Below are positions 1 through 64,000 of a stretch of DNA of 64,000 nucleotides, piece after piece. The notes beneath the pieces are model-generated. The model saw only the letters and a list, made by a program, of their open reading frames with translations. It did no database searches and had not been told where the DNA came from. Source of the stretch: Gammaproteobacteria bacterium (GTDB taxonomy: Bacteria; Pseudomonadota; Gammaproteobacteria; Pseudomonadales; IMCC2047); contig JAJFKB010000010.1 in NCBI GenBank assembly GCA_021773395.1, forward strand, positions 1-64,000. Reading direction: 5' to 3'. The position numbers were made by a program, and so were the translations under genes. Each line of letters starts with the position of its first letter. Positions within the stretch are counted from its first letter, which is position 1.

Positions 1-243
1 CTGATCACGACCCTTCTGCGGATTGGTACGCTTCATCGGTGTGGTAATGCGGTGTGGGTTGTAGGTCTTTTGTACCAGACCCAGTGCTTTTACACACACC
101 CGTCCATTACCCGGATGCATCTCCTGCATCGTATAGTCCGGAACCACCTCACAGGCCACCCCATCCTCTACCCGTATCTTCATCGGATCCGGGCCCGCTA
201 CACAGTTATAGCAATAACTCGGTACGTATCGCGTTTCTGTCAT
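1..243 (-). CDS. Molybdopterin oxidoreductase (DMSO reductase family), N-terminal fragment
   Basis: The frame opens with ATG at 243 and runs off the left edge of the window, giving the first 81 residues. The start is preceded by an AGGTGGAG-like ribosome binding site. The fragment has the N-terminal iron-sulfur region of the DMSO-reductase family: C11-x2-C14 near the start, C50 in RVCVKA, then the YNPHRI/TPMKRTNP segment that leads into the molybdopterin-binding domain. The usual third Cys (C-x2-C-x3-C) is absent: residue 18 is Pro, followed by Asp19. The family transfers oxygen atoms, hydroxyl groups or hydride using Mo or W bis-MGD. The substrate cannot be read from this piece. Because it lies next to an anaerobic aromatic cluster, an aryl-CoA or aromatic-ring oxidoreductase is possible (inference). 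It is divergent from the CoA-ligase-like gene at 805. Confidence 0.85.
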   Translation of the reverse strand, partial: MTETRYVPSYCYNCVAGPDPMKIRVEDGVACEVVPDYTMQEMHPGNGRVCVKALGLVQKTYNPHRITTPMKRTNPQKGRDQ

Positions 244-804
244 AACACTACTCTCCACCTAACACGCCAATAAGATTGGCTTATGGATTAGACGATAGAC
301 CTCATCGATTGTATAACACTATGCTTTCTGTAAATACATCAATAATAGGATCTAGCGAACTAAACGCTAAACGGATTGCTTTTAAAATCCAGTTTTTTGC
401 CGCCCATCCCGAAGCTTACACTAACCATTAGAAACCCCTAAATCCGGGAGAGCGCTATTTCACTCAGAGTTGCACCACTCTAAGAAATAGAGTTTAGCAG
501 GTTTAGCTCATTATTTAAGTCGCTGTCTCATTATATAAGATATAAAATGAAATTATTCCAGCTCCCATGCTACGCTTGCCAACCATATGCCGCAACGAAA
601 TCCGCGGACTAATGGCCTTTTAGAGAAATACACGAGGCAAATCAAGGTGCTATTTGCGTTAGGGACATATACTGCAAACCAGCGCGAACAAAAAATTGAA
701 GTAAAAAAATAAAATGAATGAGTTGACGGAACGTAACACAAGCTACAGCTCATTAAACACATATTATTACAATTGATATAACCTGACCGGAGGAACAGAA
801 TCCC
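244..804. promoter_or_regulatory. Divergent intergenic region with palindrome and hairpin
   Basis: No gene is supported in these 561 bases. The region separates two divergent genes and must hold both promoters. A short palindrome, GCCAAT-AAG-ATTGGC, lies at 266-280, about 25 bases upstream of the molybdoenzyme start, and could be an operator or leader hairpin. A second inverted repeat at 455-490 pairs CTATTTC with GAAATAG and AGAGT with ACTCT. I could not assign -35/-10 elements with confidence on either strand. Confidence 0.5.
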
Positions 805-2838
805 ATGGGAATTGACAATCTGAAAGCTGTATTTCAAAAGGCTGCATCTGAACAGCGTGACCAGCTAACCAAAGAAGAAATAGTGGAGCTATTAACGTCC
901 ACTGGAATTACCGAAGCCGCTCCCACTTCCGCGGAACATCCTCTATTGATAAGCCTCACTAATACGCGCGAATTCGGCATGGTTATCACTGCCGGCAAGG
1001 GCGGTGACAATGTTGAACTTTACGCCTCCAGCTGCCGAAAAGGTCAGGCCTTTATTTCAGCAGCCACTCAAATGACCACGGCTGAAGAATTCTTCACTCT
1101 TTTTAAGCAAACGTTAGTCTATAAAGAATCCTCATCCTTTAATGACCAGCAACTGACGACCTTTTTCAGCGAACTTATCGCTATTGCCAACCAATTTTCG
1201 CCCACTAACCCGGATGCGGAATTTGTCATTGAAGAGCTGGAATTGAATCCGGTATTTTTAACCAACAATGCACTTTCAGTGACGGCTGGGCTCTGCAAGT
1301 TTGGCAAGCCAAAACCCGTTCCAGCAAAGAGACCCATCCAAAAAATCCGCAACATGCTACACCCTGAATCCATTGGAATAATTGGGGTATCTGCTACTAA
1401 AATGAATTTCGGTCGCATTATTCTAAAAAATCTGCTGGATAGCGGCTATAGCCCCGAAAAAATGTACATTGTGCGACCAGGGGAAACCGAAATTGACGGC
1501 GTTAGGTGTATTGACAGCCTGGAAAACCTGGATCATAAACTTGATCTATTTATTGTTGCCGTAGGTGCAGACGCTGTTTTTGATATGGTTGATGACATTA
1601 TTGCCACCGACGCCGCGGAATCGGTCATGCTCATTCCTGGCGGACTTGGAGAAACCGAGGCCAGCCGAGAGCAGGCTGCCGTCATGGCTCAGAAAATGAA
1701 TGAGGCCCACAGACATGGCGACGGCGGACCTATTTTCCTGGGCGGAAACTGTCTGGGTATTGTTTCCCACCCCGGCACTTATGACTCCTGGTTTATTCCC
1801 AAATTCAAACTCCCAAAACCACAAAAAAAGGCACTGCGAAATTCAGCACTGTTAAGTCAAAGCGGCGCTTTTATGATTACCAGGATCAGCCAGAATCCGT
1901 GGTTTGACCCGAACTACATGATAGCGCTGGGCAACCAGAATGATCTCACACACAGCGACATGGTGAACTACTTTTCCGATAACCCTGAAATTGATCTCAT
2001 CGGTGTCTATATCGAGGGCTTCAAAGAGCTGGATGGAATCGCTTTTGCGGAAGCCGTTCGTCGCGCCATCCTTAACGACAAGCAGGTTGTGGTCTATAAA
2101 GCAGGGCAATCTGAACCAGGACAAAATGCAGCGCTAGGGCATACGGCTTCTATCGCTGGTGACTACGATATCTGTGAAACCGTGCTGCGCCAGTCCGGCG
2201 CCATTGTTGCAGGTAATTTTGGCGAATTTAATGATCTTTTTTATGTGGCCGACACTATGCACAACAAGGTTATTGGCGGCAATCGTTTAGGCGCTGTCAG
2301 TGGAGCCGGTTTTGAAACGGTCGGCATGGCCGACAGCATACATTCAGAGACTTTTTCTCTTGAAATGGGAACGCTAGAAGCACATACCCATGAGCGCCTG
2401 AGTGAAATTCTAAAGGCCAAACGTCTGGACGCATTGATGGAAATCCGCAACCCTTTTGACATTAACCCCGGCGCAGACGATGAAGCCCATGTACTTTGCA
2501 CCCAGGCTTTCGCAGAAGATCCGAATATTGATGCGGTTGTTGTGGGTCTGGATCCATTATCACCCATGATGCGAACACTGGTAGAAAGCCCCAGGCCCGG
2601 GTTCGACATTAATAGCGAAGACAGTGTCACCCAGCAACTCCCTAAACTGGTTGACGCTATAGACAAACCGATCATCGGGATCGTTGATGGTGGCTCACTC
2701 TATGACCCAATGATTGAAATGCTTAAGGATAAAGGTGTATGCACGTTTCGGTCCTGCGACCAGGGCGTAAAGGCCTTAGCTAAATATATTGAAGGGCGAC
2801 TAAATAGTAATGAAATCAAGCGAAGACACGGGTCGTAA
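805..2838 (+). CDS. NDP-forming acyl-CoA ligase-like protein with reduced ATP-grasp half
   Basis: The 677-residue protein belongs to the ADP-forming acetyl/acyl-CoA synthetase (ACD) superfamily. Residues about 180-300 are the CoA-binding Rossmann domain (IGIIGVSATKMNFGR). Residues about 345-500 are a succinyl-CoA-ligase-like domain with SQSGA at 351-355 and the phosphohistidine motif GHTASIAG (His446). A further flavodoxin-like domain follows. Residues 1-165 look like the start and end of an ATP-grasp domain (LTKEEIVELL near 21; FGMVITAGKGG at 57-67; EELELNP at 143-149), but the central lobe carrying the ATP-binding lysine is not visible. The intact family couples acyl-CoA formation to ATP via a phosphohistidine. 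Here a partner subunit or another role is possible. The start follows GGAGG with a rather long spacer of 11 bases. The substrate is unknown; aromatic or dicarboxylic acids are inferred only from context. Confidence 0.75.
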   Translation: MGIDNLKAVFQKAASEQRDQLTKEEIVELLTSTGITEAAPTSAEHPLLISLTNTREFGMVITAGKGGDNVELYASSCRKGQAFISAATQMTTAEEFFTLFKQTLVYKESSSFNDQQLTTFFSELIAIANQFSPTNPDAEFVIEELELNPVFLTNNALSVTAGLCKFGKPKPVPAKRPIQKIRNMLHPESIGIIGVSATKMNFGRIILKNLLDSGYSPEKMYIVRPGETEIDGVRCIDSLENLDHKLDLFIVAVGADAVFDMVDDIIATDAAESVMLIPGGLGETEASREQAAVMAQKMNEAHRHGDGGPIFLGGNCLGIVSHPGTYDSWFIPKFKLPKPQKKALRNSALLSQSGAFMITRISQNPWFDPNYMIALGNQNDLTHSDMVNYFSDNPEIDLIGVYIEGFKELDGIAFAEAVRRAILNDKQVVVYKAGQSEPGQNAALGHTASIAGDYDICETVLRQSGAIVAGNFGEFNDLFYVADTMHNKVIGGNRLGAVSGAGFETVGMADSIHSETFSLEMGTLEAHTHERLSEILKAKRLDALMEIRNPFDINPGADDEAHVLCTQAFAEDPNIDAVVVGLDPLSPMMRTLVESPRPGFDINSEDSVTQQLPKLVDAIDKPIIGIVDGGSLYDPMIEMLKDKGVCTFRSCDQGVKALAKYIEGRLNSNEIKRRHGS

Positions 2839-2881
2839 TAACGGTCCTGGATTGCGCGCTCCACCATAATCATTGACTGAC

Positions 2882-2918
2882 TGCAAAGCCCCACCGGACG
2901 TACCGGCGGGGCTTTGCA
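2882..2918. terminator. Strong hairpin downstream of the CoA-ligase-like gene
   Basis: An 11-bp perfect stem (TGCAAAGCCCC with GGGGCTTTGCA) is extended by an inner CCGG/CCGG pairing. It lies 44 bases after the stop at 2838. No T-run follows on either strand, so it is either a terminator that does not need a U-tract or a transcript-end stabiliser. Nothing else is recognisable up to the next gene near 3146. Confidence 0.55.
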
Positions 2919-3145
2919 CCCAGGGCTCGCAACAATCAAATATCAAACAATCCTCACTCCAAAATTCCCGCGTCCAACTCATCGTCGAAACAAGTGCTTA
3001 TTGCCGAACCTGTACTACACTGTATAGAGCACGCCGACAAATTAAACCATCGGAAAAGCACGAAGTAAAAATTATAATTTTACGCTAAAGACATTTTTAT
3101 TTGGCATAACTCCACCGAAATAATGACGCACTGATTTTGCTTGGA

Positions 3146-4726
3146 ATGAACAGGTTGCAGAAAATAAGCAAACCCAACATACAATTTTGTATTGCCTGCG
3201 CTGCTATTATTTTTCTGAGCATTGGCAGCACTCGCTATGTTCTAGTTGCAAATTACGACCAACTCCTAAAAAATGATGCCCATATTTTTGATGTTCGCAT
3301 TAACAATTTGACCAGTCACGTTTCGTTGATTAAAACCAATCTTCTCACTCTAAAGGCCACTATTAAAAATAACATTAACCTTGCAGAAAAGGAGCAACTT
3401 GATTTCCCTATTCCGACCAACCTTCTCAAGGCTGACAACGGAACACTTTATACCCATGGCGACCCACTTCAGACTTTGCTTACCTTTAGCTCAATTCCTC
3501 AACGCACATCCGCTTTTTATCACCAACTCAAGGCAAGCCAGGCACTTCACCCTGGCCTGCTTCAGGTTTTAGAAAATATTCCCAACAGCCTTTGGATTTA
3601 TTACGCTTCCAAAGAAGGTTTTAGCTATATTGTCCCAGAAATTCCACATATACCCTCAGCAGAAAGAACTTACAACTCATTATTCTGGACAGAAACCGTT
3701 CCGAGCAAGAATCCTGAATTAAAGATGATTGTAACGGATGCTTACGAGGATTATTTCAGCAAGGAACTGGTGATTACGGTTACCACACCAATCGAACACC
3801 AAAAAGAGTTCATAGGTCTTATTGGATTTGATCTGGGTATCAATTCGCTACTGGAGATTAGTCAACTACATCAAAGCGTTGGACAGACTTTTATTATCGA
3901 TAACCATAATTCTCTGGTACATCCAGATAAAAATGCGCCCGGAAAGGACAGCATGACCGATGCAATGTCCGGTGGCGAGCCGCTTGAGGTTGGCTTCATC
4001 AGAACGAAGGATACTTATTGGCAAAAGAAACCCATATTTGACCAGGAGCTTTACGCAGTACACTTGATCAACTATGACCACCTGTTATTTGAGGCCGTGC
4101 GCAAGAGCATTACCGAACTAGCTGCTATCACCATAACAGCACTCGTGCTTATTATGTTTCTATTCAGGTTGCGAAATTACGGGAACAAGATCACTGAGTT
4201 ATCCAATTCAGATCCACTCACCGGCCTGCTTAATAGGCGCTCCATGGCAGAAATCAGTAACTACCAGATCAGTATGTCTCGCAGGAATAATCGTCCGATT
4301 TCTATCGCAATACTAGACATCGATCACTTCAAAAAGATTAATGACCAGTTCGGCCATGATATTGGAGACCAGGTCTTAAAGCTTTTCGCAAAGAAGCTGC
4401 AATCAGAAACGAGAACCAATGACCTGGTGTGCCGTTACGGCGGCGAAGAATTTATTATCTGTCTACCCGAACTTGATAAATATAGTGCCCGGGATATTAT
4501 TCAACGCTTTCAGGGTATTAGTCTGGATGCAACTCCGTCAGAACGAATTAACATCACCTTTAGCGCAGGAATCACCCATATCGCCGCCGATGAATCACTC
4601 AAGGATGCCACAAAAAGGGCCGACCAGGCACTATTGCTCGCCAAGCAAAGTGGACGCAATCGAATCGAAATTTGCAGCGATTCTGCCGAACAGACCAGCC
4701 AGCCCGAAAAGAATCAAAAAATATAA
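3146..4726 (+). CDS. Membrane sensor diguanylate cyclase (GGDEF)
   Basis: This about 526-residue protein makes cyclic di-GMP from two GTP. A first membrane segment lies near residues 10-32. A periplasmic sensor region of about 290 residues follows, resembling a Cache/PAS-like double domain. A second membrane segment lies near 320-340 and a C-terminal GGDEF domain follows. The active-site loop is GGEEF (about residue 432), and an RxxD inhibitory-site motif (RTND) lies five residues before it, so product inhibition is likely retained. A TTG codon at 3137 could also start the frame; the ATG at 3146 is preferred, although neither has a strong ribosome binding site. It is convergent with a second GGDEF gene 36 bases downstream. 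The ligand sensed is unknown. Confidence 0.85.
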   Translation: MNRLQKISKPNIQFCIACAAIIFLSIGSTRYVLVANYDQLLKNDAHIFDVRINNLTSHVSLIKTNLLTLKATIKNNINLAEKEQLDFPIPTNLLKADNGTLYTHGDPLQTLLTFSSIPQRTSAFYHQLKASQALHPGLLQVLENIPNSLWIYYASKEGFSYIVPEIPHIPSAERTYNSLFWTETVPSKNPELKMIVTDAYEDYFSKELVITVTTPIEHQKEFIGLIGFDLGINSLLEISQLHQSVGQTFIIDNHNSLVHPDKNAPGKDSMTDAMSGGEPLEVGFIRTKDTYWQKKPIFDQELYAVHLINYDHLLFEAVRKSITELAAITITALVLIMFLFRLRNYGNKITELSNSDPLTGLLNRRSMAEISNYQISMSRRNNRPISIAILDIDHFKKINDQFGHDIGDQVLKLFAKKLQSETRTNDLVCRYGGEEFIICLPELDKYSARDIIQRFQGISLDATPSERINITFSAGITHIAADESLKDATKRADQALLLAKQSGRNRIEICSDSAEQTSQPEKNQKI

Positions 4727-4762
4727 ATCTGATATAACCAAAAAAACTGCTGACGTTAACTA

Positions 4763-5809
4763 CTAAAAAAGCTCAATATCTCCGGCGGTGCGACGCTCTT
4801 TCAATAATCCTGCATTTATCAAGGCGTTGTAATTAAACGTTTGGTTGCGTCCTTGCTCCTTGGCGTAATAAAGAGCCTGATCCGCATGCTCGACTACAGT
4901 CGACGGATGATCCTGGGCTGCTATTTCTACTATACCAATACTCACGGTGACCTGCCCAATCTGGGGAAAATCAAAGCGCTCCAGCTTTTTACGAAATCGC
5001 TCAAACACGGAAAACGCCTTCTTTTCGTCAACCTGCGACAACACAACCACAAACTCCTCACCACCATAACGAAAAAGCAGATCTCTACTGCGGAAAGTTT
5101 TCTTCATCATATCTGAAAAGAGCAGCAGTACTTCATCTCCATAAACATGTCCAAAGTTATCATTTACTTTTTTAAAGTGGTCGATATCCATCACCCCGAG
5201 CCAATGACTTTTTGTGTCTTTAGTATGCCTTCTCTCCTCCCCGGTAGGCGAAGTCGATTTGACCTTACTTGAACTCAGAGAAAGCAGTGCTGATATTCTG
5301 GCATCAAAGGTTTTCCGGTTAAGCAGCCCGGTCAATGTGTCATGTTCGTTATCATCAATAATAGCCAGGAAATTACTGTGTATTCGAAGAAAGCACTGTA
5401 CCAGCTTTTCAGTAGTGCTCGAGCAATGCTCACCAATTATAAAAAGGATACTCGTCACCTGATCTTTAATAACCAGCGGAAAGAGTACCCTTTTAACACC
5501 ATCAATTTCTTCAGAAATGGTTTTTCTGGACTGAATACAGGCATTAATCGACGAGTCTCGCATGATTCGCTGCAGACCATACTCACATTGTGCCAGTTTG
5601 AAATAATCGGCACAGGCTTCTTCTGGAATGGAAGCGGTTTCCTCCAGCAATTCCCCCTCTAATCCATCAATAACCCGAAATATGACCAATGCACTACATT
5701 TAATATAATCATATAGCGTTTTGGCCAGCACCCTTTCAAGCGACTTCTTGTCGCGCTCCTCGGTGATATGTATGACAGACTCTAAAAGGTTTCTTTCTTT
5801 ATTGGACAC
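4763..5809 (-). CDS. Cytoplasmic diguanylate cyclase (GAF-like sensor plus GGDEF)
   Basis: The 348-residue protein has no membrane segment. Residues about 1-150 resemble a GAF-type sensor domain. The C-terminal half is a GGDEF domain with active-site GGEEF (about residue 248) and an RSRD inhibitory-site motif five residues before it, so it should be an active, feedback-controlled cyclic di-GMP synthase. The frame starts at GTG (5807-5809), with AGGGGA six bases upstream supporting that choice. It converges on the other GGDEF gene. The two lie between the CoA-ligase-like gene and the hcr genes, but nothing in the sequence ties them to aromatic metabolism. Confidence 0.85.
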   Translation of the reverse strand: MSNKERNLLESVIHITEERDKKSLERVLAKTLYDYIKCSALVIFRVIDGLEGELLEETASIPEEACADYFKLAQCEYGLQRIMRDSSINACIQSRKTISEEIDGVKRVLFPLVIKDQVTSILFIIGEHCSSTTEKLVQCFLRIHSNFLAIIDDNEHDTLTGLLNRKTFDARISALLSLSSSKVKSTSPTGEERRHTKDTKSHWLGVMDIDHFKKVNDNFGHVYGDEVLLLFSDMMKKTFRSRDLLFRYGGEEFVVVLSQVDEKKAFSVFERFRKKLERFDFPQIGQVTVSIGIVEIAAQDHPSTVVEHADQALYYAKEQGRNQTFNYNALINAGLLKERRTAGDIELF

Positions 5810-6109
5810 TAGCTTCCCCTAAAGCAATGACTAATAGAATAAGACCTCTGTACCAGCTTATTGTTCGTGGGCTTTGGGAAAGTGTTTGTTGAGACTATCG
5901 AACGACATTTCCTTATGTGCTGCCCTTTATGATTTTCAGGTTATGATACGTAATTTAAACTCGCTTTACCAACATTGTAAGTAATACAAACGAAAATCAG
6001 TAACGATGCCAACCCAAGACACTATTGACTGGATTCAGACGAACCGGCCAACTCAGAGAGTTTTATAATCGAGAGAGTTTTTAACACAGATTATATGCAG
6101 GAGGTTAAA
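5810..6109. other. Noncoding stretch between GGDEF gene and hcr terminator
   Basis: No gene is supported. The right part leads to the hcr terminator, and the left edge must contain the promoter of the GGDEF gene that starts at 5809. I see no convincing promoter boxes or repeats. Confidence 0.4.
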
Positions 6110-6164
6110 ACAAAAACAGAAGCAACTCTCCTGCTCAAACCAGACGATTCAAGCAGGAAAGTTG
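6110..6164 (-). terminator. Intrinsic terminator of the hcr (aromatic) transcription unit
   Basis: Read on the minus strand, a 13-bp stem (CAACTTTCCTGCT with AGCAGGAGAGTTG, one wobble) closes a loop and is followed by a T-rich tract (CTTCTGTTTTTG). It lies 17 bases beyond the hcrB stop at 6181. It is the clearest terminator found in the long minus-strand aromatic run. Confidence 0.8.
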
Positions 6165-6180
6165 TTTTGAAGGATTCAAA

Positions 6181-7146
6181 TCAGAGCAATTGATTAATCA
6201 GCCGCCGCGCGACGTTCACTACCACTTTGCTTCGATATGACCCCGGCGTAAAGGTACTACGCATTGGTTTGGATTGCACTCTAACCAGTTTCACAAGCGC
6301 TTTGATCGTCTCCTCATCAACAGGCTTTCCGAAACTCTCTTCAGCCCCTTCGACAAAGACGGGACGCGAGTTAGTGCCCGTCAACGCTATGCGAATATCC
6401 TCGAGTTTTCCAGCATTACTCTTGGCAGCAACGGCAACACCTACCAGCGGGAAATCTACGCCACCACGCACTCTGACTTTACGATACTCTGTATTATAGC
6501 CATCCAGCCTTTCAATAATGACTGCGACTAGAAGCTCTCCCGGATTAAGCAGTAAATAATTTGCACCATCTTCCTGATACATATCCTTAAGATCAATGAC
6601 GCGCTTGCCTGCCGCAGATACCAGCTCAACTTTCGCACCATACACCATCATCGCTGGTGCCAGGTCGCCACTGTAAGCAGCCCGACAGATGTCGCCCTGT
6701 GGTGCTACGTGACAGATATCCCCACGATATTTCAAACAGTAGTTGTTTGACTTACGCCACCACTCACTCTGGTTATAAAACTGACAACGAGTATCCAGAC
6801 AAAGGTTGCCACCTACTGTTGCAGACTGTCGATGGGTAGTTCCGGCAATAGTCTCAGCCGCTTGAGCCAGCAGCGCATATTGCTTAATCACCAACTCATT
6901 GCTAATCAATTGCTGCAGACTGACGCTGGCACCAATTTTAAGCCCATTCTCCGTTTCTTCTATCTGTTGCATTTCGGAAACTTCAGACAAATCGACCACT
7001 GTACTTGGCGTTTCCAGGCCCCTTCTGAGGTTGGGCACAAAGTCCGTTCCACCGCCTATGTATCGAGCATCAGCTTCTGCACCTAACGCAACGGCCTCTT
7101 CAGCAGTTTTTGGTTGTCTAATTTCGAATTCAGGTAGTAGTTCCAT
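6181..7146 (-). CDS. hcrB: 4-hydroxybenzoyl-CoA reductase, FAD/[4Fe-4S] beta subunit
   Basis: The 321-residue protein is a xanthine-oxidase-family FAD subunit: it has the FAD loop IGGGTD at 30-35 and ATVGGN near 109-114. Its hallmark is an insertion carrying Cys121, Cys137, Cys145 and Cys154, matching the extra [4Fe-4S] ligands known for HcrB of Thauera and absent from ordinary CoxM-type subunits. With HcrA and HcrC it uses reduced ferredoxin to remove the para-hydroxyl of 4-hydroxybenzoyl-CoA, giving benzoyl-CoA and water. The family length is about 324. The start overlaps the hcrA stop by one base (TAATG), so translation is probably coupled. It is the last gene before the terminator at 6110-6164. 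Confidence 0.93.
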   Translation of the reverse strand: MELLPEFEIRQPKTAEEAVALGAEADARYIGGGTDFVPNLRRGLETPSTVVDLSEVSEMQQIEETENGLKIGASVSLQQLISNELVIKQYALLAQAAETIAGTTHRQSATVGGNLCLDTRCQFYNQSEWWRKSNNYCLKYRGDICHVAPQGDICRAAYSGDLAPAMMVYGAKVELVSAAGKRVIDLKDMYQEDGANYLLLNPGELLVAVIIERLDGYNTEYRKVRVRGGVDFPLVGVAVAAKSNAGKLEDIRIALTGTNSRPVFVEGAEESFGKPVDEETIKALVKLVRVQSKPMRSTFTPGSYRSKVVVNVARRLINQLL

Positions 7147-9500
7147 TAGACAGCCCCCTTCCCGGATTGATTTCGCTTATTCGCCCTTTCCTGCTTAACC
7201 AAAGCGTCTATAACACGATCAGGTGTTATAGGGGTTTCGGTCATTTCGATACCAATTGCATCGCGTACGGCCGATGAAACAGCTGCCAAGACACTGGACA
7301 ACATCCCTTCACTGGCCTCCTTTGCACCAAATGGACCGTTCGCATCAATAGGCTCAATAATTTTTACTTCGATATCCGGGGACTCCATAATGGTTGGGAA
7401 CCGATAATCAAGAAAATTGGCATTCATGTGCATGCCATTTTGGAAACCAGTTTCTTCTGAAATAGCCTGACCCAACCCCATCCAAACACCCCCTTGTACT
7501 TGTCCTTCAACAGACAATGGGTTGATAGCAAACCCACAATCATGGGCGCACCAGATTTTATCAACTGTAACCAGACCAGTATCTTCATCTACAGTCACTT
7601 CAGCAACGGTTGCACCGTAGGAATATCCGGGGGATGAACCTACCGCAGCACCGCGCTGCTTGCCCATACCCTGGAATTCGCGTGGTACAAAATAGGTACC
7701 TTTTGCCGTAATCGTACCGGATCCTATCATTGCTTGATCGACTATATCCTGAAAAGGCACGGCCGTTTCAGGGCTGCCTTTAACTCTATATACCTCACCC
7801 ATACACTCGACGTCTTCGGCAGCGCATTCGAACTTGCTGGCCGCAGCGTCTACCAGTATTTTCTTTAGATTTTTACCGGCATCCACTGCAGCGTTACCAA
7901 CCATCACGGTCACCCTTGAAGAATAGGAACCGTTATCCTTGGGCGTAATCGCACTATCGTTCGCAATGACCCTGAGCCGTCCATAATCCACACCCAGTAT
8001 TTCCGCTACTGATTGCATAATAATGGTGGATGAACCCTGTCCGATATCGGAGGCGCCAGTCAGAATGGTAATGCCACCATCAAAATCCAATTTCAAAATG
8101 ATGGTCGCATGAGGTTCTCCGGTCCAATGTACGGGTCTTCCTGCGCCGCTCACAAAGTGAGAACAGGCGACACCAACGCCCTTACCACGGGGCAACTGCC
8201 GTCGCTTTTCTTTCCAGTTACTGGCCTCTTCAACCCAATCAATGCACTCCGGCAAACCGTAGGATTTTGCCCGGAGTCCGTTAATTGTTTCAAAATTGGG
8301 GGCTAGTAAATTTGCACGCCGCACTTCAATGGGATCCAGGCCTATTTCCTCAGCGAGACTATCGAGCAACGCCTCAAACGCGAAACGAATATTCGTTGTA
8401 CCGTGCCCACGCATCGCACCACAACCTGGATTATTTGTATAAACGCGACGACCGGTGTATTTTACATTCGGGATGTCATAGATCGCGTGCAATAAGGCTC
8501 CGGAATAGAGAATGGTGATAACACCATATCCCGCGTAAGCCCCGCCTCGCTGCAACACTTTTGCTTCACAGGCAGTAATTTTACCGTTTTTCTTAATACC
8601 GATTTTGATACAAACGTCCGTTTCTGGACGACCTTTATGGGTCAGGAATGTCTCTTCGCGAGTCAGCTTCATCCTCACTTTCCCGCCAGCCGCTTTGGCC
8701 AAAAGACAGGCCACAATCTCGAAGTTCAGGGTTTCTGTGCGAGCCCCAAAACCACCACCCACAAAAGGCTTAATCACTCGAATTCGTGAAGAGTCCATCC
8801 CGGTACACTGGGTAACCATCAGGTGCACATAGTATGGCACCTGAGTGACTGACTTTAACGTCAGCAGATCACGCTCTGCGTCATATTCAGCTAAAGACGC
8901 ATGTGGCTCCATATGAGCATGGGTGACTTCGCCACAATGATAGGTCTGCTCAAGCACCAGATCAGCTTCGGCAAAACCCTGTTCTGCATTTCCAAATTCT
9001 TCGTCGACGGCTCTTTCCAAATTGCCTTTGCGCTTCTCGTGAATCAACAACGCATCCGATGCCATTGCGTCTTCCATCGTAAAATAGGCGGGCAATTCTT
9101 TCACTTCAATTTTAATCAGGTCCAGGGCCTGCTGGGCAGTCCTTTCATCGATAGCTGCGACGGCCGCAACGGCATCGCCACGGTATCTCAACTTGCCACG
9201 CGCCAGAGGATATTCATTTTCTGATATAGGCAAAATACCAAAGGGGGCGCCACAATCTTCGCCGGTAATGACCGCCTTAACACCCGCAAGTGCTTTGGCC
9301 TCTGATATGTCAATGTTGACAATTTCGGCATGCGCATAGGGGCTTCTCAAGATAGCACCAACCAGGGCGTCGTCTGCATCCAGATCCGCCGTATATTTTG
9401 CTTGGCCCGATACTTTCTCAACACCGTCAATCAACGGAATACGCGCACCAGCAGCTTTATTCGGTTTTACTTGCATAAGGTCTTGCAGGACTTTGTTCAT
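7146..9500 (-). CDS. hcrA: 4-hydroxybenzoyl-CoA reductase, molybdenum alpha subunit
   Basis: The 784-residue protein is the large molybdopterin-cytosine-dinucleotide subunit of a xanthine-oxidase-family enzyme. The N-terminal part (about 20-130) is the a/b hammerhead domain. Cofactor-binding motifs [18 protein letters not shown] and FGAKEASEG follow in the expected order. Pairing with an HcrB that carries the extra [4Fe-4S] insertion assigns it to 4-hydroxybenzoyl-CoA reductase rather than to CO or nicotinate dehydrogenases. The start overlaps the hcrC stop (ATGA) and its stop overlaps the hcrB start. The enzyme funnels phenolic compounds into the benzoyl-CoA pathway encoded upstream. A few residues more than the roughly 769 usual for the family are seen at the ends. 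Confidence 0.93.
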
Positions 9501-9982
9501 CTGGCTGCTCCCGCTTCCGCAACCGCTTTCACGGATTCCAGGATCTTAACATAGCCAGTGCAACGACATAGATTTCCTTCCAACGCCTTCCTGATCTCTT
9601 CATCCGATGGGTTGGCGTTTTTCCTTAACAGGGCCTCGGAAGCCATTATCACTCCCGGCGTACAAAAACCGCATTGGGTTCCGAGTTTTTCATGGAACAT
9701 TCTCTGTAATGACGATAAACGACCGTTCTCTGATAGAGACTCTACCGTTTCAACTTCCTTGCCATTAACTTTGGAGACTAAAGTAATGCAAGATAGCATG
9801 GGTTTACCATCCACCAGCACAGTACATGCACCACATTCCCCACCATCGCAACCGGTTTTCGTCCCGGTCAGTCGAAGCTCTTCCCGAAGATAATCTATTA
9901 ATAACATGTTCGGCGGCACCACGCTTTCACGCCTCCTTCCATTTACCGTCACTTCGTGCACAGATTTTGAACTTTGTCTCAT
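9497..9982 (-). CDS. hcrC: 4-hydroxybenzoyl-CoA reductase, [2Fe-2S] gamma subunit
   Basis: The 161-residue small subunit carries two [2Fe-2S] clusters. The N-terminal plant-type cluster is bound by Cys45, Cys50, Cys53 and Cys65, and the C-terminal all-helical domain binds the second through Cys104, Cys107, Cys139 and Cys141 (CGFC...CRC). The frame is open to a TTG at 10009, but the ATG at 9982 has GAGAGG nine bases upstream and gives the length known for HcrC of Thauera. The stop overlaps the hcrA start (ATGA). It relays electrons between the FAD subunit and the Mo site. Confidence 0.9.
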
Positions 9983-10115
9983 TTCAGCCATCCTCTCATT
10001 CAACGCCAACCCTCTATGGGGTTTTCAGCAAATTTACTAAGGTTTATCGCACCCCTCCGGGACCCGATAATGGCTTATCGGAATCCCTCCTCTCGGTGCA
10101 TTTACAGTTTGCTGA
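9983..10115. promoter_or_regulatory. hcrC upstream gap with small hairpin
   Basis: This gap between the ferritin-like gene and hcrC contains a 7-bp perfect stem with a four-base loop (CCGATAA/TTATCGG, 10064-10081). No T-run follows, so it looks more like a processing or attenuation hairpin than a terminator. A separate hcr promoter could lie here, but none is obvious. Confidence 0.35.
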
Positions 10116-10643
10116 CTAGCCTTGCTCTACGGGTGGATCAACATCTTCAACCCACTCATTTTCATCTTCGGGATAGTCTAGCAGCCATTTTTCTACCCAC
10201 TGAACGTGCTCCCGTTCCTCCTCGGCCATTTCCTGGGCCATTTTTTTCACGTCATCATTGGTCACTTTTTCTGCAATATCCGCAAAATAAACCGCTGCAC
10301 GTTTCTCATTATGTAAAGCCAACAGCAGTGCTTCGCGTGGCGTCATCAAATAATGAAGGTCACTAAAATCCCCGGTTTCCGGACCTTCCGGAGCCGACCA
10401 TTTGTAGTCAGCCTTTGGCAGATATTCAAGATTCAACTCCGTGACCTGACGCTGAACGCCCTCAGCATGAAGCTCTTCAATATCTGCCATTTCACGGAAA
10501 ATTTCCGCCACTTTCGTATTATTGTGTGCATCCATTGACTCAGCCATTTCCGCATAGCGCTCACTTGCTTCTGTTTCTACGGCCAACACAAAGGCTAGCA
10601 TTTCAGACACACTTTCCAGTTTTAGATGTTCGTTAGTAGTCAT
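10116..10643 (-). CDS. Ferritin-like / rubrerythrin-type diiron protein
   Basis: The 175-residue helical protein has a four-helix-bundle diiron layout. Glu-rich helices contain E-x-H type motifs (EELHAE near 56; EEEREH near 147) and there are paired glutamates in the first and third helices (VETEASERY, NEKRAAVY). The C-terminal rubredoxin domain of classical rubrerythrin is missing. Members of the family reduce peroxide or handle oxygen and iron. Its position inside the aromatic run, two bases after korB and before hcrC, suggests protection of the oxygen-sensitive benzoyl-CoA reductase, KorAB and ferredoxin (inference). The tail after about residue 160 is acidic. Confidence 0.75.
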   Translation of the reverse strand: MTTNEHLKLESVSEMLAFVLAVETEASERYAEMAESMDAHNNTKVAEIFREMADIEELHAEGVQRQVTELNLEYLPKADYKWSAPEGPETGDFSDLHYLMTPREALLLALHNEKRAAVYFADIAEKVTNDDVKKMAQEMAEEEREHVQWVEKWLLDYPEDENEWVEDVDPPVEQG

Positions 10644-10645
10644 TT

Positions 10646-11482
10646 TTACACCTCAAATTGGCCAGTGAAATCATAGGTTTCCGTGGAACTATTATTTTGA
10701 TTTAACTTAAACGGCTCCCTTTCACCGCGGTAAAGAGGACCAATATTAAAACCATCATCAGTCATTAATCGCCGCGCTGCGCGCGCCGGATCAGAAGTCG
10801 CTTCTACCGGTGCTGGACGGACTTTATTTCGCCAATCTTTCTGATCGGGCCGATAGGTCACACAAGGGCTTAGAATTTGTACAAAGGAGAAGCCTGGATG
10901 CTGTATGGCTTCTTCAATCATCGCCGCTGTACCTTTCGGATCCCCGGAAAATGCCCGACCCAAGAAGTTTGCACCTGACGCTAACGCTATAACCAAAGGA
11001 TGGAAAGGACTTACTCCGGTTCCTCCTGGCGTTAATGCACTATCCCAAAAAGGGTCTGTAGTTGGTGAAGCCTGGCCTTTAGTCATACCGTAGACCTGGT
11101 TGTCCATCACGATATAAGTAATGTCCACATTACGACGGCAGGCATGCATAAAATGATTACCACCAATCGAAAAACCGTCTCCGTCACCACCGGTGCAAAT
11201 CACGGTTAACTCAGGGCGAGCGACTTTTAGTCCGGTGGACAGCGCTAAAGATCTCCCATGAACACCGTGAAAGCCATAAGTCGAGGTATACGCGGGAATA
11301 CGGGATGAACAGCCAATACCGGAGATGACGGCAACATCTTCGGGTTTCAGGGCCAGACTGGCCATTGCTTTTGTCAACGCTTGCAAAACTGAATAATCGC
11401 CACAACCAGGGCACCATACAGGTTTCAGTCCAGATTTATAATCTGATGCAACTAACGCGATATCACTTGCTGCTTGGTTCAT
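10646..11482 (-). CDS. korB: 2-oxoacid:ferredoxin oxidoreductase, beta (TPP) subunit
   Basis: The 278-residue protein is the thiamine-diphosphate-binding subunit. It has CPGCGDYS near residue 25, the TPP/Mg motif GDGDGFSIGG near 100, and MDNQVYGMTKGQ after it. Together with KorA it oxidises a 2-oxoacid, most likely 2-oxoglutarate, to the acyl-CoA and reduces ferredoxin. In Thauera aromatica this enzyme is the electron source for benzoyl-CoA reductase, and the gene position here fits that role. The longest frame begins at TTG 11494, but the ATG at 11482 has GGAG eight bases upstream. The gene begins just inside the end of korA. Confidence 0.88.
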   Translation of the reverse strand: MNQAASDIALVASDYKSGLKPVWCPGCGDYSVLQALTKAMASLALKPEDVAVISGIGCSSRIPAYTSTYGFHGVHGRSLALSTGLKVARPELTVICTGGDGDGFSIGGNHFMHACRRNVDITYIVMDNQVYGMTKGQASPTTDPFWDSALTPGGTGVSPFHPLVIALASGANFLGRAFSGDPKGTAAMIEEAIQHPGFSFVQILSPCVTYRPDQKDWRNKVRPAPVEATSDPARAARRLMTDDGFNIGPLYRGEREPFKLNQNNSSTETYDFTGQFEV

Positions 11483-11484
11483 GG

Positions 11485-13215
11485 TTAGCTCCAATTCTTA
11501 ATTTCGTTAACGATTTCACCCGGACGGATGATAATAGGACCAGCCCTGTTGAATGCTTTAGCCTGGCAAGGTAAGTCATACTGGGCCCTTACATACCTGA
11601 AGAACTGCGCTGAGTGCGTTTGCTCAACCACTAGCATTTTCTCAACTCCAGCAAGAGCAGCGGCCATTTTTTCCGGCTGAACCGGCGATAACAGGCGTAT
11701 GGCGATCAATTTCGCATTAATCCCGAACTCACGCAATCTTTCCGCTGCTTCGCGAGCGGCACCAGTGGTCGAGCCCCAGGTTACGATGGCAATATCACCA
11801 TCACCTTCGATAGCTGCCCAATGATCGGCATAATCAAATTCGGTTAACTTGCGCAACCGCTTATCCATTTGCTCAGCATGGTGAGCGTCCTGGGTTGAAG
11901 GGGTGCCGGTTGGACTATGTTCAAGTCCATCAGCAGTATACTGGCCCCCTGGTAACCCGGGTATTGCCATGGGAGAGACACCACTGTCCGTCACTGCGTA
12001 ACGTTCATAGCCCTCTACACCTTCGGTAAGAACTTCTCGTTTTGTGCCAAAATCAATCTCTTCCGGTTTTTCAACGGCCGCTCTCGCCTGCCCCATAAAC
12101 TGATCGGACAGCATAATTGCCGGTGCCTGCAACGACTCAGCTAAATGCACTGACCACTGGGCAGTAAAGAGGCAGTCTTCTACCGCCATCGGCGCAGTCA
12201 CAATGTGTGGCGCATCTCCATGCAAACCATAGATTGCAATGTTTAGATCACTTTGCTCGGATTTAGTAGGAAGACCGGTAGAGGGGCCACCTCGCATAAC
12301 GTTAACAATAACAACCGGGACTTCTGAAGCGACCGCCAACCCGATACTCTCTGTCATTAGCGCGAGTCCTGGTCCAGAAGTCGCCGTCAGCGAGGGAATA
12401 CCACCATAGGAGCCCCCAATGGCCATATTGATGGACGAAAGCTCGTCTTCCGCCTGCACCAAAGATCCACCCAACTTGGGTAAAGCGGACGACATCCACT
12501 CAAGAACCTCTGTCGCGGGAGTAATCGGATAGGCCGCCACAAAACGAATGCCACCTTTGATTGCCCCCCAACCTGCCGCTTCATTACCAGAGATAACCAT
12601 ACGTTCACCGGGTGCTGGCTGTTCAAAGTCAGCTTTCGCCACAACCGGAAGATCGGCTGCAAGTTCACGTCCGAGCTTAATGGTGTCAAGGCTGCTCTGC
12701 ACCGCTTCCTGGCCCTTTCGGCCCAGCTTTTTCTCGAGCATGTCGGACAAAGTACGTTCCGGTAAAGAAACCATCTCAGCAAGAATACCCAGGGCAATCA
12801 TGTTCGGTCGCCCTTGCTTTATTTGCTTGGCGGTCTTCGCAATCGGTAACTGAACGATTTTTGCCCCGGAGCGCGAAATAACCTCTGGGACATCCCCACC
12901 ATCAACGTCGCTGATAATGATGCTGTCCGAGGTTAATGGAATTTCCGCAGCGAATCTCTCTACGTTTTTCCAGTCAATCGCCAGAAGCACATGAAAAAAA
13001 TCATCCGGGCTGGACGTGGGCGCTGTAGTTAAACGCACCATAGCCGCAGCCTCACCACCACGAATTTGAGGGCCCAGCGTTCGCGTAAGCGTGCCAAACC
13101 ATCCCTGTTTTGCCGCCACATCGAACAACAGATTTCCCGTTGTCATTGCACCGGCGCCACCACTACCTGCAACAGCAATGGATACAGACCTTGAACTAGC
13201 TAACTCTTGTGTCAT
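11485..13215 (-). CDS. korA: 2-oxoacid:ferredoxin oxidoreductase, fused gamma-alpha subunit
   Basis: The 576-residue protein begins with a gamma domain (GSGGAGAMTTGNLLF near 16, then LGPQIRGGEAA) of about 180 residues. The pyrimidine-binding alpha domain follows from about residue 205 (GNEAAGWGAIKGG, YPITPATEVLEWM), and a C-terminal transketolase-like domain ends the protein. This gamma-alpha fusion is the KorA form found with two-subunit KorAB enzymes. It carries no ferredoxin domain, so the separate Fdx at 14172 is the plausible acceptor. ATG 13215 is preferred over the adjacent TTG. Specificity for 2-oxoglutarate is inferred from the cluster, not from residues. Confidence 0.88.
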   Translation of the reverse strand: MTQELASSRSVSIAVAGSGGAGAMTTGNLLFDVAAKQGWFGTLTRTLGPQIRGGEAAAMVRLTTAPTSSPDDFFHVLLAIDWKNVERFAAEIPLTSDSIIISDVDGGDVPEVISRSGAKIVQLPIAKTAKQIKQGRPNMIALGILAEMVSLPERTLSDMLEKKLGRKGQEAVQSSLDTIKLGRELAADLPVVAKADFEQPAPGERMVISGNEAAGWGAIKGGIRFVAAYPITPATEVLEWMSSALPKLGGSLVQAEDELSSINMAIGGSYGGIPSLTATSGPGLALMTESIGLAVASEVPVVIVNVMRGGPSTGLPTKSEQSDLNIAIYGLHGDAPHIVTAPMAVEDCLFTAQWSVHLAESLQAPAIMLSDQFMGQARAAVEKPEEIDFGTKREVLTEGVEGYERYAVTDSGVSPMAIPGLPGGQYTADGLEHSPTGTPSTQDAHHAEQMDKRLRKLTEFDYADHWAAIEGDGDIAIVTWGSTTGAAREAAERLREFGINAKLIAIRLLSPVQPEKMAAALAGVEKMLVVEQTHSAQFFRYVRAQYDLPCQAKAFNRAGPIIIRPGEIVNEIKNWS

Positions 13216-13278
13216 CAAATGATGCCTCTGCTCAATATTTCAATTAAACCTTCCAAACCTTCTGTCGGGTGACCCTAT

Positions 13279-14004
13279 CTAGATATACTGCCCACCATCA
13301 ACGCGAATCACTTCGCCCGTAATAAACTTCGCTGCTTCAGATAGCAAAAATAAAACAGCGTTCGCGATATCTTCTGGATGCGCTAATTGCTTGACGACCG
13401 TTTCATCCTTTGCCTTGTCAATATATTCCTGTGGTAATTTCTTTGCCATTTCAGTCATTACCATACCCGGAGCGACTGCGTTTACGGTCACTCCCTTGGG
13501 TCCCAACTCACGCGCTGCCGTTTTAGTCAGCCCGATCAAACCGGCTTTAGCTGAAGAATAATTTGCCTGACCAAACTTGCCTCGCATCCCATTAATCGAA
13601 GTAATATTAACAACTCGACCATGTCCCGCCTCTCTCATGAGCGAAGACATTGCACGCAATGTGTAGAATGCTCCATCCAGGTTAACCCTCAACACGGATG
13701 ACCATTCGTCATCAGACATCTTGGTTAAGCTTCGGTCACGGGTAATTCCAGCGTTGTTAACTAATAGGGTTGCATTTTTTGGTAAGGTTGAAACAGCCTG
13801 ATTGACAGCGCTGGAGTCACTGAGATCCAGTGTATGATAGGTAAAAGGATTGTCACTGCTGTCGCTGGGAGCAACAACATCAAAAATATGTACTTCTGCG
13901 CCAAAGGCATGAAGCAGTTCTGCAATGGCTAAACCAATACCTTGCGAACCACCCGTCACTACCGCAGCCCTGCCGCTTAAATCAAACTGCTGCGAAATAT
14001 GCAT
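13279..14004 (-). CDS. Short-chain dehydrogenase (FabG/PhaB-like)
   Basis: The 241-residue SDR has the NAD(P) motif TGGSQGIG (about 18-25), NNAG near 86, and the catalytic Ser plus Tyr-x3-Lys (YSSAK near 150). The C-terminal VDGGQYI is typical of the 3-oxoacyl-ACP/acetoacetyl-CoA reductase branch. Its position between fdx and korA in the benzoyl-CoA run makes it a candidate for the 3-hydroxypimeloyl-CoA dehydrogenase step that follows ring opening. A PHB-type acetoacetyl-CoA reductase is an equally open alternative. No residue seen decides between these. Confidence 0.8.
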   Translation of the reverse strand: MHISQQFDLSGRAAVVTGGSQGIGLAIAELLHAFGAEVHIFDVVAPSDSSDNPFTYHTLDLSDSSAVNQAVSTLPKNATLLVNNAGITRDRSLTKMSDDEWSSVLRVNLDGAFYTLRAMSSLMREAGHGRVVNITSINGMRGKFGQANYSSAKAGLIGLTKTAARELGPKGVTVNAVAPGMVMTEMAKKLPQEYIDKAKDETVVKQLAHPEDIANAVLFLLSEAAKFITGEVIRVDGGQYI

Positions 14005-14097
14005 ATTCGCTACACCACCTGTTTGTTACTTTATAAAACCTCCAGCAACCGCTGAAATTCGTGACTACCGAGTAGATTCAGAGCAGCAGGGGGCGTT

Positions 14098-14119
14098 AGG
14101 CTTCCCCTGGAGGAAGCCT
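14098..14119. other. Hairpin between fdx and the SDR gene
   Basis: A perfect inverted repeat (AGGCTTCC with GGAAGCCT) lies in the 167-base gap between fdx and the SDR gene. On the transcribed minus strand no T-run follows, so it may mark partial termination or processing between the bcr part and the kor-hcr part of the run. Confidence 0.4.
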
Positions 14120-14171
14120 TTCATTCGAAAACTACGAATGCTTAGTTATTACTCTGGCTGGCCGAAAAAGC

Positions 14172-14414
14172 TCAGTGCAGCGAATCGTACTTCGCCTGCA
14201 ACTGCTCTTCTGTTTCCTGCCAATCGGGGTCGGGAACAATGCAGTCTGCAGGACATTCCAATACACATTGGGGCTCATCTTCAGCACCTACACACTCTGA
14301 ACAACGCAGTGGATCTATCTTATAGATAGGATCACCTTCAGTGATCGCCTCATTAGGACAGGGATCAACACAGGCATCACAAGCCGTACAATCTTCTGTA
14401 ATTATTAATGCCAT
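14172..14414 (-). CDS. fdx: 2[4Fe-4S] ferredoxin of the benzoyl-CoA reductase cluster
   Basis: The 80-residue ferredoxin binds one cluster through Cys9, Cys12, Cys15 and Cys19. The second site reads Cys38-x2-Cys41-x8-Cys50-x3-Cys54, and a C-terminal extension follows. The eight-residue loop in the second site and the extension mark the Allochromatium/Thauera type of very low potential ferredoxin. It should carry electrons from KorAB to BcrABCD and HcrABC. It directly follows bcrD, as in Thauera. Confidence 0.9.
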   Translation of the reverse strand: MALIITEDCTACDACVDPCPNEAITEGDPIYKIDPLRCSECVGAEDEPQCVLECPADCIVPDPDWQETEEQLQAKYDSLH

Positions 14415-14485
14415 AAAACTATTCCTCTTTATATAGGTTATAAGCTTTTGGTACCGCTAAAAAAATTTCAGTGGTACCAACTATA

Positions 14486-15316
14486 CTAAGCTGCTTCCTG
14501 TACACGAAGTTTTTCGAAGCGGAAGGCTCCCCAAATAGCCGCCCCGATCGCTCCAGCATATATAGAATCCTCTGTCGAACGCACATCCAGATCCATTTTT
14601 TGCTTCTCTGCACACTCTTTAAAAGCAGCGATTAATCCATCATCCAAAGCCAAACCACCAGTAGCGAATAATACGCCGGATCTAACTTTTAGTGACTTCA
14701 GCATTTTAACAAAACGATCCGCCATGGAAATATGTATTCCTTTTAAAATATTCGGGCCAGAAATACCACGGGACACCATGTTAATTACATCCGTTTCCGC
14801 CAATACCGCGCAAATACTGGAACAGATTTCAGGTTCATCGGCCTGTTGCGATAGTTCGCCGATTTCATCCTGTGCCACACCGAGGTAACGAGCAATGTTT
14901 TCCAGAAACTGGCCGGAGCCCGAAGCACACTGGCTGGTCATTTTGTAGTTAAGTACTTTACCATCTTCATTCATAGTGATGGCGCGACCATTAAGCGCGC
15001 CGATATCACAGACAGCGCGTGCTTCAGGGTCGAGATAAAGCGCACCACGAGCGTGAGTGGTCATGGTGTAAAAGTGCCCGGTACTGAAGGTCACACTTTC
15101 TGCATCACCCGTAGTTGCGCAATAATCTACATCGTCGCGAGTAAAGCCGTTCTTTTCTAGAATTTCATCGTACGACTGTTCCGCTAACGCAAGTGGATCA
15201 CGCTGACGAATGCGGTAGAGGCTCTTATCAATAAATTCAATCTTGTCGCCGTCGACTCGAAACAGTACCGTTTTAACAACACCCGTGCCTACATCTATAC
15301 CTACTGTTAAAGCCAT
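14486..15316 (-). CDS. bcrD: Benzoyl-CoA reductase, ATPase subunit D
   Basis: The 276-residue protein is an ASKHA-fold ATPase. It has phosphate-1 motif GIDVGTGVVKT at 6-16, CDIGALNGRA near 105, SQCASGSGQFLE carrying a cluster-ligand Cys near 130, CSSICAVLAE and phosphate-2-like FATGGLALDDG near 225. It pairs with BcrA around a shared [4Fe-4S] cluster. ATP hydrolysis by the pair drives two low-potential electrons to the BcrBC core. The length matches the Thauera subunit (about 282) rather than the BzdQ type. An 11-base gap separates it from bcrA. Confidence 0.93.
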   Translation of the reverse strand: MALTVGIDVGTGVVKTVLFRVDGDKIEFIDKSLYRIRQRDPLALAEQSYDEILEKNGFTRDDVDYCATTGDAESVTFSTGHFYTMTTHARGALYLDPEARAVCDIGALNGRAITMNEDGKVLNYKMTSQCASGSGQFLENIARYLGVAQDEIGELSQQADEPEICSSICAVLAETDVINMVSRGISGPNILKGIHISMADRFVKMLKSLKVRSGVLFATGGLALDDGLIAAFKECAEKQKMDLDVRSTEDSIYAGAIGAAIWGAFRFEKLRVQEAA

Positions 15317-15327
15317 CTTAATCTCTC

Positions 15328-16641
15328 CTATCCCATTACCGCGCGGTGTGCAAAGCTCGCACCACCCAGCGCGCCGGTGTAAATTGATTCGGTTGAAATA
15401 TTCATGGTGACATCACCATAGTTCGCCTGAACCAGTTTTTTCAGTTCGTCAACCGCAGATTCATTATTCGCCACACCACCGGTAAAGGTAAACTCATCGG
15501 TAATTCCCCCGGAGCGTGCTATAATGGACATCGCACGTAACATGATAGAACGGTGCAGACCGGCCAGAATATCGGCTCGTGATTCACCCAGTGCCAATCG
15601 ATCGCGCAACTCTGCACCCGCGAATACTGTGCAGGTAGAGTTAATACGAGGCACTTTTTTCGCTTTCATGGCAATCGGGCCAAGCTCATGCAGACCGATA
15701 TTCATTTCATCAGCGATATAACCAAGGTAACGACCACAACCAGCAGCACAGCGGTCATTCATCTGGAAGTTTTTCACTACACCATTTTCATCAATCTGAA
15801 TACCTTTGGTATCCTGCCCACCAATATCCAATACCGTACGAGTGCCGTTAAACATGATGTGAGCGCCCATACCGTGACAGAGAATCTCGGAACGAATATG
15901 CTCTTTCGGGAAAGGTAGACGTACCCGGCCATAGCCGGTACCAACCACATAGGTTTCTTCCAGTTCGATATCCAGAGTCGCATTCACCGCGTCACGTAGA
16001 GCCTCTTTATCCACATCAATATTGGGGTTTTCCATCATCAGAAATTCCAGGCCAAGATGGAACTTGCCGCGCAAATCACCTTCCGGCGGACGGTTTTCAA
16101 CGTCAATGATCGCTTTATCGTAAACGTTCATTAGCAGTTCGTAAGAGATTCCGGCTTCTTTGGCCATATCTTCAGCAACACGCATGAAGCGCGAACCGGC
16201 CACATCACGGAAGAAGTCAGATTTACGCTCGGCATTGGGACCATAAATCTCATGAGCGGCATCGGCGATATCTTTAAATATTGCCAGCATAATCTCTCTA
16301 ACCTGGTCTTCAACACCAGCAAAACGCGCGCCTGCGATATTTGAAATACAGGTCTCTTCAAGATCTTTTAGCTGCTCTAAAAACTGTGTTTTGCGGAAGT
16401 TACGTTCCAGGTCAGCCAGCAGTATTTTCATTTTTGCTGCAGCATCCGGGATTTTTGCAATTTCACGTTCCAGCAAAGTAAAGCGCGTATCGATAAACGC
16501 TTCCTGCTTGGCTACCGCAGCAGCCGTATCGTAGTTCGAACGGGAGTTGGTAATCCCGCGCCCTAATACTTCTCTAAACTCATCCATCACTACGGCTTTG
16601 GTAGTGGTCGATCCTAAATCAATTCCAATAAAACACTTCAT
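15328..16641 (-). CDS. bcrA: Benzoyl-CoA reductase, ATPase subunit A
   Basis: The 437-residue protein is the larger ASKHA ATPase. Its N-terminus [16 protein letters not shown] is the phosphate-1 loop. A subfamily-specific helical insertion of about 200 residues follows, then [11 protein letters not shown] near 275, [10 protein letters not shown] with the bridging-cluster cysteines near 300, [10 protein letters not shown] and FTGGVANNE near 400. Related activases occur in 2-hydroxyacyl-CoA dehydratases, but the length, the insertion and the pairing with BcrD indicate class I benzoyl-CoA reductase. With BcrD it hydrolyses two ATP per two electrons transferred. Confidence 0.93.
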
Positions 16642-16659
16642 TCTATGAATCTCCTCTTA

Positions 16660-17964
16660 TCAAGCCGCAGAGCGTTTTTGGTCTACCATCTGGAAGTAAC
16701 TCTCCAAACGGTTCTTAACGTTCGATGGTGAGAAGTAGCGTGGATCAACCAGGTCGGTCTCGACAAAGGCCGCAGGTTTACCAGTACGTTTCTCGATTTC
16801 GTTCATCATCAACAATTGGCCCGCAGAGAAGCTGTTACAACTCTTAATAGAGTTAATCAGCAGACCATCCGCCTCATAGTCATTGAGGTAGTTTTCCAAC
16901 ATCTTGGTACGCGATGGCAGATTCAGGTTGGTATAACAACCCAGACAGTAGTCAGCCAGAGACTCAAGAGGATTGTCAGGATCATGACGGAAGCCCTGCT
17001 CGTAGTTACCACCTACTTTGGTGTAGGAGCTGGCAACCACTACGGCACCTTCGTCGTAGAACATTTTCCAGAACTCACGCATATGGGTGTAGTTCAGCGG
17101 ACCTTCGACGACCAAGCGATATTTTTCTTCGGTCATGACGCCTTCAGGTGTTACCGGGCCTTGTCCTTTTTGAATACGCTCATTCACTTCATCCCAAAGC
17201 GCATCATAATAGGCAGTACATTCAGGCGTGCCACGGAAAGCAGAGAAAGTTGGTCCCACATAGTAAAGACCGCCAAAATAGGAATCGATTGGGGAAGGCT
17301 TTAATTTTGCCGACTCAAGAACCTGCACCAACTTATCTTCAGCCTTGGCTGACTCACGCAGATGCTCGCGCAGGCGGTCAATATCAAACTTAACGCCGCT
17401 GGTTCGTTCCAACGCCGGGATGACCTCTTCCTTCAGCTGCTTAACCACATAGTCACGCATGCTTTGAGTAATTTCACCATCACCCTGATAGGGAACGTGC
17501 AACATTGTGGTGTCACATTTATATTCATGACGTAACAATTCAAACCACTTCATGAAGGTGAAACAACCCGTGTATGAAAGCAGTAACAGATCCGGATCCG
17601 CCAACTTCTTACCAGCAGGGCCGATATTACCTTTACGCATCATGCCCAGGTCAGCTTTTACGTAGGTACAGACGTCCTCGTCCTGGCCGGCACGTTCCGC
17701 CTCCATGACATAGGCGCCAGTCTTTTTCTGCATAGCAGACTGCAGCGCGTTAATTTCCGGGTAGTTACCTACCACGTCGAAACACATAACCAATTCGTTA
17801 AGGTTTCCAGGAACAAAGGTGTAAACCACCTTTTCTTTATGATTCTCTTCGGCTTGAGCAAGTCGCTCGTAGTTGCCGCGGATCATTTCCTTTTGCAGTA
17901 ATTGCGACGCATCTTTCTGTACGTCTTTTGATAGATCAACTGGGGCTTTCTTTTCAGTAGTCAT
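16660..17964 (-). CDS. bcrB: Benzoyl-CoA reductase, catalytic subunit B
   Basis: The 434-residue protein belongs to the HgdB/FldC-like double-cubane-related family and is one half of the substrate- and cluster-binding core. Cysteine positions typical of the family are visible in SYTGCFTFMKW (about 150), DYCLGCYTNLNLPSR (about 340) and SIKSCNSFSAG (about 375). BcrBC binds benzoyl-CoA and reduces the ring to cyclohexa-1,5-diene-1-carbonyl-CoA. The length agrees with Thauera BcrB. Three bases separate it from bcrC. Confidence 0.93.
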   Translation of the reverse strand: MTTEKKAPVDLSKDVQKDASQLLQKEMIRGNYERLAQAEENHKEKVVYTFVPGNLNELVMCFDVVGNYPEINALQSAMQKKTGAYVMEAERAGQDEDVCTYVKADLGMMRKGNIGPAGKKLADPDLLLLSYTGCFTFMKWFELLRHEYKCDTTMLHVPYQGDGEITQSMRDYVVKQLKEEVIPALERTSGVKFDIDRLREHLRESAKAEDKLVQVLESAKLKPSPIDSYFGGLYYVGPTFSAFRGTPECTAYYDALWDEVNERIQKGQGPVTPEGVMTEEKYRLVVEGPLNYTHMREFWKMFYDEGAVVVASSYTKVGGNYEQGFRHDPDNPLESLADYCLGCYTNLNLPSRTKMLENYLNDYEADGLLINSIKSCNSFSAGQLLMMNEIEKRTGKPAAFVETDLVDPRYFSPSNVKNRLESYFQMVDQKRSAA

Positions 17965-17967
17965 AAT

Positions 17968-19128
17968 TTAGCTCCACAACTTAATTGAGTCAGCGAATGT
18001 TCCGGCCTGCTCGCGAATTGGCTGCATCTGACCAGTATTTTCAGCATACTTAAACGCAATATTTGGAATATTGTTGGCATCCAGCACATCCTGCAACATA
18101 GGTCGCTCCAAAAGCGCCGGGTCACAGAAACTTGGGGCGGCAAAGATCACACCCTCAGCACCTGATTTGCGCACAGCCTCTACCAATTGTGCTCCTTTGA
18201 GCTCTTCCGAAGGCTCGTAAGTCGCAGAAGTACGAGTAGAGTGATCGATGAAGCAATCAGACAGGTTTTTCAGCGCGTCGCCTTCTTCCTTCACATCTTC
18301 ACGTAACCAACGATTAACCAGAATAAAGTCATCATCTACGACGTAACAGCCGGACAATTCAATAGAACGAATCAGATTCAATGGCGGTTGCTCACAGAAC
18401 ATGCCATTCATGACCACTTTAGTGTTGTCCTTTTGTGGTCTTTCCACATCACCAATGGCGGCGATATAGTCAGTCATCATTACATTATGCTCTTCAACCG
18501 GTAAAACCTGTCCCGCACGCATTAGCAGGTAAACCTCAGTCACTGGGATATTCCAGGGCTGCTCGATACGCATTGCGTAGAGTTGGTTGATCAATCGACG
18601 GTTGACGTTAAACAATTTGATAGAGGCCAGCAGATCTTCATTGGTCACTTTACGACCGGAAATTCCTTCGAGGCCTTCTAACAGCTCTTGCATTTCCCGG
18701 ATATAGAACCTGCCACCAATCTCTTTATCATAGTTCTGCGGCACATCCATATAACGTACGTAGGTATCTTTCTGGGTCAGCTTCCAAACACCAGACAGGT
18801 TACGTATCACGTCGCAAATACTAGGGAACAGCATGCCTTCAACAAAATCCAGACGCCCCGTCAAAGCCAGCTCGATAGTGGAGCGCGGAATCCGGCAGAT
18901 ATAACTCTGATAGAAAGCATCCCCCTGGATCACTTCCATCTGGTCTCCACCGCCGTAGATACCCAACGGCAACATACCCGCAGCATGAATCAACTCACGA
19001 GGAACATAGATCGGCAAGTGGCCGATCACGTGACGTCCAGGTTCGGCCGCTTTCCAATCACGAGCTGCAGTAAAATTCAAATCTTCATGAATCGCTTCGC
19101 AGCGTTCGATTATTTCTTGTGTACCCAT
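17968..19128 (-). CDS. bcrC: Benzoyl-CoA reductase, catalytic subunit C
   Basis: The 386-residue protein is the second core subunit, also HgdB-like. Cys residues are placed in IYVPRELIHAAGM-type N-terminal context, in the GMFCEQPPLNLIRS segment, in SGCYVVDDDF and in APSFCDPALLE. The frame is open 22 codons further upstream into dch. ATG 19128 (MGTQEIIE) is chosen because it starts just past the dch stop and gives the family length of about 386. It forms the catalytic heterodimer with BcrB. Confidence 0.92.
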   Translation of the reverse strand: MGTQEIIERCEAIHEDLNFTAARDWKAAEPGRHVIGHLPIYVPRELIHAAGMLPLGIYGGGDQMEVIQGDAFYQSYICRIPRSTIELALTGRLDFVEGMLFPSICDVIRNLSGVWKLTQKDTYVRYMDVPQNYDKEIGGRFYIREMQELLEGLEGISGRKVTNEDLLASIKLFNVNRRLINQLYAMRIEQPWNIPVTEVYLLMRAGQVLPVEEHNVMMTDYIAAIGDVERPQKDNTKVVMNGMFCEQPPLNLIRSIELSGCYVVDDDFILVNRWLREDVKEEGDALKNLSDCFIDHSTRTSATYEPSEELKGAQLVEAVRKSGAEGVIFAAPSFCDPALLERPMLQDVLDANNIPNIAFKYAENTGQMQPIREQAGTFADSIKLWS

Positions 19129-19129
19129 A

Positions 19130-19900
19130 TTAACGATGCTCCCAGTTAACGGTGCGTTTTTCAACAAATGCCTGCAAACCCTCGACAGCGTCATGTGTCG
19201 CCATCAACTCCTGCAGGTATAGTGACTCAACTTGATCCAGTTTGGCTTTGATTCGCGCTACAGCGTCAGAGCTAGATGCCCGACACGCAAAGCGCAAAGA
19301 GCTGGCACTACTTCCCAGCAGATGCTTGGCGAACCAGGCTTCTGCTGCAGCGGAAGGATCTTCTGACAACTCATTCACCAAACCAATTCGATATGCTTCG
19401 TTGCCATCAATACTGCGACCAGACCAGAGCAGGTCAGCAGCATGACCACTACCAATACGCTCGGGTAACAGACAAGAAGCGGCGGGAGCGAATACTCCCA
19501 ATTTGATTTCCGGCTGACCCAGTTTTGCTTCTGGTGTAGCGAACAGCAGATCACCGCCACAGACTACTTCAAGACCGCCACCCAGGCATTGCCCCTGAAT
19601 CGCGACTAAAATTGGTACCGGGAAATCCAGCATCTGCTTAATCAATGCATGCAAACTTGCCAGCATCTCGGCACATTGATCAGGCATATGCTCATCGACG
19701 CTTGCGCCGAAACTAAAATGCGAACCTTCCGCATCCAGCAGTACTGCGGTTAACTCTGCAACATTGGCATGTGAATCCAAAGCCGATGAAAGCGCAGCAA
19801 TCATCTCAGCATCCACAATATTTGCCTTGGGTCGCGCTAATGTCAGGCGCAATAAGCGCCCGTCATGCTGCAGTGATACTTTTAAAGGTGAACCGGTCAT
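19130..19900 (-). CDS. dch: Cyclohexa-1,5-diene-1-carbonyl-CoA hydratase
   Basis: The 256-residue crotonase-fold protein has the oxyanion-hole segments FSFGASVDEH (about 63-72) and QGQCLGGGLEVVCGGD (about 104-119), the latter typical of dienoyl-CoA hydratases of the benzoyl-CoA pathway. It adds water to the dienoyl-CoA made by benzoyl-CoA reductase, giving 6-hydroxycyclohex-1-ene-1-carbonyl-CoA. It lies between oah and bcrC with gaps of one to three bases, exactly as in Thauera. A generic enoyl-CoA hydratase would also look like this; the context decides. Confidence 0.9.
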   Translation of the reverse strand: MTGSPLKVSLQHDGRLLRLTLARPKANIVDAEMIAALSSALDSHANVAELTAVLLDAEGSHFSFGASVDEHMPDQCAEMLASLHALIKQMLDFPVPILVAIQGQCLGGGLEVVCGGDLLFATPEAKLGQPEIKLGVFAPAASCLLPERIGSGHAADLLWSGRSIDGNEAYRIGLVNELSEDPSAAAEAWFAKHLLGSSASSLRFACRASSSDAVARIKAKLDQVESLYLQELMATHDAVEGLQAFVEKRTVNWEHR

Positions 19901-19903
19901 ATA

Positions 19904-21052
19904 TTAACCCTCGGCTTTGGGCATCAGGCTTTCAATCAGCTCTGGTGTCCATGGCGCTCCTTGAGCCAACGCTTGGCGCAATGCCACAAAATCAATTTCG
20001 CGACCAGTTTCACGAGTACCTTCATTAAAGGCACGGAATCCGGTACGGGCTTCGTTCATCATATTCAAGGCTAACCAGGCACGTGAGTTTTCTTTGTTGG
20101 CGTTCCAAGCTTCAAGCTTGGGCTTACGCAACTCTTCCAGACTCTTAGTCATACATTCCGGGAAGGTTTCGAGCAGCTTACTACAAAGAGATTCAACCTT
20201 TTCGTCCAGCAATGACAGGTCTACTTCACCTTGTTTGATGAGCGCTTTGCCCTCTTTAAGCGCATCTCCGGTTTTGAACTCGCCGTGGATGACACGGCCG
20301 TACTCGTCCAGAAACTGATCAGTAACAACGGTAGGATTAGCCACAAACTTGCCATCTATTTTCAGCGAAGGAACCAGCTCACAACAAACACCCAAACGGT
20401 TTGCTTTGTGTGCAGAGTACGGCTCACACAAGGTGCCCGATACCATTGCCTGCTCACAGCCAATCATAACTGGCAAAAAGTCAGTTGCACCACCAATAGC
20501 GGCAGAACCATGTTTCGGCCCAGCCTGACCAAAATTTGCCAGATCCTGTGCTACTGAAAAGTCAGCGGCCATACCAATTTCCTGACCACCACCGATACGC
20601 ATACCATTGACACGACAAATAACCGGCTTATCGCAACCAAGAATAGACGAAACCATATCGTTAAAAAGACGCATGTACTGCCGGTACTCTTGGGGGTTAC
20701 CCGCGTAATACTCAGCGTATTCTTTTGTGTTACCGCCAGTACAAAATGCTTTGTCTCCAACCGCCGTAAAGATTACCGCATTCACATCACGAGCCACAGA
20801 TGCCGCGCGAAATGCCAATATCACTGCTTTAGCCATATCGGTAGTGTAGGAGTTATACTGCGATGGATTATTCAAGATAATCCAAGCGTTATAGATGCCT
20901 TCAGCGACACTGCCATCACGTCGCTTGGCAGGTCGCATTTCATACTGAACCATACCATTACACAAACTTTCAATTTCATCGCTAACCAGTCTGTGGTCAA
21001 CCAGGTTATCTGGCGCGATATCCCGAACAATAGCTTCGGTGATTGGATTCAT
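19904..21052 (-). CDS. oah: 6-oxocyclohex-1-ene-1-carbonyl-CoA hydrolase
   Basis: The 382-residue protein is an enlarged crotonase with N- and C-terminal extensions, the form specific to the ring-opening hydrolase (about 377 residues in Thauera, BadI-unlike). The oxyanion segments are GDKAFCTGGNTKEYAEYY (about 133-150) and NGMRIGGGQEIGMAADF (about 184-200). It adds water twice to 6-oxocyclohex-1-enecarbonyl-CoA and cleaves the ring to 3-hydroxypimeloyl-CoA. Three bases separate it from dch and 11 from had. Confidence 0.92.
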   Translation of the reverse strand: MNPITEAIVRDIAPDNLVDHRLVSDEIESLCNGMVQYEMRPAKRRDGSVAEGIYNAWIILNNPSQYNSYTTDMAKAVILAFRAASVARDVNAVIFTAVGDKAFCTGGNTKEYAEYYAGNPQEYRQYMRLFNDMVSSILGCDKPVICRVNGMRIGGGQEIGMAADFSVAQDLANFGQAGPKHGSAAIGGATDFLPVMIGCEQAMVSGTLCEPYSAHKANRLGVCCELVPSLKIDGKFVANPTVVTDQFLDEYGRVIHGEFKTGDALKEGKALIKQGEVDLSLLDEKVESLCSKLLETFPECMTKSLEELRKPKLEAWNANKENSRAWLALNMMNEARTGFRAFNEGTRETGREIDFVALRQALAQGAPWTPELIESLMPKAEG

Positions 21053-21063
21053 AGTTACTCCCC

Positions 21064-22128
21064 TTAAGGTACTAAAATAGCGCGCGCGGTCAGCTTATGC
21101 TCATGCGCGGCGGTAAAGACTTCGTTAATTTGATCTAGTGGATGCTGTTCAACAAAAGGTTGCATGGTAACTTTACCATCCAGCACCAATTCAAGTGCTG
21201 CAGGATAATAGTCTGGAGAGCAACCCCAGTTACCTTGGGCTTTCGCATGAAAGGCCATCAGGTTAGATAGACGCAGTTCCAACTTAGCCATGGTAAAACC
21301 CACCACAGCGATATGAGCGCCAAAAGTGAGCAATCCGAACGCTGTATTTTGACCAGGCGCGCTGCCTGAACATTCAAAAATCTTCCACTCGGTAGTACGC
21401 AATCCCTGCTCTTTGGCAAACCCGATAATTGCTTTTTTGAGTTCTTTGCCCTGGTACTCTGTCGCATTCAGCGTGAGACTAGCTCCATACTCTTTCTGTT
21501 TTTCCAGCTTCTCCGTATCAACATCGACAGCAACAACCGTTGCGCCCATCGCTTTAGCGATCTGCACCGCATAGCCACCAACACCGCCAATACCAATAAC
21601 AATAGCCAAATCACCAGGCTTGATTTCAGCCTGAACACAGGCTTGATAGGGCGTAGTCAGCGCGTCAGCAATAACAGCAACATCCGGCAATGTCAGCCCG
21701 GCCGCCTCTAACTTAGACTCATCAACCTCACACAAACAATGCCCAGGAACAGTAATATGGGAAGCAAAGCCACCCTGAATATCGTTTCCTGGCATTTTTT
21801 GGCTACGACAGATGTTCTTCAGGCCACGCTGACATAAATCACATTCACCACAGGGAATAACTGCCGGGATAATGACCGCTTTACCCACTAAAGCCTCACA
21901 TCCAGTACCGGCCGCCACAACCCGACCACTGATTTCGTGACCTAAGGCCAAAGGTAATTCATGGTTAGTACGAACACCATCATAGAAATAACCAAGATCG
22001 GTATGACAAACACCGCAACCTGCAACCTCCACAGTGACTTCACCAGCAGCTGGCGAGCCTAGCTCGAAACCAACCTTCTCAAGAGGTTGCCCAGGCTCAT
22101 TCATCATCCAACGATAAGATTCGCTCAT
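21064..22128 (-). CDS. had: 6-hydroxycyclohex-1-ene-1-carbonyl-CoA dehydrogenase
   Basis: The 354-residue zinc-dependent medium-chain alcohol dehydrogenase has catalytic zinc motif GCGVCHTD (about 37-44) and GHE near 63, structural zinc cysteines in [15 protein letters not shown] (about 92-106), and a Rossmann GIGGVGG near 180. It oxidises the 6-hydroxy to the 6-oxo intermediate with NAD. The longest frame starts at a TTG (22146); ATG 22128 is preferred, though only a weak GAGA lies upstream. It is the first gene of the run and its promoter carries the palindrome at 22223-22252. Confidence 0.92.
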
Positions 22129-22222
22129 ATATTTCGTCTCACACAATAGTTTTTAATTATTTTACGGGCAGCTAATCCCGTAATCGCTACCAGTTATGCA
22201 GCGCTATTATTATACAAAGTAG

Positions 22223-22252
22223 GTGGTATACCATATCGTATGGGTATACTAC
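22223..22252. promoter_or_regulatory. Palindromic operator overlapping the had promoter -10
   Basis: The arms GTGGTATACCATA (22223-22235) and TATGGGTATACTAC (22239-22252) form a near-perfect 30-base inverted repeat centred on TCG. The size and AT-rich dyad fit a MarR-type dimer site. It covers the -10 of the predicted had promoter, so a bound repressor would block transcription. The adjacent MarR gene is the natural candidate (inference). Confidence 0.65.
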
Positions 22253-22274
22253 AATAAGGTTGCACTATCGTCAA
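22246..22274 (-). promoter_or_regulatory. Predicted sigma70-type promoter of the had-bcr run
   Basis: On the minus strand TTGACG (plus 22269-22274) and TAGTAT (plus 22246-22251) are separated by exactly 17 bases. The had start lies about 118 bases downstream. No convincing FNR/Anr-type TTGAT-N4-ATCAA box was found in this gap, although the pathway is anaerobic. Confidence 0.6.
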
Positions 22275-22392
22275 CCCGCTTACCCGTAGTTTTTAGAAGG
22301 TTATTTTAATCCAGTCGATATGGCCTTAACAAACTCCCATATCTTCAAAAGCAGGGGAAACAGGATCATAGCACCCTTTGGTAAAACCTTTA

Positions 22393-22445
22393 AAATAGTG
22401 TTCTCGGCTATTAGTAAAGCTAGTTAGCACTATTTGTTATATCAA
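22393..22445. other. Inverted repeat downstream of marR
   Basis: AAATAGTG (22393-22400) and CACTATTT (22438-22445) form an 8-bp perfect stem with a 37-base loop, about 45 bases beyond the marR stop. No strong T-run follows on the minus strand. It may end the marR transcript before the had promoter. The rest of the 22129-22490 gap holds no gene. Confidence 0.35.
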
Positions 22446-22490
22446 CCTTTTTATATCCGCCTTCCCTGCATCAATAATCAACCGATACCT

Positions 22491-23003
22491 CTACTTTTCA
22501 ACTTGCTCAGCGAGCTTTTGCAATAGGTCCAACAGCGTCTGCCTTTCATTATCAGTAAAGCCACTCGTCATTTCGCGCTCATTCTCCATGACCATTGGTG
22601 TAACAGATTGCAAAAACGCTTCTCCCTGCTCCGTCAGAAAAAGCGCATAAGCTCGCCGATCAAAAGCGTGCTTTCGACGCTCCACCAAATGACGCTCTTC
22701 AAATCGATCAATCACCTCTCCCAGTGTAGAACGCTCGATACCATCCGTCCTGGCCAGCTCTGTCTGACTAATGCCACCATTATTTTTTATTTTTACCAGC
22801 AACCCAAATTGACCCGGGGTCAAATTGGACTCTCCCAGCTTTTTAGCAAAATTGTGAAAAAGTGCAGTTTGAGACCTGCGCAATTGGTAGCCAACCAGAT
22901 CGGCAAGAATTCCAGATTCAATAGGCACCCGCTTAACCTCTTTCGATCCAGGCAGCACGCTCGCCCTGCTGTTTTTGTCTGCTATCGCTCTTTTTGCTGT
23001 CAT
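22491..23003 (-). CDS. MarR-family transcriptional regulator
   Basis: The 170-residue protein has the MarR winged helix: recognition region GGISQTELARTDGIERSTLGEVIDRF-like (about 94-120) followed by the wing ERRKHAFDRRAYALFLTEQG. An N-terminal extension of about 30 residues is basic. MarR proteins bind palindromes as dimers and often release them on binding aromatic acids or aryl-CoA esters; BadR of Rhodopseudomonas, a benzoate regulator, belongs to this family. The gene is immediately upstream of the had-bcr run, whose promoter carries a fitting palindrome. Whether it represses or activates cannot be read here. Confidence 0.85.
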   Translation of the reverse strand: MTAKRAIADKNSRASVLPGSKEVKRVPIESGILADLVGYQLRRSQTALFHNFAKKLGESNLTPGQFGLLVKIKNNGGISQTELARTDGIERSTLGEVIDRFEERHLVERRKHAFDRRAYALFLTEQGEAFLQSVTPMVMENEREMTSGFTDNERQTLLDLLQKLAEQVEK

Positions 23004-23077
23004 CTAACTACTTCAGGAATCGCACATTATTTAAAATTGCGCAACCCTTTTGCACTCCTCCATATTCACCCTTTAAT

Positions 23078-23094
23078 TATGTAAGGGTTACATA
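23078..23094. promoter_or_regulatory. Palindrome in the marR upstream region
   Basis: TATGTAA-GGG-TTACATA is a perfect 7-3-7 palindrome about 75 bases upstream of the marR start. On the minus strand it directly follows a TATAAT sequence (plus 23094-23100 region), so it would sit near the transcription start. It could serve autoregulation, but its sequence only loosely resembles the had operator. Confidence 0.4.
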
Positions 23095-23239
23095 TTATAT
23101 TGAGCATTACAAACCAATCGATGACAATTCCACCAATAAATTGATTTAGCAACGTGCAATGCAATAAAGCAGAATCCAGCTACCGACAAAATATGGAGCA
23201 CCGAGCATACCCCATCCAAAGCCCGCCTGTTTTAAGGGC

Positions 23240-23509
23240 CTAAGGAACCTCTTAATAACTCCTTGATCCCTCTGGCGTACAGAGCATTTGTAGATCAAGA
23301 CGGCTTCGTGCAGTAATGTCCAGACCTTGCAAACAAAACCAACGCAGAGCTACGCGTGCCCTGTAAGCCCCGTAAGGCGAGGCCTGAAAGCTTCATCTGC
23401 GGCGTTAGAAACTTTGCTAAGGCAATAAGCATTAGCGGCAGTTCCTGCCTTGCAGCTAAAACTTTCAGGTCTCGCAGAGGCATTAAGGAGTTATTCAGAG
23501 GGCCCCTAG
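23240..23509. repeat. MITE-like noncoding element A
   Basis: Two 28-base terminal arms (23240-23267 and 23482-23509) are inverted copies with about 23 of 28 matches. A nested inner repeat (GGCCTGAAAG near 23381, CTTTCAGGTC near 23462) allows a long cruciform. No reading frame of note lies inside. The arms resemble those of element D at 48831 (CTA-GG-ACCTCT start). It occupies most of the 600-base gap between marR and the next gene; the remainder holds nothing recognised. Confidence 0.6.
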
Positions 23510-23607
23510 TTTATTTACAAACCAAACCACTACAAATATGATGGTCAGATAAAGGCTCAAGACTCAAGACTACAGGGACAAACAATAACCCGGGTGAGGT
23601 ATCAGAT

Positions 23608-23910
23608 ATGTCAGAGCGAAAAATGTATGACTTTGCCATTGGGGATATCGTCTCCTACAAAGAGCGTACATTCCAGGTTCACGAAAACCTTGGCATTATG
23701 GGATTGATCGCACCTTTTCCCGCTGCCGAAGTAAAACAGGAGGTGATCGAATGGAACGACGACTACCAGAAGACAGGTCACGAACCACTGGCGACCGATA
23801 GTTCATGCTCTAGCTGCGACAGCAGTAGCAGTTGCGATAGCTCATCGGAGAACAGTCAGGATAAAGATGCACCAGTACCATTGCGCATCCTTGGTGCGGA
23901 AGATCAATGA
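23608..23910 (+). CDS. Small Ser/Cys-rich protein, function unknown
   Basis: The 100-residue protein is not recognised. Residues 1-60 form a compact-looking part (DFAIGDIVSYKERTFQVHEN) that could be a small beta-barrel. Residues 62-82 are a low-complexity run of Ser, Cys and Asp with C-x2-C and C-x5-C spacing that might bind metal. The tail is acidic. It converges on phoU with a 16-base gap and is transcribed away from element A. No signal peptide is seen, so a cytoplasmic location is likely. Confidence 0.65.
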   Translation: MSERKMYDFAIGDIVSYKERTFQVHENLGIMGLIAPFPAAEVKQEVIEWNDDYQKTGHEPLATDSSCSSCDSSSSCDSSSENSQDKDAPVPLRILGAEDQ

Positions 23911-23926
23911 AGAGCAGTAATCCAAA

Positions 23927-24649
23927 CTACTCGCTTTGAGCCTGTGCCGCCATTTGCTCATAGCTTATATGTCGCACATCGGTACCCTTAACCAAATAGA
24001 TAACCTGCTCAGCAATATTACGAGCATGATCACCCACCCGCTCCAATGAGCGTAAAGCCCAAATCACATGCATGACGCGACTAATACTGCGCGGATCCTC
24101 CATCATATAGGTAATAAGCTCGCGCATTGAAGTGGCGTACTCCAAGTCCACGTCCTTATCTGCTCGCGCAACCTCAAGCGCAATAGTGACGTCAAATCGC
24201 GCAAACGCATCCAACGCCATATGCAGCATCTGCCGCACTTTTTCGCTAATGTGGCGAACTTCCAAATAACCTTTGGGGGCCGCTCCATTTTCAGACAATT
24301 GAATTGCCAGTTTGGCGATACGCTTCGACTCATCACCCACACGCTCCAGATCGGTGATTGCCTTACTGATCGCCATAACGAGCCTAAGATCGCTCGCCGC
24401 CGGCTGTCGGCGCGCCAGAATGCGGGTACACTCTTCATCAATATCGACCTCCATGCGATTCACCTGCCTATCTTTCTCGCACACCTGACCCGCCAGCTCA
24501 CTATTCGCCTCGATCAGGGCGTGTATCGCGTCATCCAACTGACGTTCTGCCTGGCCGCCCATTTCCAGCATGCGACTTTTTACATCTTCCAGCTCATCGT
24601 TAAACTGCTGCGAAATATGATGGGAGTACGTGTCTTTGTTAATGGCCAT
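23927..24649 (-). CDS. phoU: Phosphate transport regulator PhoU
   Basis: The 240-residue all-helical protein has two PhoU repeats with the family motifs E-x3-C-x-R-x-L-like (EECTRILARRQPAASDLRLV near 73-92) and RVGDHARNIAEQV near 205. It modulates PstSCAB activity and PhoR signalling. The frame extends 11 codons further upstream, but ATG 24649 has GGAGA eight bases before it. It ends the pst operon, the usual place. Confidence 0.92.
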   Translation of the reverse strand: MAINKDTYSHHISQQFNDELEDVKSRMLEMGGQAERQLDDAIHALIEANSELAGQVCEKDRQVNRMEVDIDEECTRILARRQPAASDLRLVMAISKAITDLERVGDESKRIAKLAIQLSENGAAPKGYLEVRHISEKVRQMLHMALDAFARFDVTIALEVARADKDVDLEYATSMRELITYMMEDPRSISRVMHVIWALRSLERVGDHARNIAEQVIYLVKGTDVRHISYEQMAAQAQSE

Positions 24650-24697
24650 GCAGTTCTCCAGATTTGGCTGTTCGGCGCCCAAATATCATAATTAATT

Positions 24698-25567
24698 CTA
24701 TCCGTAACGCCCGGTAATATAATCTTCCGTTGCCTTCTTATTCGGGTTGGTAAAAAGAGTGTCGGTATCACCAAATTCAACCATTTCCCCCATATACATA
24801 AAGGCTGTGTAGTCAGATACTCGCGCTGCTTGCTGCATATTGTGTGTGACAATTACGATAGTATATTTGGATTTGAGTTCGTAAATTAACTCTTCAATTT
24901 TTAGTGTAGAAATAGGGTCCAAGGCAGATGCCGGCTCATCCAACAACAGCACTTCAGGCTCCACCGCAATAGTACGCGCAATCACCAACCGTTGTTGCTG
25001 ACCGCCGGATAAACCCAAGGCGTTCTCATACAAACGATCCTTAACCTCTTCCCAAAGGGCTGCACCCTTGAGAGCCCACTCTACTGTGTCATCCAAAATA
25101 CGTTTTTTCGAAATACCCTGGATTCTTAAACCATAGGCAACGTTTTCATAAATGCTTTTCGGGAATGGGTTGGGCTTCTGAAACACCATTCCGATACGTC
25201 GACGCAGCTCCGCAACCTCTACCTTTTTATCGTAAATATTGGTTTCATCAAGGGCAATTTTTCCTTCAATACGACAACCATCCACCAGATCATTCATACG
25301 GTTAAAACAACGTAGCAAAGTGGATTTACCACAACCACTTGGGCCAATAAAGGCCGTAACGCGTTGCCTGGGAATATCTAACCCAATATTAAATAACGCC
25401 TGTTTTTCACTATAGAAAAGATTTAAATCCTCAACCCGAAGCGCCAATGCTTCCTGCTCTATATTGAGCGACTGCACCTGCCGATCCAACGCCGACAAAT
25501 CGATAGCGTGGGCTTTCGTATGCTCTGTACTGGTTTTATTCTTTTCTGAAACTATTGTTTCACTCAT
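24698..25567 (-). CDS. pstB: Phosphate ABC transporter ATP-binding protein
   Basis: The 289-residue ATPase has Walker [10 protein letters not shown] (about 75-83), signature [13 protein letters not shown] near 190, Walker [14 protein letters not shown] and the switch His in [11 protein letters not shown]. An N-terminal extension of about 40 residues precedes the usual core. It energises phosphate import through PstCA and is followed 48 bases later by phoU. Confidence 0.95.
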
Positions 25568-25593
25568 AACCGAGGAATCCTCTAAACTATTCC

Positions 25594-27258
25594 TTAAACT
25601 TCCAACGACTTGTATTTTTCGCGTAAATGATTGCGTATTGAAACCGCGCTGAAATTCAACACCGCAATAACCGCCACCAATAAAAAGGCCGTCGCGTAAA
25701 CCAATGGTCGTGCCGCTTCGACGTTGGGGCTTTGGAATCCAACATCGTAAATATGAAAGCCAAGATGCATAAATTTCTGATCCAAATGCAAGTAAGGGTA
25801 ATTCCCATCCAGCGGTAATGACGGCGCCAATTTCACCACACCAACCAGCATCAACGGCGCAACTTCACCCGCCGCGCGTGCTACCGCGAGAATTAATCCT
25901 GTCATCATCGCCGGACTGGACATAGGCAGAACCACTCGCCAAAGGGTTTCAAATTTAGTTGCCCCAAGCGCGAGGCTACCTTCACGTACCGATCGTGGAA
26001 TACGCGCCAACCCTTCCTCTGTTGCAACGATGACAACCGGCACTGTGAGTAACGCTAACGTAATAGATGCCCACATTAGCCCCGGCGTGCCGAAAGTTGG
26101 CGAAGGAAAGGCTTCCGGGAAGAAAATTTTGTCGATCTCCTCACCCAGGAAATAAACAAAAAAGCCCAGGCCAAACACGCCGTAAACAATGGAAGGTACA
26201 CCGGCAAGATTGTTCACAGCAATCCGTACGATTCGGGTAATTAATCCTTGTTTAGCGTACTCCCTTAGATAAACAGCTGCCACCACGCCAAAGGGGGTGA
26301 CAAAGATGGACATCAGGATAACCATTAAAACCGTGCCATAAATAGCCGGAAAAATTCCACCCTCGGTATTAGCTTCCCGCGGATCGTCGGCGACAAATTC
26401 CCACAATTTGGCAAAGTAGAAGCCGATCTTAGCAAACAGCTCCATCGTATTAGGCCGATAAGCACGTACTATCTTACCCAGATTGACTTCCACCTGTTTA
26501 CCATCCGCAGTAACCACCATAATACTATCCCGGGTAAACTCTCCGTAAAGCTTGGTGAGTGCTTCCTGCTGCTGTTGGTAGGTAATTTCCAGCTCGGCCT
26601 TTTGTGCTTCAATATCGGCAACTGTTTGAGGGTCGTTCTGCCCTTTTAGTTCTAACTTGCGCTGCTTTAAGCGCAACCTTTCGAATTGATAATTAACGCT
26701 GCCGATATCGGTTTTTTCAATCCGATAAATATCATCATAGATATCCAGCGCTCTGTCGATTCGATCTTGAAAAGTACCCCAGGCTTTACTACCGGAAGCA
26801 ACCTCTTTACCCGACTCATTAACGCTTAACAGGTAACCATATAAATTACCCCACTCACGGCGTTCTATCGCGACTATTTCATCCGGATAGTGCTCTTTAT
26901 CCAACTTTACCCGCAACACCCAGGCAAAATCCGAACCACTAACATCGCGGTTGCCGAGTTTTAGCAGGTAACGCTCCAGGTATTCAACCCCTTCCGCCAC
27001 TGCCACACCGGAGGATCGAATTTGGCTTGCAGGAACCAGCTCCCGCTCCACCACTTCACCGGCAATGCTCAAACGCGAACCGTCTTGACCGACCAGCTCC
27101 GCCTGAATGATTTCGCTCGGCCAAAAATGATTAAGTCCGCGCACCGCAATTAAGCCAAGCAGACCCAGCACCATAATCAGACAAACCGAAACCGCCCCGG
27201 CATTTAACCACACCCAGGGAGCACCGCTTTTAACCCAACCTTTAAACTCTATTTTCAT
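25594..27258 (-). CDS. pstA: Phosphate ABC transporter permease PstA (long form)
   Basis: The 554-residue permease has one N-terminal membrane segment (about 15-40), then a large periplasmic insert of about 220 residues with a coiled-coil-like Lys/Gln/Glu-rich part, then the six-helix BPD core from about residue 290, including the EAA loop region [20 protein letters not shown]. The long form is common in Pseudomonas-like gammaproteobacteria, against about 296 residues in E. coli. It lies between pstC and pstB. Confidence 0.92.
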
Positions 27259-27296
27259 TTAGCTTCTGTCTTCAAGTAATTAAGCAGCGAATTAGG

Positions 27297-29576
27297 CTAT
27301 AAAGAACCATAGCGTTTACGTAAGCGCTGACGCACTATTTCCGCCATGGTGTTAAATACAAACGTAAAAAGAAATAGCACGAATGCCGCTAAAAACAGCA
27401 CGCGGTAGTGGGTACTGCCCACCTCCGACTCCGGCATTTCCACCGCAATATTCGCCGCTAATGTGCGCATCCCTTCAAAGATATTCCAATCCATTATGGG
27501 TGTATTGCCGGTGGCCATCAATACGATCATGGTTTCACCAACCGCGCGGCCAAAGCCGATCATCACCGCTGAAAATATTCCCGGGCTAGCGGTTAGTAAC
27601 ACCACCCGCACTAAGGTTTGCCAGGGCGTTGCTCCCAGCGCGAGTGATCCATTGGACAGATGCTTAGGTACGCTGAAAATAGCGTCTTCAGTAATGGAAA
27701 AGATCGTAGGAATCACGGCAAAACCCATCGCCAGTCCGACCACCAACGCATTGCGCTGATCGAAGCTGATACCTGCCACATCCCCCAACCAACTACGCAT
27801 ATCCCCGCCAAAAAAAACATCTTCCATGGGTGCACTGGCACTAATACAAACCCAGGCAACGAGCATAATCAGCGGAACCAATAATGCCGCGTACCAGCCC
27901 TCCGGTACCTTTCTGCGCATCGCATTGGGTAGCTGATACCAGATAAAGGACATCAACACTATCGCCAGGGGCGTGAAAATCAGCATGCTAAATATTGCGG
28001 GCAAATGAGTTTCAACAAAGGGTGCTAACCAAAGCCCAGCCAGGAAACCCAAAATCACAGTGGGCAGGGCTTCCATTAGCTCAATCACCGGCTTGACCTT
28101 ACGTCGCATCGCCGGGGCCATGAAATGAGCAGTAAAAATTGCGCCGCAGATCGCCAAGGGCGCGGCCAATAACATTGCGTAGAACGCTGCTTTAATGGTG
28201 CCAAAGGCCAGTGGCGTTATGCTTAATTTTGGCTCAAAGTCATTATTCGCCGCCGAGGATTGCCACACATACTCGGGCTCCTCATAACTTTCGTACCAAA
28301 CCTTTTGCCATAATGCTGACCAGGAGACTTCCGGGTGTTCGTTATCGATATTCCAGATGCCGATTTGGCCCTGATCAGATTCAAACATAAAGGCATTGGC
28401 ACGGGGAGCGATAGCCAAGTGCTGAAACGATGCTTCACTTACCGCTTCAGATAACAAAGAGCGTTGCGCGGTAGAATTGTAAATACCCACTTCGCCTGTT
28501 GCGTTAGCAACTAAGAAGCCTTTACGTCGTTGTTCGGATACCACATGACCAACGGCGGCATTTCCTGTATCAAAACTACGAATCTTTTGTAAAGACCAGC
28601 TGCCAATGTTGTCTTTACTGTCTCGCACCAAAAACCATTGCGAAACAGTACCGCGGGCATCAGCTACCAGCAAGGAAATGCCACCTAACAGAAATTCCAC
28701 CTCCGTTACTGCAACATCTTCCGTAAGTGTTAGCTGGCTATGGAGTTCGACTTCACCCCCACGCAACCGATAAATGTTCAAGCTGTTTTTATCGGTTAAG
28801 GCAAACAACCAGGACTGATCGATATCAAGTGCCAGAGATCGAATATTTCCACTGATCTGCGGCGACCAATTATTCGCCTGTTCGAGCGTAATTTCTTCGC
28901 TCATAAAATCTTCTTCTTTACTGAAACGGGCGATCAGCAATTCTCCCGTACTGTTTGCTCCGGACAGCACTAATTGACTTTCTTGACCGCGAACAGCCAA
29001 CTGCTTTATTGCTTCTACTTCTGTACCCAAAGCTAATGGCTGCTCGCCATAGGGGTATTCAATAACAGGGGTAATTATTCGCTTATCATTTGGGTAGCTA
29101 ACGCGATATTTATGTCGAAAAAGCAGTACAGTACCATCACTAAGGCCATAGGCTAATAATCCAGTCCCCGGCGCATCCTTAGCAATGCTGGTTACTGTCA
29201 CCCCTTGAGGAATAGCTAGCGACACCTGCTTAACCAGCACTCCATTTTCGGCATCAAAAAATATTGCCTGTCCGGTATCGGTGAGGCGCAGGGCAATTTC
29301 TGTCTGTTCTTCCATCGCCAGAAACAGGGTTTTTCCGGCTGAAGCTAGCGGCGTAGCGTAATGCGCGCGATGCTCTATCGAAGCGCCCTTAAACATAGGT
29401 AACACTTCGGATAACAAATAAACAAAAATCAGCAATATCGCGATGATGACACTAATGCCGCCGAACCCGATACCAAGACTGGCCGCCTTATCAATAAAGG
29501 CGCGAACTTTTCGTCGCCGTTTATATTTGGCTTCGTAGAAGTCGATGCGTGTTGATTCTGTTATTGCGTCGCCCAT
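27297..29576 (-). CDS. pstC: Phosphate ABC transporter permease PstC (long form)
   Basis: The 759-residue protein has an N-terminal membrane segment (about 33-58), a periplasmic domain of about 400 residues with WD-like beta repeats (for example SLALDIDQSWLFALTDKNSLNIYRL), and a C-terminal permease core with the EAA loop [20 protein letters not shown]. It forms the channel with PstA. GAGGAAAGGC precedes the start. The start is separated from pstS by 345 bases that contain element B, so pstS and pstCAB-phoU may be expressed to different levels. Confidence 0.92.
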   Translation of the reverse strand: MGDAITESTRIDFYEAKYKRRRKVRAFIDKAASLGIGFGGISVIIAILLIFVYLLSEVLPMFKGASIEHRAHYATPLASAGKTLFLAMEEQTEIALRLTDTGQAIFFDAENGVLVKQVSLAIPQGVTVTSIAKDAPGTGLLAYGLSDGTVLLFRHKYRVSYPNDKRIITPVIEYPYGEQPLALGTEVEAIKQLAVRGQESQLVLSGANSTGELLIARFSKEEDFMSEEITLEQANNWSPQISGNIRSLALDIDQSWLFALTDKNSLNIYRLRGGEVELHSQLTLTEDVAVTEVEFLLGGISLLVADARGTVSQWFLVRDSKDNIGSWSLQKIRSFDTGNAAVGHVVSEQRRKGFLVANATGEVGIYNSTAQRSLLSEAVSEASFQHLAIAPRANAFMFESDQGQIGIWNIDNEHPEVSWSALWQKVWYESYEEPEYVWQSSAANNDFEPKLSITPLAFGTIKAAFYAMLLAAPLAICGAIFTAHFMAPAMRRKVKPVIELMEALPTVILGFLAGLWLAPFVETHLPAIFSMLIFTPLAIVLMSFIWYQLPNAMRRKVPEGWYAALLVPLIMLVAWVCISASAPMEDVFFGGDMRSWLGDVAGISFDQRNALVVGLAMGFAVIPTIFSITEDAIFSVPKHLSNGSLALGATPWQTLVRVVLLTASPGIFSAVMIGFGRAVGETMIVLMATGNTPIMDWNIFEGMRTLAANIAVEMPESEVGSTHYRVLFLAAFVLFLFTFVFNTMAEIVRQRLRKRYGSL

Positions 29577-29589
29577 GCCTTTCCTCTTA

Positions 29590-29854
29590 GGGACTGTTTA
29601 CACTAATTGAGATAGAGCTGCCGATGGCTATTTTTCTATCTGGCAAGGCGTAATGAGCGCCGTGTAGCCAGCTACACAAGCGATTTACAACGCAGTCAGG
29701 TGAAAAAATCGTCTCGGCCCTTCGGGTTACGCCGGAAAAAGCGCCATACTTCGTTATTCGTCGTTCGTTTGGAATAACCAAACGTCTCTCCTCTTGCCTT
29801 GCCTGCCGCTTTTTCAGGTGCAACAGCACTTTCCCAATTAGTGTGAACAGCCCC
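29590..29854. repeat. MITE-like noncoding element B inside the pst operon
   Basis: Terminal arms at 29590-29613 and 29831-29854 are inverted copies matching at about 20 of 24 bases, with core CACTAATTG. The roughly 265-base element has no credible gene and lies between pstS and pstC. Its arms differ from those of elements A, C and D, so it is a separate family. Transcription through it would form a long stem. Confidence 0.6.
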
Positions 29855-29855
29855 A

Positions 29856-29912
29856 GCGCCCATCTAAATAGGGCGCCTGTTTTATACTTGATCAGAGCTT
29901 AATTGTTAAGCT
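29856..29912. terminator. Two hairpins downstream of pstS
   Basis: AGCTTAA-TTG-TTAAGCT (29896-29912) lies ten bases past the pstS stop, and GCGCCC/GGGCGC (29856-29876) follows. On the pstS strand neither has a clear T-run. Such hairpins commonly stabilise the pstS message and reduce read-through to pstC. Their function here is inferred. Confidence 0.45.
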
Positions 29913-29921
29913 AATCACTCG

Positions 29922-30908
29922 TTACAACCCTAACTTAACCAAAGTCTTTTCCGCAACCTTGGCAGGCAGAGGAATGTAACCGTCTTTTACTACAACTTCC
30001 TGTCCCTGCTTTGCCAATACCAGTTTAATAAATTCTCGCACCAGCGGAGACAAATCCTGGTTAGGCGCTTTATTGATATAAACGTAGAGAAAGCGCGAAA
30101 GTGGGTAAGCGCCAGATACCGCATTATCCGGTGTTGCAGCTACATATTGGCCGCCAGCTTTTTTGGTCAGAGGCACTGCTCGAACGCTGGATGTTTTATA
30201 ACCGATACCGGAATAACCAATACCATTGATCGATGCGCTGACGGATTGCACTACGGATGCAGAGCCAGGCTGCTCGTTCACGTTACTTTTGTAATCGCCT
30301 TTACAGAGCGCCTTCTTTTTAAAGTAGCCATAGGTTCCGGATACTGAGTTACGGCCATAAAGCTGAATATCACGTTTTTCCCATGCGCCGCGCATGCCCA
30401 AATCACCCCAAGAGGCGATATCATTGTCGCGACCGCATTTACGGTTGGATGAAAATACCGCATCCACATCCTGGATACTCATGCCTTTAATAGGGTTGTC
30501 TTTGTGTACATAAACCGCCAAGGCATCAATTGCCACGGGAATGGCGGTTGGCTGATAACCGAATTTCTTTTCAAAGGCTTCAAGTTCTTTGTCTTTCATC
30601 TTGCGGCTCATCGGCCCCATGTTTGAAGTGCCTTCAGTTAGAGCTGGAGGCGCGGTAGAAGAACCCGCAGCCTGAACCTGAATATTAACATTTGGATACA
30701 GCCGCTTGAACTCTTCTGTCCAGAGTGTCATCAGGTTAGCCAACGTGTCCGACCCAACTGAGGATAAGTTTCCGGATACACCACTGGATTTTTTGTACAC
30801 CGCCAAATCAGCGTCAACTTTCGACCCGGCCCAACTAGTTACCGACAACATTATCATGCTTACAACAAGCACTGCGGCAGATGTAATACGAGCATATGCA
30901 GCTTTCAT
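29922..30908 (-). CDS. pstS: Periplasmic phosphate-binding protein PstS
   Basis: The 328-residue protein begins with a signal peptide (hydrophobic core about 10-24, cleavage near SWA-GSK). The mature part has phosphate-ligand motifs of the family: [10 protein letters not shown] near 52, [17 protein letters not shown] near 83-99, and [12 protein letters not shown] near 185. It delivers phosphate to PstCA. It is preceded by a Pho box at 30979-30996 and is the first gene of the operon. Confidence 0.95.
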
Positions 30909-30978
30909 TTAAGTATTCTCCTAAACAAAGTAAAACCAATAAAGGTAATCTGGTGTGAACGCACTATAGGAGATCTTT

Positions 30979-30996
30979 GTGACAGAAATATGACAT
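30979..30996 (-). promoter_or_regulatory. Pho box of pstS
   Basis: Read on the minus strand, ATGTCATATTTCTGTCAC matches the PhoB consensus of two TGTCA repeats separated by six AT-rich bases. It lies about 70 bases upstream of the pstS start, the usual distance. The operon should be induced by PhoB under phosphate starvation. No phoB or phoR lies in the window. Confidence 0.85.
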
Positions 30997-31127
30997 CTTA
31001 TAATTACTGTTAAACCGCCCCGCAGCAAGCAGCGGAAAATTGTAGCTGCAGGGAATTAACCCGCAGAGACTAAACCCTATTGAAAATATTTTTGTGACCG
31101 ATATGAGTAGGTAAAAAATTATTTTAA

Positions 31128-31145
31128 TTGTCATATAAATGCAAC
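31128..31145 (+). promoter_or_regulatory. Weak Pho-box-like site before the porin gene
   Basis: TTGTCATATAAATGCAAC keeps a good first half (TGTCAT) and a degenerate second half. It lies about 65 bases upstream of the porin start and fits joint PhoB control of the divergent pstS and porin genes. Apart from the two sites, the 303-base gap shows nothing else. Confidence 0.45.
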
Positions 31146-31211
31146 ATTTCATACGCACAATAAGCGCGTTTTCAATAATCAAACGTACTTACAAGCGATC
31201 GAGGGAAAACC

Positions 31212-32423
31212 ATGAAAGCAAAGCTAATTTCACTGGCCGTCGCCACCGCATTCACTGCACAGGCAAATGCTGGAACAGTCACCAGCGATGGGGCGGACAT
31301 TATTATCAAAACCAAAGGCGGCTTCGAAGCTAAAACCGCAGATGGAGACTACTCTTTTAAAATCGGCGGGCGCATGCAGCTGGATTACAATAGCTACGAC
31401 GGCGTAATCAATAAAGAAGAAGGAGAAACCGGTAGCGACCTGTTTTTCCGTCGTGCCCGCATCGAGATAAAAGGCAAAGTTAAAGATTGGGGTTATGTAG
31501 CTTCCTATAACTTAACTGACAGCGGCTCGATCGACCAGCTGAACACCACCTATCTGGGATGGGGCAAAACAGCATTATTAACTTTCGGCCAACAGAAGGA
31601 GAATTTCGGCCTGGAAGACACTGGCAGCTCTAAATGGACTACCGGCATGGAACGCTCTCTGCCGGCCAGTGCTTTTGATACAGGTAACACCGTGGGCATT
31701 AAGCTACACGGCGCTACTGACTTGATTACCTATAATCTGGGTGTATTCAAATCAGCCATCGATTCCGATGATAACTCTCTGGATACCGCAGTAACCGGCC
31801 GTTTTGTGGTTCGACCGATTAATTCCGACGGTGTATTGGTTCACTTAGGCGCAGGTTATACCATGCGTGACGGCGAATTTGATGAAATCGGTGCACGCCT
31901 TGGGGTTCGCGGTGGCGAAAACAAAACCGCGAACAAGGTAAAGGCTGAATACAACTCCGGCTTTACAGGCGATGAAATGAGCGCCTGGAATTTGGAAGCC
32001 GCGGCTAACCTAGGCCCAGTGCACCTGATGGCAGAATATTTTGATGGTGAGATCTCCGGAGCTTCCGGGACACCAGACCTGGAAGCAGACGGCTACTACC
32101 TTCAAGCCGGTTGGATTGTGACCGGTGAAAACCGTAGCTACAAAAACGGCATTGCCGCATTCGATAAAGTCAAACCAAAAGGTAAAGGCGGCGCATGGGA
32201 AGTTTTTGCCCGCTATGATTCTTTGGATGTTACAGGTGGTGATGCCAGCCCACTGGTTGACTTCACCGGAGAAGAAGCGCAAACCTTAACCCTTGGTGTT
32301 AATTGGTATGTATCTCCTGCAGTGAAAATTGCACTGAACTATGTGCATGCCGAAACAGAGGTTAAGAAAAGTGGCGAAGACGACGGTGACGCTTTAACCG
32401 CACGTCTACAGATCGCTTACTAA
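31212..32423 (+). CDS. Phosphate-selective porin (OprP/OprO family)
   Basis: The 403-residue outer-membrane protein starts with a signal peptide (cleavage near ANA-GTV at about 20). It continues with amphipathic beta strands such as YSFKIGGRMQLDYNSYDG and RRARIEIKGKVKDWGY that typify the OprP/OprO family. The last residues, ARLQIAY, end with an aromatic residue as expected for a C-terminal beta-barrel strand. GAGGGA precedes the ATG. It is divergent from pstS, a Pho-like box lies in between, and a terminator follows, so uptake of phosphate or polyphosphate across the outer membrane is likely. Confidence 0.88.
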   Translation: MKAKLISLAVATAFTAQANAGTVTSDGADIIIKTKGGFEAKTADGDYSFKIGGRMQLDYNSYDGVINKEEGETGSDLFFRRARIEIKGKVKDWGYVASYNLTDSGSIDQLNTTYLGWGKTALLTFGQQKENFGLEDTGSSKWTTGMERSLPASAFDTGNTVGIKLHGATDLITYNLGVFKSAIDSDDNSLDTAVTGRFVVRPINSDGVLVHLGAGYTMRDGEFDEIGARLGVRGGENKTANKVKAEYNSGFTGDEMSAWNLEAAANLGPVHLMAEYFDGEISGASGTPDLEADGYYLQAGWIVTGENRSYKNGIAAFDKVKPKGKGGAWEVFARYDSLDVTGGDASPLVDFTGEEAQTLTLGVNWYVSPAVKIALNYVHAETEVKKSGEDDGDALTARLQIAY

Positions 32424-32472
32424 CTAATTAAGAATTTTTCTCCCCCCTTTCTTCGCACGCGAAGAAAACTTA

Positions 32473-32499
32473 AGCCTCGCCCGGTGCGGGGCTTTTTTT
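32473..32499 (+). terminator. Intrinsic terminator of the porin gene
   Basis: AGCCTCGC and GCGGGGCT pair around a short loop and are followed by TTTTTTT. It lies 50 bases past the porin stop. Confidence 0.85.
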
Positions 32500-32504
32500 A
32501 TTGT

Positions 32505-32685
32505 CTTGAGACCTTTGTAAAATGTAGCGAGCGAGGGCAAGACAAGGCGAAAAAGCGGACAACTGCATGGATGCAGGAGTTAGAGCGACGCAGGAAGCCA
32601 AAGCCGAGTTTATACTTATAAATGAGCACTTTGAGCCGGTTTTTAACGCTGTATTGCCTAGCGTAGTCGTTATGCAAAGGTCTCG
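32505..32685. repeat. MITE-like noncoding element C
   Basis: The ends carry the 10-base inverted core GAGACCTTTG (32508-32517) and CAAAGGTCTC (32675-32684). The interior shares GAGTTTATAC, then TATAAATGAGCA, then TTTGAG with element D, which shows common origin. No gene is present. It fills the gap between the porin terminator and the next gene. Confidence 0.6.
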
Positions 32686-32778
32686 TCTTTTAATTATTCG
32701 GTACATAAGGTGTACCCAGTAGATTTACCTGATTTATTTGGGTTAAAGTAGCAACCCTGTTCCGAAGGCCTTTGACTT

Positions 32779-33168
32779 ATGCACAAGCCCATTTATCTGC
32801 TTTCATTTATCATCCTGCTTGGCAGCCATCTATGTCAGGCGGACACACGTCGCTACCAAACCTTACCTGCAGAACAGAGAACAATGTCTCAGCAGATAGA
32901 AATTCCGTTGATAGAAGTCGACCCGGATAGCGGCGATATGAAAGTTTACCTAAGGCCTCAAACACAGGATACGGAAACACTGATAACCTCAGCTAACTAT
33001 CAACCCAACGCCAAGGATAAAGATATTGGTGTACATCAGGCTATCGTTAAACTTCATCATCAAATGGCGGCACATTGCCCTCAGGGTTGGTTAAAATTAA
33101 ACGAGTGGGCCATTCCCGGTGATCTAGAGGTCACTCTGCACTACTCCTTCACCTGTCTTGATCGATAA
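32779..33168 (+). CDS. Exported small protein, function unknown
   Basis: The 129-residue protein has a signal peptide (hydrophobic about 5-17, cleavage near CQA-DTR). The mature part contains two cysteines (CPQGW and FTCLDR near the end) that could form a disulfide in the periplasm. I do not recognise a family. It precedes the AEC transporter by 18 bases and may be co-transcribed with it. Confidence 0.6.
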   Translation: MHKPIYLLSFIILLGSHLCQADTRRYQTLPAEQRTMSQQIEIPLIEVDPDSGDMKVYLRPQTQDTETLITSANYQPNAKDKDIGVHQAIVKLHHQMAAHCPQGWLKLNEWAIPGDLEVTLHYSFTCLDR

Positions 33169-33186
33169 AATTGGGCACACCCCCTA

Positions 33187-34080
33187 ATGATTTCTGATAT
33201 CTTCGCAATTATTGCGCCTATCGTGGTTTGTGCCGCGATTGGTTATGGCTGGGCGCGAACCAAACTGCATTATGATGCGGAATTTGTCACCCGCATGGTA
33301 ATGAATATCGGTATGCCCTGCCTAGTTCTCAGCAGCATGAATAAGGTGGATCCGGATCCCGGTACGTTACTGCAAATTCTAGCCGTTTCGCTCTTTATTC
33401 TATTTACCATGTTGGTGGTTAGCTATCCCATCATTAAGCTGTGCAAACACGAAGCGCCGGTTTACCTACCACCTCTGTTATTTCCCAATAACGCATTCAT
33501 GGGTTTTCCACTTTGCTATTTTGCCTTTGGGGATGAGGGGTTAGCGCTTGCTATCGGTTTTTACCTGGTAACCCTGGTTATCAATTTTAGCTTCGGCATT
33601 ATACTGGTGAGCCAAAGCAGTGAAGGTATTTTTGTTCGCTTAAAAGATCTTGCACGACAGCCGGTAGTTTGGGCTGCACTATTGGCAGTTCCAATGGTTA
33701 TTTTCGATTGGACCTTACCTGATTGGCTGGCGAATTCTACCGAGCTTTTGGGAAACATGAGTGTTCCGTTAATGCTGGTCACTCTGGGGGTGTCCTTGGC
33801 AAGCCTGCAACTAGGCACCTGGCAACGTAATTTTTGGTACGGTTTGCTGCGTGTATTGGGAGGCTTTGCTATCGGTATTGCCGCTGTTTATCTGTTTAAC
33901 CTGGAGGGGATATTAAGAGGCGTAACCATTATCCAAGCCGCGATGCCCGCCGCCATTTTTAATTATTTGCTGGCATTAAAATATCAACGCAGTCCAAACG
34001 AAGTGGCTAGCCTGGTAGTTATTTCAACCCTACTAACTTTTCTTCTATCTCCACTGCTTATTTCCTTTGCGCTCCCGTAG
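33187..34080 (+). CDS. AEC (auxin efflux carrier) family transporter
   Basis: The 297-residue integral membrane protein has about ten hydrophobic segments in two five-helix halves, with the family signature of a Gly/Pro-containing crossing near NIGMPCLVLSSM (about 38-49) and NYLLALKYQRSPNEVASLVVIST near the end. AEC proteins export organic acids or malonate-like solutes. The substrate is not readable here. It is convergent with kynU, whose stop is eight bases away. Confidence 0.8.
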   Translation: MISDIFAIIAPIVVCAAIGYGWARTKLHYDAEFVTRMVMNIGMPCLVLSSMNKVDPDPGTLLQILAVSLFILFTMLVVSYPIIKLCKHEAPVYLPPLLFPNNAFMGFPLCYFAFGDEGLALAIGFYLVTLVINFSFGIILVSQSSEGIFVRLKDLARQPVVWAALLAVPMVIFDWTLPDWLANSTELLGNMSVPLMLVTLGVSLASLQLGTWQRNFWYGLLRVLGGFAIGIAAVYLFNLEGILRGVTIIQAAMPAAIFNYLLALKYQRSPNEVASLVVISTLLTFLLSPLLISFALP

Positions 34081-34088
34081 GAAACGGT

Positions 34089-35330
34089 TTAAGTAACCGC
34101 AGAAGTAGGCGAACTCGGCTGTTGTTGCCAGCTCTCTGTCGCAAGGATTTCTGTCAAAATCGCGACCGCATCCCACACATCCTGATATTTCTGGTACAGC
34201 GGAGTAATACCAAACCGCACTACATCAGGCGCACGAAAATCGCAGATAACGTTCTTGGCAATCAGCGCCTGTACAATGGCGTAACCCTCTGCATGCTGGA
34301 AAGAAACCTGACTACCCCGCTTGGCACTTTCTTTGGGTGATAACAACGTTACCCCATATTCTTTGCACTGCTGCTCGGCCAAAGCAATAAACAAATCACC
34401 CATCTGGCGTGACTTGATTTCTACCTGCGCCATATCAACAGTAGTAAACAGGTCAACGGCCTGTTCCAGACAGGTCATGGCGATCACCGGGTGAGTGCCG
34501 CAAAGCATCCGCGTAATACCTTCGGCTGGCTCGTAGTCGGGCGACATGGCAAAGGGATTGGCGTGGCCTTTCCAACCGGTTAGCGGTTGTTGAATCTCAG
34601 ACTGCCAGCGTTTCGCGACATAAAGATACGCAGGCGCACCAGGCCCACCGTTTAGAAATTTATAACCGCAGCCCACCGCAAAATCCGCTCCGATCCCACT
34701 CAAGTCGACCTGATGTGCACCGCAGGAATGGGATAAATCCCAAAGCATCATCGCGCCACGCTTTTGCGCCTCTGCTGTCACCGCCGCCATATCAAACAAC
34801 TCTCCCGTTTTGTAATTGACCGGAGATAACACCAGCAGCGCCGTTTGCTCGTCAATTGCATCAATAATTTGATCCGACTCCACCATTTTCAGTTCTGCTC
34901 GGTCCGGCAGAGTGTTGCTCACTCCCTGCAAAACATAAATGTCAGTGGGGAAAATATCGCTTGTGGTAATTATTTTGCGGCGCTCGGGTTTAAGGTCTAA
35001 CGCGGCTATCGCTAATTTGTAAATATTTACCGAGGTGGTGTCGCTGACAATCACCTCATCTGCGGCGGCGCCAATCAAAGAAGCTATTTTTGCCCCGACA
35101 CGCTGGGGCATTTGATACCAACCCTGAGTTACCCAGCCACGGACAATCTGTTGCCCCCATTCCTGTTCAGCAAAATCCTGTAGTCGCTGCGTCATACCTC
35201 GCGGCATCGCTCCGAGAGAGTTGCCGTTAAAATAGAGGATGCTCTCAGGTAGAGAAAACTCTTGCCTTAGCGGTGCCAGGGAATCCTGCTTATCCAGTTG
35301 TTCAAAATATTGTTTTGTTATGTTCGACAT
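34089..35330 (-). CDS. kynU: Kynureninase
   Basis: The 413-residue PLP enzyme of fold type I has SDTTSVNIYKLAIAAL (phosphate-binding region near 95-110), SHSCGAHQVDL near 200 and the Schiff-base lysine in GCGYKFLNGGPGAP near 225. It cleaves kynurenine or 3-hydroxykynurenine to (hydroxy)anthranilate and alanine. The length is normal for the family. A possible remnant repeat end (35336-35353) sits directly upstream. No kynA or amidase is adjacent; the cyclase-family hydrolase at 46243 is a distant candidate formamidase. Confidence 0.88.
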   Translation of the reverse strand: MSNITKQYFEQLDKQDSLAPLRQEFSLPESILYFNGNSLGAMPRGMTQRLQDFAEQEWGQQIVRGWVTQGWYQMPQRVGAKIASLIGAAADEVIVSDTTSVNIYKLAIAALDLKPERRKIITTSDIFPTDIYVLQGVSNTLPDRAELKMVESDQIIDAIDEQTALLVLSPVNYKTGELFDMAAVTAEAQKRGAMMLWDLSHSCGAHQVDLSGIGADFAVGCGYKFLNGGPGAPAYLYVAKRWQSEIQQPLTGWKGHANPFAMSPDYEPAEGITRMLCGTHPVIAMTCLEQAVDLFTTVDMAQVEIKSRQMGDLFIALAEQQCKEYGVTLLSPKESAKRGSQVSFQHAEGYAIVQALIAKNVICDFRAPDVVRFGITPLYQKYQDVWDAVAILTEILATESWQQQPSSPTSAVT

Positions 35331-35335
35331 ATACC

Positions 35336-35353
35336 AGGGCCTGTTGAAAAACT
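35336..35353. repeat. Possible solo end of an inverted-repeat element
   Basis: The 18 bases contain GGGCCTGTTGAAAAAC, resembling the terminal arm of element D (GGGAACCTGTGAAAAAC). No partner arm was found before the next gene, so it may be a remnant or a chance match. Confidence 0.25.
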
Positions 35354-35387
35354 ATTACGCTCGCGCCGGATAGGCAAAAATAGGCTA

Positions 35388-36590
35388 CTAAGTAACGCCC
35401 TGATTCGCCAGCTCTTGTATTTCCTCAGCGGACAAACCCAGGATTCCAGCGAGCACCTCTTCATTGTGACTACCTAATTCCGGGCCTGGCCACTCGGTAG
35501 AACCAGGCGTTGAACCCAGTCTGGGCAAGATCGCCGGAATTTTTAACGGTTTGCCATTAATGCTTACCTGCTCAAACAGGCCGCGCTCGTTAAAGTGCGG
35601 ATCCTCAAACATGTCTGCTACGTTGTAGATCGGCCCCGCCGGTACACGATGCTCCTCGAGCAAACGTAATATTTCGTTGGAATCGTTGCCCACACACCAA
35701 CTTGCCAACAGCCCATCAATTTCCTGCTCATGCTCGACTCTTCCGGCATTCGTGGCAAACCTTGAATCCCGCGCAGCATCGGGCAATCCTGCCGCCTCCA
35801 TCAAACGTTGAAAAATCGAATCACCATTACCACCGATCACTACATGTTTGCCGTCTTTGCAGCGATAGGTATTGGTGGGTACGATCCCCGTGACTGTGGT
35901 TCCCGAAGGTTCGCGGATCACTCCGGCGCCATCATATTCGGGAACCACCGCTTCCATCAGATTAAACATGGATTCGTAAAGAGCGACGTCCACTACCTGA
36001 CCTTGATGATCCTCACTTCTATCTCGCGCAATAATCGCCAGGCAAATACCTAGTGCCGCATGTATTCCGGCAATAGTATCGCCAATACTCAGGTTGGGGC
36101 GTACCGGTGGGTCACCGGGAAAACCATTCACATAACGAAACCCGCTTATACCTTCGCAAACCGAAGCGAACCCCGCTTTTTTTGCATAGGGCCCAGTTTG
36201 GCCGTAACCTGAGATACGAGTGTAAACCAGCCCCGGATTGGATTGCTCAAATTGATTAGGGCCCAAACCCCATTTCTCCATCACCCCAGGACGGAAATTT
36301 TCAATCACCACATCGGCGCTATCGATTAACTCTTTCGCAAGAGCACTACCGGATTCTGCATTGAGATCAAGGGTGATACATTTTTTGTTACGCGCCAGAC
36401 TCCGCCACCAAAGCGACGTATTATCGCGTACTTCGCGCCAACCTCTGATGGGATCACCGCCTTTTGGGGGTTCAATTTTAATCACCTCAGCACCGAAATA
36501 ACCGAGCATACAGCCAGTAAAAGGGCCGGCTAACAGCTGGCCCAGTTCAATAACACGAATGCCGGAAAGTGGTTTTGTATTTTCTGTCAT
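35388..36590 (-). CDS. Class III (CaiB/BaiF) acyl-CoA transferase
   Basis: The about 400-residue protein has the N-terminal signature GIRVIELGQLLAGP, FGAEVIKIEPPKGGDP, and the Asp nucleophile in SIGDTIAGIHAALG near 175. The WWRSLARNKK segment is typical of members acting on dicarboxylic acids. ATG 36590 (MTENTK) is used; a second ATG at 36617 with AGGGA upstream would add nine residues and is a real alternative. It lies between kynU and the aldehyde dehydrogenase, which suggests a glutarate or succinate CoA-transfer step (inference). Confidence 0.82.
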   Translation of the reverse strand: MTENTKPLSGIRVIELGQLLAGPFTGCMLGYFGAEVIKIEPPKGGDPIRGWREVRDNTSLWWRSLARNKKCITLDLNAESGSALAKELIDSADVVIENFRPGVMEKWGLGPNQFEQSNPGLVYTRISGYGQTGPYAKKAGFASVCEGISGFRYVNGFPGDPPVRPNLSIGDTIAGIHAALGICLAIIARDRSEDHQGQVVDVALYESMFNLMEAVVPEYDGAGVIREPSGTTVTGIVPTNTYRCKDGKHVVIGGNGDSIFQRLMEAAGLPDAARDSRFATNAGRVEHEQEIDGLLASWCVGNDSNEILRLLEEHRVPAGPIYNVADMFEDPHFNERGLFEQVSINGKPLKIPAILPRLGSTPGSTEWPGPELGSHNEEVLAGILGLSAEEIQELANQGVT

Positions 36591-36671
36591 AGAAACGGTC
36601 TCTTGCGGAACATGCAATTCCCTATTATGCCGCTAAAAAAGCGAAGGGATACATGTTGTGCAATAAATAAG

Positions 36672-38135
36672 CTACTTATCAATACCACCCAAACACATAT
36701 ATTTAATTTCCAAGTAATCATCCATGCCGTATTTCGATCCTTCACGGCCGTTACCCGACTCTTTCACGCCACCAAAGGGCGCCATTTCATTGGAAATAAT
36801 GCCTTCATTGATCCCGACAATGCCATACTCCAAGGCTTCACCCACACGCCAGATGCGTCCGATATCGCGCGAGTAAAAGTAGCAGGCCAAACCAAACTCG
36901 GTATCGTTGGCCATGCGGATAGCTTCCTCTTCGGTGCTGAATTTAAACAGCGGCGCTATCGGCCCAAAAATCTCTTCACTAAACACGCGCATATCACTGG
37001 ATACGTTGCTTAGAATAGTCGGTTCGTAAAAACAGGCCCCCAGTTCCGAGCGCTTTCCACCGGACATGGCAATCGCGCCCTTTGCCAACGCATCCTGTAC
37101 CATTGCATCGACATCGGTAGCCGCACCTTCATTAACCAAAGGTCCGATAGTGACACCATCTTCCACGCCTACCCCAATCTTTAGCTGGGAAACCGCTTCG
37201 GCAAACTTAGCGGCAAATTCGTCATAAACGGAGTCCTGCACCAATATACGGTTGGCGCATACACAGGTCTGCCCAGCGTTACGGTATTTACTCACCATCG
37301 CTCCTTGCACCGCGGCATCCAGATCTGCGTCATCAAACACGATAAAGGGGGCGTTACCTCCCAGTTCCATTGAAGTTTTCTTCACGGTGCCGGCACATTG
37401 TTGAATCAACAATTTACCGACCTCGGTAGAACCTGTGAAAGTCAGCTTTCTCACAACAGGACTGCTGGTTAGCTCTGCCCCAATTTCTGACGTTATCCCT
37501 GCAACAATATTAATCACACCCGCGGGTATGCCTGCACGATCGGCCAACTCAGCCAATGCCAGTGCTGATAACGGTGTTTCATTGGCCGGTTTACAAACAA
37601 CCGTACAGCCCGCTGCCAGCGCGGGAGCAATCTTGCGAGTGAGCATAGCACTAGGGAAATTCCAGGGTGTTATACAAGCCACCACACCGACTGGCTGCTT
37701 AATGCAAACAACGCGTTTGTCATTCGATGGCTGCGGAATGGTATCACCGTAAATGCGCTTACCCTCTTCGGCGAACCATTCAATATAGCTGGCCCCATAG
37801 GCAATTTCGCCCCGCGCTTCGGCTAGAGGTTTACCCTGCTCTGCAGTCAATATTTGCGCTAAATCTTCCTGATTTTCCATAACCAGATTAAACCAGTTAC
37901 GCAAAAGCAGTGCGCGTTCTTTGGCTGTTTTCAGCCGCCATGCAACCATGGCCGATGCCGCGGCGCTGATAGCGCGCCTGGTTTCTGCCGCGCCGCAATG
38001 AGCAACGTCGGCCAGCGCATCGCCATTGGCCGGATTAGACACCGTAAACGTCTCACCGCTATTACTATCACACCAGGCTCCATCTCTATATGCCTGGTTG
38101 CGCAGTAAAGAGGAATCCCGTAACTCTATGCTCAT
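36672..38135 (-). CDS. gabD: NAD(P)-dependent succinate/glutarate-semialdehyde dehydrogenase
   Basis: The 487-residue aldehyde dehydrogenase has FTGSTEVGK, the general-base Glu in MELGGNAPFIVFDDADLD (about 255) and the nucleophile Cys in NAGQTCVCANR (about 289). The sequence is GabD/DavD-like. ATG 38135 has a GCAGG site upstream and is preferred to the ATG eight codons earlier, which has none. With the CoA-transferase next to it, glutarate semialdehyde is as likely a substrate as succinate semialdehyde. The Lrp regulator is divergent from it. Confidence 0.88.
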   Translation of the reverse strand: MSIELRDSSLLRNQAYRDGAWCDSNSGETFTVSNPANGDALADVAHCGAAETRRAISAAASAMVAWRLKTAKERALLLRNWFNLVMENQEDLAQILTAEQGKPLAEARGEIAYGASYIEWFAEEGKRIYGDTIPQPSNDKRVVCIKQPVGVVACITPWNFPSAMLTRKIAPALAAGCTVVCKPANETPLSALALAELADRAGIPAGVINIVAGITSEIGAELTSSPVVRKLTFTGSTEVGKLLIQQCAGTVKKTSMELGGNAPFIVFDDADLDAAVQGAMVSKYRNAGQTCVCANRILVQDSVYDEFAAKFAEAVSQLKIGVGVEDGVTIGPLVNEGAATDVDAMVQDALAKGAIAMSGGKRSELGACFYEPTILSNVSSDMRVFSEEIFGPIAPLFKFSTEEEAIRMANDTEFGLACYFYSRDIGRIWRVGEALEYGIVGINEGIISNEMAPFGGVKESGNGREGSKYGMDDYLEIKYMCLGGIDK

Positions 38136-38428
38136 GATAAGTACCTGCTTGTTTGTCATATCAAATTAAAGTGAAGAAATACTTCTGGATATTCCTTGCT
38201 ATGGATACAGCTCATAATGACAGATCTTTCCTGGCATTAACCTTTGATTGCGTGGAGGGGCTCAGCATTTCATGCTGAATATTTCTCTTATTTTGAAACA
38301 ATCTTTCAAAACAGTAATATTAACCCTTTGTTTAATTTAGTATTATTGACAATAAATAGTGCAAAATATAATTTTCTAATATTGAGAAAGCCCCCAAATA
38401 AGGCTTAACAGCGAGCAACCACCGCACG

Positions 38429-38923
38429 ATGAATCCTGAACATAGACTCGACCGTATCGATATTAATATTTTAGCGAATTTGCAAAACGATGGGCGGATG
38501 AGCAACGTCCATCTCTCAGAAGCCGTTGCACTTTCACCCAGCCCCTGCCTGCAGCGAGTTAAGCGGCTGGAAAAACTCGGATATATAACACGTTATGGTG
38601 CGGAGATTGACATCAACCTGATAGCCGAAACCATTCATATTTTTACACAAATGACACTATCGGAACATCGGTTGACGGATCACCAGCATTTTGAAAAGGA
38701 AATCACCAAAATACCACAAATTATGGAGTGCCATCTGGTGAGTGGTGGCGGGTTCGACTATTGGCTAAAGTTTGTTTGCCGCAGTATCCAGGACTACCAG
38801 CGTGTCATTGCAGAGATGCTGAATGCGGACCTGAAAATCATCAAATATCATAGCTTTGTAATTATGCGCTCTGTGATTAGCCGCCGGGATTATCCCATTA
38901 AAGAGCTGTGGGACAAAGGGTGA
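38429..38923 (+). CDS. Lrp/AsnC-family transcriptional regulator
   Basis: The 164-residue protein has an N-terminal HTH (LDRIDINILANLQNDGRMSN...LSEAVALSPSPCLQRVKRLEKLGYI) and a C-terminal RAM ligand-binding domain. It is divergent from gabD across a 293-base AT-rich gap, so it probably controls the gabD/CoA-transferase genes in response to an amino acid. I see no clear operator in the gap. Confidence 0.88.
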   Translation: MNPEHRLDRIDINILANLQNDGRMSNVHLSEAVALSPSPCLQRVKRLEKLGYITRYGAEIDINLIAETIHIFTQMTLSEHRLTDHQHFEKEITKIPQIMECHLVSGGGFDYWLKFVCRSIQDYQRVIAEMLNADLKIIKYHSFVIMRSVISRRDYPIKELWDKG

Positions 38924-38975
38924 TATCAACCAAGGAAACGCCTTAGTCCGCACCACCCTCTTTGCAACACCCAGA

Positions 38976-39836
38976 CTATTGCTTTTTAATTTTCACTTTT
39001 TTAACCTTTGTTTTACTACCTTTTTTTGTCTTGGTCACCTTTTTACTGCCGGCAGTCAGGCTCTTCTTACCGGTTTTGTTATTCTTGGTCACTTTGACGC
39101 CTTTGGTTACCCGCGTTGTTTTACCACCTACCTTGGTTGTCCTGGTAACTCTTGTTCGCTTAACCAGCGTAGAGGATCTGGGTGTGTAACTAATTCTTGC
39201 GGCGGGCCTTACCACACTCACTCTTTTCACATGGAATCTTGTAGGCCCCACATAATTCACAACACGCGTGTGGTAAACCGAAACTGCAGCTGGCCGCCAG
39301 GGGCGCCACCAGCTCGGATAAAAGCCAAAATAAAATCCAGAGCGATAAGGTCGGTAGACCGGCCCATACATCCAGCCAATCACCGGCCAGGCATGTATAT
39401 GCACACTCATCGGAGTAATATAAAAATCAGGGCCATAGACAACCGGATGTCCGTGCAGGTGCATCCGATATTCATTATCCGCGTAACGTTCAACCTCAAT
39501 GGTAGCCACATCCTGGAATTCATCTTTTGCCAAAGGCACCTGTAAGATAACCAGACGCGATGCCCCTTTTGATTCCTCCACTACCCGAATGAAATCAATT
39601 TCGCCATCCCGGTTAAGATCCAGGTTATTAATACCCAACGAAGGGTCATTCAGCGCACGCTCGAAAGACTCAATGTTTTTTGAGTTTTTAAAGAGCATGC
39701 TCACCGCTTTCAGATCCAGATCCTCAGCGACCTCCGATTCCGGTGCGACGATAGTCGTCTCACTATGTACGGGTCGAGAGGAGCACCCTGCTATTGTCCA
39801 GATTAAACAGACTATGATTAGAATCTTGCTTTTCAT
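38976..39836 (-). CDS. Lipoprotein with Lys/Thr-rich basic tail
   Basis: The 286-residue protein starts at ATG 39836 with AGGAGG seven bases upstream; the frame extends further but without support. A lipobox (WTIAGC, Cys about 17) follows a hydrophobic signal. The central part (about 35-190) has a His- and Tyr-rich stretch (MSVHIHAWPVIGWMYGPVYRPYRSGFYFGFYPSWWRPW). The last 70 residues are a very basic repeat-like tail of TRVTRTTKVGGK and KKVTKTKKGSK type. The function is unknown; a surface or nucleic-acid-contacting role is a guess. Confidence 0.7.
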   Translation of the reverse strand: MKSKILIIVCLIWTIAGCSSRPVHSETTIVAPESEVAEDLDLKAVSMLFKNSKNIESFERALNDPSLGINNLDLNRDGEIDFIRVVEESKGASRLVILQVPLAKDEFQDVATIEVERYADNEYRMHLHGHPVVYGPDFYITPMSVHIHAWPVIGWMYGPVYRPYRSGFYFGFYPSWWRPWRPAAVSVYHTRVVNYVGPTRFHVKRVSVVRPAARISYTPRSSTLVKRTRVTRTTKVGGKTTRVTKGVKVTKNNKTGKKSLTAGSKKVTKTKKGSKTKVKKVKIKKQ

Positions 39837-39906
39837 GATTGCCTCCTTTTTACTCTGACTGCAAACATCAGAGAGAATCTTCTTTATTATATTACAATGA
39901 AAGTCT

Positions 39907-41139
39907 TTACCCAGTTTGGAAAACACCCAAAAAATCCGACCCCGCAAAATCAGGAAATAACTCCTCAACGGGTATTCCCGCCGTACGATTCACCATTAGC
40001 TCTGCCAAAACGCTTCTATAATCCGTGGTGACTTCCAGATCTCCTGATGCATAAAGGGCATTATCGTCAAGTGTAGGCCAGTCGGTGTAAACATTGCCGC
40101 CATTAACATTACGTCCCATCGCCATCATGAAGCTGGCATGTCCATGGTCTGTACCACCGGATCCATTTTCGTAAGCGCGCCGTCCAAATTCGGTCATGGT
40201 AACCAGGGTAATTCCAGACATCATCTCGCCCATATCAGTACTAAAGGCCGCCAGACCCTGGGCAAACTCTGCGAGCAGTGAATTCAAAGTCGCAACTTCA
40301 CCCTCGTGGGTATCCCATCCGCCCAGGTTAATGCCCGCGACTTGAACACCCAATCCCGCGCGAATCATTTGTCCTACTTCCATCAGTTCGCGGCCAAAAC
40401 TGGTATCCGGATATTCTGCGTCATTTTCAACTGGATACTGTGCAGGATCGGCCAATTCCAGCGACTGTAACGCATCCAGCGTATTGACCGCCTGCTGATC
40501 CAACAACGAGTTACCACTAAAAAGTGCTGACAAGCGCGCTTGCAGTTCAGCTTTCTGACCGTCATCTGCCAGGAGATTAAATCCTTCAATACTGTTCATA
40601 GCAATTGAAGGCTCACTGTGCGCGAGACTCCTTGGCGCCGTACTCCCCATCGCCATGGCACGAAAGACCGCGTCCTCTTCCGGTACGCCGGTATAATCTA
40701 GATAGCGCCCAAACCAACCGGTATAGATGGTGTCGTTCTCCCCCAACCCACGCTCCATTAAGTCCTGGGACTCGAAGTGCGAATGACTGGGATTAGGCGA
40801 ACCGGCAGCATGAATTATCGCCAGCTCTCCCGATTGATAAAAGGGCAATAGCGGCGCCATTGAAGGATGCAGCCCAAAAAACCCATCTAGATCCAGTGCG
40901 GCACCTTCGACACCGCTATCAGGGGAAGGTATTGCCAGGGTTGGCCTAAGCTTCGAGTAGTTGGCATCACCATAGGGAGGAACAATATTCAGCGCATCTG
41001 CTCCACCGCGTAGATAGATAATAATCACCGTATCACCGGTTGCGATTGAACCATTCTCTGAGAAAACAATTCGCGGCATGTAAGCGGCGGCACCAGTAAC
41101 ACCCATCAATTTAAAAATCTGCCTGCGTGAAAGTTTCAT
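39907..41139 (-). CDS. DUF1501 family protein, Tat-exported
   Basis: The about 410-residue protein has a twin-arginine signal (SRRQIFKLMG near the start). The mature domain resembles the sulfatase/alkaline-phosphatase-like DUF1501 fold: YLRGGADALNIVPPYGD near 45, GRYLDYTG, MTEFGRRAYENGSGGTDHG near 320. ATG 41139 has GGAG at the better spacing; ATG 41145 is possible. It pairs with the DUF1800 protein upstream, a very common pair of unknown biochemical role in marine gammaproteobacteria. Confidence 0.85.
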   Translation of the reverse strand: MKLSRRQIFKLMGVTGAAAYMPRIVFSENGSIATGDTVIIIYLRGGADALNIVPPYGDANYSKLRPTLAIPSPDSGVEGAALDLDGFFGLHPSMAPLLPFYQSGELAIIHAAGSPNPSHSHFESQDLMERGLGENDTIYTGWFGRYLDYTGVPEEDAVFRAMAMGSTAPRSLAHSEPSIAMNSIEGFNLLADDGQKAELQARLSALFSGNSLLDQQAVNTLDALQSLELADPAQYPVENDAEYPDTSFGRELMEVGQMIRAGLGVQVAGINLGGWDTHEGEVATLNSLLAEFAQGLAAFSTDMGEMMSGITLVTMTEFGRRAYENGSGGTDHGHASFMMAMGRNVNGGNVYTDWPTLDDNALYASGDLEVTTDYRSVLAELMVNRTAGIPVEELFPDFAGSDFLGVFQTG

Positions 41140-41188
41140 TTCCATTTCTCCAAATAATATTGTCGATAGTTAGGCTGATAGTTCAGGC

Positions 41189-42724
41189 TTAACGATACTG
41201 AAAATAATTTGAGCTCAGCATCAATCCGATGAGGCCCGGAATTCGACTCTCCAGCTGCTGAGAATTCAGCAGTTCATCTACCGCCGCATTAGGTGCCAGG
41301 TACTCAATAAACATTTGCCGGTCCTGCTCCAGTAACTCTCGATGCAATAAATTTCTGGCCAAGGCATCCACAATATTGCCAGGACGCCAGTTTCGGCCAA
41401 TCAAAGAAAAATAATCGAAACGAATCCCTCTCAAATCCATATGCGCAAGAGCCAAAGCAAAGTTCCAGCGATTAAGCATGCCATTGGTCGAAGCCCAATA
41501 GCCCGCCACATCTGGATAACCATTGGGCGGCACCCAGTCAAAAGGCATCTGCCCTAAAGAGATCAAATAATCCCGAAGAATATTCCGCGATCCTCGCTCA
41601 AGAGTTGCGTTAACCCCTCGTAAGGCTGACCCGATGAATTCCATCGGTCGCTTAAGCTTTTCATCCGCTGATTGTGCAAATTCATCCGACAGAAAAATTG
41701 TCCACAACATCGCCTGGATATCTCCACCGGTATCCAGGAACGTATCTGCTACCAGTGATACCAGAGATTCGGTGGGGCTATCGGTGACAAAACGCCGTAC
41801 TAGTTTTTGTGCAATAAAATTTGCCGTCGAAGGGTGTTCTGCTAACAGGTCAATCACGGTTTCTCCATCATTGATACCTCCATTAGCAAGCAAACTGATA
41901 CCTAGCAGTGATTTTTCCCCTTCATCATGAAATTCCGGATAGAACTTAAACCGCCCCCGCTCGGCACCACGACGCCCCAGACTCCAGCCGGTCAGACAGC
42001 GCGACATCTCCTTTACATCCTCCTCGGTATAACCACCATCAACCCCCAGCGTATGTAGCTCCATCAACTCTCGCGCATAATTCTCATTAGGCGTACCGGC
42101 AATATTGGTATGATTATCCAGATAGACCAGCATGGCTGGGCTTTTGGTTGATGCCCTCAACAGCTCTTTAAAGTTACCCAGCGCATGGGGGCGAATAACA
42201 TCGCGGTCATCCGCAGTTTTCAGCAGCGCTACCGGGCCATCCTGATGATAGATACTAAAATGGTTAGACCAGAACTCAACCATCACCTCGTATAGCTGCC
42301 GCCGGCTATAAAGTGCGCGGAATACCGTGGCACTTTTCAGCTGACCAGACACCTCAAACTTCTGGAAGTCTATTAACTCACCCTGGGATAGATAAATCGT
42401 TGGGGTAAACTCTTGCAAATAGGATTCAACCGCCGAATCGTCAATGCTCTTCCAGTCCATCTGCTCTTCCAGATAAGTCTCTATACCGATGGACTCCATT
42501 CGACTCAACTCCTGTCGCTTAATGCCGAAACAGGTGCGACTCAACGCAATCACTTCGGCAGAAGGCGGAGGCAGTTCTTTATCTATAGCCCCTTCTATTG
42601 AGGTGCTACCTGCAGCCTCTTCTTCAGCTAACAACTTGCCTGCGGATAATGCGACGCCCGCCGCCATCAGACCGGCAGCTTTATTTATTCCGTTATTGAC
42701 AAAGTCTCGTCTCGTTGTTGTCAT
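41189..42724 (-). CDS. DUF1800 family protein, Tat-exported
   Basis: The 511-residue protein begins with a Tat-like signal (TTRRDFVNNG). ATG 42724 follows GAGGAA, and the longer frame lacks support. The mature domain has the DUF1800 motifs FWSNHFSIYHQDG (about 165), NENYARELMELHTLGVDGGYTEEDV (about 215-240), and WPxYPDVxGYW-like PPNGYPDVAGYWAS (about 420). It sits 50 bases upstream of its DUF1501 partner. The function is unknown. Confidence 0.85.
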   Translation of the reverse strand: MTTTRRDFVNNGINKAAGLMAAGVALSAGKLLAEEEAAGSTSIEGAIDKELPPPSAEVIALSRTCFGIKRQELSRMESIGIETYLEEQMDWKSIDDSAVESYLQEFTPTIYLSQGELIDFQKFEVSGQLKSATVFRALYSRRQLYEVMVEFWSNHFSIYHQDGPVALLKTADDRDVIRPHALGNFKELLRASTKSPAMLVYLDNHTNIAGTPNENYARELMELHTLGVDGGYTEEDVKEMSRCLTGWSLGRRGAERGRFKFYPEFHDEGEKSLLGISLLANGGINDGETVIDLLAEHPSTANFIAQKLVRRFVTDSPTESLVSLVADTFLDTGGDIQAMLWTIFLSDEFAQSADEKLKRPMEFIGSALRGVNATLERGSRNILRDYLISLGQMPFDWVPPNGYPDVAGYWASTNGMLNRWNFALALAHMDLRGIRFDYFSLIGRNWRPGNIVDALARNLLHRELLEQDRQMFIEYLAPNAAVDELLNSQQLESRIPGLIGLMLSSNYFQYR

Positions 42725-42885
42725 TATCACTTCCTCTCGTGTGCGGGTTATACTGCTAATAACGAGGTGCTTTCGGATTGGTTGACAAACTTTTTGAATT
42801 TTTTTAGAAATCGGACTACAGATCGACAAAATAGTAGCGCACGCTTGGTCAAGTCTGATACTGATATAGAGAGCTCTTACTGTAA

Positions 42886-43173
42886 ATGAATTGCTGGACC
42901 AAATGTAATCTCGGGGATGCCCTTTTAGCGGACCCGGCTATTGCCTCGACCGAAAAGAGTTTTGTTGATGCCTACAGGAAAGCAGGTATGCCTGCGAATA
43001 TGGCTGCCTTTATTCGTCATGAATCGGAAGGACGGTTACACTGTGAGGTAATAGTCTATTTTTCACCGTCAGCTATCAAAACCGCGCAAAAGCTGGGGGC
43101 AGTCGCCTGCCCAAAACCAGCAGCGGAAGGGCTAAGTTTATTGGCCGGCGACAGGAACTATTATTTCCTCTGA
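42886..43173 (+). CDS. Small protein, function unknown
   Basis: The 95-residue protein is not recognised. It contains four cysteines, including MNCWTKC at the start, and shows mixed alpha/beta character (SFVDAYRKAGMPANMAAFIRHE). No signal peptide is present. It is divergent from the DUF1800 gene. The about 160 bases after it hold nothing recognised. Confidence 0.5.
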   Translation: MNCWTKCNLGDALLADPAIASTEKSFVDAYRKAGMPANMAAFIRHESEGRLHCEVIVYFSPSAIKTAQKLGAVACPKPAAEGLSLLAGDRNYYFL

Positions 43174-43334
43174 TTTGATAATACGCGGTAAAAAACTGTA
43201 TAAATAGCCTCACCTGATGAGCAAAGCTATTAACATATAAAATAAAAGTGATGAAAATTCAGGACGTTCTATTTTTTCAGCTGTAGAATAGTTTTTAGTA
43301 GTACTTTGGGTTTCAATCTCAGCAAGCACTTAAA

Positions 43335-43982
43335 ATGGATAGCTTTCTACCTGGTCTTAACAAGCAAATATACAAAACCTTTATACTGGCGCTATCAATG
43401 CTTGCAACAATTGTTGCTGCTTGTATTTACTTCGATATCGATACGCACCTGGTAACTAGGGACGTCACAGCAATTGCCCAAATTCACCCACTATCCGGAA
43501 TTCTCTCAAACTTTGGCATATTACTTTGGTGTGCTGCGGCATCGGTCTGTTTCTTTTCATCCGCGCTTGTCGACAAAGCAGACCACAGAACATTTTCATT
43601 CTTGCTTTCGTCAGCGCTATTATCAACTTATCTTTTATTAGACGATGCTTTTTTAATCCACGAACAACTGGCTCCGAAATACCTGGGGATAGACGAGAAA
43701 ATGGTATTCAGCTTTATATTGATAGCCGTTATCTCTTACTTGGCCGTGTTCTATAGGATAATACAAAACACTGAATACCCCAGGCTGATAATCGCGCTCC
43801 TATTTCTTTCACTTTCCGTAGCAATCGATCTCCTTTTTGAATCCTGGTTATGGAAAAAAATAGGCCATTGGGAATTTTTACTGGAAGATGGCACAAAGTG
43901 GATCGGCATTTCGTTTTGGTGCAGCTATTATGTAAATACCTCCTCTCTGGCAATAAAAGGCCGGCAACCAAAAATCTCATAA
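43335..43982 (+). CDS. Integral membrane protein, function unknown
   Basis: The 215-residue protein has six likely membrane segments (about 14-35, 50-70, 82-101, 115-135, 142-165, 180-200). No motif identifies it. Acidic residues lie between helices 3 and 4 (LLDDAFLIHE). It converges on the DUF3106 gene, whose stop directly abuts it. Confidence 0.65.
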   Translation: MDSFLPGLNKQIYKTFILALSMLATIVAACIYFDIDTHLVTRDVTAIAQIHPLSGILSNFGILLWCAAASVCFFSSALVDKADHRTFSFLLSSALLSTYLLLDDAFLIHEQLAPKYLGIDEKMVFSFILIAVISYLAVFYRIIQNTEYPRLIIALLFLSLSVAIDLLFESWLWKKIGHWEFLLEDGTKWIGISFWCSYYVNTSSLAIKGRQPKIS

Positions 43983-44441
43983 TCACCGCACTAACTTTCT
44001 ATTCCCGCGAATCACCTGCTTTTTATGTTTGGGCGGCATTTTGCGCCACTGTTTGCGCAGTTTTTTCCGCTCCTTCGGCGGCAGTTTTTTAAATTGTTGG
44101 TGTGCCTTGCGCACACGCCGCTGTTGTTCTGGTGTTAGTTTTTTGAATTGCTGGTAACGCTGCCTGACACGCTTACGCTGATCTTCAGCTAGCGCCTGCC
44201 AGCGTTTGAATCGCTGCAAAGCCTGTTTTCTTTTATCCGGTGGCATTGTCGCTAAGCGACTGGCACCTTTTTGCAAAAGACGCTGTTTCTCTACGGGCAA
44301 TTGATCCCAGCGATCCGCAAATTTATGCAGAATATGCTGCTCCTGCTGAGGTAATTGATCCCAAGCAACGCCCTCCTCTGCATATACTGGCAATGCGAAC
44401 GAGACGGTCGCGAAAAGTAATAGTGCGGCAAACTTACTCAT
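43983..44441 (-). CDS. DUF3106 protein, exported and basic
   Basis: The 152-residue protein starts at ATG 44441 with a signal peptide (FAALLLFATVSFALPVYA). The mature part consists of repeated basic helices of the form WxxLPxxxRxxLxxxAxRW and KKLTPEQQRRVRKAHQQFKKLPPKER, the DUF3106 pattern. It is the last gene of the ECF-sigma/DUF3619 module, where it recurs in gammaproteobacteria. Its role is unknown; a CpxP/Spy-like periplasmic chaperone-type function has been speculated for such helical repeats but is not shown here. Confidence 0.8.
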   Translation of the reverse strand: MSKFAALLLFATVSFALPVYAEEGVAWDQLPQQEQHILHKFADRWDQLPVEKQRLLQKGASRLATMPPDKRKQALQRFKRWQALAEDQRKRVRQRYQQFKKLTPEQQRRVRKAHQQFKKLPPKERKKLRKQWRKMPPKHKKQVIRGNRKLVR

Positions 44442-44655
44442 CAGTTTTTGCCTCACTGTTTGCAGTTGCCGCCTGTTTAGCTGTCTCTGACAAAGGCATG
44501 CTTTCAATCTCATCCGGCGCAATCCAATCACCATCGGCGGTTTCCCAGCTACCGAGAAACTCCAGGAAAGCTTCATCGAACATGGCTTCCTCATCATCCG
44601 CGCTTACCGCAGAAACCAACAGACAAAAGCTGAGTATCCAAGCTTTACGCCTCAC
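44434..44655 (-). CDS. Small exported acidic protein of the sigma-factor module
   Basis: The frame is open from 44727, but the sequence after GTG 44655 (VRRKAWILSFCLLVSAVSA) is a clean signal peptide, so the start is placed there, overlapping the end of the DUF3619 gene by 11 bases. The mature 55 residues are acidic (DDEEAMFDEAFLEFLGSWE). It overlaps the DUF3106 gene start by eight bases. The family is not recognised beyond its recurring place in this module. Confidence 0.6.
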   Translation of the reverse strand: MRRKAWILSFCLLVSAVSADDEEAMFDEAFLEFLGSWETADGDWIAPDEIESMPLSETAKQAATANSEAKTDE

Positions 44656-45016
44656 CCGGGGTTGAGTTTTGCTGATCCAACCAGATGTAAAAGTCCAACT
44701 CTTCATAAAATTCAATGCTTTCTTCATCCGCTAATAATTCAGCGTCCGCCAGGCCCGCGACGAAATCCTGCGAGTAGTTATTTTCGCCCGGCCACAAAAG
44801 CATTAGTGTAACAGACATTGCTGCAGTGGTAGCAACACCTGCGGCCCAACCGAGATTCGAGCCAAACCTTGACCTCTTTCGCTGCATTGACTCTAGTGCC
44901 TGCGCACGTACCTGCCGCAATCTGGATAAAGTCGCGCCATCCAGTTGTTCGGCCTGCCGATCCAGTACAGCTTTTAATTTCTGATCTAGCGGATCATTGT
45001 GCTCATTATGACTCAT
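44645..45016 (-). CDS. DUF3619 family membrane protein (putative anti-sigma factor)
   Basis: The 123-residue protein has a cytoplasmic N-terminal half (LDRQAEQLDGATLSRLRQVRAQAL), one membrane segment at about 55-75 and a short acidic outside part. The start overlaps the sigma-factor stop (ATGA). Position and topology suggest it anchors or restrains the sigma factor; this is inferred, as the family has no proven function known to me. Confidence 0.75.
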   Translation of the reverse strand: MSHNEHNDPLDQKLKAVLDRQAEQLDGATLSRLRQVRAQALESMQRKRSRFGSNLGWAAGVATTAAMSVTLMLLWPGENNYSQDFVAGLADAELLADEESIEFYEELDFYIWLDQQNSTPGEA

Positions 45017-45540
45017 TTTACATAGCCCTCCAGCGCGCTTTTCAATGCTTCCCGCGCACGTGAAAAATGGGTTTTAACGCTACCTTTTGAGCAGCCCATG
45101 GCAATTGCCGTTTCCGCTTCGCTAAAGCCTTCCCAAACTCTTAGCAGGAACGCCTGCTGCTGCCGCAATGGTAGCTTCTCTATTGCCGAGGCCAGTTCAT
45201 CCATCGATCGCTCTCCCTGCAACGCCTCAATGGGATCCGGTGTATGGGTGTCGGCAAATTTTGCCAATGGATCAGCCTCATCATCTTCTCCAAATCCCAG
45301 CTTATCCATCCAGACACGCCAGCGACTGCTGACCGCATTGCGACGATACCAGTCTCGGATACGATTATTAAGTATTTTAAAAAACAGGCAGCGCCATTCA
45401 TTCTGGGGCTTGTGCGCATAACGCTGCACCAGTTTGAGCATCGCATCCTGAACAATGTCCAGTGCCTCTTCACGCTGTCCCACCGCCATTTTGGCAATAC
45501 CGTAGGCTCGGCGTTCCACCGATGCCAGAAATTGATCCAT
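45013..45540 (-). CDS. ECF-type RNA polymerase sigma factor
   Basis: The 175-residue sigma70-family protein has region 2 (AKMAVGQREEALDIVQDAMLKLV, then RCLFFKILNNRIRDWYRR) and region 4 (LPLRQQQAFLLRVWEGFSEAETAIAMGCSKGSVKTHFSRAREAL). It lacks regions 1 and 3. It is followed by DUF3619, a small exported protein and DUF3106 in overlapping frames, so the four form one operon for an envelope-related response. Confidence 0.88.
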   Translation of the reverse strand: MDQFLASVERRAYGIAKMAVGQREEALDIVQDAMLKLVQRYAHKPQNEWRCLFFKILNNRIRDWYRRNAVSSRWRVWMDKLGFGEDDEADPLAKFADTHTPDPIEALQGERSMDELASAIEKLPLRQQQAFLLRVWEGFSEAETAIAMGCSKGSVKTHFSRAREALKSALEGYVK

Positions 45541-45588
45541 TGCCTGCGAATTATCCAGTGTTTCCCCCTGAAATACCGGTGGTTCCTA

Positions 45589-45762
45589 TTAGCCACAATA
45601 GTCACGCTCATAGTCGTAAAGCCTGACCACATGATGCAAGCACTCGCCTGTAGCATCATCGTGGTTTTTTATATGCTGAGCGAAGCCCACAGCCATACCG
45701 ATATCGGGCAGTATAACGGCTGGCAGAGGTACTGCAATGCTATTTATAAGAGCCTTTTTCAT
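45589..45762 (-). CDS. Possible 57-residue protein upstream of the sigma factor
   Basis: An ATG at 45762 has an excellent GAGGAG site six to seven bases upstream and opens a 57-codon frame with a weakly hydrophobic N-terminus (INSIAVPLPAVILPDIGMAVG) and a His/Cys/Asp-rich C-terminus (HDDATGECLHHVVRLYDYERDYC). It is on the sigma-factor strand, about 50 bases before it. I do not recognise it, and coding status is uncertain. Confidence 0.4.
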   Translation of the reverse strand: MKKALINSIAVPLPAVILPDIGMAVGFAQHIKNHDDATGECLHHVVRLYDYERDYCG

Positions 45763-45942
45763 TGTGCTCTCCTCATTTTGTCTGGTTAAATATCGACTGA
45801 CTACCATTACTAACGCACTCACTGCCATAGGGTTGACAGACCAATACCCTTTTTTGAGAATAATTATGCTGTCACAGATCCAACAGGACCACTGCCAATT
45901 CCGGTTGGAAGTGCTTAAAAAGAGCTGATCGCATTGCTGTCG

Positions 45943-46227
45943 ATGAACGAACAATCAACAGAAACCGTGTCGCTTGACCAGGCAAAAGTAGGGCGTCTTT
46001 CACGTATGGATGCGCTGCAGCAACAGGCAATGGCACAGGCCAACCGAGCCCAGCATCAGCAAAGATTACGCAATGTACAATTAGCCCTGACCGCCATTGA
46101 AGAGCAAAGTTATGGATTTTGTGAGGAATGTGGAGAGGATATTCCCATCGCCAGGCTGGAAGCATCCCCGGAATCCATCTACTGCATAAACTGCAAAAAC
46201 CGTTTAGAGCAAAACGAACCGTTATGA
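45943..46227 (+). CDS. DksA/TraR-type C4 zinc-finger protein
   Basis: The 94-residue protein has a helical N-terminal half (MDALQQQAMAQANRAQHQQRLRN) and a zinc finger CEECGEDI...CINCKNR. It is shorter than DksA (151) and resembles the small TraR-like members that bind the RNA polymerase secondary channel. ATG 45943 is used rather than the TTG nine bases earlier; no strong ribosome site is visible. It precedes the cyclase gene by 15 bases. Confidence 0.8.
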   Translation: MNEQSTETVSLDQAKVGRLSRMDALQQQAMAQANRAQHQQRLRNVQLALTAIEEQSYGFCEECGEDIPIARLEASPESIYCINCKNRLEQNEPL

Positions 46228-46242
46228 GTTAAAGGGGGCACA

Positions 46243-47244
46243 ATGAACATTGCAAACAGCATTTTAACATTACTTCTTCTTTTAGTCACCGGGTTCCCCA
46301 TTGCATTAGCAGAGACGCAGAAAGAAGATGCAGTCTGGTGGCCGTCGCAGTGGGGAGAAAAAGATCAGCTCGGCGCATTAAACCGAATTGACGCAAAAAA
46401 AGTACTGCAAGCCGCGAGCTTAATCCAACAGGGTAAAATCTATGATTTGGCGCATATCTACGAGGAGGATATGCCACTGTTCGAGCTCACACCACAGCAC
46501 CGCAAATACACATTAACCATTCCTGGAGCACCCTCATGGGGGCCAATGGGTGACAATCTGTTGGTTTGGAATGAAGACTATATCGCGGGTCATCTCTCAC
46601 AAAGCGGCACTCAGTTCGATGCTTTAAGCCATATGGGCACCGTCACTGGCAAGGCCGGCGATCTCTCAGAGATACGCTATTATAACGGTTGGTCTCATGC
46701 GGAAATTGGCAGTGGCCGAGGTTTCAGTAAACTGGGGGTTGAGCAGGTAACTCCTATCTTTACGAGAGGTATTCTACTTGATATCGCGGGTTATAAAGGC
46801 CGTATCATGGAGTGCGGCGAAGAGATATCCATTGAGGATATTAAGGCAGTCTTGATTCGCCAGGGACTAAAGAAAAATGCCATTCAATCCGGCGACGCTC
46901 TATTTTACTATACGGGATGGGGTACACTCTGGAAAACTGATAACGCCAGATTTAACCGCTGTGCGCCCGGACTTTCCGCGAATGCCGGTGACTGGGTTGT
47001 CGAGCAGCAGGTTGTTTTAGTCGGAACTGATAACTGGGCCGTGGAGGCGATTCCAGGACCAAACCCTAAAATATTTGCTCCTAATCATCAAAAATTCCTG
47101 GTACAAAACGGTATCTACATCATGGAAAATATGAATTTTAAGTCGCTGCTTTCCGATAAAGTCTATGAATTTGCCTTTGCATTTGGTGCCATTCCCTTTA
47201 AAGGTGCAACCGGCTCACCAGCACGCCCTTTCGCGTTGCGCTAA
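46243..47244 (+). CDS. Cyclase-family metal hydrolase, exported
   Basis: The 333-residue protein has a signal peptide (about 1-22, cleavage near ALA-ETQ). It belongs to the putative cyclase / kynurenine-formamidase / isatin-hydrolase family, with the metal motif SGTQFDALSHMG near 125 and His/Asp residues in VGTDNWAVEA near 268. The enzymes hydrolyse N-formyl or lactam bonds. The exported location and size point to a member other than classical KynB. AAAGGGGG precedes the start. Confidence 0.78.
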   Translation: MNIANSILTLLLLLVTGFPIALAETQKEDAVWWPSQWGEKDQLGALNRIDAKKVLQAASLIQQGKIYDLAHIYEEDMPLFELTPQHRKYTLTIPGAPSWGPMGDNLLVWNEDYIAGHLSQSGTQFDALSHMGTVTGKAGDLSEIRYYNGWSHAEIGSGRGFSKLGVEQVTPIFTRGILLDIAGYKGRIMECGEEISIEDIKAVLIRQGLKKNAIQSGDALFYYTGWGTLWKTDNARFNRCAPGLSANAGDWVVEQQVVLVGTDNWAVEAIPGPNPKIFAPNHQKFLVQNGIYIMENMNFKSLLSDKVYEFAFAFGAIPFKGATGSPARPFALR

Positions 47245-47293
47245 CCTGTGATAGGCAATTATCCAGATTAAATATAATCCAGGGTTAACAATT

Positions 47294-47722
47294 ATGATTG
47301 AAACAAACCGAAGCGTTGTATATCCCCATCAGCTTGATCATATGGGCCACATGAATGTGCAGTGGTATATAGCTAAATTCGACGAAGGAACCTGGCATTT
47401 CCTTTTCCGGCTCGGTATTACCTCCGCCTATATCAAAGAAAACCAGAAAGGAATGGCTGCGTTAGAGCAACGTGTTAAGTACAAGGCTGAGGTCACCGCT
47501 GGCGACCTTCTCATCATAAAAACACAACCGCTGGAAATGACAGATAAGGTAGTTCGTTTCATACATCATATGTACAACGCTGAAACCGGACAGGAGGTGG
47601 CCAATTGCGAGAACATTGGCGTACATTTTGACCGGAACAGCCGAAAATCCTGTCCTTTTCCTGAACAGCTACACGAAAACTGGGTCCAGCTAACATCCGA
47701 GTGCGTCAACGACGAAGGTTGA
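47294..47722 (+). CDS. Acyl-CoA thioesterase (4HBT hotdog family)
   Basis: The 142-residue protein is a single hotdog domain with the signature VYPHQLDHMGHMNVQWYI near 10-27, which holds the Asp and the helix N-terminus of the 4-hydroxybenzoyl-CoA thioesterase type. The substrate is not readable; acyl or aryl thioesters are possible. It follows the cyclase gene by 50 bases on the same strand. Confidence 0.8.
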   Translation: MIETNRSVVYPHQLDHMGHMNVQWYIAKFDEGTWHFLFRLGITSAYIKENQKGMAALEQRVKYKAEVTAGDLLIIKTQPLEMTDKVVRFIHHMYNAETGQEVANCENIGVHFDRNSRKSCPFPEQLHENWVQLTSECVNDEG

Positions 47723-47748
47723 TGCCGATTGATGAAAGTTGATAAAGA

Positions 47749-48168
47749 TTAAGGCACCGATATCGAAACTGGCGCATGCTGATCTTTAAGAGTAAACACC
47801 AGAAATTTTGCAGTCTCAGTATTGCTCGCATTTTTTGAGACAGAATGGATATCCTCGGGTGATTCGTAAAAGGTATCGCCCGCCTCCAGCACTGTCTCTT
47901 CGCTTCCTTCGACCTGCATGACAACGGCTCCTTCCAGTACATAAACAAAAATATGTGCGTCATGTCGATGCTTGCTCGAGGAGACTCCCGGGCCATATTC
48001 TACAGTCAGCATCTGTGCAACTTTTCCATCAAATGCCTTTAATTCCTTTTGCAAAAGGGATACAACCTTTACGTCACCGGCAACGACCTTGCCAACGATC
48101 AAGCTCAAAGCTACAACTAATATCACGGTACGCAAGCTCAATAAAATTCTCATCATATTCTGTCTCAT
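47749..48168 (-). CDS. Exported cupin-domain protein
   Basis: The 139-residue protein has an N-terminal signal or anchor (ILLSLRTVILVVALSLIVG) and one cupin barrel with metal motifs SSSKHRHDAHIFVYVLEG (His-rich, about 65-82) and GDTFYESPEDIHSVSKN. It may be a periplasmic metal-dependent enzyme or sensor. It is convergent with the thioesterase gene and divergent from the ABM-domain gene. Confidence 0.75.
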   Translation of the reverse strand: MRQNMMRILLSLRTVILVVALSLIVGKVVAGDVKVVSLLQKELKAFDGKVAQMLTVEYGPGVSSSKHRHDAHIFVYVLEGAVVMQVEGSEETVLEAGDTFYESPEDIHSVSKNASNTETAKFLVFTLKDQHAPVSISVP

Positions 48169-48260
48169 GTGCTGTATTGCTCCGGATCTTTAAATTTGAT
48201 TTCCTGCCAGTCTGATGTTTGTATAGAGGTCTGTTGACGAAATCAAGAGCAAAAAAGTCC

Positions 48261-48815
48261 ATGCCTGACACCATCGAAGAGAATAAGCCGGTCACAGTCA
48301 GCATCGCACGCCGGGTGCTTAAGGGAAAAGAGTCTGAATATGAGGCCTGGTTGCGTCGCACTATCAGCGCGGCCAAGCAGTTTCCAGGACATCTGGGTGT
48401 TGATGTGTTGCGCCCTTCCGCTCAAACTAGCGGTGACTATGTGCTGATTGTGCGCTTCGATTCCTACTCACACCAGCAAGATTGGGAAGCGTCAGAAACC
48501 CGGGCTAATCTATTACTTGAGCTGGGAGAGCTGACGGAAGGTGATACCCGGGTAAAAAAGGCGTCCGGCCTTGAATTCTGGTTTTCACTGCCAGAAGTAC
48601 CGCAAAGTGCAGCACCCAGCCGCCATAAAATGGCGCTCGTGCTGTCGGTGGTCGTATTTACCCTTGTTTTACTGGTGAATCTGATATTCGGAGATTGGTT
48701 AGCCCAATTGTCCCTGATACCCAGAGTCGTGGTTTTGGCGCTTTCTCAAGTATTGATGCTGACCTATGTGGTCATGCCGCAGGTCACACGATTATTACGC
48801 AACTGGTTGTATTAG
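48261..48815 (+). CDS. Membrane protein with antibiotic-biosynthesis-monooxygenase (ABM) domain
   Basis: The 184-residue protein begins with a dimeric alpha-beta-barrel ABM domain (VTVSIARRVLKGKESEYEAWLR...FPGHLGVDVLRPS). Two membrane helices follow near 128-150 and 155-175. The frame is open from TTG 48219; ATG 48261 is chosen. This two-part form is common in proteobacteria, and its reaction is unknown. Confidence 0.75.
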   Translation: MPDTIEENKPVTVSIARRVLKGKESEYEAWLRRTISAAKQFPGHLGVDVLRPSAQTSGDYVLIVRFDSYSHQQDWEASETRANLLLELGELTEGDTRVKKASGLEFWFSLPEVPQSAAPSRHKMALVLSVVVFTLVLLVNLIFGDWLAQLSLIPRVVVLALSQVLMLTYVVMPQVTRLLRNWLY

Positions 48816-48830
48816 GACCCGACAAGCGGC

Positions 48831-48978
48831 TAGGGAACCTGTGAAAAACGTAGGCGGTGAAGAGCTGGCTAGGAAAATTTGGCCGAGAAAGCGGAGTTTA
48901 TACATCATAAATGAGCATTTTGAGGCCAAATTTAACAACGCCAAATCGAGTAAGGTAGTTTTTCAGAGGTTCCCTAGA
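48831..48978. repeat. MITE-like noncoding element D
   Basis: Left arm CTAGGGAACCTGTGAAAAAC (48831-48850) and the right arm (48959-48978) match inversely at 19 of 20 bases. The interior shares GAGTTTATAC, ATAAATGAGCA and TTTGAG with element C. At about 148 bases it is the best preserved copy, and its right end runs into the elbB stop region. Confidence 0.7.
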
Positions 48979-49627
48979 CAAGTGCCAACACCTCTTTGAC
49001 ACACTGCTCAATACCTGCAGCGGCTTCGCTCACCCGATTGGCCAGCATATAGGCCGGGGTAGTCACCAGTTTCCTTTCTCGATCGACGTGCGCTTGCTGC
49101 ACGGGGCAGTCACAATGCTTGGCACCCATGGTTTCCAGTACCGACGCCGTTTCCCGGTCATTGCCGATGGTACACTCGACCCCTTCTCCACAAATGGCCA
49201 CCGACAGAGCCGGGGCAATACAGATCAGTCCGATCGGCTTCCCCGCTCGATGAACCGCCTGAGCAAACCTTAAAAAATCAGGATTGACCTGGCACTCGGC
49301 GCCTTTCAGGGCAAAGTCTGATAAATTCTTAGCCGCACCAAATCCGCCAGGAACGATCAGCGCGTCATATTCGTCAGCATTCGCCTGCGCCACATCCTTA
49401 ACTGCACCCCGACAGATCCTGCCGGATTCTATTAATACATTGCGCGTCTCGCCCACCATCTCCTCTCCATTAAGATGGTTGATCACATGCATCTGCTCTA
49501 CGTTTGGCGCAAAACACTGTACTTCTGCCCCCACTTTATCCAGCGCCAATAGCGTGCATACCGCTTCATAAACTTCTGATCCGTCATAAACACCACAGCC
49601 CGACAACACAACCGCCACTTTTTTCAT
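48974..49627 (-). CDS. elbB: Glyoxalase ElbB (DJ-1/PfpI family)
   Basis: The 217-residue protein has the ElbB pattern: VLSGCGVYDGSEVYEAVCTLLALD at the start, NVLIESGRICRG near 85, the family glutamate/cysteine nucleophile elbow in GLICIAPALSVAICG near 135-150 and DCPVQQAHVDRERKLVTTPAYM near 185. E. coli ElbB shows weak glyoxalase activity. The 3' end lies inside the right arm of element D, so insertion there may have reshaped the last codons. Confidence 0.9.
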   Translation of the reverse strand: MKKVAVVLSGCGVYDGSEVYEAVCTLLALDKVGAEVQCFAPNVEQMHVINHLNGEEMVGETRNVLIESGRICRGAVKDVAQANADEYDALIVPGGFGAAKNLSDFALKGAECQVNPDFLRFAQAVHRAGKPIGLICIAPALSVAICGEGVECTIGNDRETASVLETMGAKHCDCPVQQAHVDRERKLVTTPAYMLANRVSEAAAGIEQCVKEVLALV

Positions 49628-49641
49628 CTCTACCTCCCTGC

Positions 49642-50046
49642 TTACTCATCCACTACTTTGGTATTCTTTAACGTTTGCACATCATCATCCAACATCGGGT
49701 CAAAGGTTCCCAGGCCACAGGATCCCAAAGGACGCATACCAAACCCACCCTGATCCAGCACTGTGATAATATCCAGATCACAAAGTCTGTTATTGGAAAC
49801 ACGGTACATAAAGGGCTGATTACGCCTCAGTCCAAAACACTTGTGTGGCAGAACGTTGATATAGTTTTTCCCGCCTGTCATACGAAACAGGATCTGTTGA
49901 TTATTCAGTACTTTAACCTCTTTAATCTGATTAAGATTGATACAGCGTACCGGTTTTTCCTCAAGCTCATCTGCTACCGATACAGAGATAGACACCGGTA
50001 ACAGTGCCAATACCAGGTAAACGCTCTGCTTAAACCAGCCCATCAT
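49642..50046 (-). CDS. Exported DUF6491-like protein
   Basis: The 134-residue protein has a signal peptide (about 1-25, cleavage near VSVADE). The mature part carries four cysteines in RCINLNQIKEVKVLNNQQILFRMTGGKNYINVLP, HKCFGL, RLCDLDIITVL and GSCGLG, the pattern of the DUF6491 family of small envelope proteins. Its function is unknown. Two ATGs are adjacent and AGGAGA precedes them. It lies between elbB and arsM. Confidence 0.7.
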   Translation of the reverse strand: MMGWFKQSVYLVLALLPVSISVSVADELEEKPVRCINLNQIKEVKVLNNQQILFRMTGGKNYINVLPHKCFGLRRNQPFMYRVSNNRLCDLDIITVLDQGGFGMRPLGSCGLGTFDPMLDDDVQTLKNTKVVDE

Positions 50047-50071
50047 TTTCTCTCTCCTTCATTTTCATCGA

Positions 50072-51130
50072 TTAACAACAACTCCCCTGAGCGCTGCAAC
50101 AGCTATCATCTTTGTCGCTAAAGGGCATTTCATAACCACAACCTTTAAAAATTCCGTGATGACTTGTCCGGTCCCCCATAAATTCAAAATGCTCACAAAA
50201 GCGTGATTCACTCAACATACGGTAAGTATTACCACAAACCGCAAACCGTTCACCTTTTTTTATAACATGTTGAGCATCCAGTGCGAAACTATCAGGATGA
50301 TGCTCAACCGTTCCCCGGTAAACAACCGATTGACCATAGTCCTCACAGGCAGGCTCCAACTGATCAATTTTAAACAAGCGATAGGTGGCTGAGTAAAAAC
50401 GGATATCGCCAAGCTGCTTTTCAACCGCTTCATTGTCTACATTCAGACGTCGATCCTCCACCAAGCGAGGGTCCATAAACCCGGCAGCTTTGGCAATAGT
50501 CAGAAAATCGTTCCAGTACAGGGCGCCGCCCAAACACTCCCCATAGAGTACCGGATCAGCCGCCAGTTCTGCTGGCACTCGTCTGTCCGAATACACATCG
50601 GAAAAATAGATCTCCCCCCCTGGTTTCAGAAGGCGGTAAGCCTGTTTTAAAACAGCCTCTTTATCAGGTGACAGGTTAATCACACAATTGGAGACGATGA
50701 TATCGAAGCTGTTGTCTTCGAGGCCCAGTTCATCCAGTTTTTCAATATAGCCTTCGCGGAACTCGACATTAGCGGCCGCATAGCCGAACTGTTGTCGATG
50801 ATAATCGACATGGCGATTGGCAACCGCGAGCTGGTCTTCAGTCATATCCACACCAACCACATAGCCCTGTTCTCCCACCAATGCTGACAGCGCATAGCAA
50901 TCCCGGCCTGATCCGCTACCGAGATCAAGTATCTTCATCCCTTTGAGCTGCTCAGGTGCCACCAGTCCGCAACCGTAATAGCGACTTAGCACTTCATCAT
51001 GCACCTGCCCCAATACCTGCTTTAGATAATCCGGCATATCGGTGTCAGTGCAGCAGGCATCGGTTTTTAGATCCTCCGAACTCTGCAACACTTCACCGTA
51101 ATAGTTTTTAACCTCTTCCTGTACTGACAT
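50072..51130 (-). CDS. arsM: Arsenite methyltransferase
   Basis: The 352-residue SAM methyltransferase has KTDACC near 22-27, SAM motif LDLGSGSGRDCYAL near 67-80, NCVINLSPDK near 150 and GECLGGALYW near 197: the conserved cysteines that bind As(III) in ArsM. The C-terminus ends in Cys-rich CCSAQGSCC. It should methylate arsenite to volatile or less toxic species. ATG 51130 is used instead of TTG 51154. It follows the disulfide-reductase fusion by 36 bases. Confidence 0.9.
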   Translation of the reverse strand: MSVQEEVKNYYGEVLQSSEDLKTDACCTDTDMPDYLKQVLGQVHDEVLSRYYGCGLVAPEQLKGMKILDLGSGSGRDCYALSALVGEQGYVVGVDMTEDQLAVANRHVDYHRQQFGYAAANVEFREGYIEKLDELGLEDNSFDIIVSNCVINLSPDKEAVLKQAYRLLKPGGEIYFSDVYSDRRVPAELAADPVLYGECLGGALYWNDFLTIAKAAGFMDPRLVEDRRLNVDNEAVEKQLGDIRFYSATYRLFKIDQLEPACEDYGQSVVYRGTVEHHPDSFALDAQHVIKKGERFAVCGNTYRMLSESRFCEHFEFMGDRTSHHGIFKGCGYEMPFSDKDDSCCSAQGSCC

Positions 51131-51165
51131 ATTCTTCACTCTTCTACTATTCAATCTCTTAATGG

Positions 51166-53301
51166 CTAACCACGCATCAACGCGTGAAATTTCTTAACAA
51201 ATCCTAACAGCTTTTCCGGCGTATGCGCCCTTTTCCAATTGCCTGCAGCAAATTTGTTCGCTTCAGACAAGGTCGGATAGATATGTATAGTTCCTAATAT
51301 CTTATTCAAACCAATGCCCTGTTTCATCGCAAGAATATACTCTGCAATCAATTCGGACGCATGATACCCCACAATGGTGACGCCTAAAATCCTGTCCTTG
51401 CCAGGCACTGTCAAAACTTTAACATAACCTCGATTTTCACCATCGGCAATGGCTCGATCCAACTCCTCAATCTCAAATCGGGTCACCTCATAGGCCACAC
51501 CCTGCTGATTTGCATCCTGTTCATTAAGCCCCACTCGTGCCACTTCCGGATCGGTAAAGGTTGCCCAGGGAATAACGGAGTAATCAACTTTAAACTTTTT
51601 AAAACGCCCGAACAGCGCATTAACCGCCGCATACCAGGCCTGATGGGATGCCGTATGGGTAAATTGATAGGGCCCCGCCACATCACCGCAGGCATAGATA
51701 TTCGGGTAATTTGTCTGCAAGTACTCGTTGACCTGCACAGTACCTTGGGGCGTCAGCTCGACACCCAGCTCCTGCAACCCAAACCCTTCAGTATTGGCCT
51801 TGCGGCCTACCGCAATAATCACCTCATCAAAATCAATACGTATCTGCTCGCCCTGGTATTCAGCGTCCAGATATTTTTGATCCTGCTGTTGTGCAAATAC
51901 CACTGGTTTGTGAGAGACACGAATCTCTACCCCTTCATCGACCAGACAGTCATGCATATAGGCTGAAACCTCTTCATCTTCCCGCGGCATAATTTTGGGC
52001 GCCAGATCCAACAGGGTTACATTCGAACCCAGCCGTGAGAAGCTTTGCGCCAGTTCGCAACCGATCGGACCCGCACCAATCACCAACAGCCGTTCAGGTT
52101 GTTTCTCCAATTGCCAAATTGTGTCGGAGGTCAGATAGCCTATCTGATCTGCCCCGTCGATGGGAGGCACAAAGGGTCGCGCTCCCGTGGCGATCACAAT
52201 ATTGGGTGTATAAATCTTGCGACCATTTACCTCTACACAATAGGGCGAGACAATTTTGGCTTCGCCCTGCACACAATCCACACCTAATTGCGTATAACGT
52301 TCTACCGAGTCATGCGGCTCCACCTGTTGAATAACCCCTTGAATTCTGCGCATAACCTCAGGGAAATTTGCCTTTGCGGTAACCGGATGTAGGCCAAACT
52401 CTTCGGCGCGCTTTAAATAGTGATTGATCTTTGCAGAACGAATCAGCGCCTTACTCGGCACGCATCCGGTGTTGAGGCAGTCACCACCCATTTTATGCTT
52501 TTCAATCAGGCTCACTTTCGCCTTGACTGCGGCGGCAATGTAGGAAGCCACCAGTCCACCGGAACCTGCGCCAATCACCACCATATTGGCATCAAATTGC
52601 TTCGGCCGTTGATGCCGGGATAATACCTGCCTTGCCTTTACAAAGCTTACCAGCCGTTTTGCCAGTAACGGAAAAATACCCAGCAACGCGAAAGAAAGCA
52701 GCAGCCCAGGAGACAGGATGCCGCCCACCGAATCGACCTGGGCCAACTGAGTTCCTGCGTTTACGTACACAAAGGTCCCCGGCAACATACCCAGCTGGCT
52801 GACAAAGAAGAACTGCAATACACGAATCGGTGTAAGCCCCATCAGCAGATTAATAACAAAAAAAGGAAAAACAGGTACCAGCCTTAACGTAAACAGATAA
52901 AAGGGCCCATCCTTTTCGATACCCTGATTAATGGTTTTCAGATTCTGTCCGAATCGCTTCTGTACCCAGTCTCTTAACAACAGCCGGGAAACCAGAAAAG
53001 CAATCGTCGCCCCCAGAGTGCTGGCAAAGGAAACCACCAAAACACCCCACCAGAGCCCAAAAATAGCACCACCGGCAAGGGTCATTACCGCGGCACCGGG
53101 TAACGAAAGCCCGGTTACTGCGACATAGATCAAAAAATAGATCAGAGCGGTTTGCCAAGGGCTCTCTAGGTAAAAATTGTGAATGGCCGCTTTTTGTTGA
53201 TTAAAATAATCCAGCGTTAAATAGGTGCCCAGATCAAAAAAGAAAAATCCAACCACCAAACAAACCACCACCAAAAGCGCGATTATTTTTTTTGTATCCA
53301 T
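51166..53301 (-). CDS. TVP38/DedA-type membrane domain fused to a flavin disulfide reductase
   Basis: The 711-residue protein has an N-terminal VTT (TVP38/SNARE-associated) domain with about five membrane segments (about 1-225), then a complete pyridine-nucleotide-disulfide oxidoreductase. This has the FAD motif VVIGAGSGGLVASYIAA, redox-active cysteines in GGDCLNTGCVPSKALI, the NAD motif VIGAGPIGCELAQSF and a C-terminal dimerisation domain with HIYPTLSEANK. It resembles mercuric reductase and lipoamide dehydrogenase but lacks the C-terminal Cys pair of MerA. ATG 53301 has AAGGA nine bases before it. The substrate is unknown; linkage to arsM suggests thiol or metalloid redox work. Confidence 0.85.
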   Translation of the reverse strand: MDTKKIIALLVVVCLVVGFFFFDLGTYLTLDYFNQQKAAIHNFYLESPWQTALIYFLIYVAVTGLSLPGAAVMTLAGGAIFGLWWGVLVVSFASTLGATIAFLVSRLLLRDWVQKRFGQNLKTINQGIEKDGPFYLFTLRLVPVFPFFVINLLMGLTPIRVLQFFFVSQLGMLPGTFVYVNAGTQLAQVDSVGGILSPGLLLSFALLGIFPLLAKRLVSFVKARQVLSRHQRPKQFDANMVVIGAGSGGLVASYIAAAVKAKVSLIEKHKMGGDCLNTGCVPSKALIRSAKINHYLKRAEEFGLHPVTAKANFPEVMRRIQGVIQQVEPHDSVERYTQLGVDCVQGEAKIVSPYCVEVNGRKIYTPNIVIATGARPFVPPIDGADQIGYLTSDTIWQLEKQPERLLVIGAGPIGCELAQSFSRLGSNVTLLDLAPKIMPREDEEVSAYMHDCLVDEGVEIRVSHKPVVFAQQQDQKYLDAEYQGEQIRIDFDEVIIAVGRKANTEGFGLQELGVELTPQGTVQVNEYLQTNYPNIYACGDVAGPYQFTHTASHQAWYAAVNALFGRFKKFKVDYSVIPWATFTDPEVARVGLNEQDANQQGVAYEVTRFEIEELDRAIADGENRGYVKVLTVPGKDRILGVTIVGYHASELIAEYILAMKQGIGLNKILGTIHIYPTLSEANKFAAGNWKRAHTPEKLLGFVKKFHALMRG

Positions 53302-53341
53302 TAGTTGATCCTTAATTTTGTCCGCTTTATCCGGCGCAAAA

Positions 53342-54142
53342 TCAAACAAAGGGTTGTTTTAGCATCCAAACAACAGACCCTGTTTGCTGTCCTTTAGTTT
53401 CATTTAATCCCAGCACCATTTCACCATGGCCATCTTCCGGCTGCGCTCTATATGAGCCGAACCATCTATCCCAACAACTCAGGCTAAAACCATAATTACT
53501 GTTTTGCTCGTATTGTTTTACGGAGTGGTGTACTCGATGCATGTCCGGAGTCACAAACAAATAGCGCAGCAGCCGATCAACCTTAACGGGCACTAACAAA
53601 TTTGCATGGTTGAAGATGGCCATTCCATTCAGTAATACCGCAAACACCAGGATCGCAGCAACCGGGATACCCAACAACCAAACCAGCACCGATTTGAATA
53701 CCATGGACAGAATGATTTCCAATGGATGAAAACGCAGAGCCGTCGTTACATCCACATCGACATCAGCATGGTGCATACGGTGTAACCGCCACAAGCAGTT
53801 AATTCTATGCATAAAACGGTGCTGCCAATATATAGCCAGATCCAATATCAGAATACATAGCAAGAACTCCATGGGCGCAGGCAAAGTGAGCGCATTTAGC
53901 AATCCACTATCGGTCTGACTCACCGCAAGGGCAATCGTAAAGGGCGCCAACCAAGGCAAAAAAGCACCCACCAGCAGAGCGTTGACGGCCTGTATGGCGC
54001 CGTTACCAATCCAACGCTGCGCCCGACTGACCACTCGAACTTTTCTCGGAAAACGGAATTCCAGAAAAGCGAAGAACATAACCAACACCAGCGTCACCCC
54101 TATCCGAATGAGGCCTTCATTACTCAGCCAACCACTGTGCAC
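53342..54142 (-). CDS. Sterol desaturase/fatty acid hydroxylase family protein
   Basis: The 266-residue membrane diiron protein has the His clusters HRFMHR, LHRMHHAD and HRVHHSV, spaced as in the family. About four membrane helices are seen. A GTG start at 54142 is supported by AGGAG ten bases upstream. It hydroxylates or desaturates an unknown lipid. The TTG-started extension of the next gene would overlap its end by eight bases, but that extension is rejected. Confidence 0.85.
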   Translation of the reverse strand: MHSGWLSNEGLIRIGVTLVLVMFFAFLEFRFPRKVRVVSRAQRWIGNGAIQAVNALLVGAFLPWLAPFTIALAVSQTDSGLLNALTLPAPMEFLLCILILDLAIYWQHRFMHRINCLWRLHRMHHADVDVDVTTALRFHPLEIILSMVFKSVLVWLLGIPVAAILVFAVLLNGMAIFNHANLLVPVKVDRLLRYLFVTPDMHRVHHSVKQYEQNSNYGFSLSCWDRWFGSYRAQPEDGHGEMVLGLNETKGQQTGSVVWMLKQPFV

Positions 54143-54219
54143 CTGATTTCACTCCTCTGCGCTGGCTCCCGGCCCCACCCACCAGTGAACCTTTTTGAAT
54201 TAGGTCACAAACATGGTAG

Positions 54220-56249
<2,030 letters not shown>

Positions 56250-56432
56250 TGTTTTCCCTTGAAATTTCCAATTACTACTCCATATATAAGCATAGCAAAA
56301 ACTTTCAAAAAGTAACGTCAGTGTTCTTTGTATACCGGGATAAGCCAATGACAACAGCGCTTAATAGGTATTAACAGTCACGGGGACTGGTGTTATAGTA
56401 TCCAACTCCAAACAAGCAGGAACTCCCGAATA

Positions 56433-56756
56433 ATGAGTGACATTAATAGCGTAAGCGATAGTTCATTTGACCAAGACGTATTACAGTCGGACACACCCGT
56501 TTTAGTAGATTATTGGGCCGAATGGTGCGGTCCTTGTAAAATGGTAGCGCCCGTTCTGGAAGAGATCGCCAAGGAATACAGCGGCCGATTAAAGGTATGC
56601 AAAATTAATATCGATGAAAATGAGGCGACGCCACCCAAATATGGTATTCGTGGCATTCCGACTCTGATGCTTTTTAAAAATGGCAACGTTGAAGCCACAA
56701 AAGTTGGTGCGCTCTCGAAATCGCAATTGGCAGCCTTTTTAGATAGCAACCTGTAA
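56433..56756 (+). CDS. trxA: Thioredoxin
   Basis: The 107-residue thioredoxin has the active site WCGPCK (about 31-36) and the cis-Pro in RGIPTLMLF (about 75). It reduces cytoplasmic disulfides. It is followed by rho, as in E. coli. Confidence 0.97.
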
Positions 56757-56779
56757 TCGTAGCATAGAACTTTTTACCT

Positions 56780-56854
56780 AAGCGGATTAGTCACTACCGG
56801 TAAGGCATTTTGCCAGGACCTGGGTTTTCTTTATCCGCTTTGACCGATTACCGG
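56780..56854. ncRNA. Candidate structured RNA (pseudoknot-compatible repeats) between trxA and rho
   Basis: AAGCGGAT (56780-56787) pairs perfectly with ATCCGCTT (56833-56840), and CCGGTAA (56797-56803) pairs perfectly with TTACCGG (56848-56854). The order A-B-A'-B' permits an H-type pseudoknot or two exclusive hairpins. A small GGCA/TGCC hairpin lies inside. It may be the trxA 3' end or part of the rho leader. This is a structural guess without covariation evidence. Confidence 0.35.
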
Positions 56855-56942
56855 ATATCCAAATAACAATAAAAATAAAGCATCCAACATTTTTTTATTA
56901 ATAACTAGACGTGCAACTAAATGAGTGCTATCTTTCGGCACC

Positions 56943-56975
56943 AAGGCACCCCCCAGAGGGCCTTTCTTCTTTTCC
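56943..56975 (+). terminator. Terminator-like hairpin upstream of rho
   Basis: AAGG-CA-CCC pairs with GGG-CCTT (bulged) and is followed by TCTTCTTTTCC. It lies 90 bases before the rho start and may attenuate rho transcription or end trxA transcripts. No gene is present in the 304-base trxA-rho gap; a rhoL-like leader peptide was not recognised. Confidence 0.45.
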
Positions 56976-57060
56976 GTAATTCCAAGATATTAAAATAATT
57001 AAACTATTAACCCCGCCTCGATTTTAAATCGACAGCATCTGATTAGCGTTATTAATCCCT

Positions 57061-58320
57061 ATGAACTTAACTGAATTAAAGCAAAAATCCGTACCCGAAC
57101 TACTAAAAATCGCTTCTGAAGTTGGCCTGGATAATCTGGCCCGCTCTCGCAAGCAGGATGTTATTTTTAGCATCCTAAAACGCCACGCCAAAAGCGGAGA
57201 AGATATTTTCGGTGACGGCATACTGGAAATATTACAAGATGGCTTCGGATTCCTGCGCTCAGCTGATAGTTCCTATCTCGCCGGGCCGGATGACATCTAC
57301 GTTTCCCCCAGTCAGATAAGGCGGTTTAATCTGCGTACGGGTGATACGGTATCTGGGAAAATTCGCCCACCAAAAGACGGCGAACGTTATTTCGCATTAC
57401 TCAAAGTCAATCAGATTAATTTCGACCAACCAGAAAACGCGAAAAGTAAAATACTATTCGAAAACCTGACTCCTCTATTTCCTGATGAGCGGCTGGTGCT
57501 AGAGAGAGGGAACGGAAGTACCGAAGATATATCGACCCGCGTTATTGATCTGGTAGCACCCATTGGTAAGGGCCAACGTGGTCTGATCGTATCACCGCCA
57601 AAAGCGGGAAAAACACTGATGCTACAAAATATTGCACAGGCGATCGCCACAAACAATCCTGACTGTCACCTGATTGTTCTCTTAATTGACGAACGTCCTG
57701 AAGAAGTGACAGAGATGCAGCGCTCGGTGCGCGGCGAAGTACTTGCCAGCACCTTTGATGAACCGCCATCACGTCACGTGCAGGTTGCGGAAATGGTTAT
57801 TGAAAAGGCTAAACGCCTGGTTGAGCACAAGAAAGATGTCGTCATCCTGCTGGACTCCGTTACCCGCCTGGCTCGCGCCTATAACACCACGGCACCATCA
57901 TCGGGCAAGGTATTGACCGGCGGAGTAGATGCTCATGCGCTGGAACGGCCCAAGCGTTTTTTCGGGGCTGCACGTAATATTGAAGAGGGCGGTAGTTTAA
58001 CTATTATTGCCACCGCTCTTGTTGATACCGGCTCGAAAATGGATGAAGTTATCTACGAAGAGTTTAAAGGTACCGGCAATATGGAAATTCATTTAGATAG
58101 GAAAATTGCCGAGAAGCGAGTCTACCCTGCAATTAACATCCGCCGCTCAGGCACACGCCGAGAAGAATTACTGACTTCAGAAGATGAATTACAAAAAATG
58201 TGGATTCTACGCAAACTACTGAATTCGATGGAAGATGGCCCCGCCATGGAATTTTTGATGGATAAGCTAAAAGACTTTAATACCAACGACGAATTCTTCT
58301 CATCTATGAAACGCAGTTAG
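57061..58320 (+). CDS. rho: Transcription termination factor Rho
   Basis: The 419-residue hexameric RNA helicase has the N-terminal helical domain, the RNA-binding cold-shock-like part (DGFGFLRS...[18 protein letters not shown], about 57-90), Walker [11 protein letters not shown] near 180, Walker [18 protein letters not shown] near 260 and the Q/R loops after it. The length equals that of E. coli Rho. Autoregulation through the leader is usual in the family. Confidence 0.97.
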
Positions 58321-58361
58321 CGCTCGCTCTTTGATGAACGCACCCAGAATTTGACGAAACG

Positions 58362-59828
58362 ATGTCCTTTAAAGACCTGCGAGAGTTTATCCTTTTTCTT
58401 GAGGAGAAAGGTCAACTCAAGCGCATCAGCAGGGAAATCAACCCAAATCTGGAAATGACCGAGGTTTGCGACCGTGCGCTTCGTGCAGGCGGCCCCGCTC
58501 TGCTGTTCGAAAACCCGACCAATTCAAAAATCCAGCTTCTGGCAAACCTCTTTGGTACAACCCAGAGAGTAGCGATGGGCATTGGTCAGGAGGATATTGA
58601 GGAACTCAGAGAAGTTGGCCATCTGTTAGCGTTTCTCAAGCAACCGGATCCGCCCAAGGGCATTAAAGATGCCTGGCAAAAACTACCCATATTCAAGCAG
58701 GTGATGAATATGGCTCCCAAAGTAGTTGAGCAGGCCGCCTGTCAGGAAAATATACTGAGCGGTGACCAAATTGATCTGTCGGTACTACCTATTCAAACCT
58801 GCTGGCCCGGCGATGCTGCACCTTTAATCACCTGGCCGCTGGTTATTACCCAGGGACCACACAAAGACCGGCAAAACCTGGGAATTTACCGGCAGCAGGT
58901 CATCGCAAAAAACAAGCTGATTATGCGCTGGCTGTCGCATCGCGGTGGCGCTCTGGACTATCAGGAGTGGCTACAGGCATACCCAGGCAAGCCCTTTCCC
59001 GTATCCGTCGCGCTCGGCACAGACCCTGCCACAACGTTGGGAGCTGTGACCCCCATACCCGACACGCTCTCGGAATATGCCTTTGCCGGCCTACTGCGCG
59101 GCCAAAAAACCGAATTAGTCAAATCTATCAGCAATGACCTGATGGTACCAGCCAATACAGAAATCGTACTGGAGGGCTACATAGATCCTAAAGAATCTGC
59201 GGAAGAAGGTCCCTTTGGGGATCATACCGGATATTACAACGAAGTTGAGCAGTTTCCGGTTTTTACCGTTACCCACATAACGCATCGCAACCACCCTATA
59301 TACCACAGCACTTATACCGGACGTCCGCCGGATGAACCCGCAATACTCGGGGTTGCGCTTAATGAAATTTTTGTCCCGATTTTACAGAAACAATTCCCTG
59401 AAATTGTCGATTTTTATCTGCCACCGGAAGGCTGCTCCTATCGTCTTGCTGTGGTTTCCATCAATAAACAATACCCTGGACACGCGAAGCGGGTAATGAT
59501 GGGTATTTGGTCTTTTTTGCGCCAGTTTATGTACACCAAATTTCTTATCGTGACAGACCAGGATATAAATGTAAGAAACTGGCAGGACGTTATATGGGCC
59601 ATGACAACACGTATGGACCCAGCCCGTGACACCGTAATAATCGAAAATACGCCTATCGATTATCTTGATTTTGCCTCACCAGTCGCAGGCTTAGGCTCAA
59701 AAATGGGCTTCGACGCAACCAATAAGCTACCGGCTGAAACCAGTCGCGAATGGGGCCATCCTATAAAGATGTCCGAGGAGATCAAGCAAAGAATTGATAA
59801 TATCTGGAACGATCTGGGTATTGATTGA
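58362..59828 (+). CDS. ubiD: UbiD, 3-octaprenyl-4-hydroxybenzoate decarboxylase
   Basis: The 488-residue protein is a prenylated-FMN decarboxylase with motifs [19 protein letters not shown]-like around 170, [11 protein letters not shown] (catalytic Glu region near 285) and the ERD-type triad residues of the family. The order rho-ubiD-flavin reductase is typical of gammaproteobacteria, which fixes the ubiquinone role rather than an aromatic-catabolic UbiD. It needs UbiX (not in the window) for its cofactor. Confidence 0.95.
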
Positions 59829-59861
59829 TCCTATTCGTTAGGGGAAGATCAGAGGGATTTC

Positions 59862-60593
59862 ATGCAGCACCGTTGCAAAGTAAAGTCATTTGAAGCAGCC
59901 AACTCCTGTATCTACTGTGTACAGTTACAACCGGAAAATCCCGGTGCAGTTAGCTTTATGGCGGGACAGTATTTGCAAATTATTCTGCCCTCAGGAGAAG
60001 CCAGCTCATTTTCAATCGCCAGTTCACCCAGAACGCCCGATCTGATCGAGCTTAATATACTTGAAACACCAGACCAGGCCTCGTCAAAACGGGTTCTGGA
60101 GTTGCTGCGTAGCGAACATCCTATCAACGTTGAATTACCATTGGGCGACTGTTACCTGCCAGAGCAACTGGCTATTACGCCAAAAGTACCCATTATATTA
60201 GTAGCCGCAGGAACCGGGTTTGCTCAGATGAAAAGCATGCTCTATGAAATATTTGCCCGTGACCTGCCCAATCCGGTTCATCTTTATTGGGGTAATAAAC
60301 AGGCTGCGGGGTTCTATCATACCGAGCTGCTTCAAACATGGCACCAGAAGCACCACAACTTTCATTATCATCTCGTGGTCAGCGATGCGCAGGAAAGCTG
60401 TCAGTGGCTTGGCCGTGAAGGATTACTGTACGAAACCATTCACCAGGATTTCGCCAGCCTGGATGAGTGCCGACTCTGTATAAGCGGTTCACCTGCAATG
60501 GTCTATGCCACTATCGATGAATTATTTAAACATGGTTTAAAGGAACAGCACACCTATTCCGATGTGTTTAGCTATGCTCCTCGAGAGACCTAA
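59862..60593 (+). CDS. fre: NAD(P)H-flavin reductase
   Basis: The 243-residue protein has an FAD/flavin-binding domain (FSIASSPRTPDLIELNI) and an NAD-binding domain (PIILVAAGTGFAQMKSML). It resembles Fre and the LuxG type. It reduces free flavin with NAD(P)H, which may support UbiX/UbiD cofactor supply (inference). It follows ubiD by 33 bases and its stop overlaps that of hemY on the other strand. Confidence 0.88.
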   Translation: MQHRCKVKSFEAANSCIYCVQLQPENPGAVSFMAGQYLQIILPSGEASSFSIASSPRTPDLIELNILETPDQASSKRVLELLRSEHPINVELPLGDCYLPEQLAITPKVPIILVAAGTGFAQMKSMLYEIFARDLPNPVHLYWGNKQAAGFYHTELLQTWHQKHHNFHYHLVVSDAQESCQWLGREGLLYETIHQDFASLDECRLCISGSPAMVYATIDELFKHGLKEQHTYSDVFSYAPRET

Positions 60594-61858
60594 CCTGCTA
60601 TTTTGGATATAGAAGCCTGAGCCGGGGACGGTTTGGGTAGTGCGGGCAACCCCTCAGTTACCAAATCAAACCCTTGTTGCAACACATCCGTACTTTCCTG
60701 TTCATCCCCAAGATAGCGCAATAACCTGGCCAACTCGGCGTAAACAACCACAGATTTCCTTAATTTAAGACTACTTACCAGATACTCTTTTGCCTTACCC
60801 CAAAGCTTATTTCTTATGCTGAGGCGCCCCAATGCCAGCATCAGATCAGGACTATTATTGCGCTCTTTAATCCACCTTTCCGCCGTCAACAATTGGTGCT
60901 GACTATCCTCCCCGGCGACCAGTCCAAATGCCTCAACAAGCTGTTCATCCCAATCGGTGTTGATCGATTCCTCCAGCGCTGATACCGCCAGCTCGGCTTT
61001 ACCCAGTTTTTTAAGCTGGCTGGTATAGGCCATGGTTACTAAAGCATGACGCCTTACTTTCGGCTGAATCTTATTCCAGGCCTTGACCAACTGCGCGACA
61101 ACCTTGTCATTCTCCGCACTCTTTGGCTGCTCTTTCACCGCACGATCAAGCAGCGAAATGGCAGTTTTGCGTTCCACCTCATCTAATTCCGCAGCAGGCG
61201 CAACCTTTAGCTTTCGCAAGACCGGCATTAATTGACTCAAAGCCTCCCAGTCCTCTAATGCCAGATAAACCTGTTGTAACTGCCGACAGACCTCCTTGTG
61301 CTTCGGATGAGATTGCCTCACCTGTATTAGTGCGGCCAAAGCCTGTTCATGTTGTCCTGACTCGATCTGAATCTGAGCCTTTGCCAGATCAAGCGCGAGC
61401 TTCGCACCCGGCACCTCTTCGGCCGCTTTCCTCAAATATCGGTCACTGGATTGCAGGTCACCATTCTTAAATGCTGCCTTTGCCGCCGTCACAAAACTGA
61501 CTAGCGGCGTATCAGAGTTTTCAGCGGCCTGATCCAGTTTTTTCTGAGCCAGATTCCAATTTCCCTCAAGATACGCAATTACACCTGCATTGGTTTTACT
61601 GAGTGCACGCCTGTGTTGCAGGCTAGAATTCCAACGCTTGAATGTTTCACCACTTCCCAACAATTTACTCACCAGCCAGATCATTAGCAAAACAGTCACA
61701 ACACTGGCAGCAATTCCGAACAACCCCATCCACAGACTCATTTCGACCGTGGTGTTTTTGAAAGACAGCAACAGATATCCCGGGTCTTCCTGGATTTTCC
61801 CTGCCATCCAGACGCTACCCAAAAATACCAGTAGAACCAAAAGAAACAGTTTTTTCAT
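60590..61858 (-). CDS. hemY: HemY, heme-operon membrane protein with TPR repeats
   Basis: The 422-residue protein has two N-terminal membrane segments (about 2-20, 40-65) and a cytoplasmic TPR-type helical repeat domain (KLDQAAENSDTPLVSFVTAAKAAFKNGD...). It is the HemY of the gammaproteobacterial hemCDXY operon, not the protoporphyrinogen oxidase of the same name. Its start overlaps the hemX stop (ATGA). Confidence 0.9.
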   Translation of the reverse strand: MKKLFLLVLLVFLGSVWMAGKIQEDPGYLLLSFKNTTVEMSLWMGLFGIAASVVTVLLMIWLVSKLLGSGETFKRWNSSLQHRRALSKTNAGVIAYLEGNWNLAQKKLDQAAENSDTPLVSFVTAAKAAFKNGDLQSSDRYLRKAAEEVPGAKLALDLAKAQIQIESGQHEQALAALIQVRQSHPKHKEVCRQLQQVYLALEDWEALSQLMPVLRKLKVAPAAELDEVERKTAISLLDRAVKEQPKSAENDKVVAQLVKAWNKIQPKVRRHALVTMAYTSQLKKLGKAELAVSALEESINTDWDEQLVEAFGLVAGEDSQHQLLTAERWIKERNNSPDLMLALGRLSIRNKLWGKAKEYLVSSLKLRKSVVVYAELARLLRYLGDEQESTDVLQQGFDLVTEGLPALPKPSPAQASISKIAG

Positions 61859-63090
61859 TGAGAAACTCCTGCTCCCGCTGCGGCAACCGGGTCGTTTGTA
61901 CCAGTAGACTCCGGGATTTTAGACAATGGCTGCTCCGGATTGGTCAAATAGGCTTTGAGTAAAGTCAAAGATCCGGAAATATCAGGAAGCGCGGGCGCTA
62001 TATCAACCGATTTCAGTTCGGCGATCCCTTCCAGCATCGCTGTGGTCGAGTTATTGAGCTGGAAGTAATCCGTGATCCACTGCTCTGCTTTCTTCAGACT
62101 TTGCAAATAAAGTGCTGGTTTACGCTGCAACAGCGCCAATTGCGCCTGCTCCAACATTAATCTCAAATTCTGTTGCACATAATAATGCTGCTCAGGAGGC
62201 AGTAATGGCGCCACCGGCTGATCCCTCTGCCTGATGACGACCAGATCGCTTAATCGCTCTAACACCGAATCCAGACTGTAACTATTTTTCGGCATTGTTT
62301 CTGCTGCCTGCTCCTGCTGTGGGCTAAGCAAGGGTAATTGCGACAGCTGCTCAGCCAACGCCGCCAGTGTTAGAAAAGTCCCCTGAATGTCCATTTTACC
62401 CAAGACTTGCAGGGAGGCTATTTCACTGGCAATCTGCCTGCGAACCTCATGCAGATGAATATCATCCACCTTGACCAGGATGTCATCGGTTGCTTTAAGC
62501 AGCGCCAAAACACTTGTATTCTCCTGCTCCATTACCAATCGCTGATTAGCCAAGCGTAATAAATACTCAGCTTCTGCCAGCATCCAACTACGTCGGCTAA
62601 CCTGTGTAATTTCACCTATTTGGCGTCTCGTATTGGCAATTCGTACGATGACTTCTTCAATAGCCCGCTCCTGCTCTGCCATGCGTTGCTGGTATGAGCG
62701 CAAGTCCGAATTAAGGGATTCCGCCTGTTGCTGCGCACTCGCCAACAGTCTGCTTTCAGTGGATTTCACTGCCACCCTGTCCGCCTGCTGATATTGCTCC
62801 ATTTGCCAGTAGGTGTAGCCTGCGCCACCCAAACCACATAGAGCTAGCAGAAATGCAAGCCAGGCGACTCCACGCCCCTGTTTTTTAACTTTAGCCTGGG
62901 ACGGAAGCGGATCCTTTAGCAGCGGGGGCGATTGCTTACCCGCTTCCTTGTTATCCTGTTTAGAGCCATTTTGTTCCCTTTTTTCATCCGCCAGCAGGGT
63001 TTCTGAATCAACCTTTTCCTCAGCATTTTCTGACGAATTGTCGGCTATGGTTTCTGATGACTCAGCCTTTTTCTCTTCTTTATCTGTCAT
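61855..63090 (-). CDS. hemX: HemX, membrane protein of the heme operon
   Basis: The 411-residue protein has a charged cytoplasmic N-terminus of about 75 residues rich in Glu, Lys and Ser, one membrane segment at about 76-96, and a helical coiled-coil part (LASAQQQAESLNSDLRSYQQRMAEQERAIEEV). It is often annotated as a uroporphyrinogen-III methyltransferase but has no methyltransferase motifs. It probably scaffolds heme synthesis together with HemY. Confidence 0.9.
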   Translation of the reverse strand: MTDKEEKKAESSETIADNSSENAEEKVDSETLLADEKREQNGSKQDNKEAGKQSPPLLKDPLPSQAKVKKQGRGVAWLAFLLALCGLGGAGYTYWQMEQYQQADRVAVKSTESRLLASAQQQAESLNSDLRSYQQRMAEQERAIEEVIVRIANTRRQIGEITQVSRRSWMLAEAEYLLRLANQRLVMEQENTSVLALLKATDDILVKVDDIHLHEVRRQIASEIASLQVLGKMDIQGTFLTLAALAEQLSQLPLLSPQQEQAAETMPKNSYSLDSVLERLSDLVVIRQRDQPVAPLLPPEQHYYVQQNLRLMLEQAQLALLQRKPALYLQSLKKAEQWITDYFQLNNSTTAMLEGIAELKSVDIAPALPDISGSLTLLKAYLTNPEQPLSKIPESTGTNDPVAAAGAGVSQ

Positions 63091-63170
63091 GATCTGTCTT
63101 AATTAAATTTAGTGGTTGTTAAAGCTCATAAATGCCAAGTAGATCCAATCCATCTTGCCACTCAATAACA

Positions 63171-63920
63171 TTAGAGCTCCGCCAGCATCGCTTCATTGGA
63201 TGCTCCCTCGGCAGTCTTTATCCTGACATAACCCATCGCTTTTGCTTTCGCAGATATCCGTTCACTTGCGGTTACTAAATTTACGCTTATTAGGTTGTCG
63301 TAGCAAGGCGCGAGCGAATGATGCATATTTTCAAGAATCTCAACACTAGTAATGAGTATGCGGTCCGGCAAGTTAGCGCCTATCGTTTTCAATATCTGTT
63401 CAGCACTATAGTAAATGGGTTTTCTGCAATACAAATCCAGCGTTTCCACCCTTGCTCCTCGTGCGCTGAATTGCTCCTGCAACAATGTGCGACCGCCTTT
63501 TCCTTTGAGAATCAGTATCTTTTTTCCCTGCAGCATTTTTAAGCCAGGTAGTGCTAGAAGTGCTTCACTGTCCCAGCCTCGGCTCGGCACCTGCGCAGAT
63601 ATCGCCCTACTAGCCAAAGCGTTTGCTGTTGCAACACCAACCGCGTACCACTCGATATGAAGGGGCAATTGAGGCCAATACTGATCAATTCTCTCCAAAC
63701 CAATTTTTGCCGCATTGGGACTCACAACGACGATCACATCATAACGATCCAGGTCGATGACTTTTTGCTTCTCAACGCCGATAAGTTCCAACTCTTGAAT
63801 CTCTATCAATGGCAAAGCAACTACTCTCCCGCCTCTTCGCCGAATTTCCTGTGCCAACTGCTGCCCCTGCAAACCTGGCCGCGTGACTACAATTGATTTG
63901 CCTTCAATATCAGGCGCCAT
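63171..63920 (-). CDS. hemD: Uroporphyrinogen-III synthase
   Basis: The 249-residue protein has the two-domain HemD pattern (VVTRPGLQGQQLAQEIRRRGGRVVALPLIEI; VVVSPNAAKIGLERI; ILKGKGGRTLLQEQFSARGARVETLDLYCRKP). It closes hydroxymethylbilane into uroporphyrinogen III. The start lies two bases past the hemC stop. Confidence 0.93.
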   Translation of the reverse strand: MAPDIEGKSIVVTRPGLQGQQLAQEIRRRGGRVVALPLIEIQELELIGVEKQKVIDLDRYDVIVVVSPNAAKIGLERIDQYWPQLPLHIEWYAVGVATANALASRAISAQVPSRGWDSEALLALPGLKMLQGKKILILKGKGGRTLLQEQFSARGARVETLDLYCRKPIYYSAEQILKTIGANLPDRILITSVEILENMHHSLAPCYDNLISVNLVTASERISAKAKAMGYVRIKTAEGASNEAMLAEL

Positions 63921-63922
63921 CG

Positions 63923-64000
63923 CTAACTCTCGTTCTGGCTATAGACCTTTTCGAGTATTCTATCGGCCCCTTGCGCCAATAGATCTTTTCCCAGTGACTT
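63923..64000 (-). CDS. hemC: Hydroxymethylbilane synthase (HemC), C-terminal fragment
   Basis: The last 25 codons before a TAG at 63923 read LGKDLLAQGADRILEKVYSQ and end NES, the C-terminal helix pattern of HemC (xLLAQGADxIL). The rest lies beyond the right window edge. It is placed directly before hemD, as in the hemCDXY operon. Confidence 0.8.
   Translation of the reverse strand, partial: KSLGKDLLAQGADRILEKVYSQNES

Follow-up and report, generated by a model that had tools for sequence, protein, structure and literature searches.

How does a relative of the ADP-forming acyl-CoA synthetases work if the lobe that would handle its ATP is missing? The question is raised by a gene at positions 805..2838 (plus strand) of the window, by which we mean the whole 64,000-nucleotide stretch of gammaproteobacterial DNA under analysis; the gene encodes a 677-residue protein without ATP-grasp subdomain 3, a form that we call T, the full-length form being called F. 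A sequence-only reading had claimed that the ATP-binding lobe was absent and that the phosphohistidine and CoA domains were intact, and had suggested a profile search and a structure prediction as checks. The ORF is present as described, with LTKEEIVELL at residues 21-30, FGMVITAGKGG at 57-67, EELELNP at 143-149 and His446 within GHTASIAG. In a Pfam scan, ATP-grasp_5 matched over profile positions 102-212 of 221 only (27.0 bits, against a cut-off of 27.6), confirming the loss of the lobe, and the structure model of T contained no lid subdomain. The matches to CoA_binding_2 (residues 189-319) and Succ_CoA_lig (346-479) were both above their cut-offs.

Along the gene (all features on the plus strand), the first ATP-grasp helix is kept (865..897, residues 21-31; helix 23-31 in the structure model), and a short variable linker (898..942, residues ~32-46) takes the place of subdomain 3, the lid with the HK motif. 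What is left of ATP-grasp subdomain 4, fast-evolving in T forms, follows at 943..1275 (residues 47-157) and includes the Mg/ATP motif EELELNP (1231..1251, residues 143-149), kept in the window protein and eroded in most T. The CoA-binding domain (subdomain 1; 1357..1794, from the Pfam scan) precedes the Succ_CoA_lig domain (subdomain 2; 1837..2250), in which lie Glu404 (codon 2014-2016), Lys432 and the phosphohistidine His446 (codon 2140-2142), and the C-terminal ligase-CoA domain (subdomain 5; 2272..2814) was placed from the model, aligned to the alpha subunit of ACD1 (PDB 4xym).

Sequence comparison with the F forms showed that the HK motif, which we equate with the second histidine of ACD-type enzymes, is absent from T along with the lobe. 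In Nitrosopumilus 4-hydroxybutyryl-CoA synthetase, subdomain 4 is interrupted by a lid, subdomain 3, and phosphate from ATP passes first to the second histidine (PMC11494057). The order in T is the retained first helix, the short variable linker and then the remainder of subdomain 4; what is cleanly absent is subdomain 3, which forms the lid and bears the second phosphohistidine. The gap does not result from a wrongly chosen start codon, because the helix upstream of it is present. A frameshift was rejected on the presence of that helix and of the same form in 42 loci, and an assembly error because the truncated form is shared by all 42 fetched loci, the congener's included. So far as the sequence tells, T is a relative of the ADP-forming ligases by descent and not by function.

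A three-sequence alignment, run as query against a collection of 84,980 species genomes to survey the family, retrieved 137 relatives, of which 80 were kept; counted over these 80 and one locus from the window's class, there are 42 loci with T and 39 with F only. One sequence cut by a contig end (L114) was first called T and reassigned to F, and L043, being the same locus as the congener's (P0002), was counted once. T forms occur in alpha-, beta- and gammaproteobacteria, their hosts including Motiliproteus, Sedimenticola, Sulfuritalea and other Rhodocyclales, Burkholderiales MAGs, Terasakiella and Paramagnetospirillum, whereas F forms come, by record title, mostly from Desulfobacterota of the sulfate-reducer type, with a betaproteobacterial set in addition. 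The congener's T is 76% identical to the window protein in local alignment and 73% in global alignment. The window's own genome also carries a full-length paralogue (P0003, 812 residues), 60% identical to T, with HKTEAGG in the region missing from T and a match to ATP-grasp_5 from profile position 5 to 217, in two pieces. Over the length of T, the F forms, P0003 among them, are 45-60% identical to it; they share its domain order and its phosphohistidine but, unlike T, possess subdomain 3 with HK(T/S)(D/E) and the full Mg motif. The genomic setting of P0003 differs from that of T; its neighbours on contig C2 (L185:5876-17741) are, by eye, hydantoinase/ketone-carboxylase-like, thiolase-like and acyl-CoA-ligase-like. 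When a tree was built from 41 of the 91 rows, full-length forms nested inside T in the unconstrained topology, with three changes, and a single T clade was not rejected against it (AU p 0.37).

Residues were compared in 42 T and 42 F sequences, excluding those cut by contig ends (L114 and L120) and two partial ones (L100 and the F copy of L058). Comparison with the superfamily is the basis for the roles assigned here to Glu404, to E144, E146 and N148, and to the DY pair that ends the swinging loop. His446, Thr447, Glu404 and Lys432 were found in all 42 T and all 42 F sequences, and 69 positions between residues 175 and 669, His446 and Glu404 included, are invariant over all 84. In contrast, the Mg-motif residue E144, present in 42/42 F, survives in only two of the 42 T (the window protein and L123); E146 and N148, also invariant in F, are kept in 31 and 32 of the T sequences, respectively. 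The DY end (D453/Y454) is likewise found in every F sequence, while in T the Asp is present in 17 of 42 and the Tyr in 3 of 42. Synonymous change is saturated, and no dN/dS value is given for this reason. The ATP-grasp half is less conserved than the remainder in T and more conserved than the remainder in F. Among pairs that are 60-65% identical elsewhere, identity over this half comes to 76% for F (106 pairs), compared with 41% for T (147 pairs). When the window protein is set against the congener's T, identity is 85% over the active-site domains, 54% over the leftover ATP-grasp half and 15% over the first 46 residues. The acyl/CoA/phosphohistidine site is under strong constraint, and it is well supported, on these comparisons, that T no longer uses ATP. 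Two further points of the sequence-only reading hold here: its intact phosphohistidine is matched throughout the T family, and the proposed absence of an ATP site of its own agrees with the missing lid and with the erosion of Mg/ATP residues across that family. The window protein still has both EELELNP and DY, however, its ATP half being among the least eroded of the T forms, and this counts against an ATP-free reading.

The gene's surroundings indicate which acids may be involved. Divergent from T, at 1..243 (minus strand), is the start of a padB-like gene (molybdopterin subunit), 81 codons long and cut by the contig end; over the part that matches, it shares 86% identity with padB of the congener. 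The intergenic region between the two genes (244..804) may hold shared control of both, and the same divergent order is seen in the congener's locus (L043). A second padB start lies at the end of contig C3 (L184 17518-17760) and agrees with the first in 242 of 243 bases; probably the genome carries two padB copies, the shared part of which broke the assembly. In the congener, T sits between padB and the gene for the 4-hydroxybenzoyl-CoA reductase beta subunit, its direct neighbour, whereas in the window two GGDEF-type genes, named by eye, separate T from the genes for 4-hydroxybenzoyl-CoA reductase beta, alpha and gamma (6181..10009, minus strand; alpha well over the cut-off, beta just over and gamma just under). 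Beyond these are genes for 2-oxoacid:acceptor oxidoreductase beta and alpha (10646..13218, minus strand; alpha over the TIGR03710 cut-off, beta by eye) and for the D, A, B and C subunits of the ATP-dependent type of benzoyl-CoA reductase (14486..19194, minus strand; all four over cut-off). Farther on, at 25594-27258, the window encodes a long PstA-type phosphate ABC transporter permease in which ~280 residues precede the matched part. With the hcr genes close by, the natural guess for the acid handled by the window strain is 4-hydroxyphenylacetate. In the congener, the 2-oxoacid oxidoreductase encoded in this run of genes, a partial gene, is PorA-like and only weakly PadG-like (240 bits, cut-off 700), so that its substrate may be another arylglyoxylate.

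It had been claimed that the neighbouring benzoyl-CoA cluster shows no AMP-forming benzoate-CoA ligase, and that T might activate aromatic or dicarboxylic acids. A TIGR02262 search found no benzoate-CoA ligase in the window, but the same model gave 636 bits, against a cut-off of 375, on contig C10 of the same genome, so the first statement holds for the window and not for the genome. A phenylacetate-CoA ligase is encoded on contig C26 (C26:180897), in a group that looks, by eye, of the paa type. We therefore rejected the idea that T is the genome's only aromatic acid ligase. With both ligases present, T is not needed for benzoate activation, and the proposed role in activating benzoate or dicarboxylates is not supported, the relatives of T sitting with pad genes.

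In other genomes, the genes near T encode a molybdopterin oxidoreductase (~910-940 residues) together with an iron-sulfur protein and an anchor of the DmsC type, which we take to be the make-up of PadB, C and D. In one locus read in detail, L179, T stands with an FlK-type thioesterase gene, a phenylacetate-CoA ligase gene (PaaK-type) on the opposite strand, padB, C and D, and then padE, G, H and I; the PaaK-type ligase, PadE, PadG, PadH and PadI all score above NCBIfam cut-offs, placing T relatives within an anaerobic Pad gene cluster (padBCD with padE-I). PadB, C and D matched no curated model of their own and were named by position, by domains and by the pathway as given in PMC5109826. Of the 42 T loci, 16 of them under 12 kb in length, 27 have a padB-like gene close enough to be seen, compared with three of the 39 F-only loci. 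The corresponding counts are 31/42 against 1/39 for an FlK-type thioesterase gene and 18/42 against 0/39 for PaaX. In whole genomes, 37 of the 43 that carry T gave a PadB match at E<=1e-200. Six did not: in five of these, the window genome and four MAGs, fragments of PadB lie at the ends of contigs, and the sixth (L066, a contig of 3.7 kb) shows none. That T goes with the genes of anaerobic arylacetate alpha-oxidation (Pad) is well supported.

The window's class was sampled evenly (369 genomes), with only the best two or three candidates scored for many genomes; PadB was found in eight at E<=1e-150, and T in two, both with PadB (in the window genome by way of the fragment); a third T match, 30% identical, proved to be a full-length relative. 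PadB occurs with no T match in seven of these genomes, two of them being less than 90% complete, and T is therefore not needed for the Pad pathway everywhere. Nor is it usually the sole route to arylacetyl-CoA, since 37 of the 43 T genomes gave a match to phenylacetate-CoA ligase (TIGR02155) at E<=1e-100, above the cut-off in 32. A search of plasmids gave no match to T and a single 27% match to PadB. The FlK-type gene (fluoroacetyl-CoA thioesterase family; for example, L070:10064-10465), a candidate arylglyoxylyl-CoA thioesterase, also adjoins padB in L171 and L174, loci of genomes without a T match. An aldehyde ferredoxin oxidoreductase gene, of the tungsten type, is near T in seven of 42 loci (for example, L044:5151-7472, L045:2329-4767 and L062:955-3306), in keeping with phenylacetaldehyde oxidation.

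Our preferred reading, which we hold tentatively and regard as plausible rather than probable, is that T is an ATP-free offshoot of the ADP-forming acyl-CoA synthetases that runs the nucleotide-independent half-reaction, with net CoA transfer. In the parent enzymes, a phosphohistidine and an activated acyl group link the reactions of acid, CoA and ATP (PMC11494057), and an acyl phosphate intermediate is described for DddX (PMC8163506). At T, acyl-CoA and phosphate would give acyl phosphate and CoA; the acyl phosphate would hand its phosphate to His446, and the acid would leave. Phospho-His446 would then phosphorylate a second acid, and CoA would turn this second acyl phosphate into a thioester, so that T would in sum be a CoA transferase in which phosphate acts catalytically. 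Phenylacetate and phenylglyoxylate are similar acids, so that the half-reactions of T could sum to a CoA transfer between them, and the Pad pathway both yields phenylglyoxylyl-CoA and needs phenylacetyl-CoA, such that the transfer would save ligation costs. Specifically, arylglyoxylyl-CoA, the expected product of PadBCD, and arylacetate would give arylglyoxylate and arylacetyl-CoA, the substrate of PadBCD; the thioester would be reused rather than hydrolysed and remade with ATP, and anaerobic oxidation of phenylacetate or 4-hydroxyphenylacetate would spend no ATP on each round of activation. The phenylacetate-CoA ligase of most T genomes counts against this reading, although such a loop would need a starter, and so do the genomes with PadB and no T match. 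The more specific proposal that T founds a novel class of CoA transferase, in which a His-shuttled phosphate recycles the arylglyoxylyl-CoA thioester onto fresh arylacetate, is possible but, in our judgement, doubtful. In PMC9765128, phenylglyoxylyl-CoA is described as being hydrolysed in the Pad pathway, which counts against CoA transfer, and the FlK-type gene near most T loci fits plain hydrolysis of the thioester in the same way.

A different explanation, unlikely although by no means negligible, is that T is the acyl/CoA subunit of a two-part ADP-forming arylacetate-CoA ligase, in which His446 would receive its phosphate in trans, from the full-length paralogue or from some other protein with an ATP-grasp. 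Archaeal ACD1 is built of separate alpha and beta chains (PMC8163506), a different contig of the window genome encodes a full-length paralogue, and T and a full-length copy are adjacent in five of the 42 T genomes (L047, L055, L058, L070 and the genome of L051), an arrangement that could mean a two-subunit enzyme and so tells against CoA transfer. In L051, the full-length copy beside T is cut by the contig end (L051:10040-10760), and in L178, from the same genome, one in a broken frame lies beside another T (L178:11760-14265), so that a single MAG (G430) holds two such tandems; we had considered the second L178 gene as a still shorter T form, but it is this full-length copy with a broken frame. 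However, the other 37 T genomes, many of them incomplete MAGs, show no full-length copy at E<=1e-100 with the paralogue as query, and the D453/Y454 loop end, kept in all F, is lost in most T. The missing lobe is not encoded separately near T either: besides the tandem copies, the T loci, 16 of them under 12 kb, gave only a weak match (E 6e-4), in L076, to an ORF 1 kb downstream of T (L076:4818-7520) that is PatZ-like by eye, with an ATP-grasp part and an acetyltransferase-like tail. In the window genome, ATP-grasp_5 found only sucC (named from its sequence), the paralogue and T itself. The sequence-only reading had offered a partner kinase or action without ATP; the latter stands as a serious possibility, whereas the kinase is weakened by a full-length paralogue limited to 5/42 T genomes, always adjoining T, and by the eroded phosphate-carrying loop end. 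A kinase partner is thus the weaker reading, but remains alive where T and F adjoin.

It is rather unlikely that T only splits the thioester, converting acyl-CoA and phosphate into acyl phosphate or, after hydrolysis of the phosphohistidine, into free acid and so driving PadBCD forward as a phosphate-dependent acyltransferase or thioesterase. The same intact half-site and the position with pad genes speak for this reaction, but an FlK-type thioesterase gene is already close by in 31 of the 42 T loci. That T is a non-catalytic scaffold or sensor, binding acyl-CoA and tuning the Pad enzymes, is improbable: one entire active site has gone, as might be expected, but the 69 invariant positions, with His446 and Glu404 among them, would be unexpected in a binding protein. 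Least of all do we expect an ordinary one-protein ADP-forming ligase with an ATP site rebuilt in an unrecognised manner; the EELELNP motif of the window protein speaks for it, against a model with no lid subdomain and the Mg/ATP residues worn away across the T family.

If ATP-free CoA transfer is what T performs, it would alter the energy balance of anaerobic aromatic degradation and add a new mechanism of CoA transfer. T also shows how a ligase driven by ATP can part with the half that supplies its energy and yet stay under strong selection, and it helps to separate the two half-reactions of the ADP-forming acyl-CoA synthetase class. Together with padB it may serve as a marker gene, and annotation could mistake it for an ordinary ligase. 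Sedimenticola hydrogenitrophicus, Motiliproteus, Terasakiella and Paramagnetospirillum kuznetsovii offer T hosts other than MAGs for tests. The open-licence literature, as searched, describes neither an acyl-CoA synthetase without an ATP lobe nor a T-type gene in pad clusters, but most subscription journals lie outside it and this is weak evidence of novelty.

Among known systems, T appears as a relative of the ADP-forming acyl-CoA synthetases that fails one defining feature of that group. The ADP-forming 3-hydroxypropionyl-CoA synthetase of Nitrosopumilus maritimus (PDB 9y43) has a whole ATP-grasp, whereas T is without subdomain 3 and matches the family model of that synthetase from position 119 onward only. 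In ACD1 of Ca. Korarchaeum cryptofilum (alpha subunit, PDB 4xym), a separate beta subunit carries the ATP-grasp; unlike ACD1, T adjoins such a chain only as the tandem full-length copies of 5/42 genomes. DddX, an ATP-dependent DMSP lyase (PDB 7cm9), belongs to the same superfamily and has altered the chemistry that follows CoA ligation, as set out in PMC8163506, but it binds and requires ATP, unlike T as proposed here. With Pat/PatZ (9it0), T matches over the shared part, the Pfam scan finding no acetyltransferase (GNAT) domain in it. The classical CoA transferases, which comprise families I-III, catalyse the same net reaction as that proposed for T, although the scan found no CoA-transferase domain in T; and the intermediates proposed for T, a phosphohistidine and an acyl phosphate, would set it apart from those families.
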